Of a DNA stretch of 64,000 bases, positions 1 through 64,000 are shown piece by piece (positions within the stretch are counted from its first letter, which is position 1; each line of letters begins with the position of its first letter). Below the pieces are notes generated by a model that was not told the DNA's origin, made no database searches, and saw only the letters and a list, made by a program, of their open reading frames with translations. The position numbers were made by a program, and so were the translations under genes. This DNA comes from Candidatus Zixiibacteriota bacterium (lineage in GTDB: Bacteria; Zixibacteria; MSB-5A5; GN15; JACZUZ01), in NCBI GenBank assembly GCA_024280775.1, contig JAJRPM010000013.1:1-64000 (forward strand), given 5' to 3'.

Positions 1-128
1 AGTGATCTTCGGGGATGAATGAATCCAATGAAGGCAAAAGCATCATCGAATTCTCGGAATAATTTCGTTTCGTTTGCATAAAAGAATCTATTGATTCAAT
101 ATCCAAAATACCAATACTTTATCAACAG

Positions 129-282
129 GCCCGAAGGCGGGAATCCAGGCAAGCCAAGGTTTCTGACATTCACGTCATGGACGTTACCGCCAGTCAAGAA
201 TCATTTCTTAAGCAGTTTCACTTTAATGATACTTGATTCTCTTGTCCAACTTGCCTGGATGCCCGCCTTCGCGGGCAAGACA
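129..282. repeat. Inverted pair of GCCCGCC...GGGC dispersed repeats
   Basis: Two copies of a dispersed element face each other at 129-153 and 251-282. The second reads TTGCCTGGATGCCCGCCTTC and continues GCGGGCAAGACA; its core GCCCGCCTTCGCGGGC is itself palindromic. The first copy is the degenerate reverse complement. The same element recurs at 61351-61382, 61960-61991 and 62161-62190. Otherwise 1-342 holds no convincing gene; the short open frames there have no recognisable product. The element resembles REP-type palindromes of intergenic DNA. Function is unknown. Confidence 0.75.
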
Positions 283-342
283 TTTTGATTGCGTTTGCGA
301 ATTATCGAAACCGCAATGGCCTCGATCTACCTGACTAGTAGA

Positions 343-771
343 CTACGAAACTTCTACAACTTCTACTTCAAAAATCAAGGTTTTTCCGGCCAGTGGATGA
401 TTCGCATCAAGTGTAACTTTTTGATCTTCGATCTTGATTATCTTCATCGGAATGTCCTGACCGTCATCCATTTGCATTTGCAACTCTACGCCAACCTCAG
501 GTGTGATGTCATCCGGGAAATCAGCTTTAGTGACTTCCATCATCATTTCATCATTGCGATGACCGTAACCTTCTTCAGCTGGGATTTCAATAGTCTTCTT
601 CTCTTTGGCTTTAAGCCCCATCAATCCCTTTTCGAACCCGGGAATGACCGAGCGCGTGCCCAAAGTTACTTCCAATGGCTCGCGACCTTCTGAGCTGTCA
701 AAAATCGTTCCGTCTGCCAAACGACCGGTGTAATGAACTTTGATTGTACTACCTTCGAGCGCAGCGCCCAT
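343..771 (-). CDS. slyD: FKBP-type peptidyl-prolyl cis-trans isomerase, SlyD-like
   Basis: A 142-residue cytoplasmic prolyl isomerase/chaperone of the SlyD branch. The FKBP half starts with VHYTGRLADGTIFDSSEGR and has the PGFEKGL and EEGYG motifs around residues 45-70. An insert-in-flap (IF) domain follows, about residues 72-120, and the chain ends in the last FKBP strand (LIFEVEVVEV). The Cys/His-rich metal-binding tail of E. coli SlyD is absent, as in many bacterial short forms. The ATG start has GGAGAAAGTC just upstream, a good ribosome site. A TACAAT hexamer at 807-812 (minus strand) could be its -10 box, but no clear -35 is seen. No signal peptide. The family assignment is firm; the client proteins are unknown. 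Confidence 0.9.
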   Translation of the reverse strand: MGAALEGSTIKVHYTGRLADGTIFDSSEGREPLEVTLGTRSVIPGFEKGLMGLKAKEKKTIEIPAEEGYGHRNDEMMMEVTKADFPDDITPEVGVELQMQMDDGQDIPMKIIKIEDQKVTLDANHPLAGKTLIFEVEVVEVS

Positions 772-948
772 GACTTTCTCCGTTTCTGTAAGGTGTTTGT
801 AAAGAGATTGTAAGAAATCACGATTAGCAAAAAAACAGCGCTTCTCGCGGTTTCTGATGGTAATGAAATTCTGACTATTTCGGCAAGGGGTAGAGGATAT
901 TTTTTTGATACAAAGCGCTACCGAGCCATTTACAAAGACCCGTCAAAA

Positions 949-975
949 GTCATTGCGAGCGAAGCGCGGCAATCT
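949..975. repeat. Dispersed intergenic repeat, TCATTGCGAGCGAAGCGCGG type
   Basis: The 244-bp gap between the SlyD gene and the next gene contains GTCATTGCGAGCGAAGCGCG followed by GCAATCTTG. From memory, near-identical words recur between genes in many uncultivated bacterial genomes. Only one copy was noticed in this window. Confidence 0.4.
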
Positions 976-986
976 TGTGAGCGCCA

Positions 987-1017
987 AGAGGCTCCGGGCT
1001 ACAGATAGGGAGCCTCT
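987..1017 (-). other. Perfect 9-bp hairpin at the 3' end of the hypothetical gene
   Basis: AGAGGCTCC (987-995) and GGAGCCTCT (1009-1017) are perfect inverted repeats with a 13-nt loop. The right arm overlaps the stop codon of the gene ending at 1016. No T-run follows on the minus strand, so a classical intrinsic terminator is not supported. It may stabilise the mRNA end or be a repeat remnant. Confidence 0.4.
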
Positions 1018-1450
1018 AACTCGCCGGTTTGATTTCCAGATTCGGCTTTAGAGCTGTCAAGTCTTCGGAGATATTTTCATAGATTTCGTTGGCGGCTTGG
1101 ACAAAACTGGCGCGGTCTATGGCTTTGGAGCGGGCTATGGCATCTAGCATATCGTAGTGACGCGCATCCTCAAGCAAATCAATTGACCTGTTTAGCAGAT
1201 TGACAAACTGCACTCGGAGATCATCAGAGAGGGCCATGGCTTTTTCTACATCACAGTTAGCAAAAAACTCCGCCAAACGCGCAAGGGGTTTGATTCTATC
1301 CACATCAAAAACATCAGGCGGATCATCAAGCTCTTCAGTTGGGGCAGTCTCGGTGGCAAAAAACTGAAACCCATCCTCGCGGTTTTCAATTCGTCGTTGA
1401 AGTTCTTCCATTAGTTCCAGCTTACGTTTCAATTCTTTTCTTAACGCCAT
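1016..1450 (-). CDS. Conserved-looking hypothetical protein, downstream of mazG
   Basis: I do not recognise this 144-residue protein. The first 25 residues are strongly charged and helical (KELKRKLELMEELQRRIENR), probably a coiled coil. An acidic, proline-containing linker follows (about 35-50), then an all-helical segment to the end. There is no signal peptide, membrane segment, Cys pair or nucleotide-binding motif. The ATG start has a purine-rich GGGGGGATATTAAG-type stretch before it. It lies 30 bp downstream of mazG on the same strand, so the two are probably co-transcribed. Base composition resembles its neighbours. It is likely a real gene because it is long, tightly packed and well spaced. 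Confidence 0.6.
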   Translation of the reverse strand: MALRKELKRKLELMEELQRRIENREDGFQFFATETAPTEELDDPPDVFDVDRIKPLARLAEFFANCDVEKAMALSDDLRVQFVNLLNRSIDLLEDARHYDMLDAIARSKAIDRASFVQAANEIYENISEDLTALKPNLEIKPAS

Positions 1451-1480
1451 CTTAATATCCCCCCGGAAACACTCACAGGT

Positions 1481-2299
1481 TTACTCGTTATTTTTCTCTT
1501 GAACTTCTTTTGCTTCAAGCCAACGGCTTTCCAGCTCTTCTAGTGTGAACTCGTCCCAGGATTTCCCGGAATCAATCACACTCTCCTCTATAAAGGTAAA
1601 CCGTCGACGGAATTTGCGCAATGAACCTTTTAGCGCCTGCTCGGGATTCACACCCAATTTTCTCGAGAGCGAACAGACCACAAAAAGCAAATCTCCAATC
1701 TCCTCGGCCTGATTCTCAGCGTCGCCGGACTCAATCGCCGCTTTCAACTCGTCCAGCTCTTCATGTACCTTCTCTGTAACTGACTCAGCATCCGGCCAAT
1801 CAAACCCCACTCCGGCGGCCTTTTCTCCTAAACGAAATGCCTGTGTCAGTCCAGGCATGGACTTAGGAGCGCCGTCGAGCAGACGTTTTTGCTTTCCATC
1901 GGCCTGCTTCTCCGAGAGTTTTTGCTTTTCCCATTGCTGACGAACCTCGGCGGCTGTCCCTAGCTCTTTTACATCGCCAAAGACATGCGGATGACGACGA
2001 ATCAATTTTTCTACTACTGCAGTTATGGCCTCATTGATTTCAAAACTCTGTTTTTCCTCGGCGACAATGCCATGAAAAACAAACTGCACCAGCAAATCCC
2101 CCAGCTCCTCTTTGAGTTGCTCAGATTGTCCTTCCTCGATTGCATCAACTACCTCATAGCACTCTTCAATCAAGTACGGAATCAGTGACTCATGGGTTTG
2201 CTTGGCGTCCCAGGCGCAACCACCGGGAGCGCGCAAGATTTTCATAAGTTGCACTAAACGCTCGAACGGCGGCAGGGATTCATCGGGGGGAGTGAGCAT
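1481..2299 (-). CDS. mazG: Nucleoside triphosphate pyrophosphohydrolase MazG
   Basis: A 272-residue all-alpha NTP pyrophosphatase with two tandem MazG domains, the usual length of the E. coli type. The first domain has the metal-binding pattern EECYEVVDAIEE followed by KEELGDLLVQFVFH (about residues 45-80). The second has EELDELKAAIESGD and AEEIGDLLFVVCSL (about 180-215). It hydrolyses (d)NTPs to NMP and pyrophosphate and is thought to clear aberrant nucleotides or to modulate ppGpp. Cytoplasmic. It starts with ATG at 2299 and is divergent from valS across a 400-bp gap; the hypothetical gene follows 30 bp downstream. Confidence 0.95.
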   Translation of the reverse strand: MLTPPDESLPPFERLVQLMKILRAPGGCAWDAKQTHESLIPYLIEECYEVVDAIEEGQSEQLKEELGDLLVQFVFHGIVAEEKQSFEINEAITAVVEKLIRRHPHVFGDVKELGTAAEVRQQWEKQKLSEKQADGKQKRLLDGAPKSMPGLTQAFRLGEKAAGVGFDWPDAESVTEKVHEELDELKAAIESGDAENQAEEIGDLLFVVCSLSRKLGVNPEQALKGSLRKFRRRFTFIEESVIDSGKSWDEFTLEELESRWLEAKEVQEKNNE

Positions 2300-2525
2300 A
2301 TTCTAATATCTTTCAGGACCAGACTTTTCTTACCATATCTCTTACCATTTCATTGGCTGACGTGTAAAAATAGCCACACACAGCGCACTTTCAACTGTTA
2401 TTGTATCAGCTCAAATCACATTGAGCAACCTCATGGCGTCCGAAATGACGCCACAGCGCTGATAACCTGTTATACCACAACAAGATTGACTACCTATTTA
2501 CTGTCGAGCCAATTCTAAGATAGTA
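2300..2525. other. Divergent mazG/valS intergenic region, upstream part
   Basis: No gene is seen here. A 7-bp hairpin, TGGCGTC-CGAAAT-GACGCCA, lies at 2434-2453; it is of unknown function and sits upstream of the proposed valS promoter. On the minus strand TTTACA with TAAGAG 18 bp away, near 2355-2378, could serve mazG, but this is weak. Confidence 0.35.
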
Positions 2526-2554
2526 TTGACTTCGTGTCGATGATAAAATATGTT
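2526..2554 (+). promoter_or_regulatory. Candidate sigma-70-type promoter of valS
   Basis: TTGACT (2526-2531) and TATGTT (2549-2554) are separated by 17 bp, on the plus strand about 150 bp before the valS ATG. The predicted transcript would start near 2561, exactly where the long stem of the leader begins. Consensus matches are 5/6 and 4/6. No transcript data support this. Confidence 0.4.
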
Positions 2555-2556
2555 TT

Positions 2557-2631
2557 CGGCCGCAGAGCCGTTACCTCATAACGCGGACATTGAGCCGCGT
2601 TTTATCGTATAAGCCAGGAAGGCGCTCTGCG
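2557..2631 (+). promoter_or_regulatory. Structured leader of valS
   Basis: CGCAGAGC (2561-2568) is the exact complement of GCTCTGCG (2624-2631), giving an 8-bp closing stem. Inside it ACGCGG (2581-2586) pairs with CCGCGT (2595-2600), followed by TTTT. A competing hairpin CGGC/GCCG (2557-2560/2567-2570) uses the same left strand as the long stem, so two exclusive folds can be drawn. The AGGGUGGNACCGCG signature of T-box riboswitches was looked for and not found. The element may regulate valS by attenuation; this is inference from pairing alone. Confidence 0.35.
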
Positions 2632-2701
2632 AGGCAATAACAACTAACTATGATAATGAGAAGTTTCCGATTCGGGTTCCGATTGGATTTTTGAGCAGAC
2701 A

Positions 2702-5410
2702 ATGAGCGATCAATCAAATACAGCAAAACCATCCGCAGAAGCGCCACCGTATACCGCCAAGCCCTATGACCCTCATGAAGTCGAAGAGCGCTGGCTCGAT
2801 CGCTGGGAAGAAGCGGGATATTTCCACGGCGACCCGGGCAGTTCTAAAGAAGCGTATAGTATTGTCATACCTCCACCGAATGTGACAGATATTCTGCATA
2901 TTGGACATGCGCTCAACAATACGATTCAGGACATTCTGATTCGAAAGCATCGCATGTGTGGCTTTGAGGCCAATTGGTTCCCGGGCGCCGACCATGCCGG
3001 TATCGCCACTCAGGTGATGGTGGAAAAGAAGCTCCAGAAAGAGGGCAAGACTCGCCGTGAACTGGGTCGCGAGAAATTCCTGGAGCAGACCAAAGAGTGG
3101 GCGAATGTAAACAAAGAAAAAATCCTGGGGCAACTTCGCCGCATGGGCTGTTCTTGTGATTGGGAGCGCACGGCTTTTACACTTGATGAGAGCAGATCAC
3201 TTGCGGTGCGTAAAGCTTTTGTGAGTCTTTATGAGAAGGGCTTAATCTATCGCGGCAATCGTATTGTAAATTGGTGTCCCTCATGTCAGACATCACTGTC
3301 TGACGACGAAGTCGAGCATATCGAAAAATCCGGCTCGCTGTGGTATATCCACTACAAAATCGCAGGTGTCGAGGAATATCTGACGGTGGCGACAACTCGT
3401 CCCGAGACAATGCTCGGCGATACCGCCCTAGCGGTGAATCCTAGCGATTCGCGGTTCAGTAAATATATCGGTAAGACCGCTATACTGCCGCTTTTGGATA
3501 GGGAGATTCCGATTGTCGCTGATGAATATGTCGATAAGGATTTCGGAACCGGGGTAGTGAAAATCACTCCGGCGCATGACCCCAATGATTTTGAGGTCGG
3601 GCAACGTCATGAGCTACCGAGTGTCAACGTACTGACACATGACGGTCACATCAACGAGAACGGCGGACGTTTCAAGGGTCTTGAGCGCTTCGAGGCCCGC
3701 AAACAAATCATCGCCGAATTGGACAAACGTCGTCAGCTTGAAAAAACAGAAGATCATGCGCTCAATGTCGGTACATGTTACCGCTGTCACACTATTGTTG
3801 AGCCACATCTATCAGATCAATGGTTCGTGAAGATGACACCATTGGCGAAACCAGCGCTGGATGCATTGGAGGAAAAGAAGCTTCGTTTCCATCCTGAGTA
3901 CTGGAACAAAACTTATTTGCATTGGATGGAGAACATCCGTGACTGGTGCATCTCACGCCAACTTTGGTGGGGACATCGCATTCCGATTTTCTATTGTGAC
4001 GATTGCAAAGAAGTTTCGGCGAGCATAGATGACTTGAACGCTTGCCCGAAATGCAAGTCCGAAAATATCCGTCAGGAAGAAGATGTTCTCGATACCTGGT
4101 TCTCCTCCTGGCTGTGGCCTTTGACTACTATGGGCTGGCCGGAGAAGACTCCTGAGTTGGAGTATTTCTATCCCACCAAAGTTCTGGTGACGGCATCGGA
4201 GATAATTTTCCTTTGGGTGGCGCGGATGGTGATGGCCGGGTATGAATTCAAAGGCGAGATACCGTTTAGTGATGTTTACATTCACGGCACAGTGCGTGAT
4301 GACAAGGGCATCAAAATGTCCAAGTCACTGGGCAACGGTATTGACCCGCTGGAGATAATTGAGCAATACGGCGCTGACTCATTACGAGTTTCGATGATTA
4401 TAGCCACACCCGACGGTCAGGACCCGTGGCTATCGAAGAACTCATTTGAACTTGGACGCAATTTCATCAACAAGATTTTTCAGGCCTCGCGATTCCTGCA
4501 AATGCGCACACCCGAAGGTTTCAGTTGTAATGTGACCGAAGCGCCGTCGAAGGCCGGACTGGCTCTGCCGGATAGATGGATTCTTTCAAAGCTACAAAGC
4601 GCTACTGAAGATATCGAGAAGGCCGTTAGGAATTATCGCCTTTCTGCTGGACTCAAGGCGCTCTATGAATTCACCTGGAATGATTTCTGCTCCTGGTATA
4701 TCGAGCTCATCAAGCCCGACGCCCAGAACACTCCGATTCAGGCTCAGTCATTGCAAGTTGCTTACTATACTCTGGATTCAATCCTGCGCCTGCTACATCC
4801 TTTCGCGCCGTTTTTCACCGAAGAGCTCACCGAGAGACTGCAACAAGACGGAACAATCGTTTGCGATGGACGAAAGACACTCTCCTTCGGCCCCTGGCCG
4901 GAAACCGATGCATCACTGAAAGATGAAGCCGCTGAGGCGTCACTGAACTCTATTAAGGCTGTGGTCGACGGTGTGCGCGCATTACGCGCGGAGATGAATG
5001 TGCCTCCGGGAAAGACTTGTGATTTGTTTGTCAAAGTTGCTGATGAGAGTTACAGCAAAACTCTTGAGGAATATCACAGCTATTTCCGCTCATTAGTGAA
5101 GGTAGAGAATCTTACCGTTGGCCCGAAGGTCAAGAAGCCGCCGCTGTCAGCTTCTGTTGTGGTTTCCGGCGCCGAGATATTTGTGCCGCTTGAAGGACTG
5201 ATTGATGTAGAGCAGGAAAGAGCGCGTCTGGAAAAAGAGCTGGACAAACTCAAAGGTCTGCTCGAAAGACTTCGCCGCAAACTAGCGAATGCAGATTTCC
5301 TCAAGAACGCCCCAGAAGACATTGTCGCCGGCGAAAGAACCAAACAAGCCGACCTTGAAGACCGCATCGCCAAACTCGACAGCAATCTGGAGCAACTTAC
5401 CGGGTGGTAG
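2702..5410 (+). CDS. valS: Valine--tRNA ligase (ValRS)
   Basis: A 902-residue class I aminoacyl-tRNA synthetase charging tRNA-Val. PPPNVTDILHIGHALNNT carries the HIGH signature (66-69) and IKMSKSLGNGIDP the KMSKS loop (about 538-542). Between them lies the CP1 editing domain, which deacylates Thr-tRNA-Val (TTRPETMLGDTALAVNP and the HDPNDFEVG stretch). Two Cys pairs are visible (CPSC and CRRCH-like CYRCH). The anticodon-binding helical domain follows, and the last 65 residues are the ValRS C-terminal coiled coil (QERARLEKELDKLKGLLERL). The ATG start fits the family, with a poorly conserved 20-residue N-terminus. It is the only long plus-strand gene in the first 37 kb, with its own leader and a strong terminator. 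Stop codon TAG. Confidence 0.97.
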   Translation: MSDQSNTAKPSAEAPPYTAKPYDPHEVEERWLDRWEEAGYFHGDPGSSKEAYSIVIPPPNVTDILHIGHALNNTIQDILIRKHRMCGFEANWFPGADHAGIATQVMVEKKLQKEGKTRRELGREKFLEQTKEWANVNKEKILGQLRRMGCSCDWERTAFTLDESRSLAVRKAFVSLYEKGLIYRGNRIVNWCPSCQTSLSDDEVEHIEKSGSLWYIHYKIAGVEEYLTVATTRPETMLGDTALAVNPSDSRFSKYIGKTAILPLLDREIPIVADEYVDKDFGTGVVKITPAHDPNDFEVGQRHELPSVNVLTHDGHINENGGRFKGLERFEARKQIIAELDKRRQLEKTEDHALNVGTCYRCHTIVEPHLSDQWFVKMTPLAKPALDALEEKKLRFHPEYWNKTYLHWMENIRDWCISRQLWWGHRIPIFYCDDCKEVSASIDDLNACPKCKSENIRQEEDVLDTWFSSWLWPLTTMGWPEKTPELEYFYPTKVLVTASEIIFLWVARMVMAGYEFKGEIPFSDVYIHGTVRDDKGIKMSKSLGNGIDPLEIIEQYGADSLRVSMIIATPDGQDPWLSKNSFELGRNFINKIFQASRFLQMRTPEGFSCNVTEAPSKAGLALPDRWILSKLQSATEDIEKAVRNYRLSAGLKALYEFTWNDFCSWYIELIKPDAQNTPIQAQSLQVAYYTLDSILRLLHPFAPFFTEELTERLQQDGTIVCDGRKTLSFGPWPETDASLKDEAAEASLNSIKAVVDGVRALRAEMNVPPGKTCDLFVKVADESYSKTLEEYHSYFRSLVKVENLTVGPKVKKPPLSASVVVSGAEIFVPLEGLIDVEQERARLEKELDKLKGLLERLRRKLANADFLKNAPEDIVAGERTKQADLEDRIAKLDSNLEQLTGW

Positions 5411-5435
5411 AACACCAATAGTAGTAGCTAACAGA

Positions 5436-5469
5436 AAACCCCTGTTGAATTGATTCTCAACAGGGGTTT
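5436..5469. terminator. Bidirectional intrinsic terminator between valS and the NtrC-type gene
   Basis: AAACCCCTGTTGA (5436-5448) and TCAACAGGGGTTT (5457-5469) form a perfect 13-bp stem with an 8-nt loop. The stem ends in A/T runs on both sides, so it can terminate both valS (plus) and the convergent response-regulator gene (minus). Confidence 0.9.
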
Positions 5470-5501
5470 CTTGTGTCTGCGTTTGTCTACGTGGTAGCGC
5501 G

Positions 5502-6956
5502 TTACTTAACCTCGTTCAGGCCGTACTCTTTTATTTTGTAGAGCAATGAGCGATAGCTGATTTCCAGCAGTTGTGAGGCTTTGCGTCGGTTCCAATTGGT
5601 TTTGGTTAGGGCCGCCCGGATTAGTTGGCTCTCCTCTTTGGCCACAACTTTATCGACACGCGCTTTCAGTGAATATCCGTCGGTTTCAGGATCAAAGGAG
5701 GTCGAGAAATTCTCCACGGCGCTTGTCATAGCTACTCCGTATGAAACGCCATTGGTTTCATATGACGGTTGTGATGCGGTGTTAGGGGAAGTTAGTAGCA
5801 AATCATCCACAATCGATTCATCATTGCGCACCACCATTTGCTTGATGAAATTCTCCAACTGACGCACATTACCGGCCCAGTCAAAGCCCACCAGTTTTCT
5901 CATAGTCTCCGCTGAAATATCCGGCAATGATTTCTTATACATCTTGTTGTATCTATCAACAAAGTGGTTTGCCAATAGGGGAATGTCATTGGGGCGATGA
6001 CGCAGAGGCGGCAAGCCGAGCGTGATTTCATTGAGGCGATAGAACAAATCATCACGAAACTTTTTCTGCGCAATAGCCTCTTCGAGGTTCTTATTAGTAG
6101 CGCTGACGATTCTTACATCAACACGGATATTGCTGACTCCGCCGACACGAACGAATTCCTGCTGTTCAATCGCCTGTAGGAGTTTTGATTGCAATTCCAT
6201 TGGCATATCGCCGATTTCATCAAGAAAGATAGTGCCCTTGTTGGCTATCTCGAAGCGCCCCTGCTTGGTTTTGTGAGCGCCGGTAAATGCGCCTTTTTCA
6301 TAACCGAATAGCTCGGCTTCGAGAAGATCCCGGGGTATCGCGGCACAATTCACTTTTACAAAAGGTTTCTTGGCGCGAGGTGATTTGTTGTGCAGGGTGC
6401 GCGCGGCAATTTCTTTCCCGGTTCCAGATTCACCACGAATCAGGACTGTCAATTCCGAAGGCGCTACCTGGTCAACCAACTCCCTGACTTTCTCCATGCC
6501 CTCGGATTCACCGATGAACATGTTGTATTCACGTGAGGCGCTCAGTTCCTTTTGCAATCCGACAACTTCTTTTTTGAGCTTGCGGCGTTCAATAGTAGAC
6601 TTTAGATGAATGCCCACTTCTTCGATTTCGAAAGGCTTGCGAATAAATTCAGAGGCGCCACGTTTCATCGCCTCAACAACCATTTCGGTTTCGGCGTGAC
6701 CTGAGAGCATCACTACATCAGGACGATTCTCAACTTTTTGCAATTTCTCTAGAACTTCAAGACCGCTCATTCCCGGCATTTTAATATCCAGCAGAATTAT
6801 GTCCGGGGCCTCGGTTGTAACCATTTGAATCCCCTCGATGCCGTCACGAGCAGACTTGAACTCAAAGTCATCAGATAGACCTTTGTTCAACATCCAAGAC
6901 ACGTTCGGATCGTCATCTATAACCAACACTTTCAAATGTTCTGACTTGCGGGGCAT
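5502..6956 (-). CDS. Sigma-54-dependent response regulator, NtrC family
   Basis: Three domains in order: receiver (residues 8-120, phosphoacceptor Asp57 in ILLDIKMPG), AAA+ sigma-54 activation domain (Walker A GESGTGKE near 173, sigma-54-contacting loop GAFTGA near 213, Walker B TIFLDEIGDM), and a Fis-type helix-turn-helix at the C-terminus (NWNRRKASQLLEISYRSLLY). An upstream ATG at 6971 lacks a ribosome site; ATG 6956 has GAGGA 8 nt before it and is preferred (484 residues). The gene lies 230 bp downstream of a soluble histidine kinase that is probably its partner. It should activate sigma-54 promoters, but I found no clear -24/-12 sequence in the window. The regulon is unknown. Confidence 0.93.
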   Translation of the reverse strand: MPRKSEHLKVLVIDDDPNVSWMLNKGLSDDFEFKSARDGIEGIQMVTTEAPDIILLDIKMPGMSGLEVLEKLQKVENRPDVVMLSGHAETEMVVEAMKRGASEFIRKPFEIEEVGIHLKSTIERRKLKKEVVGLQKELSASREYNMFIGESEGMEKVRELVDQVAPSELTVLIRGESGTGKEIAARTLHNKSPRAKKPFVKVNCAAIPRDLLEAELFGYEKGAFTGAHKTKQGRFEIANKGTIFLDEIGDMPMELQSKLLQAIEQQEFVRVGGVSNIRVDVRIVSATNKNLEEAIAQKKFRDDLFYRLNEITLGLPPLRHRPNDIPLLANHFVDRYNKMYKKSLPDISAETMRKLVGFDWAGNVRQLENFIKQMVVRNDESIVDDLLLTSPNTASQPSYETNGVSYGVAMTSAVENFSTSFDPETDGYSLKARVDKVVAKEESQLIRAALTKTNWNRRKASQLLEISYRSLLYKIKEYGLNEVK

Positions 6957-7187
6957 TTCGGTGGTCCTCATTTACAGTCTAAAGGCAGTATCTTTCTAAG
7001 TAAGCGTCAAAACATGTACTATAAAACCTGTGACGCATCTAAGAACTATATCGGCGGCAAAGTGTGAATTATCGAGCGGTTTTACGGCAATTTGATTCAT
7101 ATGTGCAACGATTGCGCGCGAGATTTTGCGCGCTTATTACACAGATTATCTTGGAACCAGGACGATGGATTGCAGGAGCAAACATTG

Positions 7188-9392
7188 TTAGCTGTGGGCG
7201 CTATTATCTTCAATCGGAAAATACATTTTGAATGTGGCTCCTTCACCCTCTATGGAATCAACGGCAATTGTTCCATTGTGAGCCGACATAATGCGCTCTA
7301 CCACCGCCAACCCGAGACCGGTGCCAGTTTCCTTGGTTGTAAAATATCTATCGAACAATTTGGCGAGGTTTTCTTTCTTGATTCCAATACCAGTATCGCT
7401 AATCGATAGCTCTAAATAGTCACTGTTCTTAAAGTCCGGTCTGTCTATTTTGCCAGTGACATTCAGTTCTCCACCGTCCGGCATCGCATCAACAGCATTC
7501 ATCAACAGATTAAGCACAACCTCAAAGACTTGGTTCTTATTGACAATCACTTCCCAGTTCGTATCCGAGAAACTGAGGTTGGTAGTGATTTTGTGTTTCT
7601 CCAAGTCCGGAGCCACTAGCTCAAGCGCCCTCACAACAAGTCGACGCAAGTCGGTTTTCTCTGCTTCGTATTTGTGCGGTTTGGAAAAATCCACCAATTC
7701 ACTAACCAGCTCGTTAAGACGATGTGACTCCTCTTCAATCAGCTTGGTTAATTGCCGACTGTCCTCGCTGGCAGAATCGCCGATTTCCTTGCGCAGGAGA
7801 CCAATCGAGCCTTTGATAGCGGTTAGCGGCTTGCGCAAGTCATGCGAGATTTCAGAAATCATATTTCCCATGGTCAGCAAGCGTGAGGCATTGAGCATGG
7901 CCTTTTCTTTTTCATAAAGCGATGCTGATTGTGACACTACAATATCCGAGAGCGAGCGCTCATGCATATTGTACTTGTCCAAATAACTAGTGCCGAAGCA
8001 GAACAAATATGTAACCGCGCCATCACGAATTACCGGAGCTACCATGAAAGCGTCACTTCTTTCGCACTCCAGACCGATTCGAGGAAGACATTCCAAAATG
8101 TAGTCCTCCAGCTCTCGGCGGTCACTGCTCTCAATTCTCTCTAGCGACACTCCCCGTATCACTGGATCGCTTACTTTTTCATCTCCATAGACAATATTCC
8201 CGGAATCCGAGTATTCCATCTCCTTACCAAAGGCGCCAACCGCTTTCAGAGTCTGAGAGCGATTGTCGTTTTGTAGCCAGATACAATACTCCAGTGGGAT
8301 CAACTTACTAAGTGTTTCAAAAACCAGCTCCAGCATATCTTTCTGGGATGTAACAGATTTCATTTTGTCACTCAACTCATGTAACGCAATGAACTCCGAA
8401 AGCTGACGTGAGATTTCATCAAACTGGCGCGCGTCATTGATGACAACTGCCGCCTGCGATGCGAACATGATTGCCAGCCGCAAATCCGACTCGCTGAAAA
8501 CACCACCGTCTGTTTTTCGCGATAGATTGATTACACCTAGAACTTTGAACCCGACTTTTAGCGGCACACAGATCAATGACGCGTTACCATAACGCGCTCC
8601 GCTCTTGCGCTTGAATCGTGAATCTTCCTCAACATTCTCTATCAGAAGCGGATCACCGGATTGCGCCACAAAGCCGGAAATTGATTCTCCGACCGGTTGA
8701 CGCACATCGTGCACAATTTGCGCCTCTAGCCCCTGAGCCGCGGCGATTGTCAAGTATTTGCCAGACTGGTCTATCAGCATCACAGAACCAACAGTGGCAT
8801 GCGTAACTTTTGCAGATAATGACAGAATCTTCTCTAACAATGCGCGAGTGTCAGATGTTGAGGACAGGGATACACTAGCGTCATATAGCGCGTTGATTTC
8901 CTCAAACCTATTGGAGAGCTGACGGTTTGACTCTTCCAACGTTTCCAACAGATTGCGACGGCTCGACTCTAGATACTGCCTTTCCTGAGCTCGTTTCAAC
9001 GCCGATTGCAAATGATCAATACTCACCGGCTTAATCAGGTAGTCAGAGGCGCCCATATTGAGCGCTTCAATCGCTGTCTCTACTGTCGCATGACCAGTGA
9101 ACAGGATAACACAAATATTCTCATCCTCCTCACGCGCTTTGCGCAACACATCAAGACCATCGACACCAGGCATTTTCAAGTCGGTGAGAATCACATCCCA
9201 GCGGCCGTTCTTGATTTCACGACAAGCAATCGCTGAGTCCTGGTGCGCAACCACATCGTAGCCTTCGGCTGTTAATATCTGCTGAACAGATTCCAAAACC
9301 GAGCTATCATCATCAATCAGTAGCACACGTTCTAGAGTAGAGTCTTTGCGACCGTTATGTAATTTGTCTATTGGCATAGTTCTATTGAACAT
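7188..9392 (-). CDS. Soluble hybrid: receiver - GAF - histidine kinase
   Basis: About 734 residues with an unusual order. An N-terminal receiver domain (VLLIDDDSSVLESVQQIL; Asp in VILTDLKMPGVDG) is followed by a short coiled coil, a clear GAF domain (SVMLIDQSGKYLTIAAAQGL) and a second, less clear GAF-like stretch. Then come HisKA (phospho-His in MISEISHDLRKPLTA) and HATPase with GTGLGLAVVERIM. No membrane segment or signal peptide is seen, so it senses a cytoplasmic signal or receives phosphate from another kinase. The start is uncertain: TTG at 9446 or ATG at 9392; neither has a good ribosome site, and the receiver domain is intact either way. It precedes the NtrC-type regulator and follows folC by about 210 bp. 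Confidence 0.88.
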   Translation of the reverse strand: MFNRTMPIDKLHNGRKDSTLERVLLIDDDSSVLESVQQILTAEGYDVVAHQDSAIACREIKNGRWDVILTDLKMPGVDGLDVLRKAREEDENICVILFTGHATVETAIEALNMGASDYLIKPVSIDHLQSALKRAQERQYLESSRRNLLETLEESNRQLSNRFEEINALYDASVSLSSTSDTRALLEKILSLSAKVTHATVGSVMLIDQSGKYLTIAAAQGLEAQIVHDVRQPVGESISGFVAQSGDPLLIENVEEDSRFKRKSGARYGNASLICVPLKVGFKVLGVINLSRKTDGGVFSESDLRLAIMFASQAAVVINDARQFDEISRQLSEFIALHELSDKMKSVTSQKDMLELVFETLSKLIPLEYCIWLQNDNRSQTLKAVGAFGKEMEYSDSGNIVYGDEKVSDPVIRGVSLERIESSDRRELEDYILECLPRIGLECERSDAFMVAPVIRDGAVTYLFCFGTSYLDKYNMHERSLSDIVVSQSASLYEKEKAMLNASRLLTMGNMISEISHDLRKPLTAIKGSIGLLRKEIGDSASEDSRQLTKLIEEESHRLNELVSELVDFSKPHKYEAEKTDLRRLVVRALELVAPDLEKHKITTNLSFSDTNWEVIVNKNQVFEVVLNLLMNAVDAMPDGGELNVTGKIDRPDFKNSDYLELSISDTGIGIKKENLAKLFDRYFTTKETGTGLGLAVVERIMSAHNGTIAVDSIEGEGATFKMYFPIEDNSAHS

Positions 9393-9509
9393 AGTGTATT
9401 GGCGTAGTATTCTGTTTATGTGTGATGCTACGAGTTCTTCAGTCAATCTGTCAAGTTATCGGCTGAAATACCCACATCCACATAGCCGCATAGCCACAAT
9501 AGAGAACAA

Positions 9510-9545
9510 CAGCTATCACTCACTATCACTTCAGTGTGATAGCTG
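9510..9545 (-). other. Inverted repeat CAGCTATCAC / GTGATAGCTG
   Basis: A perfect 10-bp inverted repeat (9510-9519 and 9536-9545) with a 16-nt spacer lies between folC and the hybrid kinase. Read on the minus strand it is followed by TTGTTCTCT, only mildly T-rich. It could be a weak terminator for folC or an operator for the kinase gene. Confidence 0.35.
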
Positions 9546-9604
9546 GTGTACAATTTCAGTTTGAAACAGATTGCAATGAATCGATGATGAGATGATACAA
9601 GAGG

Positions 9605-10849
9605 TTAGATAGAGTCTTGTTTAGCCAGGAATTCGCCTACAAGATAGTGGGAGCCAACTACAATAACTAAGTCACCTCTGCCAGTATTTCTAATTGCGCG
9701 ACGAAATGCCGCCAGGGGTGTCTTGTTCATTCGGATTACCGGCTTTGCCTGCTGACTAAAACGCTTCGCTAAGTCAGCAAGTTCAATCGGGTCAGCCGAG
9801 CGACGTGTGCTTATCGCTGTCACTGTCAATGACTCTGCGATAAGAGTCAGCTTGCGCAACGCATGGGAATGATCTTTTTGCTTCACTAGACCTACCACAA
9901 TATGCGCTTTCCGTCCGGGGAATCTCTGTTGGAATGTGTTGACGAAAGCGTCGATTCCGGTTTGATTGTGTGCGACATCAAGAATGACAGTCGCCCCAGT
10001 AGATACCTTAGTGATTTGGAATCTGCCTTGCCAGTGGATCTTGGCTAACCCGGTTTTGATATTCTCCGGGGAAACTGCATAGCGCTTCTTCTGCAAGTGT
10101 GACACTACAGTCAACGCCAAACGCAGGTTTTCCTGCTGATGGTCTCCCTGTAGTCCCAACGAAGAAGAAAACTTCTGGCAATGGCGACTCGACACTAAAG
10201 GCAGGACTCTTGCCGACTGTGATTCTGCAATTTTGCGGAGCTCTCCTTCCGCTGAACTTGGCATCACTCCCAGAGCTACCGGAACTGATGGCTTTATGAT
10301 GCCACCTTTTTCTTTGGCGATTGCCTGCAACGTGCCGCCCAAAATACGCGTGTGGTCCAAACTGATTTCTGTTATGGCGCAAACCAACGGTGAGAGAATG
10401 TTGGTGGCGTCCAATCTGCCGCCAAGTCCGGTTTCCATTATTGCAATCTCTACCTGTCTTTCGGCAAAATAACTCAACGCCAATGACACCATCACTTCAA
10501 AATAGGTAATCTTGCGCGCGTTAATATCTGGCTTGTGGTTCTCAATAAACTTCGCAACAAACTGCTTGCTGATTTTTCGTCCGTTGATTGTGATTCGTTC
10601 GCGAAAATCCACTAGATGCGGCGATGTGAAAACCCCGGTTTTGTATCCCGCTTGCATCAGGACAGAACCTAACATCTTCACAGTTGAGCCTTTGCCATTA
10701 GTGCCGGCAAAATGAACAGTCGAAAATAAGTCCTGCGGATTGCCAAGGTGTTCAACGAATTCACGGACATTATCCAGTCCGAGTTTCATTCCGAAGAATT
10801 CACGCGACTTGATAAAGCGTGTGGCTGATTTGTAACGCTGTTCAATCAC
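9605..10849 (-). CDS. folC: Bifunctional folylpolyglutamate synthase / dihydrofolate synthase
   Basis: A 414-residue Mur-ligase-superfamily enzyme that adds glutamate to dihydropteroate and to reduced folates, in folate biosynthesis. The ATP-binding P-loop FAGTNGKGSTVKML lies at about residues 47-60. The family motifs YFEVMVSLALSYFAE and METGLGGRLDATN follow, and the C-terminal ligase domain starts near ILDVAHNQTGIDAF. The start is GTG at 10849. It is the last gene of the serS-porX-tsaE-accD run, about 75 bp after accD; accD-folC adjacency is a common bacterial arrangement. Confidence 0.95.
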   Translation of the reverse strand: MIEQRYKSATRFIKSREFFGMKLGLDNVREFVEHLGNPQDLFSTVHFAGTNGKGSTVKMLGSVLMQAGYKTGVFTSPHLVDFRERITINGRKISKQFVAKFIENHKPDINARKITYFEVMVSLALSYFAERQVEIAIMETGLGGRLDATNILSPLVCAITEISLDHTRILGGTLQAIAKEKGGIIKPSVPVALGVMPSSAEGELRKIAESQSARVLPLVSSRHCQKFSSSLGLQGDHQQENLRLALTVVSHLQKKRYAVSPENIKTGLAKIHWQGRFQITKVSTGATVILDVAHNQTGIDAFVNTFQQRFPGRKAHIVVGLVKQKDHSHALRKLTLIAESLTVTAISTRRSADPIELADLAKRFSQQAKPVIRMNKTPLAAFRRAIRNTGRGDLVIVVGSHYLVGEFLAKQDSI

Positions 10850-10924
10850 TATTGATTCCGATGTGATGGTAATAGCGTTGACGTTAGCTAGGTAGTGTTT
10901 TCTTATGAGGAAACGATAGCGCTT

Positions 10925-11821
10925 TTAGGCTACTGAGGATGAGGCGCCAGGAGTATTCGGGTCACCTGCTCTCTTAGAGACATTGTCGGTGAAGTAACGC
11001 AGAAAAAGTGAAATCGTATGACGCAGGCTCTTGCGATCAACAACTTTATCGAGAAAGCCTCTTTCAAGGAAAAACTCCGAAGACTGGAACCCCTCCGGCA
11101 GGTCCTGTCCAATTGTTTGGCGAATCACTCTCGGTCCGGCGAAACCCAATAGCGCTCCTGGTTCAGCAATGATTACATCGCCCAGTGACGCATAGGACGC
11201 CATCACTCCCGCGGTGGTAGGATTTGTCAAAACAGAAATATACGGCAAGCCTTGTTCTGCAAGTTTGGCCAGCAGCGCCGAGGTCTTAGCCATTTGCATC
11301 AGAGACAGAATCCCCTCTTGCATTCGAGCGCCGCCTGAGCAAGAAACAATCACTATCGGAAGACTGTTGTCCATCGCGCGCTCAATAGCCCGTGCAATTT
11401 TTTCACCTACAACTGAGCCCATCGAGCCACCAATAAATGAGAAATCCATAATGACAAAGGAAATCGGCAGTTTATCGATTGCGCCCAAACCGGATATGAT
11501 CGCGTCATTGCGCCCGGTTTTTTGCTGAGCGGCTTTTACTCTATCGGGGTAGCGTTTGGAGTCTTTGAACTCCAACGGGTCACAGCTAACTAAGTTCTGG
11601 TCGAATTCTTCGAGCTTGCCATCATCGAGCATCAGGCTAATATATTTCTTGCTTGAAATGCGAAAATGATAATCACAATTCGGACAAACCCAAAACGTCT
11701 CTTCAAGAGTCTTGGTGTAGATAATCTCCGAGCACGACTTGCACTTGGTCCATAGACCGTCGGGAATATCCTTTTTGGGCTGGCTCACCAGACCGGGTTT
11801 TGATTTCTTAAACCATTCCAT
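10925..11821 (-). CDS. accD: Acetyl-CoA carboxylase carboxyltransferase subunit beta
   Basis: 298 residues. With AccA it forms the carboxyltransferase that moves CO2 from biotin carboxyl carrier protein to acetyl-CoA, the first step of fatty-acid synthesis. The N-terminal four-cysteine zinc ribbon is intact (CKSC at about 27-30, CPNC at about 46-49). The crotonase-like core shows FIGGSMGSVVGEKI, SCSGGARMQEG and GFAGPRVIRQTIG. ATG start. accA is not in this window, as is usual in bacteria that encode the two subunits apart. It sits 48 bp downstream of rimI. Confidence 0.96.
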   Translation of the reverse strand: MEWFKKSKPGLVSQPKKDIPDGLWTKCKSCSEIIYTKTLEETFWVCPNCDYHFRISSKKYISLMLDDGKLEEFDQNLVSCDPLEFKDSKRYPDRVKAAQQKTGRNDAIISGLGAIDKLPISFVIMDFSFIGGSMGSVVGEKIARAIERAMDNSLPIVIVSCSGGARMQEGILSLMQMAKTSALLAKLAEQGLPYISVLTNPTTAGVMASYASLGDVIIAEPGALLGFAGPRVIRQTIGQDLPEGFQSSEFFLERGFLDKVVDRKSLRHTISLFLRYFTDNVSKRAGDPNTPGASSSVA

Positions 11822-11869
11822 CTTTTTCTTACTCGTTTGGTTCAGACGCAGAATTCTTAAGTATGAATT

Positions 11870-12340
11870 CTAGTCACCAACCTGCAATTCTCTTACATAT
11901 ACAATTGCATCCTCGCTCGGCTTAGAATAATAGCTTTTCCGGCGATACAATTCATTAAATCCATTTTTTTCATACAGCAATTGCGCTCCGGAGCTGGACT
12001 CACGGACTTCCAAAAACACCGCGGCGCTGCCCGATTCACGAGCTTCTGCAAAGATAGCGTCAAGAAGCCGCTTGGCAACCCCTTTCCGGCGATATCCTTC
12101 AGCCACTGCAATATTGGTCAAATGAGTCTCCCCGGCGACGCTGTAATAGCAGGCATAAGCAATAATCTCTTCCGAGACGTCAGACTCTTCTTCAGGAACC
12201 GCTTCTACCACATATCCGCCACCGTTTTCGTAGTCCAAAGTGTCTTCAAAGGCGATTCTCGTCCAAGGATCAGGAAATATCTCCTTCTCGAACTCCACCA
12301 CAGCCGGAATATCGGCCTCTTGCATTTTTCTAATTTGCAT
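11870..12340 (-). CDS. rimI: Ribosomal protein S18-alanine N-acetyltransferase
   Basis: A 156-residue GNAT acetyltransferase. The acetyl-CoA binding motif A reads LTNIAVAEGYRRKGVAKRLL (about 75-95), preceded by an EIFPDPWT-type N-terminus typical of RimI. It acetylates the N-terminal alanine of ribosomal protein S18. It lies directly after tsaB, the usual tsaE-tsaB-rimI grouping, which separates it from other GNATs. ATG start. Confidence 0.9.
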   Translation of the reverse strand: MQIRKMQEADIPAVVEFEKEIFPDPWTRIAFEDTLDYENGGGYVVEAVPEEESDVSEEIIAYACYYSVAGETHLTNIAVAEGYRRKGVAKRLLDAIFAEARESGSAAVFLEVRESSSGAQLLYEKNGFNELYRRKSYYSKPSEDAIVYVRELQVGD

Positions 12341-12363
12341 GTTCGATTTCTCAAATCAATCGA

Positions 12364-13047
12364 CTAGGACTTCCTAGCTTCCAGCGCGCGAATTTCCGCT
12401 CCCGAACGTTGAATATAGAGCGGTTCCAATTCAGTCCATGGGGTCAATGCTCCACTTTGATATTTCTCTGCGGCGGCTTGGAATAGTGACTCTAATCTGA
12501 AGTTAATTGATTGCGCTTTGGTGGCATTGATAGTTTTGCCTTCCAGGACAGGAATATCGCAATCGATGAAACCCATTGACTCTTGTGATTCGGCCAAATC
12601 CTCTATGGTAACTACATCAACCTGCGCTTCTTCTGCACTCGAAACGCGAAAGCGGTAGTAAGTGTTGGCTTTCATCAATACCAATAACGCCTCGGGAATC
12701 GGTTCCTTTGCCTCTCTTAACTGATGTAGCGCCTGCTCAAATCGTGACACTCCCACCAATGGGATATCACAAGCGCCGACAATGCCCTTGGCGAATGACA
12801 GCCCGACGCGCAGACCAGTGAATGAACCCGGACCGAGCGCAACAATCACACCCTCAATATCTGCAAAAGTCAATTCAAGCTCGCGCATCAATTCCTCAGT
12901 CAACACCGCGCAATTCCTGGTTCGAGACTCAGCGCGATTGGCGCTCTTGCTATGAACTTTCCCGGCGAGGCTCACTGCTACTACTATTGTGTCACCTGCG
13001 GTATCTAGCGCAATAAAGTTGTCTATAGTGTGATTCTTTGAATTCAA
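12364..13047 (-). CDS. tsaB: tRNA threonylcarbamoyladenosine biosynthesis protein TsaB
   Basis: An ASKHA-fold partner of TsaD and TsaE in making t6A37 in ANN-decoding tRNAs. The family block ALGPGSFTGLRVGLSFAKGI is intact near residues 75-95, and FIALDTAGDTIVV opens the fold. The frame extends to a TTG at 13068, but TTG 13047 is preferred: it overlaps the tsaE stop as TTGA and has AAGAAGG 7 nt upstream, giving 227 residues. That is a clear case of translational coupling. Confidence 0.92.
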   Translation of the reverse strand: MNSKNHTIDNFIALDTAGDTIVVAVSLAGKVHSKSANRAESRTRNCAVLTEELMRELELTFADIEGVIVALGPGSFTGLRVGLSFAKGIVGACDIPLVGVSRFEQALHQLREAKEPIPEALLVLMKANTYYRFRVSSAEEAQVDVVTIEDLAESQESMGFIDCDIPVLEGKTINATKAQSINFRLESLFQAAAEKYQSGALTPWTELEPLYIQRSGAEIRALEARKS

Positions 13048-13520
13048 ACCGCAGACCTTCTTATACAAAATTCTCTATTGGAGCCCTCGGCGCGAATGTC
13101 AATCCACACAAACTGCCCCTGAATCAATTCTTCCTGTAGGAGCGGCTTGATATTCTCCGGCCACTCAATCAGGATAACCGCCTCGCGCTCCAGATAGTCT
13201 TCCCAACCGATTTGCAGTATCTCTTCGGGTTTGGCAATTCGATAGCAATCAAAATGTAGTACTTCCACATCGCCCTGATATTCATGGGCAATAGAAAAAG
13301 TGGGAGAACGCACATCATCAGGGTTTACCCCCAAACCGCTGGCAATGCCGCGGCAAAGCACAGTTTTGCCTGCGCCCAGGTCGCCTGCGATACACACAAT
13401 ATCACCGGCAGAAAGTCCTTGTGCAAGACTTGCGCCCAACGCAATAGTTTCTTCTGCCGAAGCGCTAGTAAATCTCTCGCTCTTGGTTTCTTTGGGAGCG
13501 CTCATCACTGAACCCGTCAC
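13044..13520 (-). CDS. tsaE: tRNA threonylcarbamoyladenosine biosynthesis ATPase TsaE
   Basis: A 158-residue P-loop ATPase of the t6A pathway. Walker A is GDLGAGKTVLCRGIA (about 45-59), followed by the family motif RSPTFSIAHEY and HFDCYRI. The GTG at 13520 shares one base with the porX stop (TAGTG); an internal ATG at 13505 is an alternative. From memory, porX is next to tsaE in many Bacteroidetes, so this pairing looks ancient rather than accidental. Confidence 0.94.
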   Translation of the reverse strand: MTGSVMSAPKETKSERFTSASAEETIALGASLAQGLSAGDIVCIAGDLGAGKTVLCRGIASGLGVNPDDVRSPTFSIAHEYQGDVEVLHFDCYRIAKPEEILQIGWEDYLEREAVILIEWPENIKPLLQEELIQGQFVWIDIRAEGSNREFCIRRSAV

Positions 13521-15136
13521 TACCGCGGTCTCAATACAGACAATGGAATAATCATCTCTTCGAGTGACAGCCCACCATGTTGGAATGAATTCTGGAATTG
13601 ACGCACATGCTCGTTGTACCTATTCGGGTATACAAAATAGTAATCCTCTTTGGCAATTATATAGGTTGTAGCCAAACGCGGCTTAGGCAAACGGTATTCT
13701 TCAGGTTTACGAATGATGATTCCCTGCTTGGGATCGCAATTGAGATTGACACCATGCTTATAGCGCAATGTTGTCGAAGTGTCTCGTTTACCATGCGCTA
13801 ACGCTCCTCGGTGGCATAGTTTTGAACCATGATCGGTGGTGATAATTACCGTATGACCATGCGAGGCAAAATCTTTCAGCGCTTTGAACAATGTGCTATG
13901 AGTAAACCAACTGAGTGTGATTGAACGAAAAGCGCTCTCATTGCCGGCGATTTCTTTGAGTATCATATTGTTGGAACGACCGTGCGACATAATATCCAGA
14001 AAGTTCACTACTATAGTAGAGAACTTGCGCGGATAGAAGTCTGAAATCTTGCGATACAGAGTATCCATTTCAGCGTTATTGAAAACTTTGGCGTACTTGA
14101 TTCCTGATTTCGGAACAGCGTCACGTTCCTTCAGCGCCGCGTTTATCATTTCTTCCTCAAAACGATTCAGCGAACCGGCGTCCTCAACGCTCCAAATATC
14201 AGGATAGCGCTCGTTGATTTCATCGGGAAACAACCCAGAAAACAACGCATTGCGCGCATAGGGAGTTGCAGTTGGCAATAGAGAGTAGAAATGTTTGCGC
14301 TCAATATCGAAATATTCAGAGAGCAGAGGCTCCAACGCCACCCACTGGTCGAGACGCATACAGTCGATAACCACAAACACCAGTTTCTCCGAGTTCGTTA
14401 GCTCGGGCATCACTGTGTGATCAATAACATCCGGCGGCAACAAAGGACGAGTCCCCTCCTGATAGGGAGTTTTCATCCAATCGACATAGTTCTTCTCTAC
14501 ATACTTGGTAAATTCAATGTTCCACTCGGTATGCGTTCCGGCATGTGTGTGCCATAGTCCTGTATCCGGGAATTCGGAAAGCTCGATATCCCATTCGGAG
14601 AGTATCGAAGCCGCGTCAAACCAATCCTCAGGTGTAACCGGGCCATATAATTTTTGGTTGAACCGATTGATATCGGCGATATAACGCTTTCCTAGCGCGT
14701 CAGAGCGTATCTTGCGTGAATCCAAAATCCGTTTGATAGCCATCAGCGCCTGTGAAGGATTGAGGGGCTTGGTTAAGTAGTCATCAATCTTTTGCCCGAT
14801 AGCCTCTTCCATCAAAGACTCTTCCTCGGATTTTGTCACCATGATAACCGGAAGATGCGGACTAATTACCTTGAGCTCTTCAAGAGTGGTCAGCCCATCC
14901 ATCCCGGGCATCATCTCATCAAGGAGCGCTAATTCAAAACGCTCACTACGCACCAATTTGATCGCCTCTTCGCCCGAAGAACAACATGTGACGGAATAGC
15001 CCTTGCCTTCAAGAAATAGAATATGCGGTTTGAGTGTGACAATTTCATCGTCAATCCACAGAAGTTTCTTGGGCGAAGCCGCCTTTTCTGTTTTGGGATT
15101 GGGCGCTTGTTTGGATTTATCTTTAGGTGCGTTCAT
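13520..15136 (-). CDS. porX: PorX-type response regulator with PglZ phosphatase domain (T9SS regulator)
   Basis: 538 residues: a receiver domain (about 23-140, phosphoacceptor Asp73 in LLDEMMPGMDG), a helical linker, then an alkaline-phosphatase-superfamily PglZ domain. In the latter, KLVFVVIDCMRLDQW supplies a metal-binding Asp (Asp258), LLPTATPYARNALFSG the likely Thr nucleophile (289 or 291), and TTDHGS further metal ligands. This matches PorX of Porphyromonas gingivalis, which with PorY controls type IX secretion and hydrolyses oligonucleotide or nucleotide substrates. The gene is between the PorY-like kinase (42 bp upstream) and tsaE (1-bp overlap). Which promoters or sigma factor it acts through cannot be seen here. 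Confidence 0.93.
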   Translation of the reverse strand: MNAPKDKSKQAPNPKTEKAASPKKLLWIDDEIVTLKPHILFLEGKGYSVTCCSSGEEAIKLVRSERFELALLDEMMPGMDGLTTLEELKVISPHLPVIMVTKSEEESLMEEAIGQKIDDYLTKPLNPSQALMAIKRILDSRKIRSDALGKRYIADINRFNQKLYGPVTPEDWFDAASILSEWDIELSEFPDTGLWHTHAGTHTEWNIEFTKYVEKNYVDWMKTPYQEGTRPLLPPDVIDHTVMPELTNSEKLVFVVIDCMRLDQWVALEPLLSEYFDIERKHFYSLLPTATPYARNALFSGLFPDEINERYPDIWSVEDAGSLNRFEEEMINAALKERDAVPKSGIKYAKVFNNAEMDTLYRKISDFYPRKFSTIVVNFLDIMSHGRSNNMILKEIAGNESAFRSITLSWFTHSTLFKALKDFASHGHTVIITTDHGSKLCHRGALAHGKRDTSTTLRYKHGVNLNCDPKQGIIIRKPEEYRLPKPRLATTYIIAKEDYYFVYPNRYNEHVRQFQNSFQHGGLSLEEMIIPLSVLRPR

Positions 15137-15178
15137 AGTTCGTCGCTTGTGATCTTATTTTGCTAGAATTGTTAAGAG

Positions 15179-16489
15179 CTATGCTTGCTCTTTAGATGCG
15201 CTCTTTTTTGAAGAAACACCGGCGATGGGAATACTTATACAAAAAACTGTTTCGCCAGGGGCGCTTCTTAACAGCGCAAGTTTGCCACCGTGATACTCTT
15301 CAATAATCCGCCGCGCCAAAGTTAGCCCCAGCCCCCAGCCGCGTTTCTTTGAACTGAAACCGGCGCGAAATATTCTGCGTTGCACACCAAGCGGAATACC
15401 TCGTCCGTTGTCTGCAACTTCCAATCGCGCCCAGCGCCCATCCGATGAAACACGGCTACTTAACTCTATCAAACCGCTGGCAGAATCCACTGCGTCAAGC
15501 GCATTCCGTATGAGATTCTCCACAGTCCAACCGAACAATTCGGGGTTCATCATTGCTTTGTCTACCCCGCCAGCGTCAAATGACACTTTGGCTCCTGCAT
15601 TACCGAAGGCCAGTCGCTGCTGAAAGTATTCTACCGTTTCGCAGACGCTTTGGTCGAATTCACATTCGGCTAATTGCGGGGCGCTACCGATTTTTCCGAA
15701 ACGATTGGCAACTTTCTTAAGGCGCTCTACATCAGCGCTCATAGAATCCAACGCCAGCGGCAATGAAACACCGTCATCCGCACCAGCAGCGCTGTGTAGC
15801 TCAGGTGAATTGGCGCACTTTTCTTTCAATAATTCCAACCAACCCATCAGAGCCGAAATAGGAGTGCCAAGCTGATGCGCAGTTTCTTTGGCCATCCCCA
15901 CCCAGATGTGACGCTCATCTGATTTCTTGATATTGGTAAAGCCAACTATCCCAATAGAAAGAACCGAGATGACCATCGCTATTTGTATATAGGGCGCGAT
16001 TTTCAGGTTCTCAACCAGATGCGAGTCACCATAGTAAAAATAATTGATTCCTATGCCACTGAAGGTAAGCGAATCGGAGCTATCACCGAACACGATTTCG
16101 ATTTCTCCATGCTCCCGCCTCATCTTCTCCATCAGTTCTACTATTTTCTCGATATCCTCCGGGCTCCTGTCGGTGTCAGCCACGCCGGGAATGTTGCGCC
16201 AGAAGTTTGGCTCGCGCTCCGCTGAGGCGACAATTATTGGAAAGTTGGCGCGAGAAATGATTTCATCAAAAATCAATTGAGTCTCGGCGCTGGGAGTGGA
16301 GGGGTCAACAGCTTTCACCCACAAACGCACAAACGAAGCAACTTTCTCCTGCGCTTCGTCCTGCAATTGCCTGATAACATCATAGGTGTACCACATAAAC
16401 ACAAACGAGACAATCACCACAGCAGTCAGCAAAAACAGCTTGAACACTGTCGAACCGGCAATATGGATTTTCACACGAGAGTCTTGCAC
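15179..16489 (-). CDS. Membrane sensor histidine kinase, PorY-like
   Basis: 436 residues: transmembrane helix about 14-34, a periplasmic domain of about 130 residues rich in acidic helices, a second helix about 166-186, then a kinase core without an obvious HAMP domain. The H-box reads WVGMAKETAHQLGTPISA (His205), a variant I associate with Bacteroidetes kinases including PorY, in which 'AHQLGTP' replaces 'SHELRTP'. The ATPase domain has NLIRNALDAVD and GWGLGLTLARRII. GTG start, weak ribosome site. Its place directly before porX makes it the natural phosphodonor for PorX. The name porY is withheld because the sensory domain could not be compared. Confidence 0.85.
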   Translation of the reverse strand: MQDSRVKIHIAGSTVFKLFLLTAVVIVSFVFMWYTYDVIRQLQDEAQEKVASFVRLWVKAVDPSTPSAETQLIFDEIISRANFPIIVASAEREPNFWRNIPGVADTDRSPEDIEKIVELMEKMRREHGEIEIVFGDSSDSLTFSGIGINYFYYGDSHLVENLKIAPYIQIAMVISVLSIGIVGFTNIKKSDERHIWVGMAKETAHQLGTPISALMGWLELLKEKCANSPELHSAAGADDGVSLPLALDSMSADVERLKKVANRFGKIGSAPQLAECEFDQSVCETVEYFQQRLAFGNAGAKVSFDAGGVDKAMMNPELFGWTVENLIRNALDAVDSASGLIELSSRVSSDGRWARLEVADNGRGIPLGVQRRIFRAGFSSKKRGWGLGLTLARRIIEEYHGGKLALLRSAPGETVFCISIPIAGVSSKKSASKEQA

Positions 16490-16551
16490 AAGTATTACTT
16501 TAGGTTTTGATACATTGAGCTTTGTTGCTTTGCGCTAACAGTTAAGAAGGG

Positions 16552-17814
16552 CTAACCGATTTGAATCATGCCACCCATATAAGGCTGAAGGGCTTTCGGA
16601 ATGTTGATTTTCCCGTCGGCGGTTTGGTAGTTCTCCATGATTGCCGGTATCAAACGAGCCAGCGCCAAGCCGCTACCGTTGAGAGTATGCACAAACTGGG
16701 GCTTGCCTTTGGTCTCACGGAAACGCGTGTTCATTCGTCGCGCCTGAAAATCCTCGAAATTCGAAATCGAAGAAATCTCCAGCCAATTGGCGACTCCCGC
16801 CGACCAAAGCTCTAAGTCATAGGTCTTGCTGGCGGCGAATGACAAATCGCCGGTAGCCAGCAATAGAACCCGGTAGGGAATCTCAAGAGCCTGAAGAACT
16901 TTTTCAGCCTGACCGACTAACACTTCAAGTTCATCATACGACGAATCCGGATGGACTAATTTTACCATTTCTACTTTGTCGAATTGATGAACGCGAATCA
17001 TTCCCCTGGTGTCTTTTCCGGCGGCGCCAGCTTCCCTGCGGAAACATGGCGTGTATGCGGCATAAGAAACCGGCAATGTGTCACTAGCTAGAATCTCCTC
17101 GCGATGCAGATTTGTCACCGGGACTTCGCCGGTTGGAATCAACCAAAGGTCGTCTTTGTCGATGTGATACATATCATCGGCAAGTTTCGGAAGTTGACCG
17201 GTGCCGGTCATTGATGCGCTGTTCACTACAAACGGTGGCGCGATTTCGGTGAAACCATCCGATGCATGAATATCCAGCATGAATGAAATCAGCGCGCGTT
17301 GCAGACGAGCCCCGGCCCCTTTTAGCACATAGAAACCTGAGCCGCTGATTTTTGCTCCGGCAGTCAAATCCAATACTCCAAGTGACTCACCGATTTCCCA
17401 ATGCGGTTTAACTTCGAACTCAGGCTTTGTCACCTTGCCCCACTCGCGAACCACTTGATTGGCGCTTTCGTCACCAACAGGAACCGATTCATGAGGAATA
17501 TTCGGAGCCTTTAATAAAAGCCCGGAAAGCTCCTCATCGATTTCCCGTAACTTATCGTCAAGACCGGAGATACTTTCACCAACCTCGCGCATGCGTTCAA
17601 AAATATCCTCTACCGGTTCGCCAGCCTTCTTACGCTTCGGGATTTCTGCGGAAACCGCATTACGCTCTGACTTTAGTTCATCGGCTTCGGCAATGATAGC
17701 GCGCCTTTGCGAATCAAGCTCTAGAATAGAATCGACATCTACCGGATCACGTTTCAAGGTAGAGGCCTCTTTGACCATTTCGGGATTTTCACGCACTAAT
17801 CGAATATCTAACAC
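16552..17814 (-). CDS. serS: Serine--tRNA ligase
   Basis: A class II synthetase for tRNA-Ser and tRNA-Sec. The N-terminal half is the antiparallel coiled coil that grips the tRNA long variable arm (about 25-100). Motif 2 is [20 protein letters not shown] and motif 3 [18 protein letters not shown]. The frame extends upstream to a TTG at 17862, but the protein start typical of the family ([13 protein letters not shown]) begins at a GTG at 17814, giving 420 residues; this start is preferred. It heads the gene run serS-porY-like-porX-tsaE-tsaB-rimI-accD-folC, with 62 bp before the kinase gene. Confidence 0.95.
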
Positions 17815-18211
17815 AATAATTCTCGCTAAGTTACCAATTGACGGGTCTTGTTTTCTGTTCAACTATTCGGGGTTCCTGCCCCATAACAACTCGGAAAATC
17901 GCATAAGCGGACGTCGAAATCAATAGACTTTAAGAAACGCTTACATCCGCACGCCTCAGCTGACATCCAGCCTATCTTATAGTAACATTTTCGCCCCTAT
18001 CTTCCTAACAAACACAAATGGGAAACCGCTATTCGGTCAAAGAGGGAATCTCTAGAGTAGACTTGGAGCGCTTCATCAGAAATAGTAAGTGACAATATAT
18101 CCCCGCGGCAGGGGCCGCACAGATGTTAATCTGCTACGACACAATCACTTATGCCTGAATTGCCACAAGGCCCAAAACTTGAGACCTAAGCCACAATTGC
18201 TGTTTTAGGAC
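17815..18211. other. Divergent serS/rpmB intergenic region
   Basis: No gene, tRNA or repeat family recognised. On the minus strand a TATAAG box near 17976-17981 could belong to a serS promoter, but no acceptable -35 is present at 16-18 bp. The rpmB promoter lies just beyond, at 18212-18239. Confidence 0.4.
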
Positions 18212-18239
18212 TTGCCTGACTTGGAAAAAGCGTTATATT
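18212..18239 (+). promoter_or_regulatory. Candidate promoter of rpmB
   Basis: TTGCCT (18212-18217) and TATATT (18234-18239) are spaced by 16 bp on the plus strand. The predicted transcript start near 18246 would give a leader of about 110 nt before rpmB. Confidence 0.5.
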
Positions 18240-18247
18240 CGTTGGCT

Positions 18248-18335
18248 CACATCGTTTTGGCGATGTGGCGTCAAAAGATATAGGAAGTTAGCAGAGAATA
18301 AATTCTGTAGAAGATTTAGTGCGAGAAAATCTCGC
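18248..18335 (+). promoter_or_regulatory. rpmB leader with two hairpins
   Basis: CACATCG-TTTTGG-CGATGTG (18248-18267, 7 bp) lies at the predicted 5' end, and GCGAGA-AAA-TCTCGC (18321-18335, 6 bp) lies just before the ribosome site AGGA at 18341-18344. Ribosomal-protein leaders often bind their own product, so autoregulation by L28 is possible. No known L28 leader motif was recognised. Confidence 0.35.
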
Positions 18336-18354
18336 TAAGTAGGACGACTCTATC

Positions 18355-18576
18355 ATGTCAAAGATATGCGAAGTATGCGGCAAGAAGCCATCATTCGGTC
18401 ATAACGTTTCCCATGCCCACAACATCACCAATCGCCGCTGGAATCCAAATTTGCAGTCGGTGCGCGCGTTAGTGGATGGCAAACCGAAGCGCATGAAGGT
18501 TTGCACCTCCTGCCTGAAAGCCGGCAAAGTTATCAAGCGGGCTTCGGTTAAGAAACCAAGACCGGCCACTGCCTAG
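18355..18576 (+). CDS. rpmB: 50S ribosomal protein bL28
   Basis: 73 residues, the normal size for bL28 of the large ribosomal subunit. This is the zinc-binding (C+) form: Cys5/Cys8 in CEVCGKK and Cys50/Cys53 in CTSC. The family block [19 protein letters not shown] is intact and the tail is basic. ATG start with AGGA 10 nt upstream. It is a single-gene unit with its own promoter and a strong terminator. Confidence 0.97.
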
Positions 18577-18613
18577 CAGGGCGCCTAACAAGACAGTCCT
18601 GATTATTTCTATC

Positions 18614-18641
18614 AAAGCGCCTGCGTTTTCGCAGGCGCTTT
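18614..18641. terminator. Bidirectional intrinsic terminator between rpmB and the flagellin gene
   Basis: AAAGCGCCTGCG (18614-18625), a TTTT loop, and CGCAGGCGCTTT (18630-18641) form a perfect 12-bp stem. It ends in A/T runs and serves rpmB on the plus strand and the flagellin-like gene on the minus strand. Confidence 0.9.
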
Positions 18642-18672
18642 CTTTGTGCTTAAAAGCTTACGGCTTTGAACT

Positions 18673-19404
18673 CTATGGTTTAGATTGTAACAAGGCGAAC
18701 ACCTGTTCGCGAGCCAGATTAGAATGCGCCTCAAGAGCCGCATCGATCTTAATCTGACGAATCTCTTTCATAAACTCCATCAGCGCCGCCATGAAATCCC
18801 CGAGCGAAGGCCCCTGGGACGCCTGAAGATTTTGCACTGCAACTTCCATTGAACTCTTCGCAGCACTGAGATCATTCTTGACCGAAGAGCCAAGCCGAAC
18901 CCTCACTGAATCAATTTTGGCGGCAGCGCTATCTACTAACTCAATTGCATCTTGAGCTCCTGTTGCCGATGTAAAATCGATAACCGCTAGCTGAGGAATA
19001 TTTGCCAGGGTCCCCGGGCTTCCATCCAGTAACTGACCTCCGTTGAATCGCGCTGACGAGATAGTGTCATTGTAAGACTGACGCAACCTCTGAGCCTCGT
19101 CGTTGAGAGCCGCCTGACTAGCGGTGTCCAGTGTCGCAGTATTCGATGCGGCAATTGCATTGACACGAATGTCAGTTAAAATTGAACGCGCCTGCCCGGC
19201 ATAGGAATCAGCGGTTTCATATCTTGCAATTGTCTGAGTCGTATTATCAATACGTTGATTCAACGAAGCGATTTGCGCCTTCATTTGTTCAGAAATCACC
19301 AAACCAGCCGGATCATCAGCCGCCAAAGGAGAGTTTGTCGAATTCGTCAATTTGTTCATCGCTTTTGAAAGGCGGTCGTATGATGACAGAATGCTATAAC
19401 TCAT
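18673..19404 (-). CDS. Minimal flagellin-like protein
   Basis: 243 residues with the flagellin N-terminal helical (D0/D1) signature: SPLAADDPAGLVISEQMKAQ near residues 25-45, then TADSYAGQARSILTDIRVNA and ARFNGGQLLDGS. A short C-terminal half (AAAKIDSVRVRLGSSVKNDL and a final helix ending LAREQVFALLQSK) matches flagellin D1/D0 in compressed form. The surface-exposed D2/D3 region is missing. The open frame extends 26 codons further, but ATG 19404 has GAGGAG 4-5 nt before it and is the clear start. No hook, export or FliD-type gene is nearby. It may be a flagellar filament protein encoded away from its cluster, or a flagellin homologue with another role. Confidence 0.8.
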   Translation of the reverse strand: MSYSILSSYDRLSKAMNKLTNSTNSPLAADDPAGLVISEQMKAQIASLNQRIDNTTQTIARYETADSYAGQARSILTDIRVNAIAASNTATLDTASQAALNDEAQRLRQSYNDTISSARFNGGQLLDGSPGTLANIPQLAVIDFTSATGAQDAIELVDSAAAKIDSVRVRLGSSVKNDLSAAKSSMEVAVQNLQASQGPSLGDFMAALMEFMKEIRQIKIDAALEAHSNLAREQVFALLQSKP

Positions 19405-19721
19405 AGGACTCCTCGCAGTATTGATAAAGAAGAAACTATTCATCGTCACTACCTCTGCTAAAACACATTGCAAACTCATCAATGAGGAATTCTCAGAACC
19501 CTTTCCCGAAAACTCGTCGCAAATACCGCAACGTCAGCAAACCTCCAAGCCAATAGGCATTTGAGGAAACGCAAGAATGCCGCCGGATTCTACTGCATTT
19601 ACAAGATCACTAATCGATAATTGTTCAATGATTTAGAGAATAAGTAGAGAAGCCGGTCCGACGATTCTATTGGAAGTTCCCCATACTGAATTGAATCTAC
19701 CCGACATATTTGGCGTTACAC
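19405..19721. other. Intergenic region upstream of the flagellin-like gene
   Basis: No gene or repeat recognised. No sigma-28 (TAAA-N15-GCCGATAA) or sigma-54 flagellar promoter was seen on the minus strand, which is of note for a flagellin. Confidence 0.35.
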
Positions 19722-19758
19722 AAAAAAAGGCCGCCGGCAGACAACATTACCGGCGGCC
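19722..19758 (-). terminator. Intrinsic terminator of the dcw cluster
   Basis: On the minus strand GGCCGCCGG (19750-19758) pairs with the complementary arm at 19729-19737 (9 bp, 12-nt loop), followed by a run of seven T (19722-19728). It lies 130 bp after ftsZ and marks the end of the division cluster. Confidence 0.88.
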
Positions 19759-19885
19759 ACTATTTCATACTACTTGATACTATATAATAGGGTAAAACTA
19801 ATTGTTTAGAATAATGGAACCGTGTGTTTGGCTCCTCCTTGGAAGCCGCTCCCACGTTATTCTATATGTGTGTTCAGTTTTTTTC

Positions 19886-21076
19886 TTAGTCTTCCATCCT
19901 CCTCATATACGCCGGTATGGTGCGGTTATCTTCTTCAAAAGAAGGGAGCCGTCCACGCCCACTGGTTACATTTACTGCGTCCCGTTCTACTACTTTCTGC
20001 GGAACCGCTTCGGAAAACAATGACATTGACTTACCTGATGCTGACTTTCCAGAATTGGCGCCGACATTCGACATAAACATTTCTTCAACTACTGCATTCT
20101 CACCTGTATTAAATCCGGTAGCAATAACCGTCACATGCATTTCATCACTAATCTCAGGATTGATGACCGCGCCAAAAATGATGTTAGCCTCAGCGCCTGC
20201 GGCGTCATAAATCACCGAAGTAGCCGCATTGACATCAAACAATGTCATATCCGCGCCACCGGTGATATTGATTAGCACACCCTTAGCGCCTTCAATTGAC
20301 ACTTCCTCAAGCAAAGGTGAAGAAATCGCAAGTTTCGCGGCGGTAGTGGCCTTGTCACTACCAAGTCCCACACCGGTTCCCATCAGCGCATCGCCCATTT
20401 CCTGCATAACAGTCTTTACATCTGCAAAGTCACAGTTAATCAAACCCGGAATTGTAATCAGGTCTGAAATGCCTTTGGTAGCCTGATGCAACACATCATC
20501 AGCAAAGCGGAATGCGTCAGTCAAAGTTGTGGTCTGATCCACAATACCCAGCAAACGCTCATTCGGGATAGTGATTAGTGTATCAACTTTTTGCTTAAGC
20601 TCTTCGATTCCTTCATCGGCGCGAGTGATTCTCTTTTTGCCTTCGAAACGGAAAGGACGTGTCACAATCGCCACAGACAGGGCGCCGATTTCACGAGCGA
20701 TTTCTGCAATCACTGGAGCGCCACCGGTTCCGGTTCCACCCCCCATACCGGCGGTAATGAATACCATATCAGAGCCTTCGAGGGCCTCAATAATTGTGTC
20801 CCGGTCTTCTTCAGTTGCGCGACGCCCCACATCCGGATTTGCTCCGGCGCCCAGGCCTTTAGTGAGTTTTTCACCGACACGGATTTTCGAGTCAGCCAAA
20901 TTGCTCTTGAGAACCTGAGCGTCTGTGTTGATGGCGATAAACTCCACGCCGCTTAGCTTCTCCTCGATCATTCGGTTTAGCGCATTACCACCTGCGCCAC
21001 CGCAACCAACCACACGGATTTTCGCATAGTTGTTAAAAGATTCGTCGATGTTGATGCTCAAATCCTTTTCAGACAT
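19886..21076 (-). CDS. ftsZ: Cell division GTPase FtsZ
   Basis: A 396-residue tubulin homologue that polymerises into the Z-ring. The GTP-binding signature GGGTGTGGAPVIAEIA (about 105-120), the N-terminal loop VVGCGGAGGNALNRM and the synergy-loop region (NCDFADVKTVM) are intact. A variable linker leads to a conserved tail, RTIPAYMRR, the part that binds FtsA. An upstream GTG (21103) is in frame, but ATG 21076 has GAGGAG 6 nt before it and is preferred. It is the last gene of the dcw cluster. Confidence 0.97.
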   Translation of the reverse strand: MSEKDLSINIDESFNNYAKIRVVGCGGAGGNALNRMIEEKLSGVEFIAINTDAQVLKSNLADSKIRVGEKLTKGLGAGANPDVGRRATEEDRDTIIEALEGSDMVFITAGMGGGTGTGGAPVIAEIAREIGALSVAIVTRPFRFEGKKRITRADEGIEELKQKVDTLITIPNERLLGIVDQTTTLTDAFRFADDVLHQATKGISDLITIPGLINCDFADVKTVMQEMGDALMGTGVGLGSDKATTAAKLAISSPLLEEVSIEGAKGVLINITGGADMTLFDVNAATSVIYDAAGAEANIIFGAVINPEISDEMHVTVIATGFNTGENAVVEEMFMSNVGANSGKSASGKSMSLFSEAVPQKVVERDAVNVTSGRGRLPSFEEDNRTIPAYMRRMED

Positions 21077-21137
21077 GACTGTCTCCTCTTCTCCGGTTTC
21101 CACCAGTCCCTGTTTCTTTCGGGCGCCGTTAAGACTG

Positions 21138-22370
21138 CTAAAAGCGTCCTGTTATCCAATTCTCTATTTTCTTCATCACACCGCGCATACCACCTGCGCC
21201 GTCATCTATTTCAATTTCATTTTCGTTCGCATGCAAAATTAAACCCAGTATCGTAGCATACTCAGGCCCGCTGACACCTTCCGGTAAATTCTCCACACCG
21301 GAGGCAGCGCCAACTTTCACTGGCAGATTCAACGCTTGCTCGGCTAAATCAACTATCCCCGGAAGTAGTGAACCACCACCAAGCAGTGTCACTCCTGCGT
21401 TCAAACAATCATCAAGATCAACTCGACGTAACTCACGATCCACCAATGTAAATATCTCTTCCGCGCGAGCTTCGATAATTGTGGCGAGAACGGTTCTGCC
21501 AATTTTCCTCGCAGGTCGTCCACCCGATGCCGCGACTTCCATCATGTCATTTACATTCACCTTGGAAGCCAGCGCCGCACCATAGGTAAGTTTCAATCGC
21601 TCAGCTTCGTCAACTGCAATTCGCAAGCCGATAGCAATGTCATTAGTGATGTTTTGCCCGCCTAGTGTCACACAACCGCTGTGTCTGATACATCCATCTT
21701 TGAAAACCGCCACTTCGGTGGTTTCACCTCCAATATCAACCAGCGCCACACCCAGCTCTTTTTCTTCTTCAGTTAGTCCTGAGTATGACGCCGCATAAGA
21801 CTCAAGAGCAAACCCGCCAAGCGCAATCTCGCTTCGTTCCAGAGCGCGGAAGATATTTTTTGCCGACGCGGCAGAACAGGTGACAATATGCGCCTCCACT
21901 TCCAGCCTCGAACCAGTCATACCGATTGGGTTTCGAACTCCGCTTTGCCCATCAACTGTGTAGTCCTGCGGTAGGACATGAATAATCTCTCTGTCAGCGG
22001 GTATTGCAACATCACGAGCTGTCGCGATAATCTTATTAACATCAGAGCCAAGTATTTCATTGTCCGAACGCGACACGTTGATGACACCATGGGAGTTTAT
22101 CGAACGAATGTGATCACCTGAGATTCCAACCAGCAATGAATCAACATGCAAATTCGCCTGCTCCTCGGCCTCTTCAATTACTCTGGTAATCACCCGCGTG
22201 ACTTTGTCCATATTGACAATCACACCGCGCTTGATACCCTCGGCGTGAGTTTCCGCATAGGCCAGGCAATAGACCGCGTCATCATCAAAAGCCTGCGCGA
22301 TCATCACACGAAACTTAGTTGCGCCTATTCCCAGCGCGGCGAGTATCCTTTGTCCTTCAGCCATTGCCAT
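21138..22370 (-). CDS. ftsA: Cell division protein FtsA
   Basis: A 410-residue actin-like ATPase that tethers FtsZ to the membrane. The ATPase motifs are ALGIGATKFRVMIAQ at the start, VALVDIGGETTEVAVF in the middle and GVTLLGGGSLLPGI near the end. The extreme C-terminus, MKKIENWITGRF, is the amphipathic helix that binds the inner membrane. ATG start with AAGGA upstream. It overlaps ftsQ by 14 bp. Confidence 0.97.
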   Translation of the reverse strand: MAMAEGQRILAALGIGATKFRVMIAQAFDDDAVYCLAYAETHAEGIKRGVIVNMDKVTRVITRVIEEAEEQANLHVDSLLVGISGDHIRSINSHGVINVSRSDNEILGSDVNKIIATARDVAIPADREIIHVLPQDYTVDGQSGVRNPIGMTGSRLEVEAHIVTCSAASAKNIFRALERSEIALGGFALESYAASYSGLTEEEKELGVALVDIGGETTEVAVFKDGCIRHSGCVTLGGQNITNDIAIGLRIAVDEAERLKLTYGAALASKVNVNDMMEVAASGGRPARKIGRTVLATIIEARAEEIFTLVDRELRRVDLDDCLNAGVTLLGGGSLLPGIVDLAEQALNLPVKVGAASGVENLPEGVSGPEYATILGLILHANENEIEIDDGAGGMRGVMKKIENWITGRF

Positions 22371-23118
22371 CTTTTCCTTGCGGAATAATCATCAGTCCAT
22401 CAAAGCGCATATCAATGATTGCTGTTTCCTGCACTATGTCGGTAGCGCTGATTATGACAGTTTGAAAACGCGCAATTGCATCGCCAAGTGTCAATGCGCC
22501 TACCTTGAGAATCACATCTGTATTGCGAAAACTCACAGTGAGATAATCCTTTTGCGAACAGTCAATAGCGCTGAGGGTTTCAAATAGCTTAGTATCATCG
22601 TCACGTAACTTTCTCAGATCCGCTACTATAGTCTCAAGACGAAAGTCCGTGGGACGTTCAAAAAGTTTTATTCCATCCAGCCCAATAAACATAGGAGCCG
22701 ATTCGAATTCCGTTGAGCTGGCCAACCTCTCAGTATCCAATGGAGCAACCACAAGATTCGCAGTCAAACCACGTAACCTTTTGCTTTTCGCATCATATAC
22801 CAAAAACGGCGTCTCGAACTCATTGGTTCTTATATCCACTGCGTGTGCCGACACGACTTCTACCCGGGCCGAGCCAATCCCCTCGCGACGACACATCATC
22901 ATTGCGGCGGCGTCCAATGGCTGATGGAACACACTGGCGCCTGGAGCCAAACCCAAAGCCTTGCTATCTTCCAACGGAATAGACTTTCCGTCGAGCGTGA
23001 CACTTTTCAATCCAAACGCCCCGAATGCATCTAACGTCAACAGCAAAACAACAGCGCTGACTGTTACCAGGAACAATACTCTATACCCGCTACGCACGCC
23101 GCTTACCAATTCCCTCAC
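22357..23118 (-). CDS. ftsQ: Divisome protein FtsQ/DivIB, divergent
   Basis: 253 residues with one N-terminal transmembrane helix (about 13-33, VLFLVTVSAVVLLLTLDAFG), followed by a POTRA-like segment (LKSVTLDGKSIPLEDSKALG) and a beta-rich periplasmic region. The sequence is weakly conserved; the call rests on topology, size and location between murC and ftsA. FtsQ bridges early and late division proteins. The GTG start overlaps the murC stop (GTGA), indicating coupled translation. Confidence 0.82.
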   Translation of the reverse strand: MRELVSGVRSGYRVLFLVTVSAVVLLLTLDAFGAFGLKSVTLDGKSIPLEDSKALGLAPGASVFHQPLDAAAMMMCRREGIGSARVEVVSAHAVDIRTNEFETPFLVYDAKSKRLRGLTANLVVAPLDTERLASSTEFESAPMFIGLDGIKLFERPTDFRLETIVADLRKLRDDDTKLFETLSAIDCSQKDYLTVSFRNTDVILKVGALTLGDAIARFQTVIISATDIVQETAIIDMRFDGLMIIPQGKDGNG

Positions 23119-24524
23119 TTAGCGCTCCCTTCGGCGAATCTCTTCAGTTCGGCGATAAGCGCCGATCCCAGTCGACACACATTGCCTGCGCCCATAGTGA
23201 ATATCATGCTATCTCCAGCTTCAATACTTGCTGTCACTGCTTCTGCAATGGCGTTCTCTAACTCACCGGCATAGGTGAATTGCTTATGCCCCTGCTCCAA
23301 CGCCGCTGTAAGTATCAATTCTGATGTGACACCTTCAATTGGTTGCTCGCGAGCCGGATATATATCTACAACAATCACTCTGTCGGCAGAAGATAAGGCG
23401 TCGGCGAAGTCTGCGGCGAAGTCACGAGTGCGAGTAAATAAATGTGGCTGAAAAATCACTGTTACATGCTTTCCGAACTCTTTGGCCGCCTCTATCGCTC
23501 GTTGAACTTCGGTCGGATGGTGCGCGTAATCGTCATACACAACAACACCACCAACCTGCTCAATGCGTTCGAAACGGCGCAACACTCCTGGGAACTCACT
23601 TAGCCCGACTTGCACCGAATTAAACGGAATCTCCAACTCCAGTGCGATACACGCCGCGCAAAGAGCGTTTTGCAAGTTGTGTCCGCCAGGTAGTGGCGAA
23701 ACAAGTTCACCGAGGACCTTCCCTCTTTGAGCAATCGTAAAGAAAGTCTTACCGGAATCACGTCTTTGCGAAACTACAACATAGTCGGCGCCTGTACTTG
23801 AAGCGCCACCCATGCTAAACGTCACTACCGGGCGTTTCAATCGAGGAACCAAGTCCATCAGATTGTTGTCATCAGCGTTGAGTATTATCTGCCCATAAAA
23901 CGGAGTGCGGTTTAGATACTCGCAAAATGCATCTTTGAGATCATCAAGATCACGGTAGCAGTCACGATGATCCTCTTCAAGATTTGTGGCAACAGCAATC
24001 GTCGGAAACATCACCAAAAAAGAGCGGTCAAATTCATCGGCCTCGGCAATCAGATACTCACTAGCTCCCACTTTTGCGCCTATTGACTCATCAGTGACAC
24101 GCCCACCAACTATTACAGTCGGATCGACACCAGCGCTCTTAAGTATTGCGCCTGTCAACGCCGTCGTTGTAGTTTTGCCATGTGCGCCCGCGATTCCGAT
24201 TGAATACTTCAGCCGCATCAGTTCGCCAAGCATCTCAGCGCGTTTGATTACCGGAATACCCAATCGACGCGCCTCTGCCACTTCAGGGTTTGCCTCATTC
24301 ACAGCCGCAGATATAACCAGCAAATCAGCCCCACTAACATTAGCGGCCGCATGTCCCTGATGCACAGTGATACCCTGCGTTTGCAAATGCTCTGTCACCT
24401 CGCTCGGTGTATTATCAGAGCCGCTGATTACAAAACCAATGTCAGCTAGAATCTCGGCCATACCTGACATTCCAGCGCCACCTATACCCACAAAAAACAG
24501 CCGTCTGTAGCGCCCGAATATCAT
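23115..24524 (-). CDS. murC: UDP-N-acetylmuramate--L-alanine ligase
   Basis: The first peptide-stem ligase of peptidoglycan synthesis. The N-terminal Rossmann motif is FFVGIGGAGMSGMAEIL, the ATP loop AGAHGKTTTTALTGAIL, and the C-terminal domain opens at YDDYAHHPTEVQRAIEA. The open frame reaches a GTG at 24626 overlapping the murG stop. ATG 24524 is preferred because MIFGRYRRLFFVGIGG matches the usual MurC N-terminus and GGAAG precedes it (469 residues); the longer form would add 34 unconserved residues. Confidence 0.95.
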   Translation of the reverse strand: MIFGRYRRLFFVGIGGAGMSGMAEILADIGFVISGSDNTPSEVTEHLQTQGITVHQGHAAANVSGADLLVISAAVNEANPEVAEARRLGIPVIKRAEMLGELMRLKYSIGIAGAHGKTTTTALTGAILKSAGVDPTVIVGGRVTDESIGAKVGASEYLIAEADEFDRSFLVMFPTIAVATNLEEDHRDCYRDLDDLKDAFCEYLNRTPFYGQIILNADDNNLMDLVPRLKRPVVTFSMGGASSTGADYVVVSQRRDSGKTFFTIAQRGKVLGELVSPLPGGHNLQNALCAACIALELEIPFNSVQVGLSEFPGVLRRFERIEQVGGVVVYDDYAHHPTEVQRAIEAAKEFGKHVTVIFQPHLFTRTRDFAADFADALSSADRVIVVDIYPAREQPIEGVTSELILTAALEQGHKQFTYAGELENAIAEAVTASIEAGDSMIFTMGAGNVCRLGSALIAELKRFAEGSAK

Positions 24525-24625
24525 ATTCTCTTCCGTCGGTTTTGCATCTGTTAGTTTCTTACTGACTATATTCCTACGAAATGTCATCGCGAGTTTGTTT
24601 CCATCCCCTGTAATTGTAGCGCTCA

Positions 24626-25753
24626 CTATGACAATGCCTCTCGATTGACCAGCTCCAGTAAATCAATAGCAATCGCCTCTGCCGCGGGCATCCCTGCGGC
24701 GCTTTTCCAACTTTGCAAAGCCTCTCGCATTTTCCGCGCCTCACCAGACTCCAGTGTCGTCTGCGCCTTCTCTATTACATTTGTATCGCCAAGCTCAGAA
24801 TCATTCACAATCAGCGCTCCGTCACGAGAGACAACCGATTGAGCGTTCATAAGCTGATGATTCGCTGTAGCAAACGGATAGGGAACCAAAATCGAAGGCG
24901 TTTCAGATGCGATAAGCTCGGCTATAGTCAAAGCTCCTGCTCGAGTTAGAGCGATATCAGCAGCGGCGTAAGCGTATTCAATCTTAGCGTTGAATGCAAA
25001 AGCTCGCACATTCTTCATTGAACTGACACTATTTGAAATGCTGTCAAACTGCTCACGCCCTGTCTGCCAAAGTAGCTGTCTCTCTTGTGACAATGATTGC
25101 AAACTATTCATCACTGCACTATTTATCGACTGAGCGCCCTGACTACCTCCAAGTACAAGTATCGTTTCTTTCTGCGGATCTAGGTCAAATGAACGCAACG
25201 CCTCGTCACGATCAACTATTCCGATTTCCGCTCTCACCGGATTGCCAGTTGTCAACGCCCCAATACTCTCTGACAAATGCTTACGAGCATCATCGAATCC
25301 GAGATACACCCGGTTGACCTTACCGGCTAATCTGCGCGTTGTAAATCCCGGATAGGAGTTTTGCTCTTGTATCGCGGTGGGAATGTCATTAGCAACTGCA
25401 CGCGAAACGATAGGTCCGGAGACATAGCCGCCTGTTCCAACAACCAAATCCGGCTTGAACGATTGCAACAAACGATTCGATTGCCACAGCGCTTTGACAA
25501 GAATGAATGGGAACATTACATTTCGCCAGTGTAGCTTTCGAAGCATTCCACGCACATTGATTATTTCCAACCGATAGCCTAGTGTCTCACGCAGACGATA
25601 TTCAATCCCTCGTTTTGTGCCGACAAAAATGAAGTTGCAGTTTCCTGCGCCGTATCTGGCCTCTAATGCCTGAGCAATAGCCAAAGCAGGGTAGAGATGA
25701 CCGCCTGTTCCGCCACCTGCGAAAATTGCACGCAAAGTCTTCACCTTACTCAC
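24626..25753 (-). CDS. murG: UDP-GlcNAc--lipid I N-acetylglucosaminyltransferase MurG
   Basis: A GT28 enzyme that converts lipid I to lipid II on the inner face of the cytoplasmic membrane. The glycine-rich motif FAGGGTGGHLYPALAIA lies at the N-terminus, VLGGSQGAQSINSAV opens the second Rossmann domain, and RAGALTIAELIA with LVPYPFATANHQLMNA forms the donor site. Several in-frame GTGs exist; the one at 25753 overlaps the ftsW stop (GTGA) and is chosen. Confidence 0.96.
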   Translation of the reverse strand: MSKVKTLRAIFAGGGTGGHLYPALAIAQALEARYGAGNCNFIFVGTKRGIEYRLRETLGYRLEIINVRGMLRKLHWRNVMFPFILVKALWQSNRLLQSFKPDLVVGTGGYVSGPIVSRAVANDIPTAIQEQNSYPGFTTRRLAGKVNRVYLGFDDARKHLSESIGALTTGNPVRAEIGIVDRDEALRSFDLDPQKETILVLGGSQGAQSINSAVMNSLQSLSQERQLLWQTGREQFDSISNSVSSMKNVRAFAFNAKIEYAYAAADIALTRAGALTIAELIASETPSILVPYPFATANHQLMNAQSVVSRDGALIVNDSELGDTNVIEKAQTTLESGEARKMREALQSWKSAAGMPAAEAIAIDLLELVNREALS

Positions 25754-26859
25754 TGACACCACCCATCTCTGCGCCGTGAAAGATTCAACAAAATAGCGAT
25801 TCCAAGCAGTGACACTAACAGGGACGAACCGCCATAGGACATCAGCGGTAGAGGCAACCCGGTTGTGGGGATTAGCGAAGTGACTACACCAATATTTATT
25901 GCGATATTGAAGAACAGAAGCATAGTGATTCCCGAGGCCAACAAATAGCCGAAACGATCCGGCTGATAGGAAGCAATCTTTAGCCCTCGATATAGCACAA
26001 GTAAATATAGAGCGAGCGCCACCGAGAGTCCGATGAATCCTAATTCCTCACCGGCGGCCGCGAAAATAAAATCTGTGTGCGGGTAAGGCAGAAAGAAATG
26101 CTTCTGTATGCCATCGCCTAAGCCTGCCCCCCAGAACCCTCCGGCGCCGAATGTTAGAATCGCTTGTTTGACCTGGTAGCTTCCGGCCAATGGGTCAGAT
26201 AGTGACGCAAGATAAGTCTTGATTCGTCCAATCTTGTGCCCGAAACCAAAAACCATAACCGCCCCGGCAAGCGCCAGTGGCGCAACTGCCGTTGCCAGAT
26301 GTAAAAGTCTCGCTCCAGCTAGATATAGCATTGACATTGTGGTGAGGCCCAAAACTATCACCGTACCTAAGTCCGGTTCGAACATAATGAGTAATACCAT
26401 CAATCCAACCAGAGGCGCATGCGGCAATAGAGATTTGCGGTAGTCACTAATATCGCTATCAGCTCGTGAGAACGAATATGCCAGATAGTACAGCAATACA
26501 ATCTTCGCCAACTCCGATGGCTGCACGGCAAACGGTCCAAGGAATAACCAGCGATGGGAGCCGTTACGCGCAGGCATTACAAACACCAATGCCAAAGCTA
26601 TGATAATCGCAACAATCGCTAAAGGTGTGTATTGTCCCAGTCGTTTCAAGTCCGCTTTCATCACCAATCCCATTAACCCCGCTGATACAGCCAACCACAG
26701 CAATTGACGTTTGATGAAAAACAAATGCGAACCGAAGCGCTGTTCGGCGAGCAATGACGACGTGGAGTACACCATAATAGCGCCAATAATCGCCAGAGCG
26801 ACAGTAGAGTAGAAAAGTGTCCAATCTATCGGACAACGCGCTTTCATCCTAGTTGTCAT
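25750..26859 (-). CDS. ftsW: SEDS-family septal peptidoglycan polymerase FtsW
   Basis: A multi-pass membrane protein (about ten helices) that polymerises lipid II at the septum together with FtsI. SEDS-family features are LGPFAVQPSELAKIVLLYYLAY, GFWGAGLGDGIQKHFFLPYP and HTDFIFAAAGEELGFIG, and TTGLPLPLMSYGGSSLL near the end. The open frame begins earlier at a TTG; ATG 26859 has AAGG immediately upstream and is preferred. It overlaps murD by 11 bp. Confidence 0.95.
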   Translation of the reverse strand: MTTRMKARCPIDWTLFYSTVALAIIGAIMVYSTSSLLAEQRFGSHLFFIKRQLLWLAVSAGLMGLVMKADLKRLGQYTPLAIVAIIIALALVFVMPARNGSHRWLFLGPFAVQPSELAKIVLLYYLAYSFSRADSDISDYRKSLLPHAPLVGLMVLLIMFEPDLGTVIVLGLTTMSMLYLAGARLLHLATAVAPLALAGAVMVFGFGHKIGRIKTYLASLSDPLAGSYQVKQAILTFGAGGFWGAGLGDGIQKHFFLPYPHTDFIFAAAGEELGFIGLSVALALYLLVLYRGLKIASYQPDRFGYLLASGITMLLFFNIAINIGVVTSLIPTTGLPLPLMSYGGSSLLVSLLGIAILLNLSRRRDGWCQ

Positions 26860-28294
26860 TACCCTTCTTAGCAAGTCGCTTCACTGCGTCCTTATAGACT
26901 TTTCCGCGTTCTTCGTAATCGGTAAACATATCGAAACTGGCGCATCCAGGTGATAGCAGAACAGCTTCACCGACCTGAGCAGTTTGTGACAGTAACAGAA
27001 CTGACCCTTCAAGGGTCGTTGCGAACTCCACCGGAACAGTCTTGCCAAGGGCAGAGAACACTTCTTCTTTGGTGTCTCCAAGTGCAACAATGCTAGTGAC
27101 TTTATCACGGACCACAGATTGTAACTCGCGGAAGTCCTCACCTTTACCTTGTCCTCCAAGAATTAATCGCACCGGAGATTCAAATGCCTCAAGCGCACAA
27201 ATCGTCGCGGCAAGATTTGTCGCCTTTGAATCATTTATCCATTGTACGCCATCGATCGTCGCTACATACTCGATTCTATGTTCCACACCCGCGAAAGAAA
27301 GCAACCCCTCGCGAATCGCTTCAAGCGTAACACCAAACGCCAAACAACATGCCGCCGCCGCCATCGCATTTTCGATGTTGTGACGGCCGGGAATCTGTAA
27401 TGATTCACAATCAAATAATTTTACATAAGCGCCATTGAATTGGCAGAAGATTGTCTCCCCGCGCAGAAAGACCGAACGTAGTTCAGAATCCATTGATGAT
27501 GCGTCCATGACCTTCTCGGAGCCAAACATCATTCTCCGCGCTGAGGTTTGAACAGTTAGAGCATCAAGTCCTGAATCATCGGCATTGAGTACTAGTTTCT
27601 GATTAGCCTCTTGCGCTTCAGTAATCCGCAATTTGGCAAGACGATAGTTCTCAAAAGTCTTGTGTCGGCTAAGATGATCTGGAGTAATGTTCAAAATCGC
27701 GGCGACATCAGGTGCGAATTGATCTACAAACTCCAACTGATAACTTGAAACCTCTACAACCGCTACATCGTTGCGCTTCACTTTCATAGCAACAGCGCTC
27801 AATGGAGTTCCGATATTACCGCAAAGCTCAGCGCTGTAGTTTCCTTGCAACAATATCTCGTGTACCATTGTCGCGGTCGTAGTTTTTCCGTTTGCCCCGG
27901 TCAAGGCTATGATTTTTCCTCTGGTAAACCAGGACGCAAATTCAAGCTCAGAGAACACAGGTGTTCCGGCATCATGAATTGATTGCATGATGGAACTATC
28001 AGACGGAACACCGGGCGAAACTATCACATAGTCAGACTCCAGGATTGCATCAGTGTGCCCTCCAGTCTCGAAGGTGGCGCCTACCTCTTTGAGAGTCTGT
28101 AACTCAGAATCAAGAGCGCATTCCTCACGAGCCTCAGTGACAAACACTTCCGCGCCAAGTTCTCGGGCCAGCATTGCGCAGGCCAATCCCGAACGAGCCA
28201 TACCTACTACACCAACTTTTCGCCCCTTGACTCGCTCTAGATTCTTCATCTCTGAGCTATCTGAAGCAGTCTCGATGTTGGCTTTTTCAATCAT
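26849..28294 (-). CDS. murD: UDP-N-acetylmuramoyl-L-alanine--D-glutamate ligase
   Basis: Adds D-glutamate to the peptidoglycan precursor. The Rossmann motif VGVVGMARSGLACAMLA, ATP loop ALTGANGKTTTATMVHEIL and WINDSKATNLAATICALE (carbamate and Mg site region) are present. The start is uncertain: ATG 28294, 28306 or 28249 are possible, and an upstream TTG extends to 28330. The last would leave MKNLERVKGRKVGVVG, closest to the family. Confidence 0.93.
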   Translation of the reverse strand: MIEKANIETASDSSEMKNLERVKGRKVGVVGMARSGLACAMLARELGAEVFVTEAREECALDSELQTLKEVGATFETGGHTDAILESDYVIVSPGVPSDSSIMQSIHDAGTPVFSELEFASWFTRGKIIALTGANGKTTTATMVHEILLQGNYSAELCGNIGTPLSAVAMKVKRNDVAVVEVSSYQLEFVDQFAPDVAAILNITPDHLSRHKTFENYRLAKLRITEAQEANQKLVLNADDSGLDALTVQTSARRMMFGSEKVMDASSMDSELRSVFLRGETIFCQFNGAYVKLFDCESLQIPGRHNIENAMAAAACCLAFGVTLEAIREGLLSFAGVEHRIEYVATIDGVQWINDSKATNLAATICALEAFESPVRLILGGQGKGEDFRELQSVVRDKVTSIVALGDTKEEVFSALGKTVPVEFATTLEGSVLLLSQTAQVGEAVLLSPGCASFDMFTDYEERGKVYKDAVKRLAKKGNDN

Positions 28295-28345
28295 GACAGT
28301 TTCCATATCTTGCAATAACTTACTTTCCAATTCAATCGAATTGCT

Positions 28346-29431
28346 TCAACGCACTTTCAAAGTTGAAAGGGCGAGCATTGCGAACAACGCACCAAGTATC
28401 CAAAAGCGAACTACTACTTTTTGCTCAGGCCAACCGAGTAGTTCAAAATGGTGATGCAATGGCGCCATCTTAAAGATTCTCTTGCCACGCAACTTGAACG
28501 AACCGACTTGCAGAATCACCGAAAGCGCCTCAGCGACAAAAACACCGCCTAGGATAATCAGCAATATTTCCTGCTTCAAAAGTATTGCCAAAACTCCCAA
28601 CGCTCCGCCTAGTGTCAGCGCGCCCGTGTCACCCATAAATACTTCCGCCGGATTTGAATTGAACCAAAGAAATCCCAGCGCCGCTCCAACGGCCGCGCCA
28701 CAATAGACCGTCACCTCTCCCGCCCCGGGCAAAAATTCCATTTGCAAATACTGCGAATAGTCAAAGCGCCCTGAGATATACGCCAGCGCAGCAAAAGCCA
28801 GGAAACATATCCCACACAGACCAATCGCTAGTCCGTCCAAACCGTCGGTAAGGTTTACCGCATTCGAAGTTCCGGTTATCACTAGAATAATCAGCGGGAT
28901 ATAGAACACTCCCCAATCGATCAAGTGATCTTTGAGAAACGGAGCCACAGAGAATCCATAGCGTGATTCAGACGGAGCAACATTTAGAATTATCATACCT
29001 ACCAGCAAGCCGAGTGAAATCTGTCCAACTAGCTTCAGCCTTCCAACTAATCCGGCTTTTCTTTTCTTTACAATTTTCAAGTAGTCATCAATGAACCCCA
29101 ATACACCTAACCAAATCGTCACTATCAAGGACGTCAGTACAAAGAAGTTGCTAAGATCCGCCCATAGGATAGTCGGAACAAGAATCCCCATGATGATTAT
29201 CAGACCGCCCATTGACGGTGTACCTGCTTTGGCCTGATGTGACTGAGGGCCTTCTTCTCTGATTGTTTCCTTAATTTGGAATTTCTTCAGCAGATTCACA
29301 AAGAAACCACCGAATATCAAACATATAATTAGCGCTGTCACCATTGCCCCGGCCGTTCGGAATGTTATATACCGAAACAAATTGAACACCGTAAATTGGT
29401 CGGCTAATGGATAGAGATATTCGTAGAACAT
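28346..29431 (-). CDS. mraY: Phospho-MurNAc-pentapeptide transferase MraY
   Basis: A polytopic membrane enzyme that makes lipid I from UDP-MurNAc-pentapeptide and undecaprenyl phosphate. Signature segments: KAGTPSMGGLIIIMGIL, GFIDDYLKIVKKRKAG (the catalytic Asp pair), NAVNLTDGLDGLAIG and FMGDTGALTLGG, ending with PLHHHFELLGWPE. About ten transmembrane helices. ATG 29431 gives MFYEYLYPL, the usual MraY opening; a GTG lies two codons upstream. Confidence 0.97.
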   Translation of the reverse strand: MFYEYLYPLADQFTVFNLFRYITFRTAGAMVTALIICLIFGGFFVNLLKKFQIKETIREEGPQSHQAKAGTPSMGGLIIIMGILVPTILWADLSNFFVLTSLIVTIWLGVLGFIDDYLKIVKKRKAGLVGRLKLVGQISLGLLVGMIILNVAPSESRYGFSVAPFLKDHLIDWGVFYIPLIILVITGTSNAVNLTDGLDGLAIGLCGICFLAFAALAYISGRFDYSQYLQMEFLPGAGEVTVYCGAAVGAALGFLWFNSNPAEVFMGDTGALTLGGALGVLAILLKQEILLIILGGVFVAEALSVILQVGSFKLRGKRIFKMAPLHHHFELLGWPEQKVVVRFWILGALFAMLALSTLKVR

Positions 29432-29461
29432 TGTCACATCAAGAAGCTGCTTACAGCACAG

Positions 29462-29929
29462 CTACACCTGACTCCTCGCTTTCAGCGCCAACATCGCACG
29501 CTCCAATGCAATTCCTCTTGAAGCCTTCAAATACACAACATCACCGACAGTAGCTATTTCAGCGAGCAAATCTCCAGCATCCAACGCATTATCGAGAGAG
29601 TGAATCTCAACTCCTGATTCGCTATCGCTTTCTTTCAGCGCTTCTGCGCTTAACCTCGCGCGAGCGCCAACTGTGATAATGACATCTATCACGCCGTGAG
29701 AACTCATGAGCTCTGCTAGATAATTGCCAACTGCGATATGCTCTCGTGATTCAATTGCTCCCAGCTCAAGCATATCACCAATCACGCATATCTTTTTAGC
29801 ATCTGATGTTTGTGGCTTCATAGCGGCGAATGTCTTCAGTCCTGCGCGCATTGAGGATGGATTCGCATTGTAGCAATCAATTATGACATCAATTCCCGCG
29901 ATGCTCTTTCTCTCCCCGCGTTGCGCCAT
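29462..29929 (-). CDS. murF: MurF, C-terminal domain (separated by an in-frame TAG)
   Basis: 155 residues forming the third (ligase) domain of UDP-MurNAc-tripeptide--D-Ala-D-Ala ligase. The family motifs are VIIDCYNANPSSMRAGL and VIGDMLELGAIESREHI. It is in the same reading frame as the upstream murF part, separated only by TAG plus six sense codons before this ATG. The ATG has AGAGG only 2 nt upstream, a poor spacing, so independent translation would be inefficient unless ribosomes reinitiate. The residues it needs look intact. It may be a separately made domain, a casualty of a nonsense mutation, or an artefact of one wrong base in the assembly. Confidence 0.85.
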   Translation of the reverse strand: MAQRGERKSIAGIDVIIDCYNANPSSMRAGLKTFAAMKPQTSDAKKICVIGDMLELGAIESREHIAVGNYLAELMSSHGVIDVIITVGARARLSAEALKESDSESGVEIHSLDNALDAGDLLAEIATVGDVVYLKASRGIALERAMLALKARSQV

Positions 29930-29947
29930 TGCCTCTGAGACAAAACT

Positions 29948-29950
29948 CTA
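29948..29950 (-). other. In-frame TAG codon interrupting murF
   Basis: Reading on the minus strand gives ...EMKSL-TAG-SFVSEAMAQRG..., with sense codons in one frame on both sides. TAG is an ordinary stop elsewhere here (valS, porX, murG, rsmA), so a genome-wide reassignment is unlikely. Confidence 0.9.
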
Positions 29951-30901
29951 CAACGACTTCATCTCTATCTTGGCCCCCAGCGCTCGACAAATTGTAATTG
30001 CGCAGAGAGCATTGCCAACTTGCTCTTCACCAAAAGCCGGTAGTGAGATTCGCTGTCCCTCAAATGTAAAGGACACATGACCTGTCGCAGAATCTATTGT
30101 GACATCACTGGCAACAGTATCATATTTGACTTGCCTGGCGCCACCGGAATCAGACACTCCAAAGGTCAGAACATTGTCGCAAATAGCTTTCGCTCCTGAT
30201 ACAAGTTCAGCGTCAGCGCCGTTGACAACTGCACCCCCTAGCGATTGCAACGACTCAAGCATAATCAGCTTTTCGCTACGAACACCTGCCAGTGAACCCA
30301 GCGACTCCAAATGAGATTCACTGACATTTGTAATAGCCCCCACAAGCGGCCTTAGTATCGGAGCAAGACGTTTCATTTCTCCTTGAGTGGAAATTCCCAA
30401 TTCGAAGATCCCGTATTGAGCCTGCTTATCCATGCGCAAAAGAGAAAGTGGCAACCCGAACAAATTATTCAAGTTACCGGCGGACGCATGCACATTCACA
30501 CCAGAGCTATCTAGCAAGTGACGTGTCATCTCTTTCACTGCAGTCTTGCCCGCCGAGCCTGTGACACCTGCGGTCTTGTCTGTGAGTTTCTCGCGATGCG
30601 CAATTGCGAGTTCAATTAGCGCCTGATGTGTATCCTCAACTACGACAGTCGGAAATGACTCCGGTACATTTAGAGCGCCACGTCGTTCCACCAGCGCTCC
30701 CGTAGCTCCTGCCGCTTGTGCGTTCTCCACAAAGAGATGTCCGTCATGATTCTCACCGCGAATAGCAACATACAGCTCGCCAGGGCTAAGCGTACGAGTG
30801 TCAATAGAAACACCACGCACAACACTAGCGCCTGCGCTATCTATTGTAAGCGTTCCATGTGTCACTTCTGTCACTTGCTCTAGGCTCAATTCCATCACCA
30901 C
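29948..30901 (-). CDS. murF: MurF, N-terminal and ATPase domains (truncated by TAG)
   Basis: 317 residues carrying the UDP-MurNAc-tripeptide-binding domain (SIDTRTLSPGELYVAIRG near 32-49) and the central ATPase domain (P-loop GVTGSAGKTAVKEM at 112-125; HASAGNLNNLFGLPLSLL; ITNVSESHLESLGS). The product stops at EMKSL, where the family continues into domain 3. Normal MurF proteins have about 450 residues; the two parts plus the interrupted codons sum to 479. The start is GTG at 30901 or ATG at 30895. Without the C-terminal domain this part should not be active alone, since the D-Ala-D-Ala site lies between domains. The gene is normally essential in walled bacteria. Confidence 0.92.
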   Translation of the reverse strand: MVMELSLEQVTEVTHGTLTIDSAGASVVRGVSIDTRTLSPGELYVAIRGENHDGHLFVENAQAAGATGALVERRGALNVPESFPTVVVEDTHQALIELAIAHREKLTDKTAGVTGSAGKTAVKEMTRHLLDSSGVNVHASAGNLNNLFGLPLSLLRMDKQAQYGIFELGISTQGEMKRLAPILRPLVGAITNVSESHLESLGSLAGVRSEKLIMLESLQSLGGAVVNGADAELVSGAKAICDNVLTFGVSDSGGARQVKYDTVASDVTIDSATGHVSFTFEGQRISLPAFGEEQVGNALCAITICRALGAKIEMKSL

Positions 30902-30940
30902 TAATCACTCAAAACATTGCATATACAGATATTGTCGTTC

Positions 30941-32431
30941 TTAACCGGCAACAGGTTCGTAACCAAGTTCGCGCAATGCTTTCTCTGCTTCATGTTGCTC
31001 ACTATATGATTTCTTTCCCGAAGCCGATATCTCATATTGCTCTGCGCCTTTGCCAAGCAATAGCACCGTGTCGCTCTTTTTAGCCCTGCTAATAGCTTCT
31101 GCTACTGCGGCACGACGTTCAATTAACACCGCATGCACACCCGTTACACCTTTGATAGTTTCATCAATAATCTTCTGCGGATCTTCACTGCGTGGATTAT
31201 CTGAAGTGACAATCACAACATCCGCTTTGCTGGCGGCCTCGCCCATTAGCGCGCGTTTGCCGTTGTCACGGTCTCCACCGCATCCGTAAAGCGCTATGAC
31301 TTTCCCCTCAGTGAACTGACGTGCGGCTTTTACGACGCGCGCTATCGCATCCGGCGTGTGCGCATAGTCAATTATCACCGCAAAAGGCTGACCGCAATCC
31401 ACTTTTTGAAAACGTCCGGGAACCGGCTGTGCTTTCTCTAGCGCGCGTACAGCAGTGTCAATATCCACTCCCGAAGCTAATCCTGCCGCTAAGGCTCCCA
31501 GTGTGTTCATTAGATTAAACTCACCGCAAAGCTGAGTCTTGACTGTCCGCGCTCCCATCGGAGTTACCACATTGAAAAATGTGCCGTCTGCCGAATAATC
31601 ACGTTCAGTTGTATACACATCAGCGCTACTATCTTGTAGTGAGTAGCTTAAGTAAGCTGAAGAAACTCTGCCGAACAATTCGCGAAACTCCGGCACATCT
31701 AAATTGATAACCGCATATTTCATGAGCCCATCAAGCTTGGCAAGCAGTTGAGCCTTTGCTTCGAAATAGGTCTCCATATCCTCATGAAAATCCAGATGAT
31801 CGCGAGTTAGATTTGTAAACAGTCCAACCCGGAATTCGACATTCTCAACACGTCCCAATTCCAAAGCATGCGAAGAGACTTCCATCACTACATTGTTACA
31901 ATGATTCGCTCGCATCAGATATAACAACCTCTGAATATCCAGCGACTCAGGAGTAGTGCGATCCGCTTCAAATTTTTCACCACAAGTGTCATATTCCAGT
32001 GAGCCTATCAGACCGACTCTCTTGTTTCGTCCTTCAAGGATCGCCTTGAGCAGGTAGGCGGAAGTTGTCTTTCCATTGGTGCCGGTGATAGCGGTTATTT
32101 TGAGCGCCTTCCCGGGGTATTCATAGAATTTCGCCGCCAAATCAGAGAGCGCCCGTCGGGAATTGCCAGTCTTCACCCACGTAACACTCAGGTTGTTTTC
32201 ATTGTCACGTTCAGATACAACCGCAAGCGCGCCACTCTTGACAGCATCCTCAGCAAAATCGAACCCGTCGACCACAAAACCGGGAACCGCCACAAAAACA
32301 GTTCCGGCCTTGACCTGCCGCGAATCATATTCCAACGCCTCAACAGTTCCATCAACTGAACCTGTCACTTGCAGAGAATCCTTCTCTGGAGAATCTATCG
32401 CGCTTATAAGTTCTTCTAGTCTTAGTGACAT
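30941..32431 (-). CDS. murE: UDP-MurNAc-L-Ala-D-Glu--meso-diaminopimelate ligase
   Basis: A 496-residue ligase adding the third stem residue. The ATP loop is AITGTNGKTTSAYLLKAIL; IDYAHTPDAIARVVKA opens domain 3. The substrate-selecting motif SDNPRSEDPQ is the DNPR form that binds meso-diaminopimelate rather than lysine, so this organism should make DAP-type peptidoglycan. ATG start at 32431. It is followed by murF after 39 bp. Confidence 0.97.
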   Translation of the reverse strand: MSLRLEELISAIDSPEKDSLQVTGSVDGTVEALEYDSRQVKAGTVFVAVPGFVVDGFDFAEDAVKSGALAVVSERDNENNLSVTWVKTGNSRRALSDLAAKFYEYPGKALKITAITGTNGKTTSAYLLKAILEGRNKRVGLIGSLEYDTCGEKFEADRTTPESLDIQRLLYLMRANHCNNVVMEVSSHALELGRVENVEFRVGLFTNLTRDHLDFHEDMETYFEAKAQLLAKLDGLMKYAVINLDVPEFRELFGRVSSAYLSYSLQDSSADVYTTERDYSADGTFFNVVTPMGARTVKTQLCGEFNLMNTLGALAAGLASGVDIDTAVRALEKAQPVPGRFQKVDCGQPFAVIIDYAHTPDAIARVVKAARQFTEGKVIALYGCGGDRDNGKRALMGEAASKADVVIVTSDNPRSEDPQKIIDETIKGVTGVHAVLIERRAAVAEAISRAKKSDTVLLLGKGAEQYEISASGKKSYSEQHEAEKALRELGYEPVAG

Positions 32432-32490
32432 TTGTTACACTTTTTCCTGGCGCCCGCAATCAGATACTGCAAGTCGAAAAGTTGACTTCA

Positions 32491-34752
32491 TTAGTTAAGC
32501 CTCAACCGGGATTCGCGCTGAGCGACGAAAGACCATTTGTGCGACTCTTTGAATCGCACAACAGGGTGTAGCGTCGAATAAGTTTTCTTCCCGGCTTGCT
32601 GACAGCGTAAAGTCAGAATACCTCCTGTACGCATTATACTTCCGGAGGCGGGTTTTTGACTCAAGATTTTTCCAACACCGTCAAGTGCGAACGGAACATT
32701 GAGACGGGTTAGAAGCAACGACGCTTGACGAGCGCTCATACCAATAACATCCGGCGCTCTAAACTCTTTGGCGCCTTTTAACAATGGGTCTTGCGTTTGA
32801 ATCGCAATGACTGAGCCCGGTTCTATTGGGGATCCGGCGGCGGGATACTGCCAGCGCACATTTCCGACATAGCAATCTCCCTTGACTGCAACCTGCAACC
32901 CTTTGCCCTTGTTTATGGCCGCTTGTGGTGTCAGTCCCATGAATTTCGGCGCCTTGATTGACTTCTTCGCATAGGCGCTGTTTCCCTTTTCAAGTGTCAG
33001 GCGATGTGACGCCGGACCAAACTTGGCAGGATTTGAGAGCACATACTGCTCGGCAATTCGCCTGAATGTAGGACCGCTAGTTAGTCCGCCGTAGTGAATC
33101 GGCTCTGGTTGCAACAACAGAACAATGCCTGCAACCAGCGGGGAATCCGCAGGGAAGTAACCAGCAAACGAAGCATTGAACTTATTCTTCAGATAACCCT
33201 TGCCATCAAGGCGAGGGACTTCCGCTGTTCCGGTTTTACCTGCTATAGACACAATTTCAGACTGGACTTTCTGCGCGGTACCACTGTCAACTACATTTTT
33301 CAGCATCGCCTGAAGAGACGCCACACTACCGGGCTTCATCACACGCCACAATTCTTCAGGCTCCGTGAAATCGCGAACTTCTCCATTGGCGCCAATCACT
33401 CCGCGAATAAGTCGCGGTCGATATAGTGTCCCACCATTAGCAACAGCGCCCATCATCAGCGCCATTTGCAACGGAGTAGTAGCAACCGAATGTCCAATAG
33501 AAAGCGCCGCAACATTGTAATCCGACCATTTCATATCTGTGTGGAGTTTTCCGCTTTGCTCACCGGGAAATTCGACCATAGTCTTTTCGCCAATCCCAAA
33601 ACGCTGTGATGCTGAAGCTAACTTTTCCCCACCGAGAGCAATCGCCAGTTTCGCAACTCCGATATTGCTTGAGAAAGTTATTATATCATGAAAAGTCATC
33701 TCGCCATGCTCTTCGTCATCATTCAAATACCGCCTGCCACAAAGCCAACGACCATCCTCGCAGTCAATTACTGTATCCACCGGAGCAATGTTCTCATCTA
33801 GAATCGCCGCGGCGGTAATTACCTTGTAGATTGAACCCGGCTCAAAGGAATCTGTTATCGATCTCAGCTTTACCGGTCTTTCAGGATGTTTCTCCGTGGG
33901 GTCGTAATGCGCAGTCGCGAGAATCTCACCAGTATTACAATCAAGAAAGACCGCGATAGCGCTTTTAGCTTTGTATTGTTCGGTGGCGCTTCTAAGCTCC
34001 TGCTCCACTATCTCCTGAAAATCCCAATCAATTGTCAAAGCTATAGACTTACCCGCAATCGACGGCGTTTGCGCTTTCTCATCGACCTGATAGTAATTCG
34101 AGTGACCGTCTTTCCGGCCAACAGCCAGCCCCACTGCTCCGCGTAGCGTAGAATCGAAACGTGACTCAATACCAGAGATTCCATTGTTGTCGATATCGGT
34201 AAACCCGATTATCTGCTTGCCAACTATTCCAAATGGATATTTTCGACCCTGCTCTTTTCTGATATACACACCCGGCTGAGCGTCGTCTCTAATGCGACGA
34301 ACATTCTCATCTGAAAGCCCACGACTAACCCAGGAGAACTTTCCAGATTTGATATTGTGCTTCTTTTTCGTAGAACCTGACTTCTTCTTGAAGAGCCTAT
34401 CAAAATACTTTCCAACCGAAAGCGCCTCTTTTGTCGACTTGGGATGAACATAGACGCTGTAACGAATTACATTTACTGCGACCTCTTTACCAAAGCGATC
34501 ATACATTACTCCGCGTTGCGCAGGAATCTCGACTCTTCCTGTGGATTGCCTTCGAGCTTCCTTGGCATATTGCTCCCCGTTCGTAATTTGAATAGTCCAA
34601 AGCCGAACAACAAACACACCCCAAACCAACACAATCACCGCCATAGACAAAGCAAGTCTCTTGCGCTCAGAGTCCATATTTCGCGCGCCGGAGCTCCTGC
34701 GACCTCTGCGCGAGAATCCTGATTGCTTATCGTTACGCGGTGATTTGTTCAC
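32491..34752 (-). CDS. ftsI: Septal transpeptidase FtsI (class B PBP) with PASTA domains
   Basis: A 753-residue class B penicillin-binding protein that cross-links septal peptidoglycan with FtsW. After a basic cytoplasmic tail comes one membrane helix (about 33-50), then the pedestal domain (RGVMYDRFGKEVAVNVI). The transpeptidase domain shows the SxxK motif in EPGSIYKVITAAAIL, the SxN motif in FSSNIGVAKLA and the KTG motif in IAGKTGTAEVP. Two PASTA-like repeats follow (KAPKFMGLTPQAAINKGKGL and APDVIGMSARQASLLLTRL). PASTA modules sense muropeptides or lipid II and are common in Gram-positive and FCB division PBPs. The GTG start has only a distant AGG; the position is uncertain by up to 25 codons. 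Confidence 0.94.
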   Translation of the reverse strand: MNKSPRNDKQSGFSRRGRRSSGARNMDSERKRLALSMAVIVLVWGVFVVRLWTIQITNGEQYAKEARRQSTGRVEIPAQRGVMYDRFGKEVAVNVIRYSVYVHPKSTKEALSVGKYFDRLFKKKSGSTKKKHNIKSGKFSWVSRGLSDENVRRIRDDAQPGVYIRKEQGRKYPFGIVGKQIIGFTDIDNNGISGIESRFDSTLRGAVGLAVGRKDGHSNYYQVDEKAQTPSIAGKSIALTIDWDFQEIVEQELRSATEQYKAKSAIAVFLDCNTGEILATAHYDPTEKHPERPVKLRSITDSFEPGSIYKVITAAAILDENIAPVDTVIDCEDGRWLCGRRYLNDDEEHGEMTFHDIITFSSNIGVAKLAIALGGEKLASASQRFGIGEKTMVEFPGEQSGKLHTDMKWSDYNVAALSIGHSVATTPLQMALMMGAVANGGTLYRPRLIRGVIGANGEVRDFTEPEELWRVMKPGSVASLQAMLKNVVDSGTAQKVQSEIVSIAGKTGTAEVPRLDGKGYLKNKFNASFAGYFPADSPLVAGIVLLLQPEPIHYGGLTSGPTFRRIAEQYVLSNPAKFGPASHRLTLEKGNSAYAKKSIKAPKFMGLTPQAAINKGKGLQVAVKGDCYVGNVRWQYPAAGSPIEPGSVIAIQTQDPLLKGAKEFRAPDVIGMSARQASLLLTRLNVPFALDGVGKILSQKPASGSIMRTGGILTLRCQQAGKKTYSTLHPVVRFKESHKWSFVAQRESRLRLN

Positions 34753-34796
34753 TTACTATTTGCCTGCTTTTCTTCTGTGCTTACAATCCAATAGCG

Positions 34797-35282
34797 CTAT
34801 TTGTCTCGTTCATCAAAGAGCTCGCTTGCCGACGCGGTGGAGGTTTCGATCGACGGAGCATTCTTGAGAGAAAGCCGAAGCGTGTTCCACATCTGGCTAA
34901 TCCCGCCCTGACCTGGCGACTCCTCTCCAAAGCGAACTGCATACAAGTTTTCCGACTGTATTTGCTTCAATCCAAACTGTTTCTCCGCGAGTTTAGCAAT
35001 CCTGCTAAAACGCGCTAATTCCGCCACATCGGTTTCAACTTTCATCAATACATCGCGACGAGTCCGATTGGTTTCCTCCAAAACTGAAACCTCATTTATC
35101 AAATCCAACGCCACAACTCTCTGCCAAATATAAAGACCAGCCGCAACCATCAGAAGTGACAGCACAAAGAGCGTGGAAAGTGACCTACTGGCGACCATGC
35201 GTCGAATCGGCCCCGGCTTCCCTTGACTAGCGCTTTGACGCAAAGCCTTCAAAGCGCTGGCTGTGTTGTTTGCGCTAGTCAT
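34797..35282 (-). CDS. ftsL: Cell division protein FtsL (probable)
   Basis: About 162 residues with a basic cytoplasmic tail, one transmembrane helix (LSTLFVLSLLMVAAGLYIWQ) and a short periplasmic coiled-coil (VSVLEETNRTRRDVLMKVET). Topology and place between rsmH and ftsI fit FtsL, which forms a complex with FtsB and FtsQ. Sequence similarity to known FtsL is low, as usual. ATG 35282 with GAGG upstream is chosen; another ATG at 35306 would overlap rsmH. Confidence 0.8.
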   Translation of the reverse strand: MTSANNTASALKALRQSASQGKPGPIRRMVASRSLSTLFVLSLLMVAAGLYIWQRVVALDLINEVSVLEETNRTRRDVLMKVETDVAELARFSRIAKLAEKQFGLKQIQSENLYAVRFGEESPGQGGISQMWNTLRLSLKNAPSIETSTASASELFDERDK

Positions 35283-35283
35283 T

Positions 35284-36285
35284 TTAGCCTCGCCTGGACA
35301 ATGCAATCCGTTCAGCTATTCGCAGTTTTGCCGAACGTGAGCGAGGATTGGATTTGACTTCCTCTTCGCTGGCGCCGATTGGCTTCTTGGTCAGCGGCTG
35401 CAATTCCTTATGCGCGCCACAGGCGCAAATCGGCATCCCCGGCGGACATACGCAAGCGCCTGAATAACGAGCGAAAGTTTGCTTGACTATCCTGTCCTCA
35501 AGTGAGTGATAAGAAATCACCGCTACTTTTCCGCCCACTCTAAGTGAGTCAATAACCTGAGGCAAAACGCTTTCCAACTCGTCAAGTTCCCTGTTTACTG
35601 CAATCCGCAGCGCCTGAAAAATGCGGGCCAAAGTGCGAGTCAGATTTGCCGGACCCACTGTAGAGCTGATTACTTTCCTAAGAGCGCCTGTAGTATCAAT
35701 CACCTGCGTCTCACGCGAAGCGACAATTGCGCTGGCGATTCTCCGTGAGCGCTTCTCCTCACCGTACTTCCAGAACAGACTCGCCAATTCGGTGGCGTCA
35801 AGTTCGTTGACTAGCTCTGAAGCGGTTAATGTCTGTCGCGAATCCATGCGCATATCCAATGGAGCTTCACCCTGAAAGGAAAAGCCACGCTCCGCCCAGT
35901 CGATTTGAGGTGAGGAAACACCTAAATCAAGAAGAGCGCCGCTAATTGTTTCTATCTCGAGCTCCCTTATTACCTGAGAAAAGGTAGAAAAGGGAGCGTT
36001 AATTATTCGCTTAACCTGCGGGTAAGTACTAAGTCGCTCTGTCGCGACAGCAACCGCCAAACTATCACGGTCCAAACCGTAAAGACTGGCTCCGGGAGCC
36101 GAATGTTTGACCAGTTCTTCCAGATGCCCCGCTCCACCGACTGTGAGGTCAAAGAAAACCCCGTCACTTGCAACTGGTAGAGCTTGCACAATTTCATTGA
36201 GTAATACCGGCTGATGGACAAAGTTTTTGACCTTGCCCTTTTCATTACTTTTGGCGCCATCTTCATCATTGCGTTCGAGCGTCAT
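35284..36285 (-). CDS. rsmH: 16S rRNA (cytosine1402-N4)-methyltransferase RsmH
   Basis: A 333-residue SAM-dependent methyltransferase modifying C1402 in the ribosomal P site. Family motifs are VHQPVLLNEIVQALP, FFDLTVGGAGHLEELV (SAM site), LLDLGVSSPQIDWAERGFS and AVISYHSLEDRIVKQ. The N-terminal 20 residues are extra and charged. It starts three bases after the mraZ stop and follows the standard dcw order. Confidence 0.97.
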   Translation of the reverse strand: MTLERNDEDGAKSNEKGKVKNFVHQPVLLNEIVQALPVASDGVFFDLTVGGAGHLEELVKHSAPGASLYGLDRDSLAVAVATERLSTYPQVKRIINAPFSTFSQVIRELEIETISGALLDLGVSSPQIDWAERGFSFQGEAPLDMRMDSRQTLTASELVNELDATELASLFWKYGEEKRSRRIASAIVASRETQVIDTTGALRKVISSTVGPANLTRTLARIFQALRIAVNRELDELESVLPQVIDSLRVGGKVAVISYHSLEDRIVKQTFARYSGACVCPPGMPICACGAHKELQPLTKKPIGASEEEVKSNPRSRSAKLRIAERIALSRRG

Positions 36286-36288
36286 TGC

Positions 36289-36777
36289 TCAATCCGTCGC
36301 TCCGTCTTTTCGTGAGGAAGCGCCAGCGCCACCATTGAAAATTCGTTCTGCAATCTCTTCAATGGAATCCTTCTCTACACTACTTGAGAATGACGCCGCA
36401 TAGGTCACCGGATTCCATATTTCTATAAGAGTGTCTACACCGATTACCAGAACCTTATCACTAAGTCCGGCAAAAGAGATTAAGTTGGCTGGAATCAGGA
36501 AACGACCCTGCTTATCAGGAGTCACCTCGGCGGCCTTGGAGAATGTGTGTCGCCGAAGAAGTCTTAGACCTTTGGAAGTAAAGCCGGCCTTAGCCAAACT
36601 GGAAGTTGTCTCTTGCCAGCTCTCGGGAGTATGTAGAGCCAGGCAACCATCCATTCCCGCGGCGAGCATCAGCTTTTGAGGCGAGCCGTCTTCGTTACGA
36701 GGGCGAACCTTCGACGGAAGCGCAATTCTGCCCTTGTCGTCAAGATTTACATTGTATTCGCCGCAAAAAACGTTCAC
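36289..36777 (-). CDS. mraZ: Transcriptional regulator MraZ
   Basis: An AbrB-like DNA-binding protein and repressor of the dcw cluster. Two copies of the family fold are seen: EYNVNLDDKGRIALPSKVR and EVTPDKQGRFLIPANLISF. GTG 36777 gives VNVFCGEYNVNLDDKGR, the usual MraZ opening, and a 162-residue protein. The frame continues upstream to a TTG at 36861 (190 residues) only 45 nt from the predicted transcript start; the extra residues look unconserved. A tail of about 20 residues is acidic and glycine-rich. Confidence 0.93.
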   Translation of the reverse strand: MNVFCGEYNVNLDDKGRIALPSKVRPRNEDGSPQKLMLAAGMDGCLALHTPESWQETTSSLAKAGFTSKGLRLLRRHTFSKAAEVTPDKQGRFLIPANLISFAGLSDKVLVIGVDTLIEIWNPVTYAASFSSSVEKDSIEEIAERIFNGGAGASSRKDGATD

Positions 36778-36900
36778 CTTGCTGTTGCTCTCGATCCCGG
36801 GGGCTAGAAAGTTGAGGGATTTCTTTGTCTCTAGTTGATCTCTTTTAGGTAAAACTGCCAAGTCAAACTACTCAAAATGGCGGCGACTTACACCAAAGCT

Positions 36901-36943
36901 CACCACGATGACCCATTATATGGGGTAACCACATCATAAGCAA
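36901..36943 (-). promoter_or_regulatory. dcw promoter with possible MraZ boxes
   Basis: On the minus strand TTGCTT (36938-36943) and a perfect TATAAT (36915-36920) are spaced by 17 bp. Just downstream, TGGGT (36911-36915) and TGGTG (36901-36905) are 10 bp apart, similar to the TGGGN repeats at 10-bp steps bound by E. coli MraZ; the first overlaps the -10 box edge. A TGTGG (36929-36933) lies in the spacer. This would let MraZ repress its own cluster. Confidence 0.55.
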
Positions 36944-37303
36944 GTTATTCCGGCTTATTATTGCTCAATATTTTTTTAATGTCTCTCATGTAACTCAATT
37001 CACCTCAATAAGTAACAACTTTCCGAATTGACATTTCGGCTAACTTGGACTCCTGCAGACATATTCAGCTTCACATTTCTTTGCTGAGTTGAGCGTAAAG
37101 TAGTGGGATTGCCCCATATCTGCCGATGAATTCCAATTCACCAGCCCGGCATTTCCGACAAAAACAATCGTAAGCCAACAATTCCCTGAAACATAATCTA
37201 TTGCCAGTCAATAGATTACATCATACACATATCGCCCCGACCAACTACGGCGCCCTCGTTGCCCATCTAATATCTCGTCCGACTTGAAACACGGAGGAGA
37301 AAG
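36944..37303. other. Divergent mraZ / C25 protease intergenic region
   Basis: No gene seen. A consensus TTGACA occurs at 37028-37033 but no matching -10 follows at a usual distance. TTGCCA at 37201-37206 followed by TACACA at 37224-37229 (17 bp) is a weak candidate for the protease. The ribosome site GGAGGAGA immediately before ATG 37304 is very strong. Confidence 0.4.
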
Positions 37304-39715
37304 ATGAAGACGCGTGACCAGATCCCGGGCAGGGTGAAGGCAACCTCAAAGAAGACATACCCGACCCCAAAACGGGGACGGATTATCCTTGCAATCTTCG
37401 CAATGCTATTTGGCGTATTTTTTCATAACTCGGCTTTTGCGATAGATAAAGCGCTTAGAATCGGATTCGACAATACCAAGTTGTCCGCAGATCAGGCGAA
37501 TTCTGCGTTTTTGTATGACGGATACTCGCCGCTAGTCCTCCCATCGGGATTGCAACTGGCGGTTCAAATAGTCAAAGTGCCGTTGATTACTGCTGGTGAA
37601 ACTCCCACAATCGATTTTACTTTCGAGCGCGGGGAATTGCTTGGCGTAGTGAGTCCCGAGTCTTTCGCCAGAGTCGACATTCCGACAGCGGATGACGGAC
37701 GTTACGACAACATCAGGCCGGCGCTCGCGGAACTATTCGAGAATGGATTCGAAGGCGCTCTGCTCAATAATATCCAATCCACATCCAACGGAGCAGTAGC
37801 ACAGCTAACCCTATCACCATATCAAATAGACAGCCTCGGCAATGTATATTCCCTGACGGCTATCACCGTAAAAGTCAGCTCAGCAACAGCTGTGGAAATC
37901 GGCGAGCCGCAATTCGGACCGCAAACTACGGGACCATCACTATCCTCCGGAGCGCTATTGGGTTCATCAGCAACAACTGTGAACTATCTGATAATCACCA
38001 ACAAAACTCTAGAACCACAAATGAAGAGATTGGCCGATTACAAAAACGCCACCGGTATTCCAACTAGAGTTGAGCTAATTGAAGATATCCTGGCAGTGTA
38101 CACCGGCGTTGACAATGCCGAGGCGCTACGCAACTCTTTGAAAGACTACTACGCCGAGGGCGTGACACATGTCATGCTCGCCGGTGATGAAAACGTGGTC
38201 CCTATTCGGTACACATACTATTACAACACCAGTACCATGCCGCTGGTGGAAAATATGATGGTCACCGATTTGTATTTCGCCGACCTGACCGGAGATTGGG
38301 ACACCGACGGCGATGGAATCTGGGGCGAACCGACTCAGGATACACCGGACCTGACTGCCGAATTACATATCGGCCGCCTGCCAATTAGTCGTGTAGAACA
38401 AGCGAAAAACTATGTTGACAAATTGATTGTATACGAAACTGACCCAGGACTTGGCGATCCGTCATACTTGCGCAATACCGTTATCTATTCATCAGACCAA
38501 ATGCGCGATTTCTCCAACGGTGGACAGCATGCAATCATCGCCAATGCCATGCCGGACTATTATTTCATTGACACATCAAGAACAATCGAAATGCCCTCCG
38601 GCAGTTCCAGTTTTCCAGTCAATGACAATGCCTCAGGAACTATCTCAACCCTCGATGAAGGGTTTGGTGTCGTTAACATAATTGCGCACGGACGTCACGA
38701 CGGCTTCGCAGTGCGCTCTGCAAACTACAACGATTGGCCCAAGTCATATTTGTTGAGTGTCGATGGTGTCGGGTCGCATGGCTCACTAGACCAACTTGCC
38801 CCTAATGGAAAGCTAGGACTATATGTGGCGCTGTCATGTGACTTGGGCGGCTTCGATATGGATGCGCCGCCTTTTGCCGCTACTACTCCCTCATTTGTTG
38901 AGAGCGCTGTTTCAACTGAGATGTCCGGCGCGGTGGGAATGGTCGGCTATTCACGTTGGGGATGGGTGTATTCGAGCTACCGCCTGCATGAATCATTCTT
39001 GAAACACCTATATAGTGACGCCGATGGTGACGCCATCGCCGCAATGAACTTTGCCTCAGTTGAGTTTCCATACTATCGCGATCTAATCTACGGTCAAAAC
39101 TATTACGGCGACCCGACTGTCAACATCCATTTGGATATCCCAAAGGACGTGTCACTAACTGTATCCTCAGAGAATTGGCACGAGAATTCGATTGTGGCTA
39201 ACGTAGCATCTGGTGGAGTAGCAGTAGCCGAGGCAAAAGTATTTCTCTCTGCCGCCGGAGTTGTCTTAGCGGAAGCTACAACTGACGGCTCAGGCAATGC
39301 CCAACTACAATATTCATTTGATTTGGGAACCGATTACACTATTGCAACACATCCAACCGGAGCGCTGGTAGGCATGGCGGCATTCACACCGCAAATCGCC
39401 GCCGGAATCGATGACGAGGATGAGAGCGCCCTGCCGCAGTCATTCTCATTGAAACAAAACTATCCAAATCCATTCAATCCAACCACAACAATCGAATGGA
39501 ACCTGCCACGCAGTTCGCAGGTAAGTTACCGGGTAATCGACGTGCTGGGGCGTACCGTAACACAGGATGACCTCGGCCGCCTATCGGCAGGGCGTCACAC
39601 TCTGGAATGGAATGCCCGAAACAATCAAGGCTCCCCAGTAGCCAGCGGCGTCTATTTCTTCCAGCTATTGACAGAAGACAATGTAGCGTCAAGAAAGATG
39701 ACATTGTTGAAGTAG
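37304..39715 (+). CDS. Gingipain-family (C25) cysteine protease with T9SS-type C-terminal tail
   Basis: 803 residues. A long basic N-terminus leads to a signal sequence (IILAIFAMLFGVFFHNSAFA, about 27-46), then a gingipain-type propeptide (about 47-225). The C25 catalytic region starts at NYLIITNKTLEPQMKRLADY. The catalytic pair is visible: His462 in IIAHGRHDGF and Cys512 in VALSCDLGGFD. An Asp-rich DLTGDWDTDGDGIW loop suggests calcium binding. A beta-sandwich follows, then the sorting tail NYPNPFNPTTTIEWNLPRS with GVYFFQLL near the end, typical of FCB surface proteins. It is most likely an exported protease cargo of type IX secretion. The sortase PorU is also C25 but longer. It is a plus-strand single unit with a strong ribosome site. 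Confidence 0.9.
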   Translation: MKTRDQIPGRVKATSKKTYPTPKRGRIILAIFAMLFGVFFHNSAFAIDKALRIGFDNTKLSADQANSAFLYDGYSPLVLPSGLQLAVQIVKVPLITAGETPTIDFTFERGELLGVVSPESFARVDIPTADDGRYDNIRPALAELFENGFEGALLNNIQSTSNGAVAQLTLSPYQIDSLGNVYSLTAITVKVSSATAVEIGEPQFGPQTTGPSLSSGALLGSSATTVNYLIITNKTLEPQMKRLADYKNATGIPTRVELIEDILAVYTGVDNAEALRNSLKDYYAEGVTHVMLAGDENVVPIRYTYYYNTSTMPLVENMMVTDLYFADLTGDWDTDGDGIWGEPTQDTPDLTAELHIGRLPISRVEQAKNYVDKLIVYETDPGLGDPSYLRNTVIYSSDQMRDFSNGGQHAIIANAMPDYYFIDTSRTIEMPSGSSSFPVNDNASGTISTLDEGFGVVNIIAHGRHDGFAVRSANYNDWPKSYLLSVDGVGSHGSLDQLAPNGKLGLYVALSCDLGGFDMDAPPFAATTPSFVESAVSTEMSGAVGMVGYSRWGWVYSSYRLHESFLKHLYSDADGDAIAAMNFASVEFPYYRDLIYGQNYYGDPTVNIHLDIPKDVSLTVSSENWHENSIVANVASGGVAVAEAKVFLSAAGVVLAEATTDGSGNAQLQYSFDLGTDYTIATHPTGALVGMAAFTPQIAAGIDDEDESALPQSFSLKQNYPNPFNPTTTIEWNLPRSSQVSYRVIDVLGRTVTQDDLGRLSAGRHTLEWNARNNQGSPVASGVYFFQLLTEDNVASRKMTLLK

Positions 39716-39743
39716 CGACTACAAACTCATCGTATTGTAATAG

Positions 39744-39772
39744 GGCAGAACCCAACGTGGTTCTGCCTTTTT
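39744..39772 (+). terminator. Intrinsic terminator after the C25 protease
   Basis: GGCAGAACC (39744-39752) pairs with GGTTCTGCC (39759-39767) over a 6-nt loop, followed by TTTTT. It lies 29 bp after the protease stop codon. Confidence 0.9.
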
Positions 39773-39907
39773 CTTTGCTAAACCAATCAGGTCTCTATCG
39801 CCCACTAACTTTGTAAATACGCTCTAACAAATTCTCACTTGCCATGTAACGCCAATGAACATATAATAACTGGGACACATGGCAGGCCAGCATACAGAAG
39901 GAACCTG

Positions 39908-40384
39908 ATGAAAACACTCTCATTAATAATTGCCATCGCACTACTCGCTGGAACCGCTAACGCTCAAAAACAAAATTGTTTTCCAACAATTGCCCATAGA
40001 GTTACCAGCGGAGACAAGCTCAACCTAGTATTGACTGATTCCAGTCATGTCAGTGGCGTCGTCGGCATGTTCAATCAGGAATTGCAAACACTAACCTTGA
40101 CTCGATTAAATTCTTCAGAATCAAATGACTACAACTACTCTGATATTGCAGAAATACGCTACCAATCAGCGCGGAAAGTGAAACTCAAATGGGTGATATT
40201 AGGTCTCGTTGGCGGAGCTACCATAGGTGGTGTTATAGGCGAAACCAAAAGCAACAACCAAGGCGCCTTCTCAGACTTGGTAACTCCAATCTATGCTGTA
40301 ATGGGAGGAACGCTTGGGCTATTTTCTGGAATAACCCTGCCCCTTATTTTCCCGGGCCACGAAACCATCAAATGCCATCATTAA
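39908..40384 (+). CDS. Exported hypothetical protein with glycine-rich membrane hairpin
   Basis: I do not recognise this 158-residue protein. It begins with a clear signal peptide (MKTLSLIIAIALLAGTANAQ). A beta-rich stretch follows (KLNLVLTDSSHVSGVVGMF, then TLTLTRLNSSESND) resembling a small barrel. Two glycine-rich hydrophobic segments come next (WVILGLVGGATIGGVIGE and YAVMGGTLGLFSGITLPLIF), a glycine-zipper-like hairpin. The open frame begins 23 codons earlier, but ATG 39908 has AAGGA upstream and the signal peptide. It may sit in a membrane or form oligomers. It converges on the glycosyltransferase genes with only 10 bp between stops. Confidence 0.7.
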   Translation: MKTLSLIIAIALLAGTANAQKQNCFPTIAHRVTSGDKLNLVLTDSSHVSGVVGMFNQELQTLTLTRLNSSESNDYNYSDIAEIRYQSARKVKLKWVILGLVGGATIGGVIGETKSNNQGAFSDLVTPIYAVMGGTLGLFSGITLPLIFPGHETIKCHH

Positions 40385-40394
40385 CAACTCTATC

Positions 40395-41297
40395 TTATCC
40401 TCTCATAGTCCAAAACCAGGAACGCAAGGAGCCGCTCAAATTGAGCGCCACACGCCACATCTTCAACACCACACTATCCCAAAGACCGTCAGCGCTCTTC
40501 CATTTCTCAAAGTAGTGATACAAACTCCGATGTGATTCATGAATCATCTGCGGCTTCTTAGGACGAGTGGCGCTCCCAATGAAATGTTCAACCACTGCCG
40601 ACGGACAATACAGGTTTACATATCCGGCATCCAGAATTCTTCGCGCCCAGTCAACGTCATTGAAGAATATCGGAAATGATTCGTCGAGATATCCAACCTC
40701 CTGCAACAATGAGCGACGGAACAACATCGCCGCCCCCATCGGTTGCTCCACAAACGCCTCATTCTGATGATCAAACCAGCGCAGGCGTAAACTCGCAAGT
40801 TTCTGCGACTGTGGAAATAATTTCGCCAAGCCACATAGTTCATAGAGAACGTTCTGATAAGTTGGCAGCGAACGACACTCACGTTGCAAGTGTCCATCAA
40901 AGCCCACAAACTTAGGGCCAACAATTCCAAGCTGTGGATCACTGCACAGTTTCCTGAACAATGTCACTATTGAATCCGGTCGACTACGGGTATCTTGATT
41001 GAGTAAGTATATGAACTCTCCACTGGCGGCCTTCATCCCGCGATTGCAAGTAGGCGCAAACCCTAGATTCTTCTCATTGCGAAGCAGAATCACATCACCG
41101 AATTGTGAAGTGATTACTTCAATGGAATTGTCACTTGAACCATCATCAACACAGATAATCTCAACGCCAGCGTTGTAATCAGCGACAAGCCGCTCACTAG
41201 CGGCATATACCGACTCAAGACAATCGCTAATAAATAGCTCGCCGTTGTATACCGGTATTACAATCGCAAGTGTTAGAGTAGATTGTTCTTCTTTCAT
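40395..41297 (-). CDS. Glycosyltransferase family 2
   Basis: About 300 residues with a GT-A fold: LAIVIPVYNGELFISDCLES at the N-terminus, VEIICVDDGSSDNS (nucleotide-sugar site), and a DxD-like NQDTRSRPDSI near residue 100. The C-terminal part (FPIFFNDVDWARRILDAGY) resembles rhamnosyl- or related transferases of the WbbL type. It probably adds a sugar to a surface glycan on the cytoplasmic side. The frame extends to a TTG at 41312; ATG 41297 is preferred. It is the last of a run of three glycosyltransferases. Confidence 0.88.
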   Translation of the reverse strand: MKEEQSTLTLAIVIPVYNGELFISDCLESVYAASERLVADYNAGVEIICVDDGSSDNSIEVITSQFGDVILLRNEKNLGFAPTCNRGMKAASGEFIYLLNQDTRSRPDSIVTLFRKLCSDPQLGIVGPKFVGFDGHLQRECRSLPTYQNVLYELCGLAKLFPQSQKLASLRLRWFDHQNEAFVEQPMGAAMLFRRSLLQEVGYLDESFPIFFNDVDWARRILDAGYVNLYCPSAVVEHFIGSATRPKKPQMIHESHRSLYHYFEKWKSADGLWDSVVLKMWRVALNLSGSLRSWFWTMRG

Positions 41298-41313
41298 AAG
41301 CGCCAGAGACAAT

Positions 41314-42588
41314 TCATTTGTTGATTAACATCCCATCAAACACATCGGCAAAACTTTTCGCCATCGCACGCCAAGTGTGACGCTCTCGGCGACGGGCAAT
41401 CTCATCTACGAACTCAGCGCTACTTCGAGATGCGCCAGCCTTATCCTTAGAATCCATCAACTGTTCTAAATACCCCTGCAATGCGGCTTTTTCATCTTTT
41501 GCAAAACATCTCTCACCCGACTCCTTAGCAACTCCAGCTAATTCTGAATCACGCGGCGCTATCACAATCAACGGCTTGCCACTCACAAGACAATCAAATA
41601 CTTTGCTTGGAGTCACGTAAGATAGCTCCTCGGGAATAGTCACAAGCAACGCATCCACATCCGCCAGCGCCTCAATCGCGCTGTGACGCGGCAAATATCC
41701 CCGACATTCCAAAGCCTGCAACAAACCGGCGCTAGCAAAACATTCACGCAACATATCCTCATCAACAGCCCCGACAAATCTCACTGTCAGAATATCCGGT
41801 GCGGACTGGCGCTTCTTCAATGCTCCGGCAAGCGCCCCAACGAACACACCAATAGTGTCCGCCGAATCTGTCGTGCCCAAATATCCAATTCTAAACCGCG
41901 AATCTGTAGTGTCACTCGAAGCATTCACATCCCACAAATCTACAGTAAGTGGATCTACCGCATTGGTTATCACCGTATCTGCCTTAGTGTAGCGCGCAAT
42001 ACTGTTGTTTACAGCTGTAACATGATCGGCGCTGTTTCGAAATCCGTTGAGCAACTTTCGGCACTTAACCTTCTGTGACTCTCGCAAATAGGCGTCCTCT
42101 ATTGGCTTGGTCACCCACATATCACGAAAATCCGCCAGCCATTTGACATCACAACTCTTGCGTAGCGCTTGTCCAACAATATGGGCCGAAGGGGACGGTG
42201 AGGTAGTCATTACTATTTTGATATCCTGGTCATCGAGAATCTTTCTCGCGGCGGCTATTCCGAATCCTGTCCATAGGCTCTTGTAATCTGGTGTTATCCA
42301 TTCGGAAAGGTACTTCGCATGTGACGGCGCCGGAGTCTTTCTGCGCCCTATGCGCCACAACAACCTGGAGGGGTCGAAGGATTCAGTCCTATCAATGTAG
42401 CTCTCATCTTCTTCGCTAAGCAAGGTAGTGTCGTATGCCGGATAGACAATATCGCGCACTGTCACTACATAAGGCTGATACCCGAATTCCGGCAGGTATC
42501 GAAATAGACCATAAGCGCGCGCCGACCCAGCCATTCCAATAGGCGGGAAAAAATAACTCACCAGTAGCATTGATTTGAGCTTAGACAT
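41314..42588 (-). CDS. Glycosyltransferase family 4-like protein
   Basis: 424 residues with a GT-B fold. The N-terminus MLLVSYFFPPIGMAGSARAY is typical of GT4-type enzymes of polysaccharide synthesis. The C-terminal Rossmann half contains FRIGYLGTTDSADTIGVFVG and PSKVFDCLVSGKPLIVIAPR, the donor-binding region with its glutamate position replaced by Asp. The acceptor and sugar are unknown. It overlaps the upstream glycosyltransferase gene by 8 bp. Confidence 0.85.
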   Translation of the reverse strand: MSKLKSMLLVSYFFPPIGMAGSARAYGLFRYLPEFGYQPYVVTVRDIVYPAYDTTLLSEEDESYIDRTESFDPSRLLWRIGRRKTPAPSHAKYLSEWITPDYKSLWTGFGIAAARKILDDQDIKIVMTTSPSPSAHIVGQALRKSCDVKWLADFRDMWVTKPIEDAYLRESQKVKCRKLLNGFRNSADHVTAVNNSIARYTKADTVITNAVDPLTVDLWDVNASSDTTDSRFRIGYLGTTDSADTIGVFVGALAGALKKRQSAPDILTVRFVGAVDEDMLRECFASAGLLQALECRGYLPRHSAIEALADVDALLVTIPEELSYVTPSKVFDCLVSGKPLIVIAPRDSELAGVAKESGERCFAKDEKAALQGYLEQLMDSKDKAGASRSSAEFVDEIARRRERHTWRAMAKSFADVFDGMLINK

Positions 42589-43690
42589 TCTTCACCTGGC
42601 TAGAACTTCGTTCAAACAAAGCAACAGTCTCCCGGATATTCTCTTCGTAAACTGCTTTCTGTAATACGACATCACGACTCTTAAAGAGCACGCCCTTACT
42701 CTCACCTTCGCTTAATTCCAGTATTCGTTTGACAACATCCAAAGCCTCTATTCCTAAAGCTTCATCATACTGACTATAGTATGCATTATCATCAAGGACT
42801 AAATCACCTAACCCCGCATGAGCGGCGCTCACAGAAAAGACCCCTAGCGCCATCGCCTCAATCAGTGACACCGGTGACGAATCCGAAGTCGCCGCGCTTA
42901 GATAAATATCTTGCCCACGCAACAAATCAATATAGTCATCTCGATTGCAAGGCTCATACACAGAAACTGTGTCTCTAACTCCAAGACCCTCTGCAAGCGC
43001 CATCAACGCGTCAAATAGATTTCCGGTTGAGTTGACAGTCAATGTCGCTTCACCGCTCTTCAACATTGGAGCAATTGAGTGTAGTAGAGTTTCATTGGCA
43101 TATAGCTCCCTGTGAGGTCGAGGGGCGAATAACTTTAACGGACGACTTTGCGCGACACAACATACAAGCTTTGCTTTATGCGCCAGTTGCGCATCATCTG
43201 CAACATACCTACGCTCAACGCCCCATAGGATCACTTCAATCGGTGTCTCTGTCAACTCCGCGGTTTTGTCACTCAAATAGCTAGAGTCAGCAAGAATCAT
43301 ATCGGCGCTTTCTAAGGCATATTGCACCCGGCGACGATGCAAGTATGATTTCGCAGGACTAACCAATATGTCTGACCCCCATACTGTAAGCGCCCAAATG
43401 GCGCCGCAAGAGCCAAACCTTCTGCGACACCTTGCCGCCATCACTCCATAAGCGCTAGCAAAGTGCGCATTCACAACATCGGGACGAAACTCATCAATCA
43501 CAGCTTTCAGTTTCTTCACATGTGACATATATGACACCGCCGCGCCATATCTCCCCAACGGTAGCTGACAATTCACCAACTCACTAGTTTGAATTGAAAG
43601 CAGGAACGCCACATGTCCCTGTTTCCGCAATTCAACTATATAGCGCTTTGTGTGCCAAGCCTCTGCGTCTGCGATCACGAGTATTCTCAT
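42581..43690 (-). CDS. Glycosyltransferase family 4
   Basis: 369 residues with a GT-B fold. The N-terminal half (MRILVIADAEAWHTKRYIVE; RPDVVNAHFASAYGVMAAR) binds the acceptor and the C-terminal half carries SPVSLIEAMALGVFSVSA, the E-x7-E-like donor motif. It belongs to surface-polysaccharide enzymes; specificity cannot be read. It overlaps the FemAB-like gene by one base and the next glycosyltransferase by 8 bp, so the four genes are one operon. Confidence 0.87.
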   Translation of the reverse strand: MRILVIADAEAWHTKRYIVELRKQGHVAFLLSIQTSELVNCQLPLGRYGAAVSYMSHVKKLKAVIDEFRPDVVNAHFASAYGVMAARCRRRFGSCGAIWALTVWGSDILVSPAKSYLHRRRVQYALESADMILADSSYLSDKTAELTETPIEVILWGVERRYVADDAQLAHKAKLVCCVAQSRPLKLFAPRPHRELYANETLLHSIAPMLKSGEATLTVNSTGNLFDALMALAEGLGVRDTVSVYEPCNRDDYIDLLRGQDIYLSAATSDSSPVSLIEAMALGVFSVSAAHAGLGDLVLDDNAYYSQYDEALGIEALDVVKRILELSEGESKGVLFKSRDVVLQKAVYEENIRETVALFERSSSQVKNV

Positions 43691-44658
43691 TACAACCCGC
43701 CTTTACCAATAGCTTTGGCAAGCAAAGACCGATATACAAAGACATTGTACTTGTATGCGCTTCCGCCGAAACGCGATTTGAATTCCTTCACCCCCGACGA
43801 TCCGGACGGTGTAACCCCCAAGTCAACATAAGAGACGCCGCTTTCCTGTGACGTTTCTACTACTGCATCCATCAGCACATAGGCAGGCTTAAACGCTCGC
43901 GCTTCTCGGTTGATATAAGGCGCCCAGCTTATGACAGTGTCACGCTCACGCAACGCTATGTGGGCGCCAATCGTTGCGCCATCCTTTTCACATATAAACC
44001 AGATGACTCTATCGTCACATTGCGCAACCTTGACCAGCTCAATATACAATTCTGGCGGATATGTTCTATTGCGATTATGACGGGCATGCGCGCTTGAAGC
44101 TAATTCATAAGTGGCGAGCGCATCCTCTTTACTCCGTGCGCGACGCACTGTGGCGCCGCTCTTTTTACCTGATTTGATATGACGATTCACGCTATCGGCA
44201 AACGCCATTGAACCATTGCTAACTTGTAGTCTTATAGTTTCCAATTGATGAAGCGCCCAGCCATTCGGTAGATTGTTGGGGCTGAACTGCCCAAAATAAT
44301 CCACCCAATGAGCATACATTCCACTGGAGTCACATAGCGCTTGCAAAACACTATCTCTGATATCGTCACTAACCGGTGGAGGAGCTGAGTCAACCACAGT
44401 TCCACTCGATGAAATTACCATTCCCGGCAAACCATCAATGTGCGCCTGAAGCCGGGATACCGGTGATGAACCTAACCGAACAGCGCCGAAAAGAGTGTCT
44501 TTGTTCTGCTGGTCAGCAGATGATGTTTGGAAAATAAGAGGTGTAGCCTCAATGGCGCTCCAGATTGAAAGCCATCGCGGCGAAGCAAATAGTGATGCCT
44601 GCGCGATGTCTTGAGCTAGCGTATCGGATAATTCCTGCAACGTAACATGATAGAACAT
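43690..44658 (-). CDS. FemAB/GNAT-type acyl- or aminoacyl-transferase
   Basis: 322 residues with the double-GNAT layout of the FemAB/BioF2-like family (Acetyltransf_6 type). Visible segments are VNRHIKSGKKSGATVRRARS (basic surface), VIWFICEKDGATIGAHIALR, ARAFKPAYVLMDAVVE and VSYVDLGVTPSGSSGVKEFK at the end. Relatives add amino acids to peptidoglycan bridges or acyl groups to surface sugars. Placement among glycosyltransferases favours glycan modification, but peptidoglycan bridge formation is possible. No membrane segment. Confidence 0.75.
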   Translation of the reverse strand: MFYHVTLQELSDTLAQDIAQASLFASPRWLSIWSAIEATPLIFQTSSADQQNKDTLFGAVRLGSSPVSRLQAHIDGLPGMVISSSGTVVDSAPPPVSDDIRDSVLQALCDSSGMYAHWVDYFGQFSPNNLPNGWALHQLETIRLQVSNGSMAFADSVNRHIKSGKKSGATVRRARSKEDALATYELASSAHARHNRNRTYPPELYIELVKVAQCDDRVIWFICEKDGATIGAHIALRERDTVISWAPYINREARAFKPAYVLMDAVVETSQESGVSYVDLGVTPSGSSGVKEFKSRFGGSAYKYNVFVYRSLLAKAIGKGGL

Positions 44659-44675
44659 CCTGCCACCTCGGAAGC

Positions 44676-46946
44676 CTAGTTATTGCGAATCAATAGAACT
44701 TTTCCGACTCCGCTCTCTCCAGCGTCATCAGCAAGAACAAACAAATACACACCCGAGGCCACATCGACGCCAGATTGGTTTCTTCCGTCCCATCCTACAT
44801 TACTCTGCCCAACCCAAACCAGCTCACCAATTTCTGTGAAGACACGCAATTCGGCCACACCGGAAAAATTGAATCGCAGGCGTTCGGTTCCGAAAGAAAT
44901 GACAAATGGATTTGGGAATGCGGTTACGGTATTGATTTCAAAATTGGCCTGACCCAAGTCGGCGCGAAACCTGGAAAGTCCGGCGTCAGTAGCTATCCAA
45001 AGATAGTTGTTCCGAGAATCAAACTCCAACGCTCTCACATTATCTGACACCAACCCTGAGTTCAATTGCGTGAACGTCTCAAAAGTATTCATTGCCCGAT
45101 CAAAGCGCCCCACACCAGTAGGCGTTGCAATCCAAACATTATCAAGCGGATCAAAAGCGACATCCCGAACTTCCGGGCCCAAATCAAGTGGTAATGTCAC
45201 TGGAACAAAGCGCTCAAACCCGGCGTCAAATCGCGCCAGCCCAAATCTATGCGCCACCCATGTGTCACCATGCGTGTCAATGCGCACTTTGTTTACATTA
45301 TCCGAAGGCAGTCGGAAACGAAAGTTGCTGGCGCCCTCGAAGTAGTGGGTCACTTGATAATCTGAAAGATCAAAAGGATCAGGCCCGGTGCGTACAAAAT
45401 ACACCCCCAGATTCTCAGAAGAAACAACCAGCGTTCCCTGTGCAACATCAACCGAGGTAATGAACTCATCATTTACACCTTGCGCCACACCAAATGAAAT
45501 CCAGCGAGAGGGATCTAGCTGATCAACAATCGCAACCGGATTAAAATCAAACGCTCGAAAGTTTGCCATATAGGTGTAACGTGAGTCAGATGCCATATCA
45601 GGGATAACTACAAAATTGTTATTGCCGCCATCGGTGTTGCCCTTCAGGCTGGAATTCAGGCTATCGTATTTTGTTTCACTGCCGGAAGTGACACGCCAGG
45701 CCCCGGCGCCAAATGTCCCCAACCAGAGCGCTCCAAGACTATCGGCTGATAGTGATATCGCAGTTCCGGTTGGGCTTTGCAATACTGACAGCCATGATCC
45801 ATTTCTCAAGCGCGCGAAGCCATCACGACCCAGCGCCACTATGACCTCACCTAATGGACTGACTGTTACAGCGCTTACATCAGAACCGGGAATCGTCGCA
45901 GTTTCCACTTCGCTAAATCCAGAGCCTGAACTTGCAAAAATGCCCGAGGATTTCAAACCAAGAAATCGTTTTCCCGATACACTCACCCCCGAAGTAACCA
46001 ACCTGTTGGGCAGTCCGGCAGTTGAGAGCAGTGTGACATTAGCGCCATCATAGAGATACTCGCCCCGACTGGTATAAATATGCAACTCCTGTGCAGGGGC
46101 ATTGGCAATCGAATCTACTATCAAACGGAACACTTCAGTTGATGCAGGCAAACCCAAAGCTGTAATTGAAGTGTCAATTGGCGAATAGCTGAGAACATAG
46201 GCCCCGTCTGAGGTTCCCACAATAGTTTCCCCAACATAGGACGCAAGTGATGTAGGACGCAGGTTAGTCAGACCACTGACATTGGCGCTTGAGAATGTCG
46301 TCCAATTTGCAAAAGATTTTAACTGAATCGGATTACGCCTGTCCGCAACGGCGAACCCGTCTTGTGTAGCAACCCACACACTATCAACTGTGACCATCAC
46401 ATCCACAACAGCCGCGCCATCAGAAAATAAACCAAAGCGCTGATAACTATCCTGAATCTGTCCGCCATCGACTGACTTCGAAAATAAAGTCAACCCAAAG
46501 TCAGCTCCTATCCACAATTGCTCATTATCATTATCATCAGCAATTGCATTTAGTCGTATCAATTCATTATTGACTGTCAAGAAGGGGAAGGGAGTGAACT
46601 GCGTCGAACCGAGTGAGCGTTTCAACAACCAGCCTTGTGAAGTAATCCACGCCGTTGCGCTTTGGTCAACGATAATTCTCGTGAGATCATTGCTCAATAG
46701 ACCATCAGCATTAGTGACAACATTCGCACCAAGGTCAATCGCATCAATAATCACCAATCCACCATTAGTTGCCACCCACACGCTACCGTCAACAATCGTC
46801 ACGTCACGAGCTTCATCCGTCGAAGCAAACGTTTTCCAATCATTAAGATTCATGCCATAGGCCCCGCTGTATGACACCAAGAGTAATACAGCTTGCGCAA
46901 TAACACTTCTAATAATAATGCTTTTATGAATGACTTTATTCAGCAT
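44676..46946 (-). CDS. PorZ-like two-propeller surface protein (probable T9SS component)
   Basis: 756 residues. A signal peptide ends near residue 31 (SVIAQAVLLLVSYSGAYG). Propeller-type repeats of the two-component regulator class follow, e.g. DVTIVDGSVWVATNGGLVII, SADSLGALWLGTFGAGAWRV and FDPLDNVWIATPTGVGRFD, enough for about two seven-blade propellers. The final 85 residues are a sorting-tail-like domain (TVTAFPNPFVISFGTERLRF, ending GVYLFVLADDAGESG). The order propeller-propeller-C-terminal domain and the opening 'W-x-F...VWVATNGGL' are those of PorZ, the anchor-complex protein that presents A-LPS to sortase PorU. No kinase or regulator domain is attached. It could alternatively be a cargo with a ligand-binding propeller. 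It is followed 18 bp later by the FemAB-like gene. Confidence 0.75.
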   Translation of the reverse strand: MLNKVIHKSIIIRSVIAQAVLLLVSYSGAYGMNLNDWKTFASTDEARDVTIVDGSVWVATNGGLVIIDAIDLGANVVTNADGLLSNDLTRIIVDQSATAWITSQGWLLKRSLGSTQFTPFPFLTVNNELIRLNAIADDNDNEQLWIGADFGLTLFSKSVDGGQIQDSYQRFGLFSDGAAVVDVMVTVDSVWVATQDGFAVADRRNPIQLKSFANWTTFSSANVSGLTNLRPTSLASYVGETIVGTSDGAYVLSYSPIDTSITALGLPASTEVFRLIVDSIANAPAQELHIYTSRGEYLYDGANVTLLSTAGLPNRLVTSGVSVSGKRFLGLKSSGIFASSGSGFSEVETATIPGSDVSAVTVSPLGEVIVALGRDGFARLRNGSWLSVLQSPTGTAISLSADSLGALWLGTFGAGAWRVTSGSETKYDSLNSSLKGNTDGGNNNFVVIPDMASDSRYTYMANFRAFDFNPVAIVDQLDPSRWISFGVAQGVNDEFITSVDVAQGTLVVSSENLGVYFVRTGPDPFDLSDYQVTHYFEGASNFRFRLPSDNVNKVRIDTHGDTWVAHRFGLARFDAGFERFVPVTLPLDLGPEVRDVAFDPLDNVWIATPTGVGRFDRAMNTFETFTQLNSGLVSDNVRALEFDSRNNYLWIATDAGLSRFRADLGQANFEINTVTAFPNPFVISFGTERLRFNFSGVAELRVFTEIGELVWVGQSNVGWDGRNQSGVDVASGVYLFVLADDAGESGVGKVLLIRNN

Positions 46947-46990
46947 ATCTCGATAATCAACGTACCGCTATTTCAGTCTATGACACCAAT

Positions 46991-48583
46991 TCAAGAATTC
47001 TTGTGAATAGGCTCAATGCGCAGTCCCAATTTTGCGCTCAAGGTCAATATGATAAAAAAGAACCCCGTAAGTAGGGTAAAAATGAAACAAAGTTTTGCCA
47101 AAACCGGGCCGTGACGATAATACATTGACTTTTCATAGCGCCTATCAATTTCACCGACCAGCGCTCCTCGTGTGTACCAGGGAAGTCTTTCTGTGATTCG
47201 TCCGTAGGGATCGGCGATGAAGGTGAACCCACTATTAGCGGCGCGCGCCAACCAGGAGCGATTTTCAACTGCGCGCATTATCGAGATACGCTCATGTTGA
47301 TATGGCCCGGCAGATTTTTTGAACCAGGTGTCATTGGTAATAGTCAGAATAAACTGTGCCCCTCGGTGCAGTGATTCACGCACATAGTTCGGGTAAGCGA
47401 TTTCAAAACAAATCAATGGCGCATATTTCAAACTGTCAAACTCCAGAATAATAGTCGAATCACCAGGACGGAAATCCGACCACCATTGAACGTCATAGGT
47501 CTTGATAAAAGTCAGATATTTTTCCAAAAAGTCACGGCGCAAGAAAGGAAGCAAATCCTGATAGGGAGCCTGCTCGGCGAAGGGAACCAATTTGCGCTTG
47601 AGATACGGCGTGGAGAATTCTCCCTCTGAACTTAACTGCACAGCGGCATTGTAATAGCGCCTGCGCCCGTCGTAGAAGTCTGCATGCATTGTCCCAATCA
47701 AATTCGGCGCTCCGTTAGAGCGCGCACGGCGAGTGCGATCTAATACATAGCGCCTATCATAGAGCATATATACCGGAGCGGCAGTTTCCGGCCACACAAT
47801 TAGTTTTGCTCCCTGCTTTCCAGCAGACTCCGCCAGAGAATCATAAACGCGAAAAACCTCATCGCGATTCTCATTGCTCCATTTTTCGCTTAACGAAAAA
47901 TTGCCTTGCAACAAACCAATGCGAACTTCCGGCGGCTCGGTATACGCCGGAGTTTCAATCCATCCATAGGCGAAAGGCGCCCCAATGACAACAGCCGCCG
48001 CGAGGAAATAGGCCATCCTTTTTTCAGTGAAAATATCCGGTCGCAAACCAAGAGCGACAAGAACATTGGTAATCACTACAATAAACGAGAGCCCATGCGC
48101 GCCTGTCACTGATGCAAGCTGAATAAAGTTCAAGTAATAGGCCTGAGTATACGCCAAGTCTGTCCAGGGAAATGACAACTCACCCATCGCGCGAAAATAT
48201 TCCAAGCCCACCCACAATAGCGGGAAAACCACATAGGCCATGATCTTGTGTCGGCGATATATCGCCGCGAACATCGCAAAAATCAATCCGCTATACAGTG
48301 ATAGAATAGCAATAGTGGCAACAGCCCCGGGAGGTGTCACATAGCCAATCCAATACAGCGCCACACAATTGGCCACAAATGCGAACAGGAATCCCGAACG
48401 AAGAGCGCCGCGCGCTCCAAGAGGAGCAATCAAAACCAAAGGACGAGCCAACGCTATCCAGGCAAACCAACCGGTTTTTAACGGGAATGACGCAAACGCT
48501 AAAACAACACCCCAAAAGACCAATTCCAATCGTCGCGTGCGCACGACAACATCGTCAGGCCAAAAGATATTCTTAATCTGCAT
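46991..48583 (-). CDS. lnt: Apolipoprotein N-acyltransferase
   Basis: 530 residues: about six to seven N-terminal membrane helices, then a periplasmic nitrilase-fold domain. The catalytic triad is visible as Glu in IVWPETAAPVYM, Lys in YLKRKLVPFAEQAP and Cys in APLICFEIAYPNYV. It N-acylates the lipid-modified cysteine of lipoproteins, the last maturation step before outer-membrane sorting, and so supports a two-membrane cell. ATG start. It ends 45 bp before the PorZ-like gene. Confidence 0.95.
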   Translation of the reverse strand: MQIKNIFWPDDVVVRTRRLELVFWGVVLAFASFPLKTGWFAWIALARPLVLIAPLGARGALRSGFLFAFVANCVALYWIGYVTPPGAVATIAILSLYSGLIFAMFAAIYRRHKIMAYVVFPLLWVGLEYFRAMGELSFPWTDLAYTQAYYLNFIQLASVTGAHGLSFIVVITNVLVALGLRPDIFTEKRMAYFLAAAVVIGAPFAYGWIETPAYTEPPEVRIGLLQGNFSLSEKWSNENRDEVFRVYDSLAESAGKQGAKLIVWPETAAPVYMLYDRRYVLDRTRRARSNGAPNLIGTMHADFYDGRRRYYNAAVQLSSEGEFSTPYLKRKLVPFAEQAPYQDLLPFLRRDFLEKYLTFIKTYDVQWWSDFRPGDSTIILEFDSLKYAPLICFEIAYPNYVRESLHRGAQFILTITNDTWFKKSAGPYQHERISIMRAVENRSWLARAANSGFTFIADPYGRITERLPWYTRGALVGEIDRRYEKSMYYRHGPVLAKLCFIFTLLTGFFFIILTLSAKLGLRIEPIHKNS

Positions 48584-48592
48584 ATATAAGAT

Positions 48593-50248
48593 TCAGACTT
48601 TGGAATCAGTAACCGAGGGAGCCGTTGATGATGAGTCCGATGATATAGAAACGCTCACCTGAGAGAATGACTCCCCGCTCATCTCTTGGGGTTTTTCAAT
48701 TCCAAGCAAGTCCAGTATGGTAGGAGAAATATCAGCCAAAACTCCACCCTGACGTGGATTGACAAAATGCGCCTTGTTCGGCCCATAAAAAATCAACGGA
48801 ACCAAATTGGTAGTATGCGCAGTGAAAGGTCCTTTGGTAGTCGGGTCATACATTTGCTCAGCGTTCCCGTGATCTGCCGTGATTAAAGCGTCACCTCCAA
48901 CTTCATCCAACGCCTTGAGAACCTCACCCAAAGCGCCATCCACTGCTTCAACAGCCTTAGTTGCCGCTGAAAGTGATCCAGTGTGGCCGACCATATCGCA
49001 GTTGGCGAAGTTCAGAATTATCACATCATACTTCCTGGATAATATTCTCTCACAGAGTTTCTCCCTCACCTCCGCGATTGACATCTCAGGTTGCAAATCA
49101 TAGGTCGCAACATTCGGTGACTGAATCAAGACCCTATCTTCCCCCGCAAAGGGAGTCTCAGAGCCGCCATTAAAGAAGAATGTCACATGCGGATATTTTT
49201 CCGTTTCGGCAATACGAAGTTGCCGCATACCATTTGCCGCAATTACTTCGCCAAGGATGTTCTTATGCGCTCGCGGCGGATACAAAACTGTCGCCGAGGT
49301 GAGTTCACTATCGTAGTTGGTCATCGTGAGCAAATCAATTCCCACTGCATCCGGCGCTGGAGCGCCCTTAAGATTTGAACCGGTAAGGTAATAACAAATC
49401 TCTCGCATTCTGTCCGCGCGAAAGTTAAAACAAATCACCAAATCACCGGATTTGATACGCGAGTTGGAATCACTAGCTTCGGCAACCAATGGTTTGAGAA
49501 ACTCATCTGTTTCCCCTGCCTCATAGCGCGCTTCCACCGACCCAACAAAATCCGCAGTTTGTTCGCCCTGGCCTTTGACCAATGCGTCATAGCCTAACTG
49601 AATTCTATCCCAACGCTTGTCGCGGTCCATCCCCCAGTAGCGTCCCTGAACCGAAGCAATCTTTCCCAAACCAAATTCCTCGAAGTAACCATTCACCTCT
49701 CTGAGGTAACCGGCGCCTGACTTGGGAGGAGTGTCACGTCCATCAGTGAAGGCGTGCAAGTATAACTCCGGCGCTTTGTACATTGCCGTCATCCGAACCA
49801 AAGCCTTGATATGATTCAATGAACTATGCACACAACCGTCACTAACTAATCCCAAAAGATGCACTGCTCCGCTCCGCGCTTTGACCGCGCTGAGCGCTGC
49901 ACATAACTTCGGATTAGAGAAAAAACCACCAGCGGCGATTTCTTTGTCGATAAGTGTTATGTCCTGATAAACAACTCGACCTGCGCCAAGATTCAAATGG
50001 CCTACCTCAGAATTTCCCATTTGTCCTGCGGGAAGCCCAACAGCAAAACCGGAGCCGTCAATAGGAATGTTGGGACAGGTCTCAAAGAGATGGTTGAGCG
50101 TGGGAGTATCAGCGGCGCTGACTGCATTCATATGTGAATCAGCCCGCAAACCAAAACCATCGAGTATTGCCAGCAAGACTACACTAGATTTTCTTTGCGC
50201 TGTTTCTGCGCGATTTGAATCAGGTTGAGATTTCTGTGGAGCGTTCAT
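48593..50248 (-). CDS. gpmI: 2,3-bisphosphoglycerate-independent phosphoglycerate mutase
   Basis: A 551-residue Mn-dependent glycolytic enzyme of the alkaline-phosphatase superfamily. The N-terminal metal motif is LLAILDGFGLR; the phosphorylated serine lies in AGQMGNSEVGHLNLGAGR. Metal ligands recur at ILNFANCDMVGHTG and ITADHGNAEQMYD. It is slightly long for the family because of an N-terminal extension of about 25 residues and a serine-rich C-terminal tail. It is cytoplasmic and probably co-transcribed with purM and lnt. Confidence 0.96.
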   Translation of the reverse strand: MNAPQKSQPDSNRAETAQRKSSVVLLAILDGFGLRADSHMNAVSAADTPTLNHLFETCPNIPIDGSGFAVGLPAGQMGNSEVGHLNLGAGRVVYQDITLIDKEIAAGGFFSNPKLCAALSAVKARSGAVHLLGLVSDGCVHSSLNHIKALVRMTAMYKAPELYLHAFTDGRDTPPKSGAGYLREVNGYFEEFGLGKIASVQGRYWGMDRDKRWDRIQLGYDALVKGQGEQTADFVGSVEARYEAGETDEFLKPLVAEASDSNSRIKSGDLVICFNFRADRMREICYYLTGSNLKGAPAPDAVGIDLLTMTNYDSELTSATVLYPPRAHKNILGEVIAANGMRQLRIAETEKYPHVTFFFNGGSETPFAGEDRVLIQSPNVATYDLQPEMSIAEVREKLCERILSRKYDVIILNFANCDMVGHTGSLSAATKAVEAVDGALGEVLKALDEVGGDALITADHGNAEQMYDPTTKGPFTAHTTNLVPLIFYGPNKAHFVNPRQGGVLADISPTILDLLGIEKPQEMSGESFSQVSVSISSDSSSTAPSVTDSKV

Positions 50249-50277
50249 TTTAGAAAGAATTCATCTCAGAAGATGTC

Positions 50278-51390
50278 CTATAGAAAGACCGCGCGAGATT
50301 TCTTTGCATCAGCGGCGTCAATATCACCCGGAGCCGTAGCCACCGCTCCAATTGTGAAACTATCATGCCCGCTGTCACTAAGGATAGTCTTAACTTTATC
50401 TACATCATCCGGCGAGACGACTAGGACAAATCCAATTCCGAGATTAAAGGCTTTTCGCATCTCCTCTTCGGCAATCTCCCCACATTCTTGTATGAAATCG
50501 AATATCGGCAAGGTCGGCCAGCTACCAGGTTGCGTATGTGGTACTATCTGCGCCTGTAACCCCGAAGGAATAATCCGTCCCAGATTTCCGGCAATACCTC
50601 CGCCGGTAATATGCGCCATTCCATGAATACTTCCGTCACTCAAGTCACTGAATAGGCGCTGTACAGGTTTCAAATATGAAGTATGAACTTTCATCAGCGC
50701 CTCGGCTATTGTGCAACCGAGACTATCAATGTGTTCATCAGGTGTGTGTCCTGCTCTATCAAAAATCGCTTTGCGCGCCAATGAGAATCCGTTGGTATGC
50801 AAACCGGAACTAGCGACTCCTATTAAACTATCACCGGCCCGAACCGCCGAACCATCGATTATTTCATCCTGATCTACCACACCCACAATAAACCCTGCTA
50901 GATCATATTCACCGGCGCTGTAGAAATCCGGCATCTCGGCGGTTTCACCACCAATAAACGCCATACCGTGATTCTTACAGCCGCGACTGATTCCACTAAT
51001 CGTCGCAACCGCAACATCGGGAGAGAGCGCTCCGGTGGCGAAGTAATCGAGAAAAAACAAAGGACGAGCTCCCTGCACGAGAATGTCATTTACACAATGA
51101 TTCACCAAATCTTCACCGACTGTATCATGTTTATCAGTCATAAATGCCAGCTTGAGCTTAGTTCCAACTCCATCGGCTGAGGAAACCAAAGCCGGTTTTT
51201 TCATGTCGCCAAAATCCGCCTTGAAGAGAGCGCCAAACGAGCCAATATCACTCAGTGTTTCGGGGGTAAAAGTCTCGCGGGCCAGTGACTTGATTCGTGA
51301 GACAACCTGCTCACCGGCTGAAATATCCACACCTGAACTGGCGTAAGTCAATTCGGTTTTATCGCTTGCTGAACTTGATGATTGGGACAT
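50278..51390 (-). CDS. purM: Phosphoribosylformylglycinamidine cyclo-ligase
   Basis: A 370-residue AIR synthetase, step five of purine synthesis. The ATP-grasp-like PurM motifs are LVSSADGVGTKLKLAFM, VNHCVNDILVQGARPLFFLD, AFIGGETAEMPDFY and AHITGGGIAGNLGRI. An N-terminal Ser-rich extension of about 15 residues is unusual but harmless. ATG start. It lies 30 bp before gpmI. Confidence 0.96.
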   Translation of the reverse strand: MSQSSSSASDKTELTYASSGVDISAGEQVVSRIKSLARETFTPETLSDIGSFGALFKADFGDMKKPALVSSADGVGTKLKLAFMTDKHDTVGEDLVNHCVNDILVQGARPLFFLDYFATGALSPDVAVATISGISRGCKNHGMAFIGGETAEMPDFYSAGEYDLAGFIVGVVDQDEIIDGSAVRAGDSLIGVASSGLHTNGFSLARKAIFDRAGHTPDEHIDSLGCTIAEALMKVHTSYLKPVQRLFSDLSDGSIHGMAHITGGGIAGNLGRIIPSGLQAQIVPHTQPGSWPTLPIFDFIQECGEIAEEEMRKAFNLGIGFVLVVSPDDVDKVKTILSDSGHDSFTIGAVATAPGDIDAADAKKSRAVFL

Positions 51391-51611
51391 GGACTTCTCG
51401 TATCTTTCAATCTTTATGCGCTACTATTTCATAGCTACAACACTGTGCCTTGCACAGCCTTATGAACTGCGTTATCCCCTCTCGCCGTATGTAGGCTCAA
51501 CGATGGGGTTCAAGCCTCGCTGGCAAGGTATGCCAATGGCCTCGCGCCTGTCAAGAATGACGCTGATAATGAATGGATTACTAGATATTACGGCTAATCT
51601 TGTGGAGTAGA

Positions 51612-53012
51612 TTACTCCGAAGAAACACCACTGGCTGTTTTGTAGGTCTTACGAAGAAGCTCAGGGGACACTGAAGAAATCACAAAACGGAACTTTCCAG
51701 ACTTATCTCGCGGAATCGAATCAACATATTCCACTTTGGCAAAGACTTTTACCCCGCAGTAATGCCCCAAAGTCTCGGCAATCTTCTCTTCGGCATTGTC
51801 CAGTGGACGGTCAAAGTTTCTGACTATCAATATGTGGAATTGATCTGGCGCAGTTTGGCGAATTTGCGCCTGCTTGATACCGGGATGAGCTCCGAAAAAG
51901 CTGGGAGTCAGGGCGGTGCCTGAGATTATTCTGCCATTGGGTGAGACTATCAAGTCGGTAGTTCTGCCAGCTATTTCACTCAGGAACAACCCCGGTTTTC
52001 CATTAACCTCGCCCTTCGTCAAACGAGCAACATCACCGGTGCGATAGCGAATAAACGGCATTCCCACATTCAGCAAATCAGTTATCACCATCTCGCCAAA
52101 ATTCGGATCATCCTGACTCAATGGTAATATCTCAATCTTAACTGTACCGGGAATCACTCGAAGTAGATCTGAACCCGGACATTGATCAGCAACCACACCA
52201 AACTCTCTTGAGGCATAACGATCAAAAACCGGAGCGCGAAACACCGACTCAATATTTTCACGAGCGCTAGGTGTCAGAGCCTCGGCAGTAACCACAATTT
52301 TTTCAGGCGCCGGAACTTCCAAATTATTGTCGCGAATTGCTGAGGCTAACAAATCCAACATCACCGGGTAACCATAGACAATTCGCGGATTATATCGTTG
52401 CAACTCCTTTACGAACCATATTGTCTGCTCATCAGTAAGTAGAGCCGCATTGAGAATAATCCTGCGGTGAACCAAGAAATTAAGCAAACGATATCGAGCG
52501 GAATAATCCTGCGGTAAATCCTGATTAGCGCCCCAAACCAGCGCATACCATTCGCCAGGCTCCCAATTCAAAGCCATATTGGCGGCGATTTGCAATCCCC
52601 AACGACTACAATAGGCTGATCTGTCTCGATAGAAAATTAGCGGATCTGAGGTAGAACCGCCGGTCATAGTCTCTAGAATATCGTCCCGAGGAATTTCCGA
52701 GTTGAGCATGGCCTCGGTATTCTTGCGAATGATATCCTTCGTGAGCAATGGAATCTGCGAGAGAACTTCCGGCCCATCAAGTTTGCCCGCTATACCGGCA
52801 GAATCGAATACTTCACGAAAGTATTTCGTATTGCGATAGGCGCTATTGAGAATTCCTGCGAGTCGTCTACGCTCAAGCTGGCCAACTTCGTCCGGCGACA
52901 ATGACATAGTCTCCTGCCAAGCCGGGATTTGACTGTTTATCTCTCCGAAACCACGCCTGATATTATAGAGCGGACCCAGATAGTTTCGACTTAGATAATC
53001 TAAAATATTCAT
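51612..53012 (-). CDS. CapK/PaaK-like adenylate-forming enzyme
   Basis: 466 residues of the acyl-adenylate family. The P-loop-like motif is TMTGGSTSDPLIFYRD, the adenine-binding block FDRYASREFGVVADQCP and the ATP motif FIRYRTGDVARLTKG, followed by a mobile C-terminal lid ending with PRDKSGKFRFVIS. Relatives are phenylacetate-CoA ligase (PaaK) and CapK of capsule clusters. Its substrate cannot be inferred. It lies between rluD and purM, and a role in envelope glycan or lipid synthesis is only suggested by the CapK resemblance. Confidence 0.85.
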   Translation of the reverse strand: MNILDYLSRNYLGPLYNIRRGFGEINSQIPAWQETMSLSPDEVGQLERRRLAGILNSAYRNTKYFREVFDSAGIAGKLDGPEVLSQIPLLTKDIIRKNTEAMLNSEIPRDDILETMTGGSTSDPLIFYRDRSAYCSRWGLQIAANMALNWEPGEWYALVWGANQDLPQDYSARYRLLNFLVHRRIILNAALLTDEQTIWFVKELQRYNPRIVYGYPVMLDLLASAIRDNNLEVPAPEKIVVTAEALTPSARENIESVFRAPVFDRYASREFGVVADQCPGSDLLRVIPGTVKIEILPLSQDDPNFGEMVITDLLNVGMPFIRYRTGDVARLTKGEVNGKPGLFLSEIAGRTTDLIVSPNGRIISGTALTPSFFGAHPGIKQAQIRQTAPDQFHILIVRNFDRPLDNAEEKIAETLGHYCGVKVFAKVEYVDSIPRDKSGKFRFVISSVSPELLRKTYKTASGVSSE

Positions 53013-53052
53013 AATAATAGTATTTGGCCGATGGAAAAGCGGCTACCGAGGC

Positions 53053-54066
53053 CTAGCTTCGGTCACGCATCTCTTCAAGTAAACTAAGAAAGCTATCGTC
53101 CGGTTCACATATTACATGAACTTTCTCAGAAAGAGTCGGGTGCTCAAATTCAAGCTCTCGGGCATGAAGCGCTTGTCGCGCAAAGGTTTTCAACATCCGC
53201 TCGCCAAATTGCCTGTCAGGCCCAAAAAGCCCGCGATGCCATACCTCGCGACCACCGTATTCAGGATCACCAAAAACCGGATGTCCTAAATGGGATAAAT
53301 GAACCCGAATCTGATGAGTTCGCCCGGTCTCCAGCTCCAATTCAAGATACTCATGACTTCGGAATCGTTCAAGGAGTTTATAATGAGTAACAGCATTCCG
53401 TGCGCCTTTTGAATCCTCGCCAACCACCGCCATTTTCTTTCTATCACGCATAGAACGAGCAATCGAGAGGTCTATTTTGCCCTCCGGCTCGGCCATATGC
53501 CCACATATCAACGCACGATAGCGACGTTTCAAAGAGCGGTCACCAATCATTTCCTGCAAAGCCCGATGAGTCCGCTCATCCTTGGCCACCACCAGCACTC
53601 CGGTAGTATTTTTGTCCAATCGATGCGCAATTCCGGCGCGCTCCCGGCCATTCAGCTCGCTGAGAACCCGAGTATGCGATAGTAGAGCATTTACCAAAGT
53701 GCCGGATGTCGCCCCCGGCGCAGGATGAGTCACCATACCCGCCGGCTTGTTAACCACCAGTAAATAGTCGTCCTCAAAACGAATATCGAGAGGTATATCC
53801 TCCGGCTCAGCGCTAATCGACACTAGCTCCGGGAGCGTAATTTCAATTTTTTCCCCACCGGAAACCTTGAATCTCGCCGCGCATACTTCACCGTCAACTG
53901 TTACCCGACCAGCCTTCAGCGCCCTTTGTATTTGCGAGCGACTGGTGTCAAGATTCCCACACTCTGTCAGATACTTGTCGATTCGCAGAGGCTCCTCAAG
54001 AGTCGGCACCTGCAAAGACACTCTTGAATCAGCGCCGGTGGATTCGTTGTCGGTGTTGGATTCCAT
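53053..54066 (-). CDS. rluD: 23S rRNA pseudouridine synthase, RluD type
   Basis: 337 residues: an S4 RNA-binding domain (LRIDKYLTECGNLDTSRSQI, about 25-75) followed by the RluA-family catalytic domain. The active-site Asp lies in GIAHRLDKNTTGVLVVAK, and LELETGRTHQIRVHLSHLGH is the family motif II. RluD modifies helix 69 of 23S rRNA; related enzymes with S4 domains are hard to separate, so the symbol is probable. ATG start. Confidence 0.9.
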   Translation of the reverse strand: MESNTDNESTGADSRVSLQVPTLEEPLRIDKYLTECGNLDTSRSQIQRALKAGRVTVDGEVCAARFKVSGGEKIEITLPELVSISAEPEDIPLDIRFEDDYLLVVNKPAGMVTHPAPGATSGTLVNALLSHTRVLSELNGRERAGIAHRLDKNTTGVLVVAKDERTHRALQEMIGDRSLKRRYRALICGHMAEPEGKIDLSIARSMRDRKKMAVVGEDSKGARNAVTHYKLLERFRSHEYLELELETGRTHQIRVHLSHLGHPVFGDPEYGGREVWHRGLFGPDRQFGERMLKTFARQALHARELEFEHPTLSEKVHVICEPDDSFLSLLEEMRDRS

Positions 54067-54142
54067 AATATCTTGATTTCGGCAAATATATCCTTGAAAG
54101 AGTCAACGGAGAGCTTAAGAAGAGTGAGTTTCTGCCTATTCG

Positions 54143-54862
54143 CTAAATCTTGCGGTCAATCTCGCGGCGCATTTGTGAAACCGCTTCCTGGATTCCCACA
54201 ATCACAGCGCGTTGAACCAACGCCCGACCCACTGTCACTTGCTGAACCACATCGATTTCTGCACACTGGGCGACATTCTTATAGGTCAAACCAGAGCCGC
54301 AATAAACACCCATACCCAGCTTGTGCGCCATTTGGGCGTTGCGAGCAATATCATCCAATTCTGTTTCAGCTTCAGAAACTGAGCTAGCTCGCGAGTACCC
54401 AGCGGTGGAAAGTTCAACAAAGTCTGCGCGACAACGCGCGGCGTTTTTCACTCCTTCGGAATTAGCCGCGATATGATGAGCGCTGAGAATCCCTGCCCCG
54501 CGCAATCGCTCAGTTGCCGCCAATAGCGCATCCAGGTCACTGTAATCCAATGACTCTTTGCCTGAAGGATCAACCTGATTCTCGCTTATTAAAGTAACCA
54601 TAGCCGGACGAACTTCCAACATCACCGTCAGCAATTCCTCATCAAAGGGCATTTCAACTATCAGCTTTGTCTTAACCATCTCCTTTAGGACATATACATC
54701 TCTATCACGAATGAATCGCCGTGAAGGATGCAAAGTCACAGTAATAGCGTCAGCGCCACCCAACTCGGCAAGCACCGCCGCCTGAGCGGGGTCCGGGTCA
54801 CGAGAGCGTTTGCCCTCGCGCAACCAGGTAATTGTATCAAGTTTAACAGCTAAAAGCGGCAT
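54143..54862 (-). CDS. pdxJ: Pyridoxine 5'-phosphate synthase
   Basis: A 239-residue TIM barrel that condenses aminoacetone phosphate with deoxyxylulose phosphate in DXP-dependent vitamin B6 synthesis. LLAVKLDTITWLREGKRSRD replaces the usual VNVDHVATLRQAR, and GGADAITVTLHPSRRFIRDR is the conserved second block, ending with VYCGSGLTYKNVAQCAEID. The frame starts at a TTG (54877), but ATG 54862 gives the family N-terminus. Several normally conserved positions differ (Asp-His to Asp-Thr near residue 10), so activity should not be assumed. Confidence 0.88.
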   Translation of the reverse strand: MPLLAVKLDTITWLREGKRSRDPDPAQAAVLAELGGADAITVTLHPSRRFIRDRDVYVLKEMVKTKLIVEMPFDEELLTVMLEVRPAMVTLISENQVDPSGKESLDYSDLDALLAATERLRGAGILSAHHIAANSEGVKNAARCRADFVELSTAGYSRASSVSEAETELDDIARNAQMAHKLGMGVYCGSGLTYKNVAQCAEIDVVQQVTVGRALVQRAVIVGIQEAVSQMRREIDRKI

Positions 54863-55000
54863 ACAAAGTATTTCCAATTCTGCAACAAATTTTCCAACTC
54901 ACTTACCGCGCAGGCAATTGCAACAACCCACGTCCGCTAAGCATACTGCGAATAATCACAGCAATGCGCAACGTTGAATCCCCTATCCACATGCAAGAAA

Positions 55001-55025
55001 GGGCTCCGAAACGACGCCCCTACAT
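55001..55025. repeat. GGGCNCCGAAACGACGCCCC repeat, copy 1
   Basis: GGGCTCCGAAACGACGCCCC plus TACAT overlaps the rsmA stop codon. A second copy with one difference (GGGCGCC) is at 55952-55976, on the other side of rsmA. The two copies are direct repeats bracketing the gene. Confidence 0.7.
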
Positions 55026-55865
55026 AACAGCAGGACTCTCAAAGGCCGCAAGCAATCTGATGAAATCGTTGATGCTCAATTGCTCAGCTCGTACTCTCTC
55101 ATCAAGGTCCATTGAATGCAGAATCTCTAATACTTGAACCCGGGAGAAACTACATTTACCCATCAGATTATTAACCAGAGTCTTGCGACGCGATGAAAAC
55201 GCATCACGCACCAGCTTTTCAAACTTCTTCGATGTGTCTTCATTGAATTCTCGAAACACATCTGAGGTTACTCTCGGGGATAGTGTAAAGACCGAGGAAT
55301 GAACCTTCGGTGGTGGAGAAAACCTATCAGGAGCCAAATCAAATTTCGGTGACACAGAAAAACGCAATTGCGTATGAATAGCCAGCGGCGACCAGTCTTT
55401 GCTATTTGGCGCAGAGCAAAGCCGACTGGCAACCTCACGCTGAAGCATAAACACTACCTTACTTACCGATGCGCGTTGCGCAACTGTCCATTGCATTATC
55501 GGAGAGCTGAGATTGTATGGCAGATTACCTATCAAATGAATATCAGAGCCAATATCAGCAAGGTTAACCTTGAGAACATCTTCCTGAATGAAGCTAACCG
55601 AAGAATTCTCTGCAAACCGGCTCTGGAGTACACCAAGTAAGTCGCGGTCAAATTCAATCCCAACAATCTTCGCCGTTGGATACAAATCTACCAGCGCGGC
55701 AGTCAGTTCACCGGCGCCCGGACCAATCTCCACTATCAGCGGAGACTTCCCGTCCTCCTTGGCCAAGTCGGACTCTCCCAATAGCAAAGAAGATATCTTG
55801 CGCGCATCCTCTGAGAAACGCAACAAATGCTGTCCGAATCGTTTCTTGGTGTGGAAAGAGTTCAT
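55020..55865 (-). CDS. rsmA: 16S rRNA dimethyladenosine transferase RsmA (KsgA)
   Basis: Dimethylates A1518/A1519 in helix 45 of 16S rRNA. The family opening is KKRFGQHLLRFSEDARKI; SAM motif IVEIGPGAGELTAALV; catalytic NLPYNLSSPIMQW; and the C-terminal substrate domain includes AFSSRRKTLVNNLMGKCSF. The frame continues upstream to 55934, but that part runs through repeat DNA, and ATG 55865 (MNSFHTKKRFGQHL) gives the true N-terminus, 281 residues. The ribosome site is weak. Confidence 0.95.
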   Translation of the reverse strand: MNSFHTKKRFGQHLLRFSEDARKISSLLLGESDLAKEDGKSPLIVEIGPGAGELTAALVDLYPTAKIVGIEFDRDLLGVLQSRFAENSSVSFIQEDVLKVNLADIGSDIHLIGNLPYNLSSPIMQWTVAQRASVSKVVFMLQREVASRLCSAPNSKDWSPLAIHTQLRFSVSPKFDLAPDRFSPPPKVHSSVFTLSPRVTSDVFREFNEDTSKKFEKLVRDAFSSRRKTLVNNLMGKCSFSRVQVLEILHSMDLDERVRAEQLSINDFIRLLAAFESPAVM

Positions 55866-55890
55866 AACAGATATCCGAAAACAATTATTT

Positions 55891-56035
55891 TCTGTAGGGG
55901 CGGGGTTTCCCCGCCCAGCCATCGATTCATACAAACATTCATACGAACAATGGGCGCCGAAACGACGCCCCTACATGCCAGACGCCAGATTTTTATCCTA
56001 AAAGGCACAGCACGCTGTGCCCCTACGTCCGCCTT
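55891..56035. repeat. Cluster of three palindromic intergenic repeats
   Basis: Between rsmA and tatD: GGCGGGG-TTT-CCCCGCC (55899-55915, 7-bp stem), the second GGGCGCCGAAACGACGCCCC copy (55952-55976), and GGCACAGC-AC-GCTGTGCC (56004-56021, 8-bp stem). At least two of the three carry CCCCTAC beside the palindrome. They resemble dispersed elements of many uncultivated genomes. No gene lies here. Confidence 0.7.
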
Positions 56036-56041
56036 CTAAAT

Positions 56042-56815
56042 CTAACCAAAAGTCTCAACCAAACGATAAAATTTACGCGCCGTCATATCCGTCTTGTTCT
56101 CCACTTCCTGCGGAGTCAATCCCTTTAGTTCCGCGACCTTTTGGCAGACAAATCGAACATGCGCCGGCTCGTTGAGTTTTCCTCTATGAGGTACCGGTGT
56201 CAAATATGGCGAATCAGTTTCCAGCATCATCGACTCCAACGGAGCAAACTTGGCCACTTCAGCCATTGATGAATTCTTATACGTCACTACTCCACCCACC
56301 GAGATTATCCAGCCCAAATCAAAAATCTTACACGCCGCGGCAACATCTTCAGAGAAACAATGGAAAACAACATCACTAAGCTTGGCGCTATATTCAGAGA
56401 GTATTGCAAAGGCATCAGCAAATGACTCACGCACATGAATCACAACCGGAACATTATCAACCGCCGCCATCTCTAACTGCTCACGAAACACACGTTTTTG
56501 CACATCGCGCGGCGACAAATCCCGATAGTAGTCCAAACCGATTTCGCCCAAAGCTACGACCTTAGGCTTGCGCAATAGGTCATTCAAAGCAGTCTTGACA
56601 CTATTATCAAATTCAGTAGCCGAATGCGGATGCACACCGACTGTAGCATAGATTTCCTCGTAGCGCTCTGCGAGAGCTAGTGATTGTTGCGAAGTAGGCA
56701 AGTCGGTGCCGATGTTCACCATCACACCGATATTCGCCTCACGAGCGCGAGCTACTACGTCTTCGAGAATTCCCGCATACTGCCGGGATTCGAGATGGCA
56801 GTGACTATCAATCAT
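56042..56815 (-). CDS. tatD: TatD-family metal-dependent hydrolase (DNase)
   Basis: A 257-residue amidohydrolase-fold TIM barrel. Metal ligands are seen in MIDSHCHLESRQY, ALGEIGLDYYRDL, VVIHVRESFADA, VVFHCFSEDVA and MLETDSPYLTPVPHRGK, all intact. Relatives have 3'-5' DNase activity; the cellular role is less certain. It lies between metG and rsmA, as in Bacillus. Confidence 0.95.
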   Translation of the reverse strand: MIDSHCHLESRQYAGILEDVVARAREANIGVMVNIGTDLPTSQQSLALAERYEEIYATVGVHPHSATEFDNSVKTALNDLLRKPKVVALGEIGLDYYRDLSPRDVQKRVFREQLEMAAVDNVPVVIHVRESFADAFAILSEYSAKLSDVVFHCFSEDVAAACKIFDLGWIISVGGVVTYKNSSMAEVAKFAPLESMMLETDSPYLTPVPHRGKLNEPAHVRFVCQKVAELKGLTPQEVENKTDMTARKFYRLVETFG

Positions 56816-56854
56816 CTACAAATAATTATGCGTAACAGGGGCAGCCTGACTGTC

Positions 56855-58798
56855 TCAGCCAACCGAAGCGCCAACTGGAATCTCGCCTGAAGGAGAAATC
56901 AAAGTGAGCTTCTTGCCCTTTTTCGCCGCCAGCAACATTCCCTGCGAATCTATACCACGAATCTTGGCAGGTTTCAAATTTGCAACAACTACAATTTGTT
57001 TCCCAACCAAATCTTCTGCCGAATAGAACTCAGCAACTCCGGCGATTATCTGACGTTTTTCCTTGCCAAGATCAATTTGCAGTTTCAATAGCTTATCAGC
57101 GCCCTCAACTTTTTCAGCCTTGAGCACTTCAGCAACTTGCAATTTCACTTTGCCGAAATCACTGATATCCAGCAATCCATCATCAGAGGCCGTAGCTTTC
57201 TCCGCTTCGAGTTTCTTCATCCCCGAAGGAACAAACGGCTCCTGAATACGAGGAAACAAGGGCTCACTGAGTGTCAGCGCTGAACCAGGTTTCAAACAGA
57301 AAAACTCTCGGGCGGAATCCAGCGAGAGAGTGTCATCACCTTCACCCAAAACCGCGCGCAATTCGCGCATCTTGGTAGGCATCACCGGATACAACAATAC
57401 CGAAACAACTCGCAGAATCTCACAACAAACATATAAGACCCCGCCAGCCTCCTCAAGTCGTCCTTCCTTGATAGACTTCCAGGGAGCGGCATGATCAAAA
57501 AACTTGTTGGCTCCTTTGATGAGTGACTGCGCGACTTCAATAGCGCCTTGTATGCGGAAATGCTTAATCTCGCCATAGGCCTTATCAGCGGCATCCTCGG
57601 TCAACTCCATCAATTCTTGAACTCCAGCGAGATCACGAACCGGACCCGGAAGCTTGCCGTCGAACTGACGTTCAATCATTTTCACTACACGCGAAAGAAG
57701 ATTCCCGAGTTCATTAGCGAGGTCGCTATTATACTTTTCGGTAAACCGCGCAACTTGAATGTCACCATCGACCCCAAATGGATATTGAGTCAGCAACAAA
57801 TAACGACTCGCATCGGCGCCATAATGAGCCACCAATTCATTCGGGTCAATTTGATTGCCCAATGTCTTGGACATTTTCTCACCGTCCACGGTGAAGAACC
57901 CATGCAGAAACAACTTCTCCGGCAGTTTTTCACCAATAGCCAGAAGCATCGCCGGCCAAAACAAACAATGAAATTTGAGAATATCTTTGGCCATCAAATG
58001 CACCGTCTCGGCGTCATTCCACCACTTCTTGAACAATCTCTGAGACTCGACGTCCTCTGCGCCATAACCTATCGCTGAAATATAATTAGATAGCGCATCA
58101 ACCCACACATAGGCGGATTGCTTAGGATCAAAAGGCACCGGAATTCCCCAGCTGACTTTCTCGCGTGACAATGAAAAATCAGGCAAGTTCTGCGCAATCA
58201 AACCCAGAACTTCCTTGCGACGTTCCAAAGGCAGAATCAGCAACTCTTCTGATTCAATAAGTCTCTTTATCTCAGGCAAAAAAGCGCTAAGACGAAAAAA
58301 CCAATTACTCTCCGAAACTAAATCTGGTTTCCGCTTATGATCCGGGCAAAGCCCATCGACCAAATCTTTTTCAGTTAGATACTTCTCACAACCAACGCAA
58401 TACAGTCCCTCATACTTGGAAGCATATACTACATCCTCACCTGATTCAGTCTTGGCGCCCTTTAGTTTGGTGAGAATCTTTGTAACTGATTCGAGATGAC
58501 GAGTATCAGTAGTGCGAATGAAATCGTTTTCCTCAATTCCCAGCGCCTTCCAAGCATCCTTGAAATGCAAAACAATACCATCACAAAACGCCTGCGGGTC
58601 TTTTCCGGCGGCGCTGGCGGCCTCGGCGATTTTAGCGCCGTGCTCATCGGTTCCCGTAAGGAAAAACGCCTCGCGATCTGCAAGACGATGATAGCGCGCC
58701 AATGTATCAGCGGCGATAGTCGTATATGAATGCCCGATATGCGGCCGGTCGTTCACATAATAAATCGGTGTAGTTATATATATAGGCCGTTTAGCCAT
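56855..58798 (-). CDS. metG: Methionine--tRNA ligase
   Basis: A 647-residue class I synthetase. TTPIYYVNDRPHIGHSYTTI has the HIGH motif (about 20-23); VDGEKMSKTLGNQI has the KMSKS-type loop, as KMSKT. A zinc knuckle CVGCEKYLTEKDLVDGLCPD lies in the connective peptide. The C-terminal 100 residues (FGKVKLQVAEVLKAEKVEGA onward, with LKPAKIRGIDSQGMLLA) are the tRNA-binding domain found as a fusion in many MetRS. ATG start. Confidence 0.97.
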   Translation of the reverse strand: MAKRPIYITTPIYYVNDRPHIGHSYTTIAADTLARYHRLADREAFFLTGTDEHGAKIAEAASAAGKDPQAFCDGIVLHFKDAWKALGIEENDFIRTTDTRHLESVTKILTKLKGAKTESGEDVVYASKYEGLYCVGCEKYLTEKDLVDGLCPDHKRKPDLVSESNWFFRLSAFLPEIKRLIESEELLILPLERRKEVLGLIAQNLPDFSLSREKVSWGIPVPFDPKQSAYVWVDALSNYISAIGYGAEDVESQRLFKKWWNDAETVHLMAKDILKFHCLFWPAMLLAIGEKLPEKLFLHGFFTVDGEKMSKTLGNQIDPNELVAHYGADASRYLLLTQYPFGVDGDIQVARFTEKYNSDLANELGNLLSRVVKMIERQFDGKLPGPVRDLAGVQELMELTEDAADKAYGEIKHFRIQGAIEVAQSLIKGANKFFDHAAPWKSIKEGRLEEAGGVLYVCCEILRVVSVLLYPVMPTKMRELRAVLGEGDDTLSLDSAREFFCLKPGSALTLSEPLFPRIQEPFVPSGMKKLEAEKATASDDGLLDISDFGKVKLQVAEVLKAEKVEGADKLLKLQIDLGKEKRQIIAGVAEFYSAEDLVGKQIVVVANLKPAKIRGIDSQGMLLAAKKGKKLTLISPSGEIPVGASVG

Positions 58799-58854
58799 GA
58801 TTCCTCTCTTACGCCACCTTGATGTTACAAAAAACTATCTACTAGCTCTATACA

Positions 58855-59838
58855 TCAATTCTGTAACGGCGCGTTCTCTGCTTCTTGATCTTTGCCACTA
58901 TCACTCTGGCCTTCATTGGTGCTACTCTCATCGTGGCTATTCTTATTGTGGCTGTTATTGCCAGTGTTCTTGCTAACGTCTTTACTTGTCACTTTGGCGC
59001 CGGAATTGTTGCGATCTTTTGAGCTGGTTTCGCCGCCGCGGGGAATCCTACGCAATTGATCCGGTCCCACCCGATGACGAACACCATCCTCTAGCCGCAC
59101 TATTGCCTCTTCGGCCAAAGCGTCAACTCGCTCAATCACACCCTTCCCAACCGGTGTCTCAACCCGCGTACCCTTACCCGGGAAAAGCTTCTTGACATCC
59201 AGATATTGTTTCTTCTCGAAACACAAACAACAACGCAATTTGCCGCACAAGCCCGTCAGCTTGGACATATTCATCTGCAAGTCCTGATCGCGAGCGTCCT
59301 GTGTGGCGATTTGAATATTCTTCATATTCGCGCGACGGCAACAAACCTCGCCGCCGCACATGCCACAATCTCCAATACGACGACTCTCCTCGCGCGGACT
59401 AATCTGACGCATTTCAATCCAGGTATGAAAATGCCCGGCCAGCTCTTTGACCAAACTACGAAAATCCACTCGCCCATCTGCTGTATAGTAAAACGTCATC
59501 TTCGCGCCATCAAATTGAATCTCAACATCCGAGAGCTTCATAGAAAGTCCAAGACGTTTGGCAACTACCCGCGCCTCCGCCCTGGCGGTCACTTCACGAG
59601 GTGTCAAATCGTTGTGCTTCTTGAGCTCCTCTTCGGTGGCGCTACGAAGAATCTTACGGGGCGCTCCTTTTTGCCGGGGAGGTTTGTCTTTGTCCCAGCG
59701 ATGTAGCACAAACCCCAAGTTTTCGCCATTGTCGGTTTCGGTGATAACCGCCCCGTTGCGTCTCAACTTGTGGTGGTATGTATTAGCGCAATACTCGCGC
59801 CTATGCCCTTTATATTCAATCAGAAAAATCTCTGCCAT
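58855..59838 (-). CDS. PSP1-domain protein, YaaT/RicT-like
   Basis: 327 residues with the PSP1 C-terminal domain (about 40-170) followed by a cysteine-rich centre: GDCGMCGGEVCCRR and LTGLCGKLRCCLCFEKK (about 155-210). In B. subtilis the related YaaT (RicT) binds an Fe-S cluster with RicA and RicF and affects RNase Y and development. After a KOW-like segment (VETPVGKGVIERVDALAEEA) the last 55 residues are a low-complexity tail rich in Asn, Lys, Ser and Gly, probably disordered. Position directly after holB matches Bacillus. The tail composition differs from the rest. Confidence 0.9.
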   Translation of the reverse strand: MAEIFLIEYKGHRREYCANTYHHKLRRNGAVITETDNGENLGFVLHRWDKDKPPRQKGAPRKILRSATEEELKKHNDLTPREVTARAEARVVAKRLGLSMKLSDVEIQFDGAKMTFYYTADGRVDFRSLVKELAGHFHTWIEMRQISPREESRRIGDCGMCGGEVCCRRANMKNIQIATQDARDQDLQMNMSKLTGLCGKLRCCLCFEKKQYLDVKKLFPGKGTRVETPVGKGVIERVDALAEEAIVRLEDGVRHRVGPDQLRRIPRGGETSSKDRNNSGAKVTSKDVSKNTGNNSHNKNSHDESSTNEGQSDSGKDQEAENAPLQN

Positions 59839-60053
59839 TATATATATCTATATCCAATATGTTTACTGGTTTCCACATAGCCCCTAGTTAAGTCAACTCC
59901 AACCGTTGCTCCCGACATCAAATCAATACATTGAAAAAGGGCCGCTACAGTCAGGCTTTGACGAATTGCAAGGTACAATCAGAGAGGGGGGCAGGTCAAC
60001 CTTGAATGCAAATGAGGATATTCTTGTCTGTAGAGACTAGTAGAGGGGGAAAC
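59839..60053. other. holB-yaaT intergenic region
   Basis: No gene. On the minus strand TTGACC (59996-60001) with TACCTT 18 bp away is a weak candidate promoter for the PSP1 gene. The stretch right before the gene is a TA-repeat-like sequence (TATATATCTATATCC on plus), so an AT-rich ribosome-loading region is likely. Confidence 0.3.
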
Positions 60054-61202
60054 TCAGCGCCTCGCAACTTCACGAATCGCCATACTGAGATCTGTCAGCG
60101 CCAATTGCGCATTGACATGCTGGCGTAAATTCACTCTGGAGGTAGTAAACTTATCAAATAACGCATACAATGCCGGCCCGGCTTGAACTGCCGGAGCAAG
60201 TTTCTGCATATCTCCCGCCAAATCGACATTTGCCACCTGAGCGGGCAGGCCCTGCTGGATTAATATCAAATCCCGCAGATAGTCTTCCCACATCGAAATC
60301 AGCGTCTCAACCGCCGAGCGGTTACGCAAATCCACACTGCGCGAGAGAATCTGTAGCGCGCTCGGACCGCTCTCCAGAAAAACCGCTTTGAGCGTCAGCC
60401 AGCCAACTTCGCGGGAGAGCGCCTTATCATCCTGAGGAGCTTCCATTTCATTAGCGATTTCCAAAGCCCTGCCTGGAGAACCCTGCGCCAAACGAGAGAC
60501 CGTTTCTGCTCTTGAAGCATTCAATCCTACACTATCCTGCAAATAAGAGCTGATTCGCTCAATGCTTTGCGTCGGAAACCTCAATCGCTGACAACGAGAA
60601 CGCGCAGTCTCGATTACCGCCTCGGGACGAGAGCTACTGAGGATAAACAAAGTGTTCTCCGGCGGCTCCTCAATCATTCTGAGCAATGAATCAACCGCCT
60701 GCGCGAGCATTTTTTCGACTTGATAGAACAACACCACCCGATACGCCCCCGGATTGGGTTTACGAGAGAGCTTGCTTTTCACAGCCCGCGCCCGGTCAAT
60801 CGAAATGCCACTATTCCCCGGCCAGCGCACAGCATTCAATGGGTTCTCATTCTTGGTCAAAAGAAACTGACTATCGAACTCGTTTCGCTCTTTTTGGCTT
60901 TTGGCTGTTGGAGTAGGAAAGACCAGATGCAAATCAGGAAATGTACCAGAGAAAATCTGGCGACAAGCCGGACACTCGCCACAGAATCCTCCAAAGACAG
61001 TCTTCGGCTCATCGCCGCTATCATCCCGCTTGGCACAATTCAGATAAGCCGCCAAAGACAAAGCGCCAAGCCACTTACCAACCCCATCCGGCCCAAAAAA
61101 CAACAAAGCGCTAGCAAGCCGCTCGTTAGCAATAGCATTACCCAAAGCCCGGTCAGCAAAGGAGTCGATTAGCAATGAGGATTCGTTTTGATAAGGCGAC
61201 AT
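60054..61202 (-). CDS. holB: DNA polymerase III delta' subunit
   Basis: A 382-residue clamp-loader AAA+ subunit. The P-loop is degenerate (LFFGPDGVGKWLGALSLA, with Trp after the Lys instead of Thr/Ser), as expected of delta', which does not hydrolyse ATP. A four-Cys zinc module follows: one Cys in LNCAKRD, then CGECPACRQI. ILSSSRPEAVIETARSRCQR contains the SRC motif that serves as the arginine-finger site. The C-terminal collar domain is helical. ATG start. It leads to the PSP1 gene, a conserved pair. Confidence 0.92.
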   Translation of the reverse strand: MSPYQNESSLLIDSFADRALGNAIANERLASALLFFGPDGVGKWLGALSLAAYLNCAKRDDSGDEPKTVFGGFCGECPACRQIFSGTFPDLHLVFPTPTAKSQKERNEFDSQFLLTKNENPLNAVRWPGNSGISIDRARAVKSKLSRKPNPGAYRVVLFYQVEKMLAQAVDSLLRMIEEPPENTLFILSSSRPEAVIETARSRCQRLRFPTQSIERISSYLQDSVGLNASRAETVSRLAQGSPGRALEIANEMEAPQDDKALSREVGWLTLKAVFLESGPSALQILSRSVDLRNRSAVETLISMWEDYLRDLILIQQGLPAQVANVDLAGDMQKLAPAVQAGPALYALFDKFTTSRVNLRQHVNAQLALTDLSMAIREVARR

Positions 61203-61350
61203 GCGTCAATATACCTACTGCTGTACACCAGAGCAAACCGGCGACGGACCCTAACAAGAAACACGCCCCTGATAAATGCCTTGAATCAACATCCTCCAAT
61301 GCCAACAAACGAGTCGAAACTACAAGAGCCCCTGGCCGCTTCGCCTCCAC

Positions 61351-61382
61351 GTCTTGCCCGCGCAGGCGGGCATCCAGGCAAG
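61351..61382. repeat. GCCCGCC...GGGC dispersed repeat, copy 3
   Basis: GTCTTGCCCGCGCAGGCGGG plus CATCCAGGCAAG. Reverse orientation to the copy at 251-282. It is one of three copies in the 1.1-kb island between holB and envC. Confidence 0.75.
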
Positions 61383-61409
61383 TCACCGTAAGCTCCAAGT
61401 GAATCTGTT

Positions 61410-61456
61410 GTGTCGGGTCTTGCGACGGCGCTTTCTGCCGTTGTGTGACCCGACAC
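61410..61456. repeat. Long imperfect palindrome, GTGTCGGGTC / GACCCGACAC
   Basis: GTGTCGGGTC (61410-61419) and GACCCGACAC (61447-61456) form a perfect 10-bp outer stem. ACGGC and GCCGT inside extend it as an inner stem. It is followed by a smaller one, CGAAACC-CTTGT-GGTTTCG at 61484-61502, and GTTGAAACC-TCAAG-GGTTTCAAC at 61525-61547. These are intergenic elements of unknown function. Confidence 0.7.
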
Positions 61457-61607
61457 TTATTCTACGAATAGAGTTCCGTATGTCGAAACCCTTGTGGTTT
61501 CGGCATGTCCACTAGTACAAAAAAGTTGAAACCTCAAGGGTTTCAACCTACCAGGCTACGGCTAAATATGTTGATATGCCACAGTAACTGCTCGGGAAGA
61601 AACCAGG

Positions 61608-61693
61608 CTAACGCAATTCGCCGAAATCTAGCCAGATTATCGGGTCTACTGATTCTTTGCCGCTTCTGATTTCGAATTTCACTGACCCGGTTG
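61608..61693 (-). pseudogene. Duplicated 3' fragment of envC
   Basis: These 86 bases match the 3' end of envC (62341-62426) with about five differences, including the stop codon position. Read on the minus strand it still encodes GSVKFEIRSGKESVDPIIWL and then DFGELR, against DFGELH in envC, with three of the changes silent or conservative. It has no start of its own and is joined at 61694 to a different repeat. It is a remnant of a partial duplication or of a second, decayed envC-like gene. Confidence 0.85.
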
Positions 61694-61704
61694 AGGCAGG
61701 GTGG

Positions 61705-61721
61705 CCCACCTTTCAGGTGGG
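61705..61721. repeat. CCCACCT/AGGTGGG hairpin element
   Basis: CCCACCT-TTC-AGGTGGG followed by TTTCTTTT on the plus strand. It looks like a dispersed terminator-like repeat and abuts the envC fragment. Confidence 0.5.
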
Positions 61722-61733
61722 TTTCTTTTGCCA

Positions 61734-61790
61734 CTATAAGACATATGATGTTCCCATAGCAATCAGTACAATCAAATATAATCTTTTCAT
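61734..61790 (-). pseudogene. Signal-peptide-like leader, truncated
   Basis: ATG 61790, preceded by GAGGGG at a good distance, encodes MKRLYLIVLIAMGTSYVL and then a TAG. This is the typical start of an exported protein, but it ends at once. The envC fragment at 61608-61693 is in the same frame, beyond the hairpin element and two stop codons. It may be the start of a lost secreted protein, cut by the arrival of the repeat. Confidence 0.45.
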
Positions 61791-61959
61791 AAGACCCCTC
61801 AGTCTGATGCAACCAACTAACAAATATGCAAAGCCTATTAAACATTGTCATGCGCTTTCTTCAAAGGAAACGCTCAATAGCCCAGCGCTCAACCTGAAAA
61901 AATAGGCGCTAGATTCAGTATTAAGTCAAAACCATAAGAACCCCAACCTATTTTTTTCC
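61791..61959. other. Non-coding part of the island
   Basis: No gene or repeat recognised here. Upstream of the truncated leader (minus strand) the sequence is AT-rich and might hold its old promoter. Confidence 0.3.
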
Positions 61960-61991
61960 GTCTTGCCCGCGAAGGCGGGCATCTAGGCAAG
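61960..61991. repeat. GCCCGCC...GGGC dispersed repeat, copy 4
   Basis: GTCTTGCCCGCGAAGGCGGG plus CATCTAGGCAAG, nearly identical to copies 3 and 5 (one changed base in CATCCAGG). It faces copy 5 in the opposite orientation, 170 bp away. Confidence 0.75.
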
Positions 61992-62160
61992 TAACCATTA
62001 AGCGCTCTGCTATACATAAACTGGCGAGCAAACACAACGGAACACTATACACCGATGTTACAAATGTTTTTCTCAAGAGAATCTGGAGGATTCGATTGAT
62101 TGAAGAAATGAATCCTGATTGACAGGAATTCTTTTGAAGAGATTACCTGAGGCTCCGGCC

Positions 62161-62190
62161 TGCCTGGATGCCCGCCTTCGCGGGCAAGAC
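62161..62190. repeat. GCCCGCC...GGGC dispersed repeat, copy 5
   Basis: TGCCTGGATGCCCGCCTTCG plus CGGGCAAGAC, the same orientation and almost the same sequence as the copy at 251-282. Confidence 0.75.
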
Positions 62191-62247
62191 AATTCGTTGC
62201 AATCTGGAATGGTAGAAACTATTAGGCTCGACTAGCGAGAACAACAT

Positions 62248-62286
62248 GTCGGGTTTCTCCGCGTCTGCGACGCTCCGGAACCCGAC
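62248..62286. repeat. GTCGGGTT/AACCCGAC palindrome after envC
   Basis: An 8-bp perfect outer stem (62248-62255 and 62279-62286), 55 bp past the envC stop. It is related in style to 61410-61456. It could act as a transcript end for envC, but no T-run follows on the minus strand. Confidence 0.5.
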
Positions 62287-62340
62287 CTACGGCTCCACAA
62301 CTGAAGCAAACTTGCGATATGTAATGTGAAAAAAACGAGA

Positions 62341-63591
62341 CTAATGCAATTCGCCGAAATCCAGCCAGATTATTGGGTCTACTGATTCTTTGCCGCTTCG
62401 TATTTCGAATTTCACTGACCCGGTTGCGGTAACTCCAACTGCGGTGCGCACTGCAATCGTTTGGTCCAGCACAACCTTGACTCTGTCCAATCCGCCGTAG
62501 GTTGTGTAGAACCCGTCGTCATGGGCGACAATGACAAACTTCCCATAGCCCCGCAGGGAGCCGATATAGGCAATCACACCCTCAGCAACCGCGCGCACAT
62601 TGTAATTGGGCTTGCCCTGAATCTCAACTCCTGGTGAAAATGTCTTCAGGTTACTAACACCATCAGTCTTCCAACCGAACCCGGTGATAATTCGTCCCTG
62701 AATCGGCGGCTTGAGCCGTCCTTTTTGCGCGATAAACAACCCTGTGAAATCCGCCTGCGGGGTCGAACGTCGCGAGGTGTTCTTCTCGCGCTCACGAGCC
62801 TCAAGCCGAGCGACAACGTCACTCATATGTTTGGCCTCTTCACTCAAATAGAGCAGTCTGTCGGCCACAGATTCTTTGTCCTTGCGCAACTTGCCAAGTT
62901 TCCCCTTGGACATATCCCGCTCGGACTTACGCAGACTTGCTCCGGCGGCTCGTTTCCTTTTCAACTTCTTAACATCACGCTCCGACTTACTGACATTACT
63001 CAGATTAGACTCGGCGCTCTTCGCCAAATCAATCGAAACACCCACTTCATGGCGCCTCAATTTTCCAATAGCCCCGAAATACGCAGTCTGCCAAACTTCA
63101 TCACTAGAGGCCGGAGCGTCAATTTGTCCTAATGGATTATCAGCGCCTTGCGGATTGGGAGTGAGGTCAAATTCCTGTAGATAGAAAGAGCGCAAGTCCC
63201 GTTTGAACCTATCCTGCGTATTGGCCATCAGTTTCTTGCGCGCTTCAAGACGCTCTTTAGCGGCGGCTTTCTTTTTCTGTAAACGTCCGAGTTTGGCGTT
63301 TACTTTCTTGATAACCTGCCTGTCAAGCTCGATACGCTCATCAAGGTCTTTTAGTTTGTTCAGAAGTTTTGTTTCACTACCGCGAAGCGAATCGAGTTGC
63401 TTTTGTGTCTCATCCAGCTCGACTCGAACTTTCGATAACTCCGTCTTCTTTTTCTTCACATCTTTGGAAGGAGACTTCGCCGCCACAATCGGAGATAGCG
63501 CCAAAGAAAGAAGCATTAGTATCAACGAGAGCGCAAATGTGCGCTTTGAATTTTCAGTTTGATTGCACATACTTATTGATACCCGGCGCAT
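62341..63591 (-). CDS. envC: Murein hydrolase activator EnvC-like, degenerate LytM domain
   Basis: 416 residues. A signal/anchor segment (FALSLILMLLSLALSPIVAA, about 20-39) is followed by a long coiled coil (about 45-270, e.g. KVRVELDETQKQLDSLRGSE). The last 120 residues are a peptidase M23/LytM domain: GRIITGFGWKTDGVSNLKTF, VRAVAEGVIAYIGSLRGYG, VIVAHDDGFYTTYGG. The usual zinc ligands are lost: the first His-x3-Asp is replaced by PGVEI and the last H-x-H by KFEIR, so it is probably inactive and acts as an activator of amidases, as in EnvC. ATG 63591 overlaps the ftsX stop (ATGA); a TTG one codon upstream is less likely. FtsX is just upstream, which fits FtsEX-EnvC control. Confidence 0.92.
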   Translation of the reverse strand: MRRVSISMCNQTENSKRTFALSLILMLLSLALSPIVAAKSPSKDVKKKKTELSKVRVELDETQKQLDSLRGSETKLLNKLKDLDERIELDRQVIKKVNAKLGRLQKKKAAAKERLEARKKLMANTQDRFKRDLRSFYLQEFDLTPNPQGADNPLGQIDAPASSDEVWQTAYFGAIGKLRRHEVGVSIDLAKSAESNLSNVSKSERDVKKLKRKRAAGASLRKSERDMSKGKLGKLRKDKESVADRLLYLSEEAKHMSDVVARLEAREREKNTSRRSTPQADFTGLFIAQKGRLKPPIQGRIITGFGWKTDGVSNLKTFSPGVEIQGKPNYNVRAVAEGVIAYIGSLRGYGKFVIVAHDDGFYTTYGGLDRVKVVLDQTIAVRTAVGVTATGSVKFEIRSGKESVDPIIWLDFGELH

Positions 63592-64000
63592 CAACGCGAG
63601 GTTCCGCGCGACCCGCTCACAGCAAACAACGCCCCGAAGAACCCGACCGCAGTAGCCACTAGAATCATCAAACCCATTTCTTCATAGGTCGGTAGCGCTG
63701 ATTCAACATGCGCCAGATGCCATTTGCTTTGCGCAAAAATAATAGCTCCCCAACTCAATGCCGCAGAGAGCGCAGTCAATGTGACACCCTCAACCACAAA
63801 CGGCATCCCCAAAAACCAAGACCCCGCGCCCAGCAAACGCATTTGCTTGAAATGACCAGTCTTGGCTCGCACCACTAGCCCCACCAATAACGCCGCATTA
63901 AGAGAAACTCCGGCAAAAATCCCCAGCATCACAAATCGCAATATGTAGCTAGTCCTCTGACGATTCTCAGTGGCCGCCTTCAGCCATTGACGATTGTAAC
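63591..64000 (-). CDS. ftsX: Cell division protein FtsX, 3' part (cut by window end)
   Basis: About 136 residues of the C-terminal half of FtsX. The open frame continues through the window edge, and the first codons visible read YNRQWLKAATENRQRTSYIL. It contains the later membrane helices (LGIFAGVSLNAALLVGLVVR; FVVEGVTLTALSAALSWGAI; a final one at MGLMILVATAVGFFGALFAV) and the LLGAGSWFLGMPF loop typical of FtsX and MacB-like permeases. FtsX with ATPase FtsE transmits a division signal to EnvC. ftsE should lie upstream, outside the window. Confidence 0.92.
   Translation of the reverse strand, partial: YNRQWLKAATENRQRTSYILRFVMLGIFAGVSLNAALLVGLVVRAKTGHFKQMRLLGAGSWFLGMPFVVEGVTLTALSAALSWGAIIFAQSKWHLAHVESALPTYEEMGLMILVATAVGFFGALFAVSGSRGTSR

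Follow-up and report, generated by a model that had tools for sequence, protein, structure and literature searches.

The porX gene in the window, by which we mean the whole analysed stretch of 64,000 nucleotides from a Candidatus Zixiibacteriota bacterium, lies within a minus-strand cluster in the order serS, 62 nt, porY, 42 nt, porX, tsaE, tsaB, a rimI-like gene, accD and folC (Table 1). The preliminary description of this DNA had placed a kinase with the H-box AKETAHQLGTP 42 bp before porX and had proposed that porX overlaps tsaE by one base. The spacing proved to be exact, the H-box is present in the kinase and is centred on His205, and base 13520 is common to porX and tsaE (...cggtaGtgacg...), provided that tsaE begins at that GTG. 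A pattern scan found no terminator-like site in the gap between porY and porX, and the promoter and terminator pattern scans of the locus gave no usable result.

Table 1 Features of the porY-porX locus and of a putative secretion cargo gene in the window
Feature	Position	Strand	Evidence
folC, in conserved block	9605..10849	-	ORF, named by sequence inspection; synteny
accD, in conserved block	10925..11821	-	ORF, named by sequence inspection; synteny
rimI-like acetyltransferase gene, in conserved block	11870..12340	-	PF00583; synteny
tsaB, in conserved block	12364..13068	-	PF00814; synteny
tsaE, GTG start	13044..13520	-	TIGR00150 104 bits; PF02367
porX, REC-linker-PglZ response regulator, 538 aa	13520..15136	-	NF052313 631.6 bits; 7pv7 1e-130
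Phospho-acceptor Asp73 codon of PorX	14918..14920	-	D in 60/61 aligned PorX rows
porY-porX gap, 42 nt	15137..15178	.	ORF coordinates
porY, membrane histidine kinase, 436 aa, GTG start	15179..16489	-	Pfam, reciprocal best hits, tree, single copy
Phospho-acceptor His205 codon of PorY, H-box AKETAHQLGTP	15875..15877	-	ETAHQLGTP invariant, 32-row alignment
Predicted TM segment 2 of PorY, aa 164-182	15944..16000	-	Hydropathy, mean 2.13
Predicted TM segment 1 of PorY, aa 14-32	16394..16450	-	Hydropathy, mean 2.41 over 19 aa
serS, 62 nt upstream of porY, in conserved block	16552..17862	-	Pfam; synteny
C25 peptidase with type A sorting domain	37304-39715		TIGR04183 32.3 bits vs cut-off 23

The score of the porX product with the model NF052313 (T9SS_RR_PorX) compares with a cut-off of 300, and the match extends over model positions 2-513 of 513. 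The Pfam domains Response_reg and PglZ were found in the protein, and P. gingivalis PorX (7pv7) matches it. The catalytic set of the window PorX consists of D73, T291, D258, D381, H385, D435, H436 and H520, which include the nucleophile Thr291 and the zinc ligands. The nucleophile and five of the zinc ligands are invariant over all 63/63 aligned PorX rows, and the sixth ligand, Asp258, is invariant in the 62/62 rows that reach its position. The conservation of the PorX interface is unremarkable (mean of 0.67 in alpha-1 and of 0.62 in the remainder of REC) and carries no weight as evidence.

All boxes of a histidine kinase core (H, N, G1 and G2) were found in the kinase encoded upstream of porX. 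Pfam detected HATPase_c (7e-17) and HisKA (3e-4), the latter recognisable yet below the cut-off (21.2 vs 26.9). The two predicted transmembrane segments are separated by approximately 130 aa, which presumably form a periplasmic sensor. For the comparison with P. gingivalis PorY, the protein of P. gulae (locus L222) was used as a stand-in, the PorX proteins of the two species being 99% identical. P. gulae PorY has 395 aa (1185 nt), which is the length quoted for P. gingivalis porY, four published P. gingivalis porY primers map onto its gene with 0-1 mismatch, and it contains Ser241 and Ser266, the sites mutated in published suppressors (PMC8050853, PMC4800418, PMC7712824). The primer sites lie at nt 25/26, 161-178 and 510-527, while the paper states 26-526. 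When P. gulae PorY was searched against the window genome, the window kinase scored 183.5 bits and the next kinase 66.1, a margin of about 117 bits; in the opposite direction, P. gulae PorY was the sole match of the window kinase in the P. gulae genome.

A tree of this kinase had been suggested in the preliminary description, and the kinase fell inside PorY. In the maximum-likelihood tree, 59 PorY-like kinases and 20 other kinases split at 94/91, and a single origin of the PorY-like kinases was recovered in 92% of the bootstrap trees; the window kinase fell among those of its own phylum, and P. gulae PorY in a Bacteroidota clade. Since several outgroup branches of this tree are long, we give the reciprocal hits as much weight as the tree. 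A different PorY elsewhere in the genome, which had been named as an observation that would speak against the assignment, was found neither with the window kinase nor with P. gulae PorY as a query: the window kinase scored 968 bits with itself, whereas the runner-up in its own genome reached 46 bits. The kinase and P. gulae PorY share 30% identity over the full length and only 14% in the sensor part, which could be taken to indicate another Bacteroidota-type histidine kinase that merely happens to precede porX. The reciprocal best hits with their wide margin, the separation of PorY from other kinases in the tree, the absence from the genome of any kinase that fits PorY better and the invariance of ETAHQLGTP across the alignment make such a coincidence extremely improbable. 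An origin of the kinase from some other family was rejected on the basis of the tree and the reciprocal hits. Judged by these sequence comparisons, the window kinase is a PorY orthologue, although the signals sensed by it and by P. gulae PorY may differ, given the low identity of their sensor parts.

The survey of porX neighbours that the preliminary description had recommended revealed linkage throughout the phylum of the window and in a part of the lineages outside it. Of the 132 genomes sampled from the phylum, 118 have PorX above the cut-off (the PorX-search tally of 132/132 counts plain receiver domains too), and the PorY kinase was found in 120/132 genomes and in 77/78 of those of good quality. 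The order serS-porY-porX-tsaE-tsaB-rimI-accD-folC is near-constant over 80 loci, with serS directly upstream of porY in 66. Wherever the upstream sequence was readable, porY adjoins porX in 78/79 loci, a count which includes one locus with a split porX frame (L110) as linked (the automated score was 77). The only true exception is genome G107, in which serS-porY and porX are located on separate contigs (L120 and L328). Because it recurs in 78/79 loci, the porY-porX arrangement is not a matter of chance.

Outside the phylum, the sample consisted of genomes of the same domain that almost all represent separate families, apparently with about one per phylum, and 36 of them have PorX. PorY was found in 34 of these 36, including fragments in two (G369 and G351), and in one of the 44 PorX-negative genomes tested. 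In almost every PorX-positive genome it scored 230 bits or more, whereas other kinases reached about 134 bits at most. PorX without PorY was found in G383 and G499, and PorY together with Sov but without PorX in G399. The porY gene lies directly upstream of porX in 17/35 porX loci, with serS upstream of porY in 8 of the 17, and two genomes (G402 and G413) have the full serS-to-folC order of the window. In the unlinked genomes, porX and porY are separated by 5.5 to approximately 110 kb or lie on separate contigs.

The two genes are reported to be unlinked "orphans" in P. gingivalis (PMC4800418; PMC11320123), as had been stated beforehand, and not to form one operon there (PMC11320123, PMC10951265). 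Such separation is the rule in our Bacteroidota sample: in the 75 loci from named Bacteroidota at which the sequence upstream of porX was readable, porY never adjoins it. Among the 145 Bacteroidota genomes with both positions listed, the genes are on different contigs in 104 and on one contig in 41, with a spacing that is never below 9.7 kb. The tsaE gene is still beside porX in 46/70 loci. PorX and the PorY kinase nevertheless occur in exactly the same 155 of the 198 Bacteroidota genomes sampled. Those that are listed as devoid of both genes are all 2.0-2.8 Mb, and the 43 Bacteroidota without the pair may represent one or a few clades. In Aquiflexum lacus, PorX is present and a PorY match was not found. 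The phyletic P-values of 4.8e-19 and 1.5e-44 are too small, since the genomes were treated as independent and their kinship was ignored.

The preliminary description had also suggested that the linkage may be ancestral, and this view gained in strength, as serS-porY-porX-tsaE recurs in distant lineages and is broken in differing ways elsewhere. Highly divergent lineages (median PorX identity 40%) keep one gene order, and the broken blocks retain either the serS-porY half without porX (G107, G405 and G423) or the porX-tsaE half without porY (G389, G398, G418 and the Bacteroidota loci mentioned above). On the PorX tree, the linked or unlinked state requires 5 changes; all 12 rows from Bacteroidota fall, together with 12 further unlinked ones, into a single 24-member clade devoid of linked loci, and the linked rows are scattered over the remainder. 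This tree is unrooted and its deep branches are weak (SH-aLRT 84-94), which leaves room for an unlinked ancestor like P. gingivalis in which the genes became linked later, once or several times, or for horizontal spread of the block. We consider such secondary linkage distinctly unlikely, in view of the scattering of the linked rows against the single unlinked group that holds the Bacteroidota, of the multi-gene order common to such divergent lineages and of the halves of the block left in unlinked genomes. It is much likelier that this order was broken repeatedly than that it was put together independently in several lineages. The shared order and the retention of either half thus carry the ancestral reading beyond what the tree alone provides, and its simplest form is an ancestral linkage broken later towards the Bacteroidota. 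In the Bacteroidota and their sister lineages on the PorX tree, porY would have moved off porX, which would often have retained tsaE. The side-by-side arrangement of porY and porX is probably the original layout of the PorXY secretion-system switch.

It had been argued from the linkage that PorX and PorY are partners. This partnership is very probable, but adjacency alone is weak proof of it, because the unrelated genes tsaE, tsaB, rimI, accD and folC are attached just as firmly. The pairing rests instead on the orthology to the P. gingivalis proteins and on the co-occurrence of both genes where they are unlinked. The housekeeping cluster from serS to folC might have carried a genuine PorY along beside porX as a passenger, which would make the position functionally uninformative. 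The equally tight linkage of the housekeeping genes across the phylum of the window would fit such an origin, as would the porX-tsaE linkage, which outlasts that of porY and porX in the Bacteroidota. We know of no functional tie between TsaE and PorX. However, PorX and PorY accompany each other in genomes even without linkage, and the P. gingivalis proteins bind and exchange phosphate (PMC4800418), so that we regard a mere passenger effect as unlikely. With the orthology of both proteins, their intact catalytic residues, their single copy, the conserved linkage and the co-occurrence with Sov observed here, the two window genes are very probably a porY and a porX that together encode one PorXY two-component system and have kept the ancestral order serS-porY-porX-tsaE, in which they are linked. 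By analogy with the work on P. gingivalis and F. johnsoniae, this system would operate by phosphotransfer, phosphodiesterase output and control of secretion. PorY would sense a signal via its periplasmic domain, autophosphorylate on His205 and then phosphorylate PorX on Asp73. The assembly state of phosphorylated PorX would change, and with it the output of the PglZ domain, a zinc-dependent phosphodiesterase; this output would adjust a Sov-type (T9SS-like) secretion pathway.

A Sov/SprA homologue is encoded in the window genome (TIGR04189, 538 bits, cut-off 200). Sov was detected above the cut-off in all 18/18 genomes examined from the phylum of the window and in 31/34 other PorX-positive genomes, but in 0/27 PorX-negative ones. 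The idea that the window genome has PorXY without a T9SS was discarded, as both Sov and a cargo protein with a sorting domain (Table 1) are present. The PorM/GldM model TIGR03517, a single model which may miss diverged proteins, gave no match in the window genome, in 17 others of its phylum or in 33 PorX-positive genomes outside this phylum and the Bacteroidota; its matches were confined to the three genomes included from Bacteroidota. We had not expected the Sov translocon to go along with PorXY in almost all cases while the PorM/GldM model finds matches in Bacteroidota only. T9SS genes have been suggested for several further FCB phyla (PMC11285876), and one Bacteroidetes class was found in an earlier survey to have PorX, PorY and Sov but not PorK, PorL, PorM and PorN (PMC7323717). 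The finding separates the widespread PorXY and Sov from the motor, which was detected here, with one model, in Bacteroidota only. We tentatively raise the possibility, without regarding it as the likelier one, that PorX-PorY and Sov constitute an older regulatory and export core in dozens of lineages, which the PorL-PorM rotary motor joined in Bacteroidota only. If so, PorX would have acquired its binding to PorL/GldL (PMC5005315, PMC10951265) only later, and its original output would be something else, e.g. PglZ phosphodiesterase activity via a nucleotide signal.

The PorXY two-component system itself is already known. A published report of linked porX-porY was not found in our literature search, whose coverage is incomplete and which is thus not a proof of absence. 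The two proteins have been regarded as orphans and it is still disputed whether they form a pair: P. gingivalis becomes avirulent when porX is deleted but not when porY is, and PorX has been suggested to have other kinases (PMC11320123). The earlier statement that the pairing had to be shown biochemically holds only in part, since, according to a passage in PMC10951265, the co-occurrence of PorX and PorY with T9SS genes was known before from comparative genomics. An ancient linkage, together with a near-perfect co-occurrence, speaks for PorY as the kinase with which PorX was originally paired. The PorX and PorY of uncultured lineages, encoded together, provide a convenient pair for biochemistry.

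Among the known systems, BREX PglZ (NF033449, BREX-3) shares the PglZ phosphatase fold with the window PorX (91 bits, below the model cut-off of 250), but it has neither the paired receiver domain nor the partner kinase. F. johnsoniae PorX (8ted, 8p6f) has the same REC-linker-PglZ architecture, with the zinc ligands and the nucleophile Thr conserved. Its phosphorylated form binds the motor subunit GldL (PMC10951265), whereas a GldM match was not found in the window genome by TIGR03517. Compared with P. gingivalis PorXY (PGN_1019/PGN_2001), the genes of which are far apart, the window genes are adjacent, the sensor domain is highly diverged, PorX is 40% identical and there is no PorM/GldM match. 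Nevertheless, the kinase and the regulator are orthologous in both organisms and have the same domain architecture and the same catalytic residues, and the window genome, like that of P. gingivalis, encodes the Sov translocon.

PorX and PorY were nearly always accompanied by the T9SS translocon Sov/SprA in the genome carrying the window (G000) and in 50 other PorX-positive genomes outside Bacteroidota. The model of the motor subunit GldM/PorM gave no match in any of these genomes and was matched in Bacteroidota only. The combination of PorXY and Sov without a GldM/PorM match possibly represents a motor-free T9SS-like system.

Individual genomes deviated from this co-occurrence. PorY and Sov were present and PorX was absent in G399, a divergent PorX was found without PorY in G383, and PorXY occurred without Sov in G447. 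PorXY and GldM with no Sov match were detected in G406 (Bacteroidota), and Aquiflexum lacus (locus L109) possessed PorX with no PorY match. The porX gene of a congener (locus L110, G074:C13) is split by an in-frame TAA; one TAA also lies within the porX match in G058 and G059. These TAA codons may reflect assembly errors or decay.

T9SS-related and two-component genes encoded in the window
Product	Position	Strand	Model matched	Location
C25 (gingipain-type) peptidase with C-terminal T9SS type A sorting domain	37304-39715	+	TIGR04183, PF18962	
Protein with PorZ-like C-terminal part and two-component-regulator propeller repeat	44676-46946	-	T9SS PorZ model	
Receiver-GAF-histidine kinase	7188-9446	-		after folC
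Sigma-54 response regulator	5502-6971	-		after folC

The sorting domain of the C25 peptidase reached 32.3 bits with TIGR04183 (cut-off 23); the peptidase is related to the PorU model, scoring far below it. The C-terminal part of the PorZ-like protein scored 112 bits, under the cut-off of 260. In many genomes across the window's phylum, kinase-like matches again occupy the position following folC.

In five Bacteroidota genomes (loci L325 and L326; genomes G323, G229 and G299), porX is followed on its own strand, 9.7-11.2 kb further downstream, by porY, an arrangement that may be a remnant of linkage. Gln directly follows the phospho-accepting His (HQLGTP; window codon 15875-15877) in 123 of the 125 readable PorY matches, whereas in numerous HisKA kinases this residue is Glu or Asp. 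This Gln is not exclusive to PorY, being shared by a few unrelated kinases of G000.

Follow-up and report, generated by a model that had tools for sequence, protein, structure and literature searches.

The only murF gene of a Candidatus Zixiibacteriota genome carries a single in-frame TAG in the linker between its predicted second and third domains. The stop is one base away from the codon found in the only other genome of the genus, the frame is otherwise open, constraint continues past the stop, and a suppressor tRNA was not found. A consensus error or a minor-strain variant, with no decoding system involved, is the most likely explanation, at a little short of an even chance, and we infer that under this explanation the stop would be missing from most living cells. 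Positions are those of the window, i.e. the whole stretch of 64,000 nucleotides of contig JAJRPM010000013.1 that was analysed.

The murF gene has murE and mraY as its neighbours and belongs to a cell-wall and division cluster of the ordinary kind, which is intact around it. As the preliminary description of this DNA had stated, a single TAG (29950-29948) is the sole interruption of the frame, which begins at GTG 30901 on the minus strand and is closed by its natural TAG at 29464-29462. The features concerned are the following:

29462..30901, minus strand: complete frame of murF down to its natural TAG terminator, with the internal TAG in it; 334 bits to TIGR01143 if read through; the genome's only copy
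29948..29950, minus strand: the in-frame TAG, which is codon 318 if GTG 30901 is codon 1; the genome G001 of the same genus has GAG (Glu)
29948..30901, minus strand: 5' ORF, MurF domains 1 and 2, 317 aa; PF01225 and PF08245
29462..29929, minus strand: 3' ORF of 155 aa from ATG 29929, encoding the C-terminal ligase domain of MurF; PF02875 over ORF residues 4-138
29927..29929, minus strand: candidate restart ATG, 18 bases past the TAG; opposite residue 311 of E. coli MurF in the alignment; TTA (Leu) in G001
29932..29935, minus strand: GAGG, weak Shine-Dalgarno-like match ending 2 bases before ATG 29929; -5.8 kcal/mol, equalled by 19% of internal ATGs in window genes
30941..32431, minus strand: murE, upstream neighbour, intact; 78% identical to the G001 copy
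28346..29437, minus strand: mraY, downstream neighbour, intact; 87% identical to the G001 copy

The MurF frame passes the TIGR01143 cut-off (334.4 bits vs 288.6) only when it is read through with the TAG counted as a residue, and the separate halves score 242.1 and 84.7 bits, both below the cut-off. Pfam domains are found in the read-through protein in the order Mur_ligase (PF01225, residues 28-101), Mur_ligase_M (PF08245, 113-304) and Mur_ligase_C (PF02875, 328-462), so that the TAG at residue 318 falls in the linker between the end of the middle envelope at 304 and the start of the C-terminal one at 328. In an alignment to E. coli MurF (1GG4), residue 318 lies near residue 304, and ATG 29929 (residue 325) corresponds to residue 311, which we take to be the start of E. 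coli domain 3. The stop had been described as splitting the gene exactly at a domain junction; its location in the linker stands, but it is the ATG and not the TAG that aligns with residue 311. Judged from sequence, the TAG appears to sit a few residues ahead of the domain 2/3 junction, with the possible restart ATG 29929 right on it. These boundaries are based on Pfam and on the alignment to the solved MurF, a two-sequence structure prediction being too poor (mean pLDDT 35). A second intact murF, named beforehand as an observation that would count against the importance of the break, was searched for in all 17 contigs of the genome (3.17 Mb, 97.5% complete) and none was found.

At the column of the TAG, which is itself variable, a sense codon is present in all 29 aligned relatives. 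G001 is the only same-genus genome, with a MurF 64% identical and GAG at this column, so a single G-to-T change would be enough to give TAG. The comparison of murF with its relatives, proposed earlier as a check, thus yielded sense codons throughout and fits a consensus error as well as a nonsense change of recent date. When GTDB genome contigs were scanned for MurF, the sole match was a distant Desulfofustis MurF. Amino acid difference to the outgroup is 62.2% after the stop for this murF and 61.9% for the intact G001 relative, compared with 53.9% and 54.2%, respectively, before the stop, and third-position/codon-position bias continues past the TAG as it does ahead of it. Since codon-position bias and outgroup distances are alike before and after the stop, purifying selection is indicated on both sides, which argues that the stop is recent, bypassed or not real. 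An old pseudogene is made unlikely by a post-stop sequence as constrained as the pre-stop sequence. More generally, it is very improbable that murF is a pseudogene and MurF dispensable or replaced: a stop within the frame would be expected of one, but there is no second murF, the cell-wall and division cluster around it is intact, and constraint is not relaxed.

All of the 43 tRNA genes detected in the genome have sense anticodons, none of them CUA or UUA, and relaxing the search to E = 10 gave one extra match only, sub-threshold at 15.4 bits. Because tRNA-Ile(GAU) and tRNA-Ala(UGC), whose usual place is in rRNA operons, are absent from this set, the assembly is not quite complete. Two tRNA-Arg (UCU) genes of equal score are found close to the ends of two contigs (contig 4 end, L045; contig 14 near 76345, L046), and probably reflect an assembly overlap joining contigs 4 and 14. 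The RF1 gene prfA is intact (C16:283556-284626). In 752 kb of this genome, TAG terminates 137 of 393 long ORFs (35%) with no sign of avoidance, in agreement with the earlier statement that TAG is a normal stop elsewhere in this DNA. Genome-wide UAG reassignment was rejected on account of this TAG usage and the intact RF1, and the suggestion of a suppressor tRNA with a CUA anticodon found no support among the 43 tRNAs, none of which reads a stop codon. Both in-frame stops in the sampled genes of this genome are TAG, as would be expected from a dedicated amber suppressor tRNA or from reassignment, but with sense-only tRNAs, RF1 in place and TAG common as a terminator this possibility is hardly credible; a suppressor gene would need to lie in the few percent of the genome missing from the assembly.

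The background of lone stops in the genus was assessed by comparing the same 752 kb with about 533 kb of G001, i.e. about 42,000 aligned codons each way. One further real in-frame TAG was identified in the sampled part of this genome and two TAAs in that of G001; other stops flagged in the comparison were judged to be in shadow frames or in ORF extensions upstream of starts. The second TAG (contig 7, L132:17755-18915, plus strand, TAG at 18778) is in the gene for a poly-gamma-glutamate system protein (TIGR04332), 44 codons from its end; G001 has Gln there, at 90% identity. The G001 TAAs (contig 13, 326340 and 332313, minus strand; L083 near 1340 and 7313; 81-82% identity) interrupt genes for a histidine kinase and for a response regulator with a PglZ domain, which are intact in the window (7188-9446 and 13520-15136). 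The gene at 13520-15136, on the minus strand, encodes a response regulator fused to a PglZ domain, the architecture of PorX, a regulator of type IX secretion. No convincing frameshift was found in about 42,000 aligned codons in either direction. Lone nonsense codons in this genus are thus not confined to murF, yet the assemblies do not look error-ridden. A codon-usage scan of contig 16 for interrupted genes was too insensitive, missing murF at its own thresholds, and the G001 comparison was used instead.

About 350 murF genes were surveyed, made up of those in the 121 of 133 genomes of the phylum with a murF match and of about 230 murF genes from outside it. G029, a genome of the same order (single contig, 2.6 Mb, 83% complete), has no murF match at all, which could be due to gene loss, divergence or incompleteness. 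Two stops flagged outside the phylum (TGA in G334 and TAA in G136) were rejected, both being natural gene ends. Within the phylum, an internal stop was found in two of the 121 genomes, namely this one (G000) and G130, which belongs to another family of the same class and carries a TAA that precedes this TAG by four residues in the alignment (contig 118, about 30824-30826; L087 bases 1825-1827, minus strand). Its sister genome G131, which aligns without gaps at 92% DNA identity over 12 kb, has GAG at the TAA of G130. The G130 MurF is 93% identical overall to the G131 protein, its C-terminal part is still constrained, and a GTG is found 8 codons past the TAA, in the same alignment column as ATG 29929 and without a good ribosome-binding match. 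Around the TAA, 5 of 12 bases are not those of G131. Only 0.3% of windows show differences at this density, which may reflect a local problem in the sequence or a relaxation of constraint. Among 23-24 genes in 37 kb of G130, murF alone has a genuine internal stop; we judged the other flagged stops to belong to shadow frames or to precede the likely starts. Elsewhere on contig 118 (about 18000-20000, L152), a large tandem-repeat protein gene is suggested by numerous overlapping, self-similar matches to G131, with identities of 64-68%.

The same stop in at least two genomes would exclude error; this codon is a stop in G000 only, and the TAA of G130 is independent. If each codon is weighted by the number of ways in which one step turns it into a stop, a stop would fall by chance within four residues with a probability of 4% in this gene and of 1.7% in that of G131. 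Noticed post hoc, the near-coincidence speaks modestly for an effect of position and favours a tolerated split over an error, and such closeness would be expected if stops were survivable in the linker alone.

In the explanation preferred here, GAG would have changed to TAG by an isolated, very recent one-base nonsense change in a sole and otherwise intact murF, outside any decoding system. The TAG would then be a consensus error, or would come from a strain variant that is minor, non-viable or transient, and the living population would keep the sense codon and make a normal full-length MurF. Because murF is present only once in this genome, its real loss would be expected to be lethal; in S. 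aureus, the gene was found to be essential by means of a conditional mutant, and its suboptimal expression slowed growth in proportion (PMC9603463). Sense codons in 29 of 29 aligned relatives, and single nonsense calls in less critical genes of the genus, argue for an error or minor variant. Against it are the lack of convincing frameshifts in the codons compared, the interdomain position of the stop, and the fact that the only other true internal stop among about 350 murF genes is four residues away, with random odds of about 2-4%. Alternatively, the stop could be real and MurF made in two pieces, with domains 1 and 2 ending at the TAG, translation restarting at ATG 29929, and a separately made domain 3 associating with the first half; a stop would be tolerated in this linker only, and hence also in a second lineage. 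This is possible but doubtful. It is consistent with a stop between the Pfam middle and C-terminal domains and an ATG 18 bases on, at the start of domain 3, as well as with the G130 case: an independent TAA four residues away where the sister has GAG, a GTG at the matching column ahead of a constrained C-terminal part, and no other genuine internal stop among the neighbouring genes. However, the restart ATG is not conserved in G001 (TTA, Leu), the GAGG is just 2 bases from it and unexceptional, the G130 GTG has no good ribosome-binding match, the stop columns are not identical, and the coincidence was spotted after the fact. The preliminary description had offered reinitiation at ATG 29929 as one option; it thus gains from the independent stop in G130 and loses from the non-conserved ATG and the unexceptional GAGG. 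No published split MurF was found in a literature search. That MurF works as two separately translated pieces, and that the class split it in the domain 2/3 linker at least twice, through nonsense mutations four residues apart and with reinitiation for domain 3, is slightly more doubtful.

It is unlikely, if not negligibly so, that the stop is real but leaky, with near-cognate tRNAs reading UAG at a low rate to give enough full-length MurF, in which case the change would be a down-regulating mutation that may revert soon. Constraint going on past the stop and the presence of near-cognate tRNAs (two tRNA-Gln, CUG and UUG, and one tRNA-Tyr, GUA) support this reading, as does published work (PMC7918605) in which in-frame stops were widespread and short-lived in conserved genes of bacteria that evolve under purifying selection. 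Nevertheless, efficient readthrough would be costly because TAG is a common terminator without avoidance, and the linker location would carry no meaning. The other lineage, moreover, has TAA, in general the least leaky stop. Altogether, a consensus or minor-strain error is somewhat likelier than a MurF split by reinitiation or a leaky readthrough.

Should living cells carry the stop, an essential enzyme and antibiotic target would survive a nonsense mutation, either because its halves assemble by themselves or because decoding is leaky, and annotation pipelines would be wrong to label this murF a pseudogene. As a consensus error, it would warn against taking lone stops in draft genomes for biology. 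Among known systems, the gene resembles MurF, the UDP-N-acetylmuramoyl-tripeptide--D-alanyl-D-alanine ligase (TIGR01143; E. coli 1GG4), in its three-domain order, in its score when read through and in the order murE-murF-mraY-murD, but differs in the internal TAG between domains 2 and 3 and in that neither half reaches the cut-off; its activity is a prediction. Isolated in-frame stops in conserved bacterial genes have been reported as widespread, under purifying selection and short-lived, the same stop being required in two species to exclude sequencing error (Belinky et al. 2021; PMC7918605). Like those stops, the one in this murF is a single nonsense codon in a frame open on both sides, with constraint kept and a sense codon in relatives. 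Unlike them, it lies in the domain linker of a single-copy, normally essential gene, another family has a stop at nearly the same place, and no two species share it. A recent, solitary stop in frame is thus of a known kind, and it is the normally essential gene together with the near-coincident second case that is out of the ordinary.
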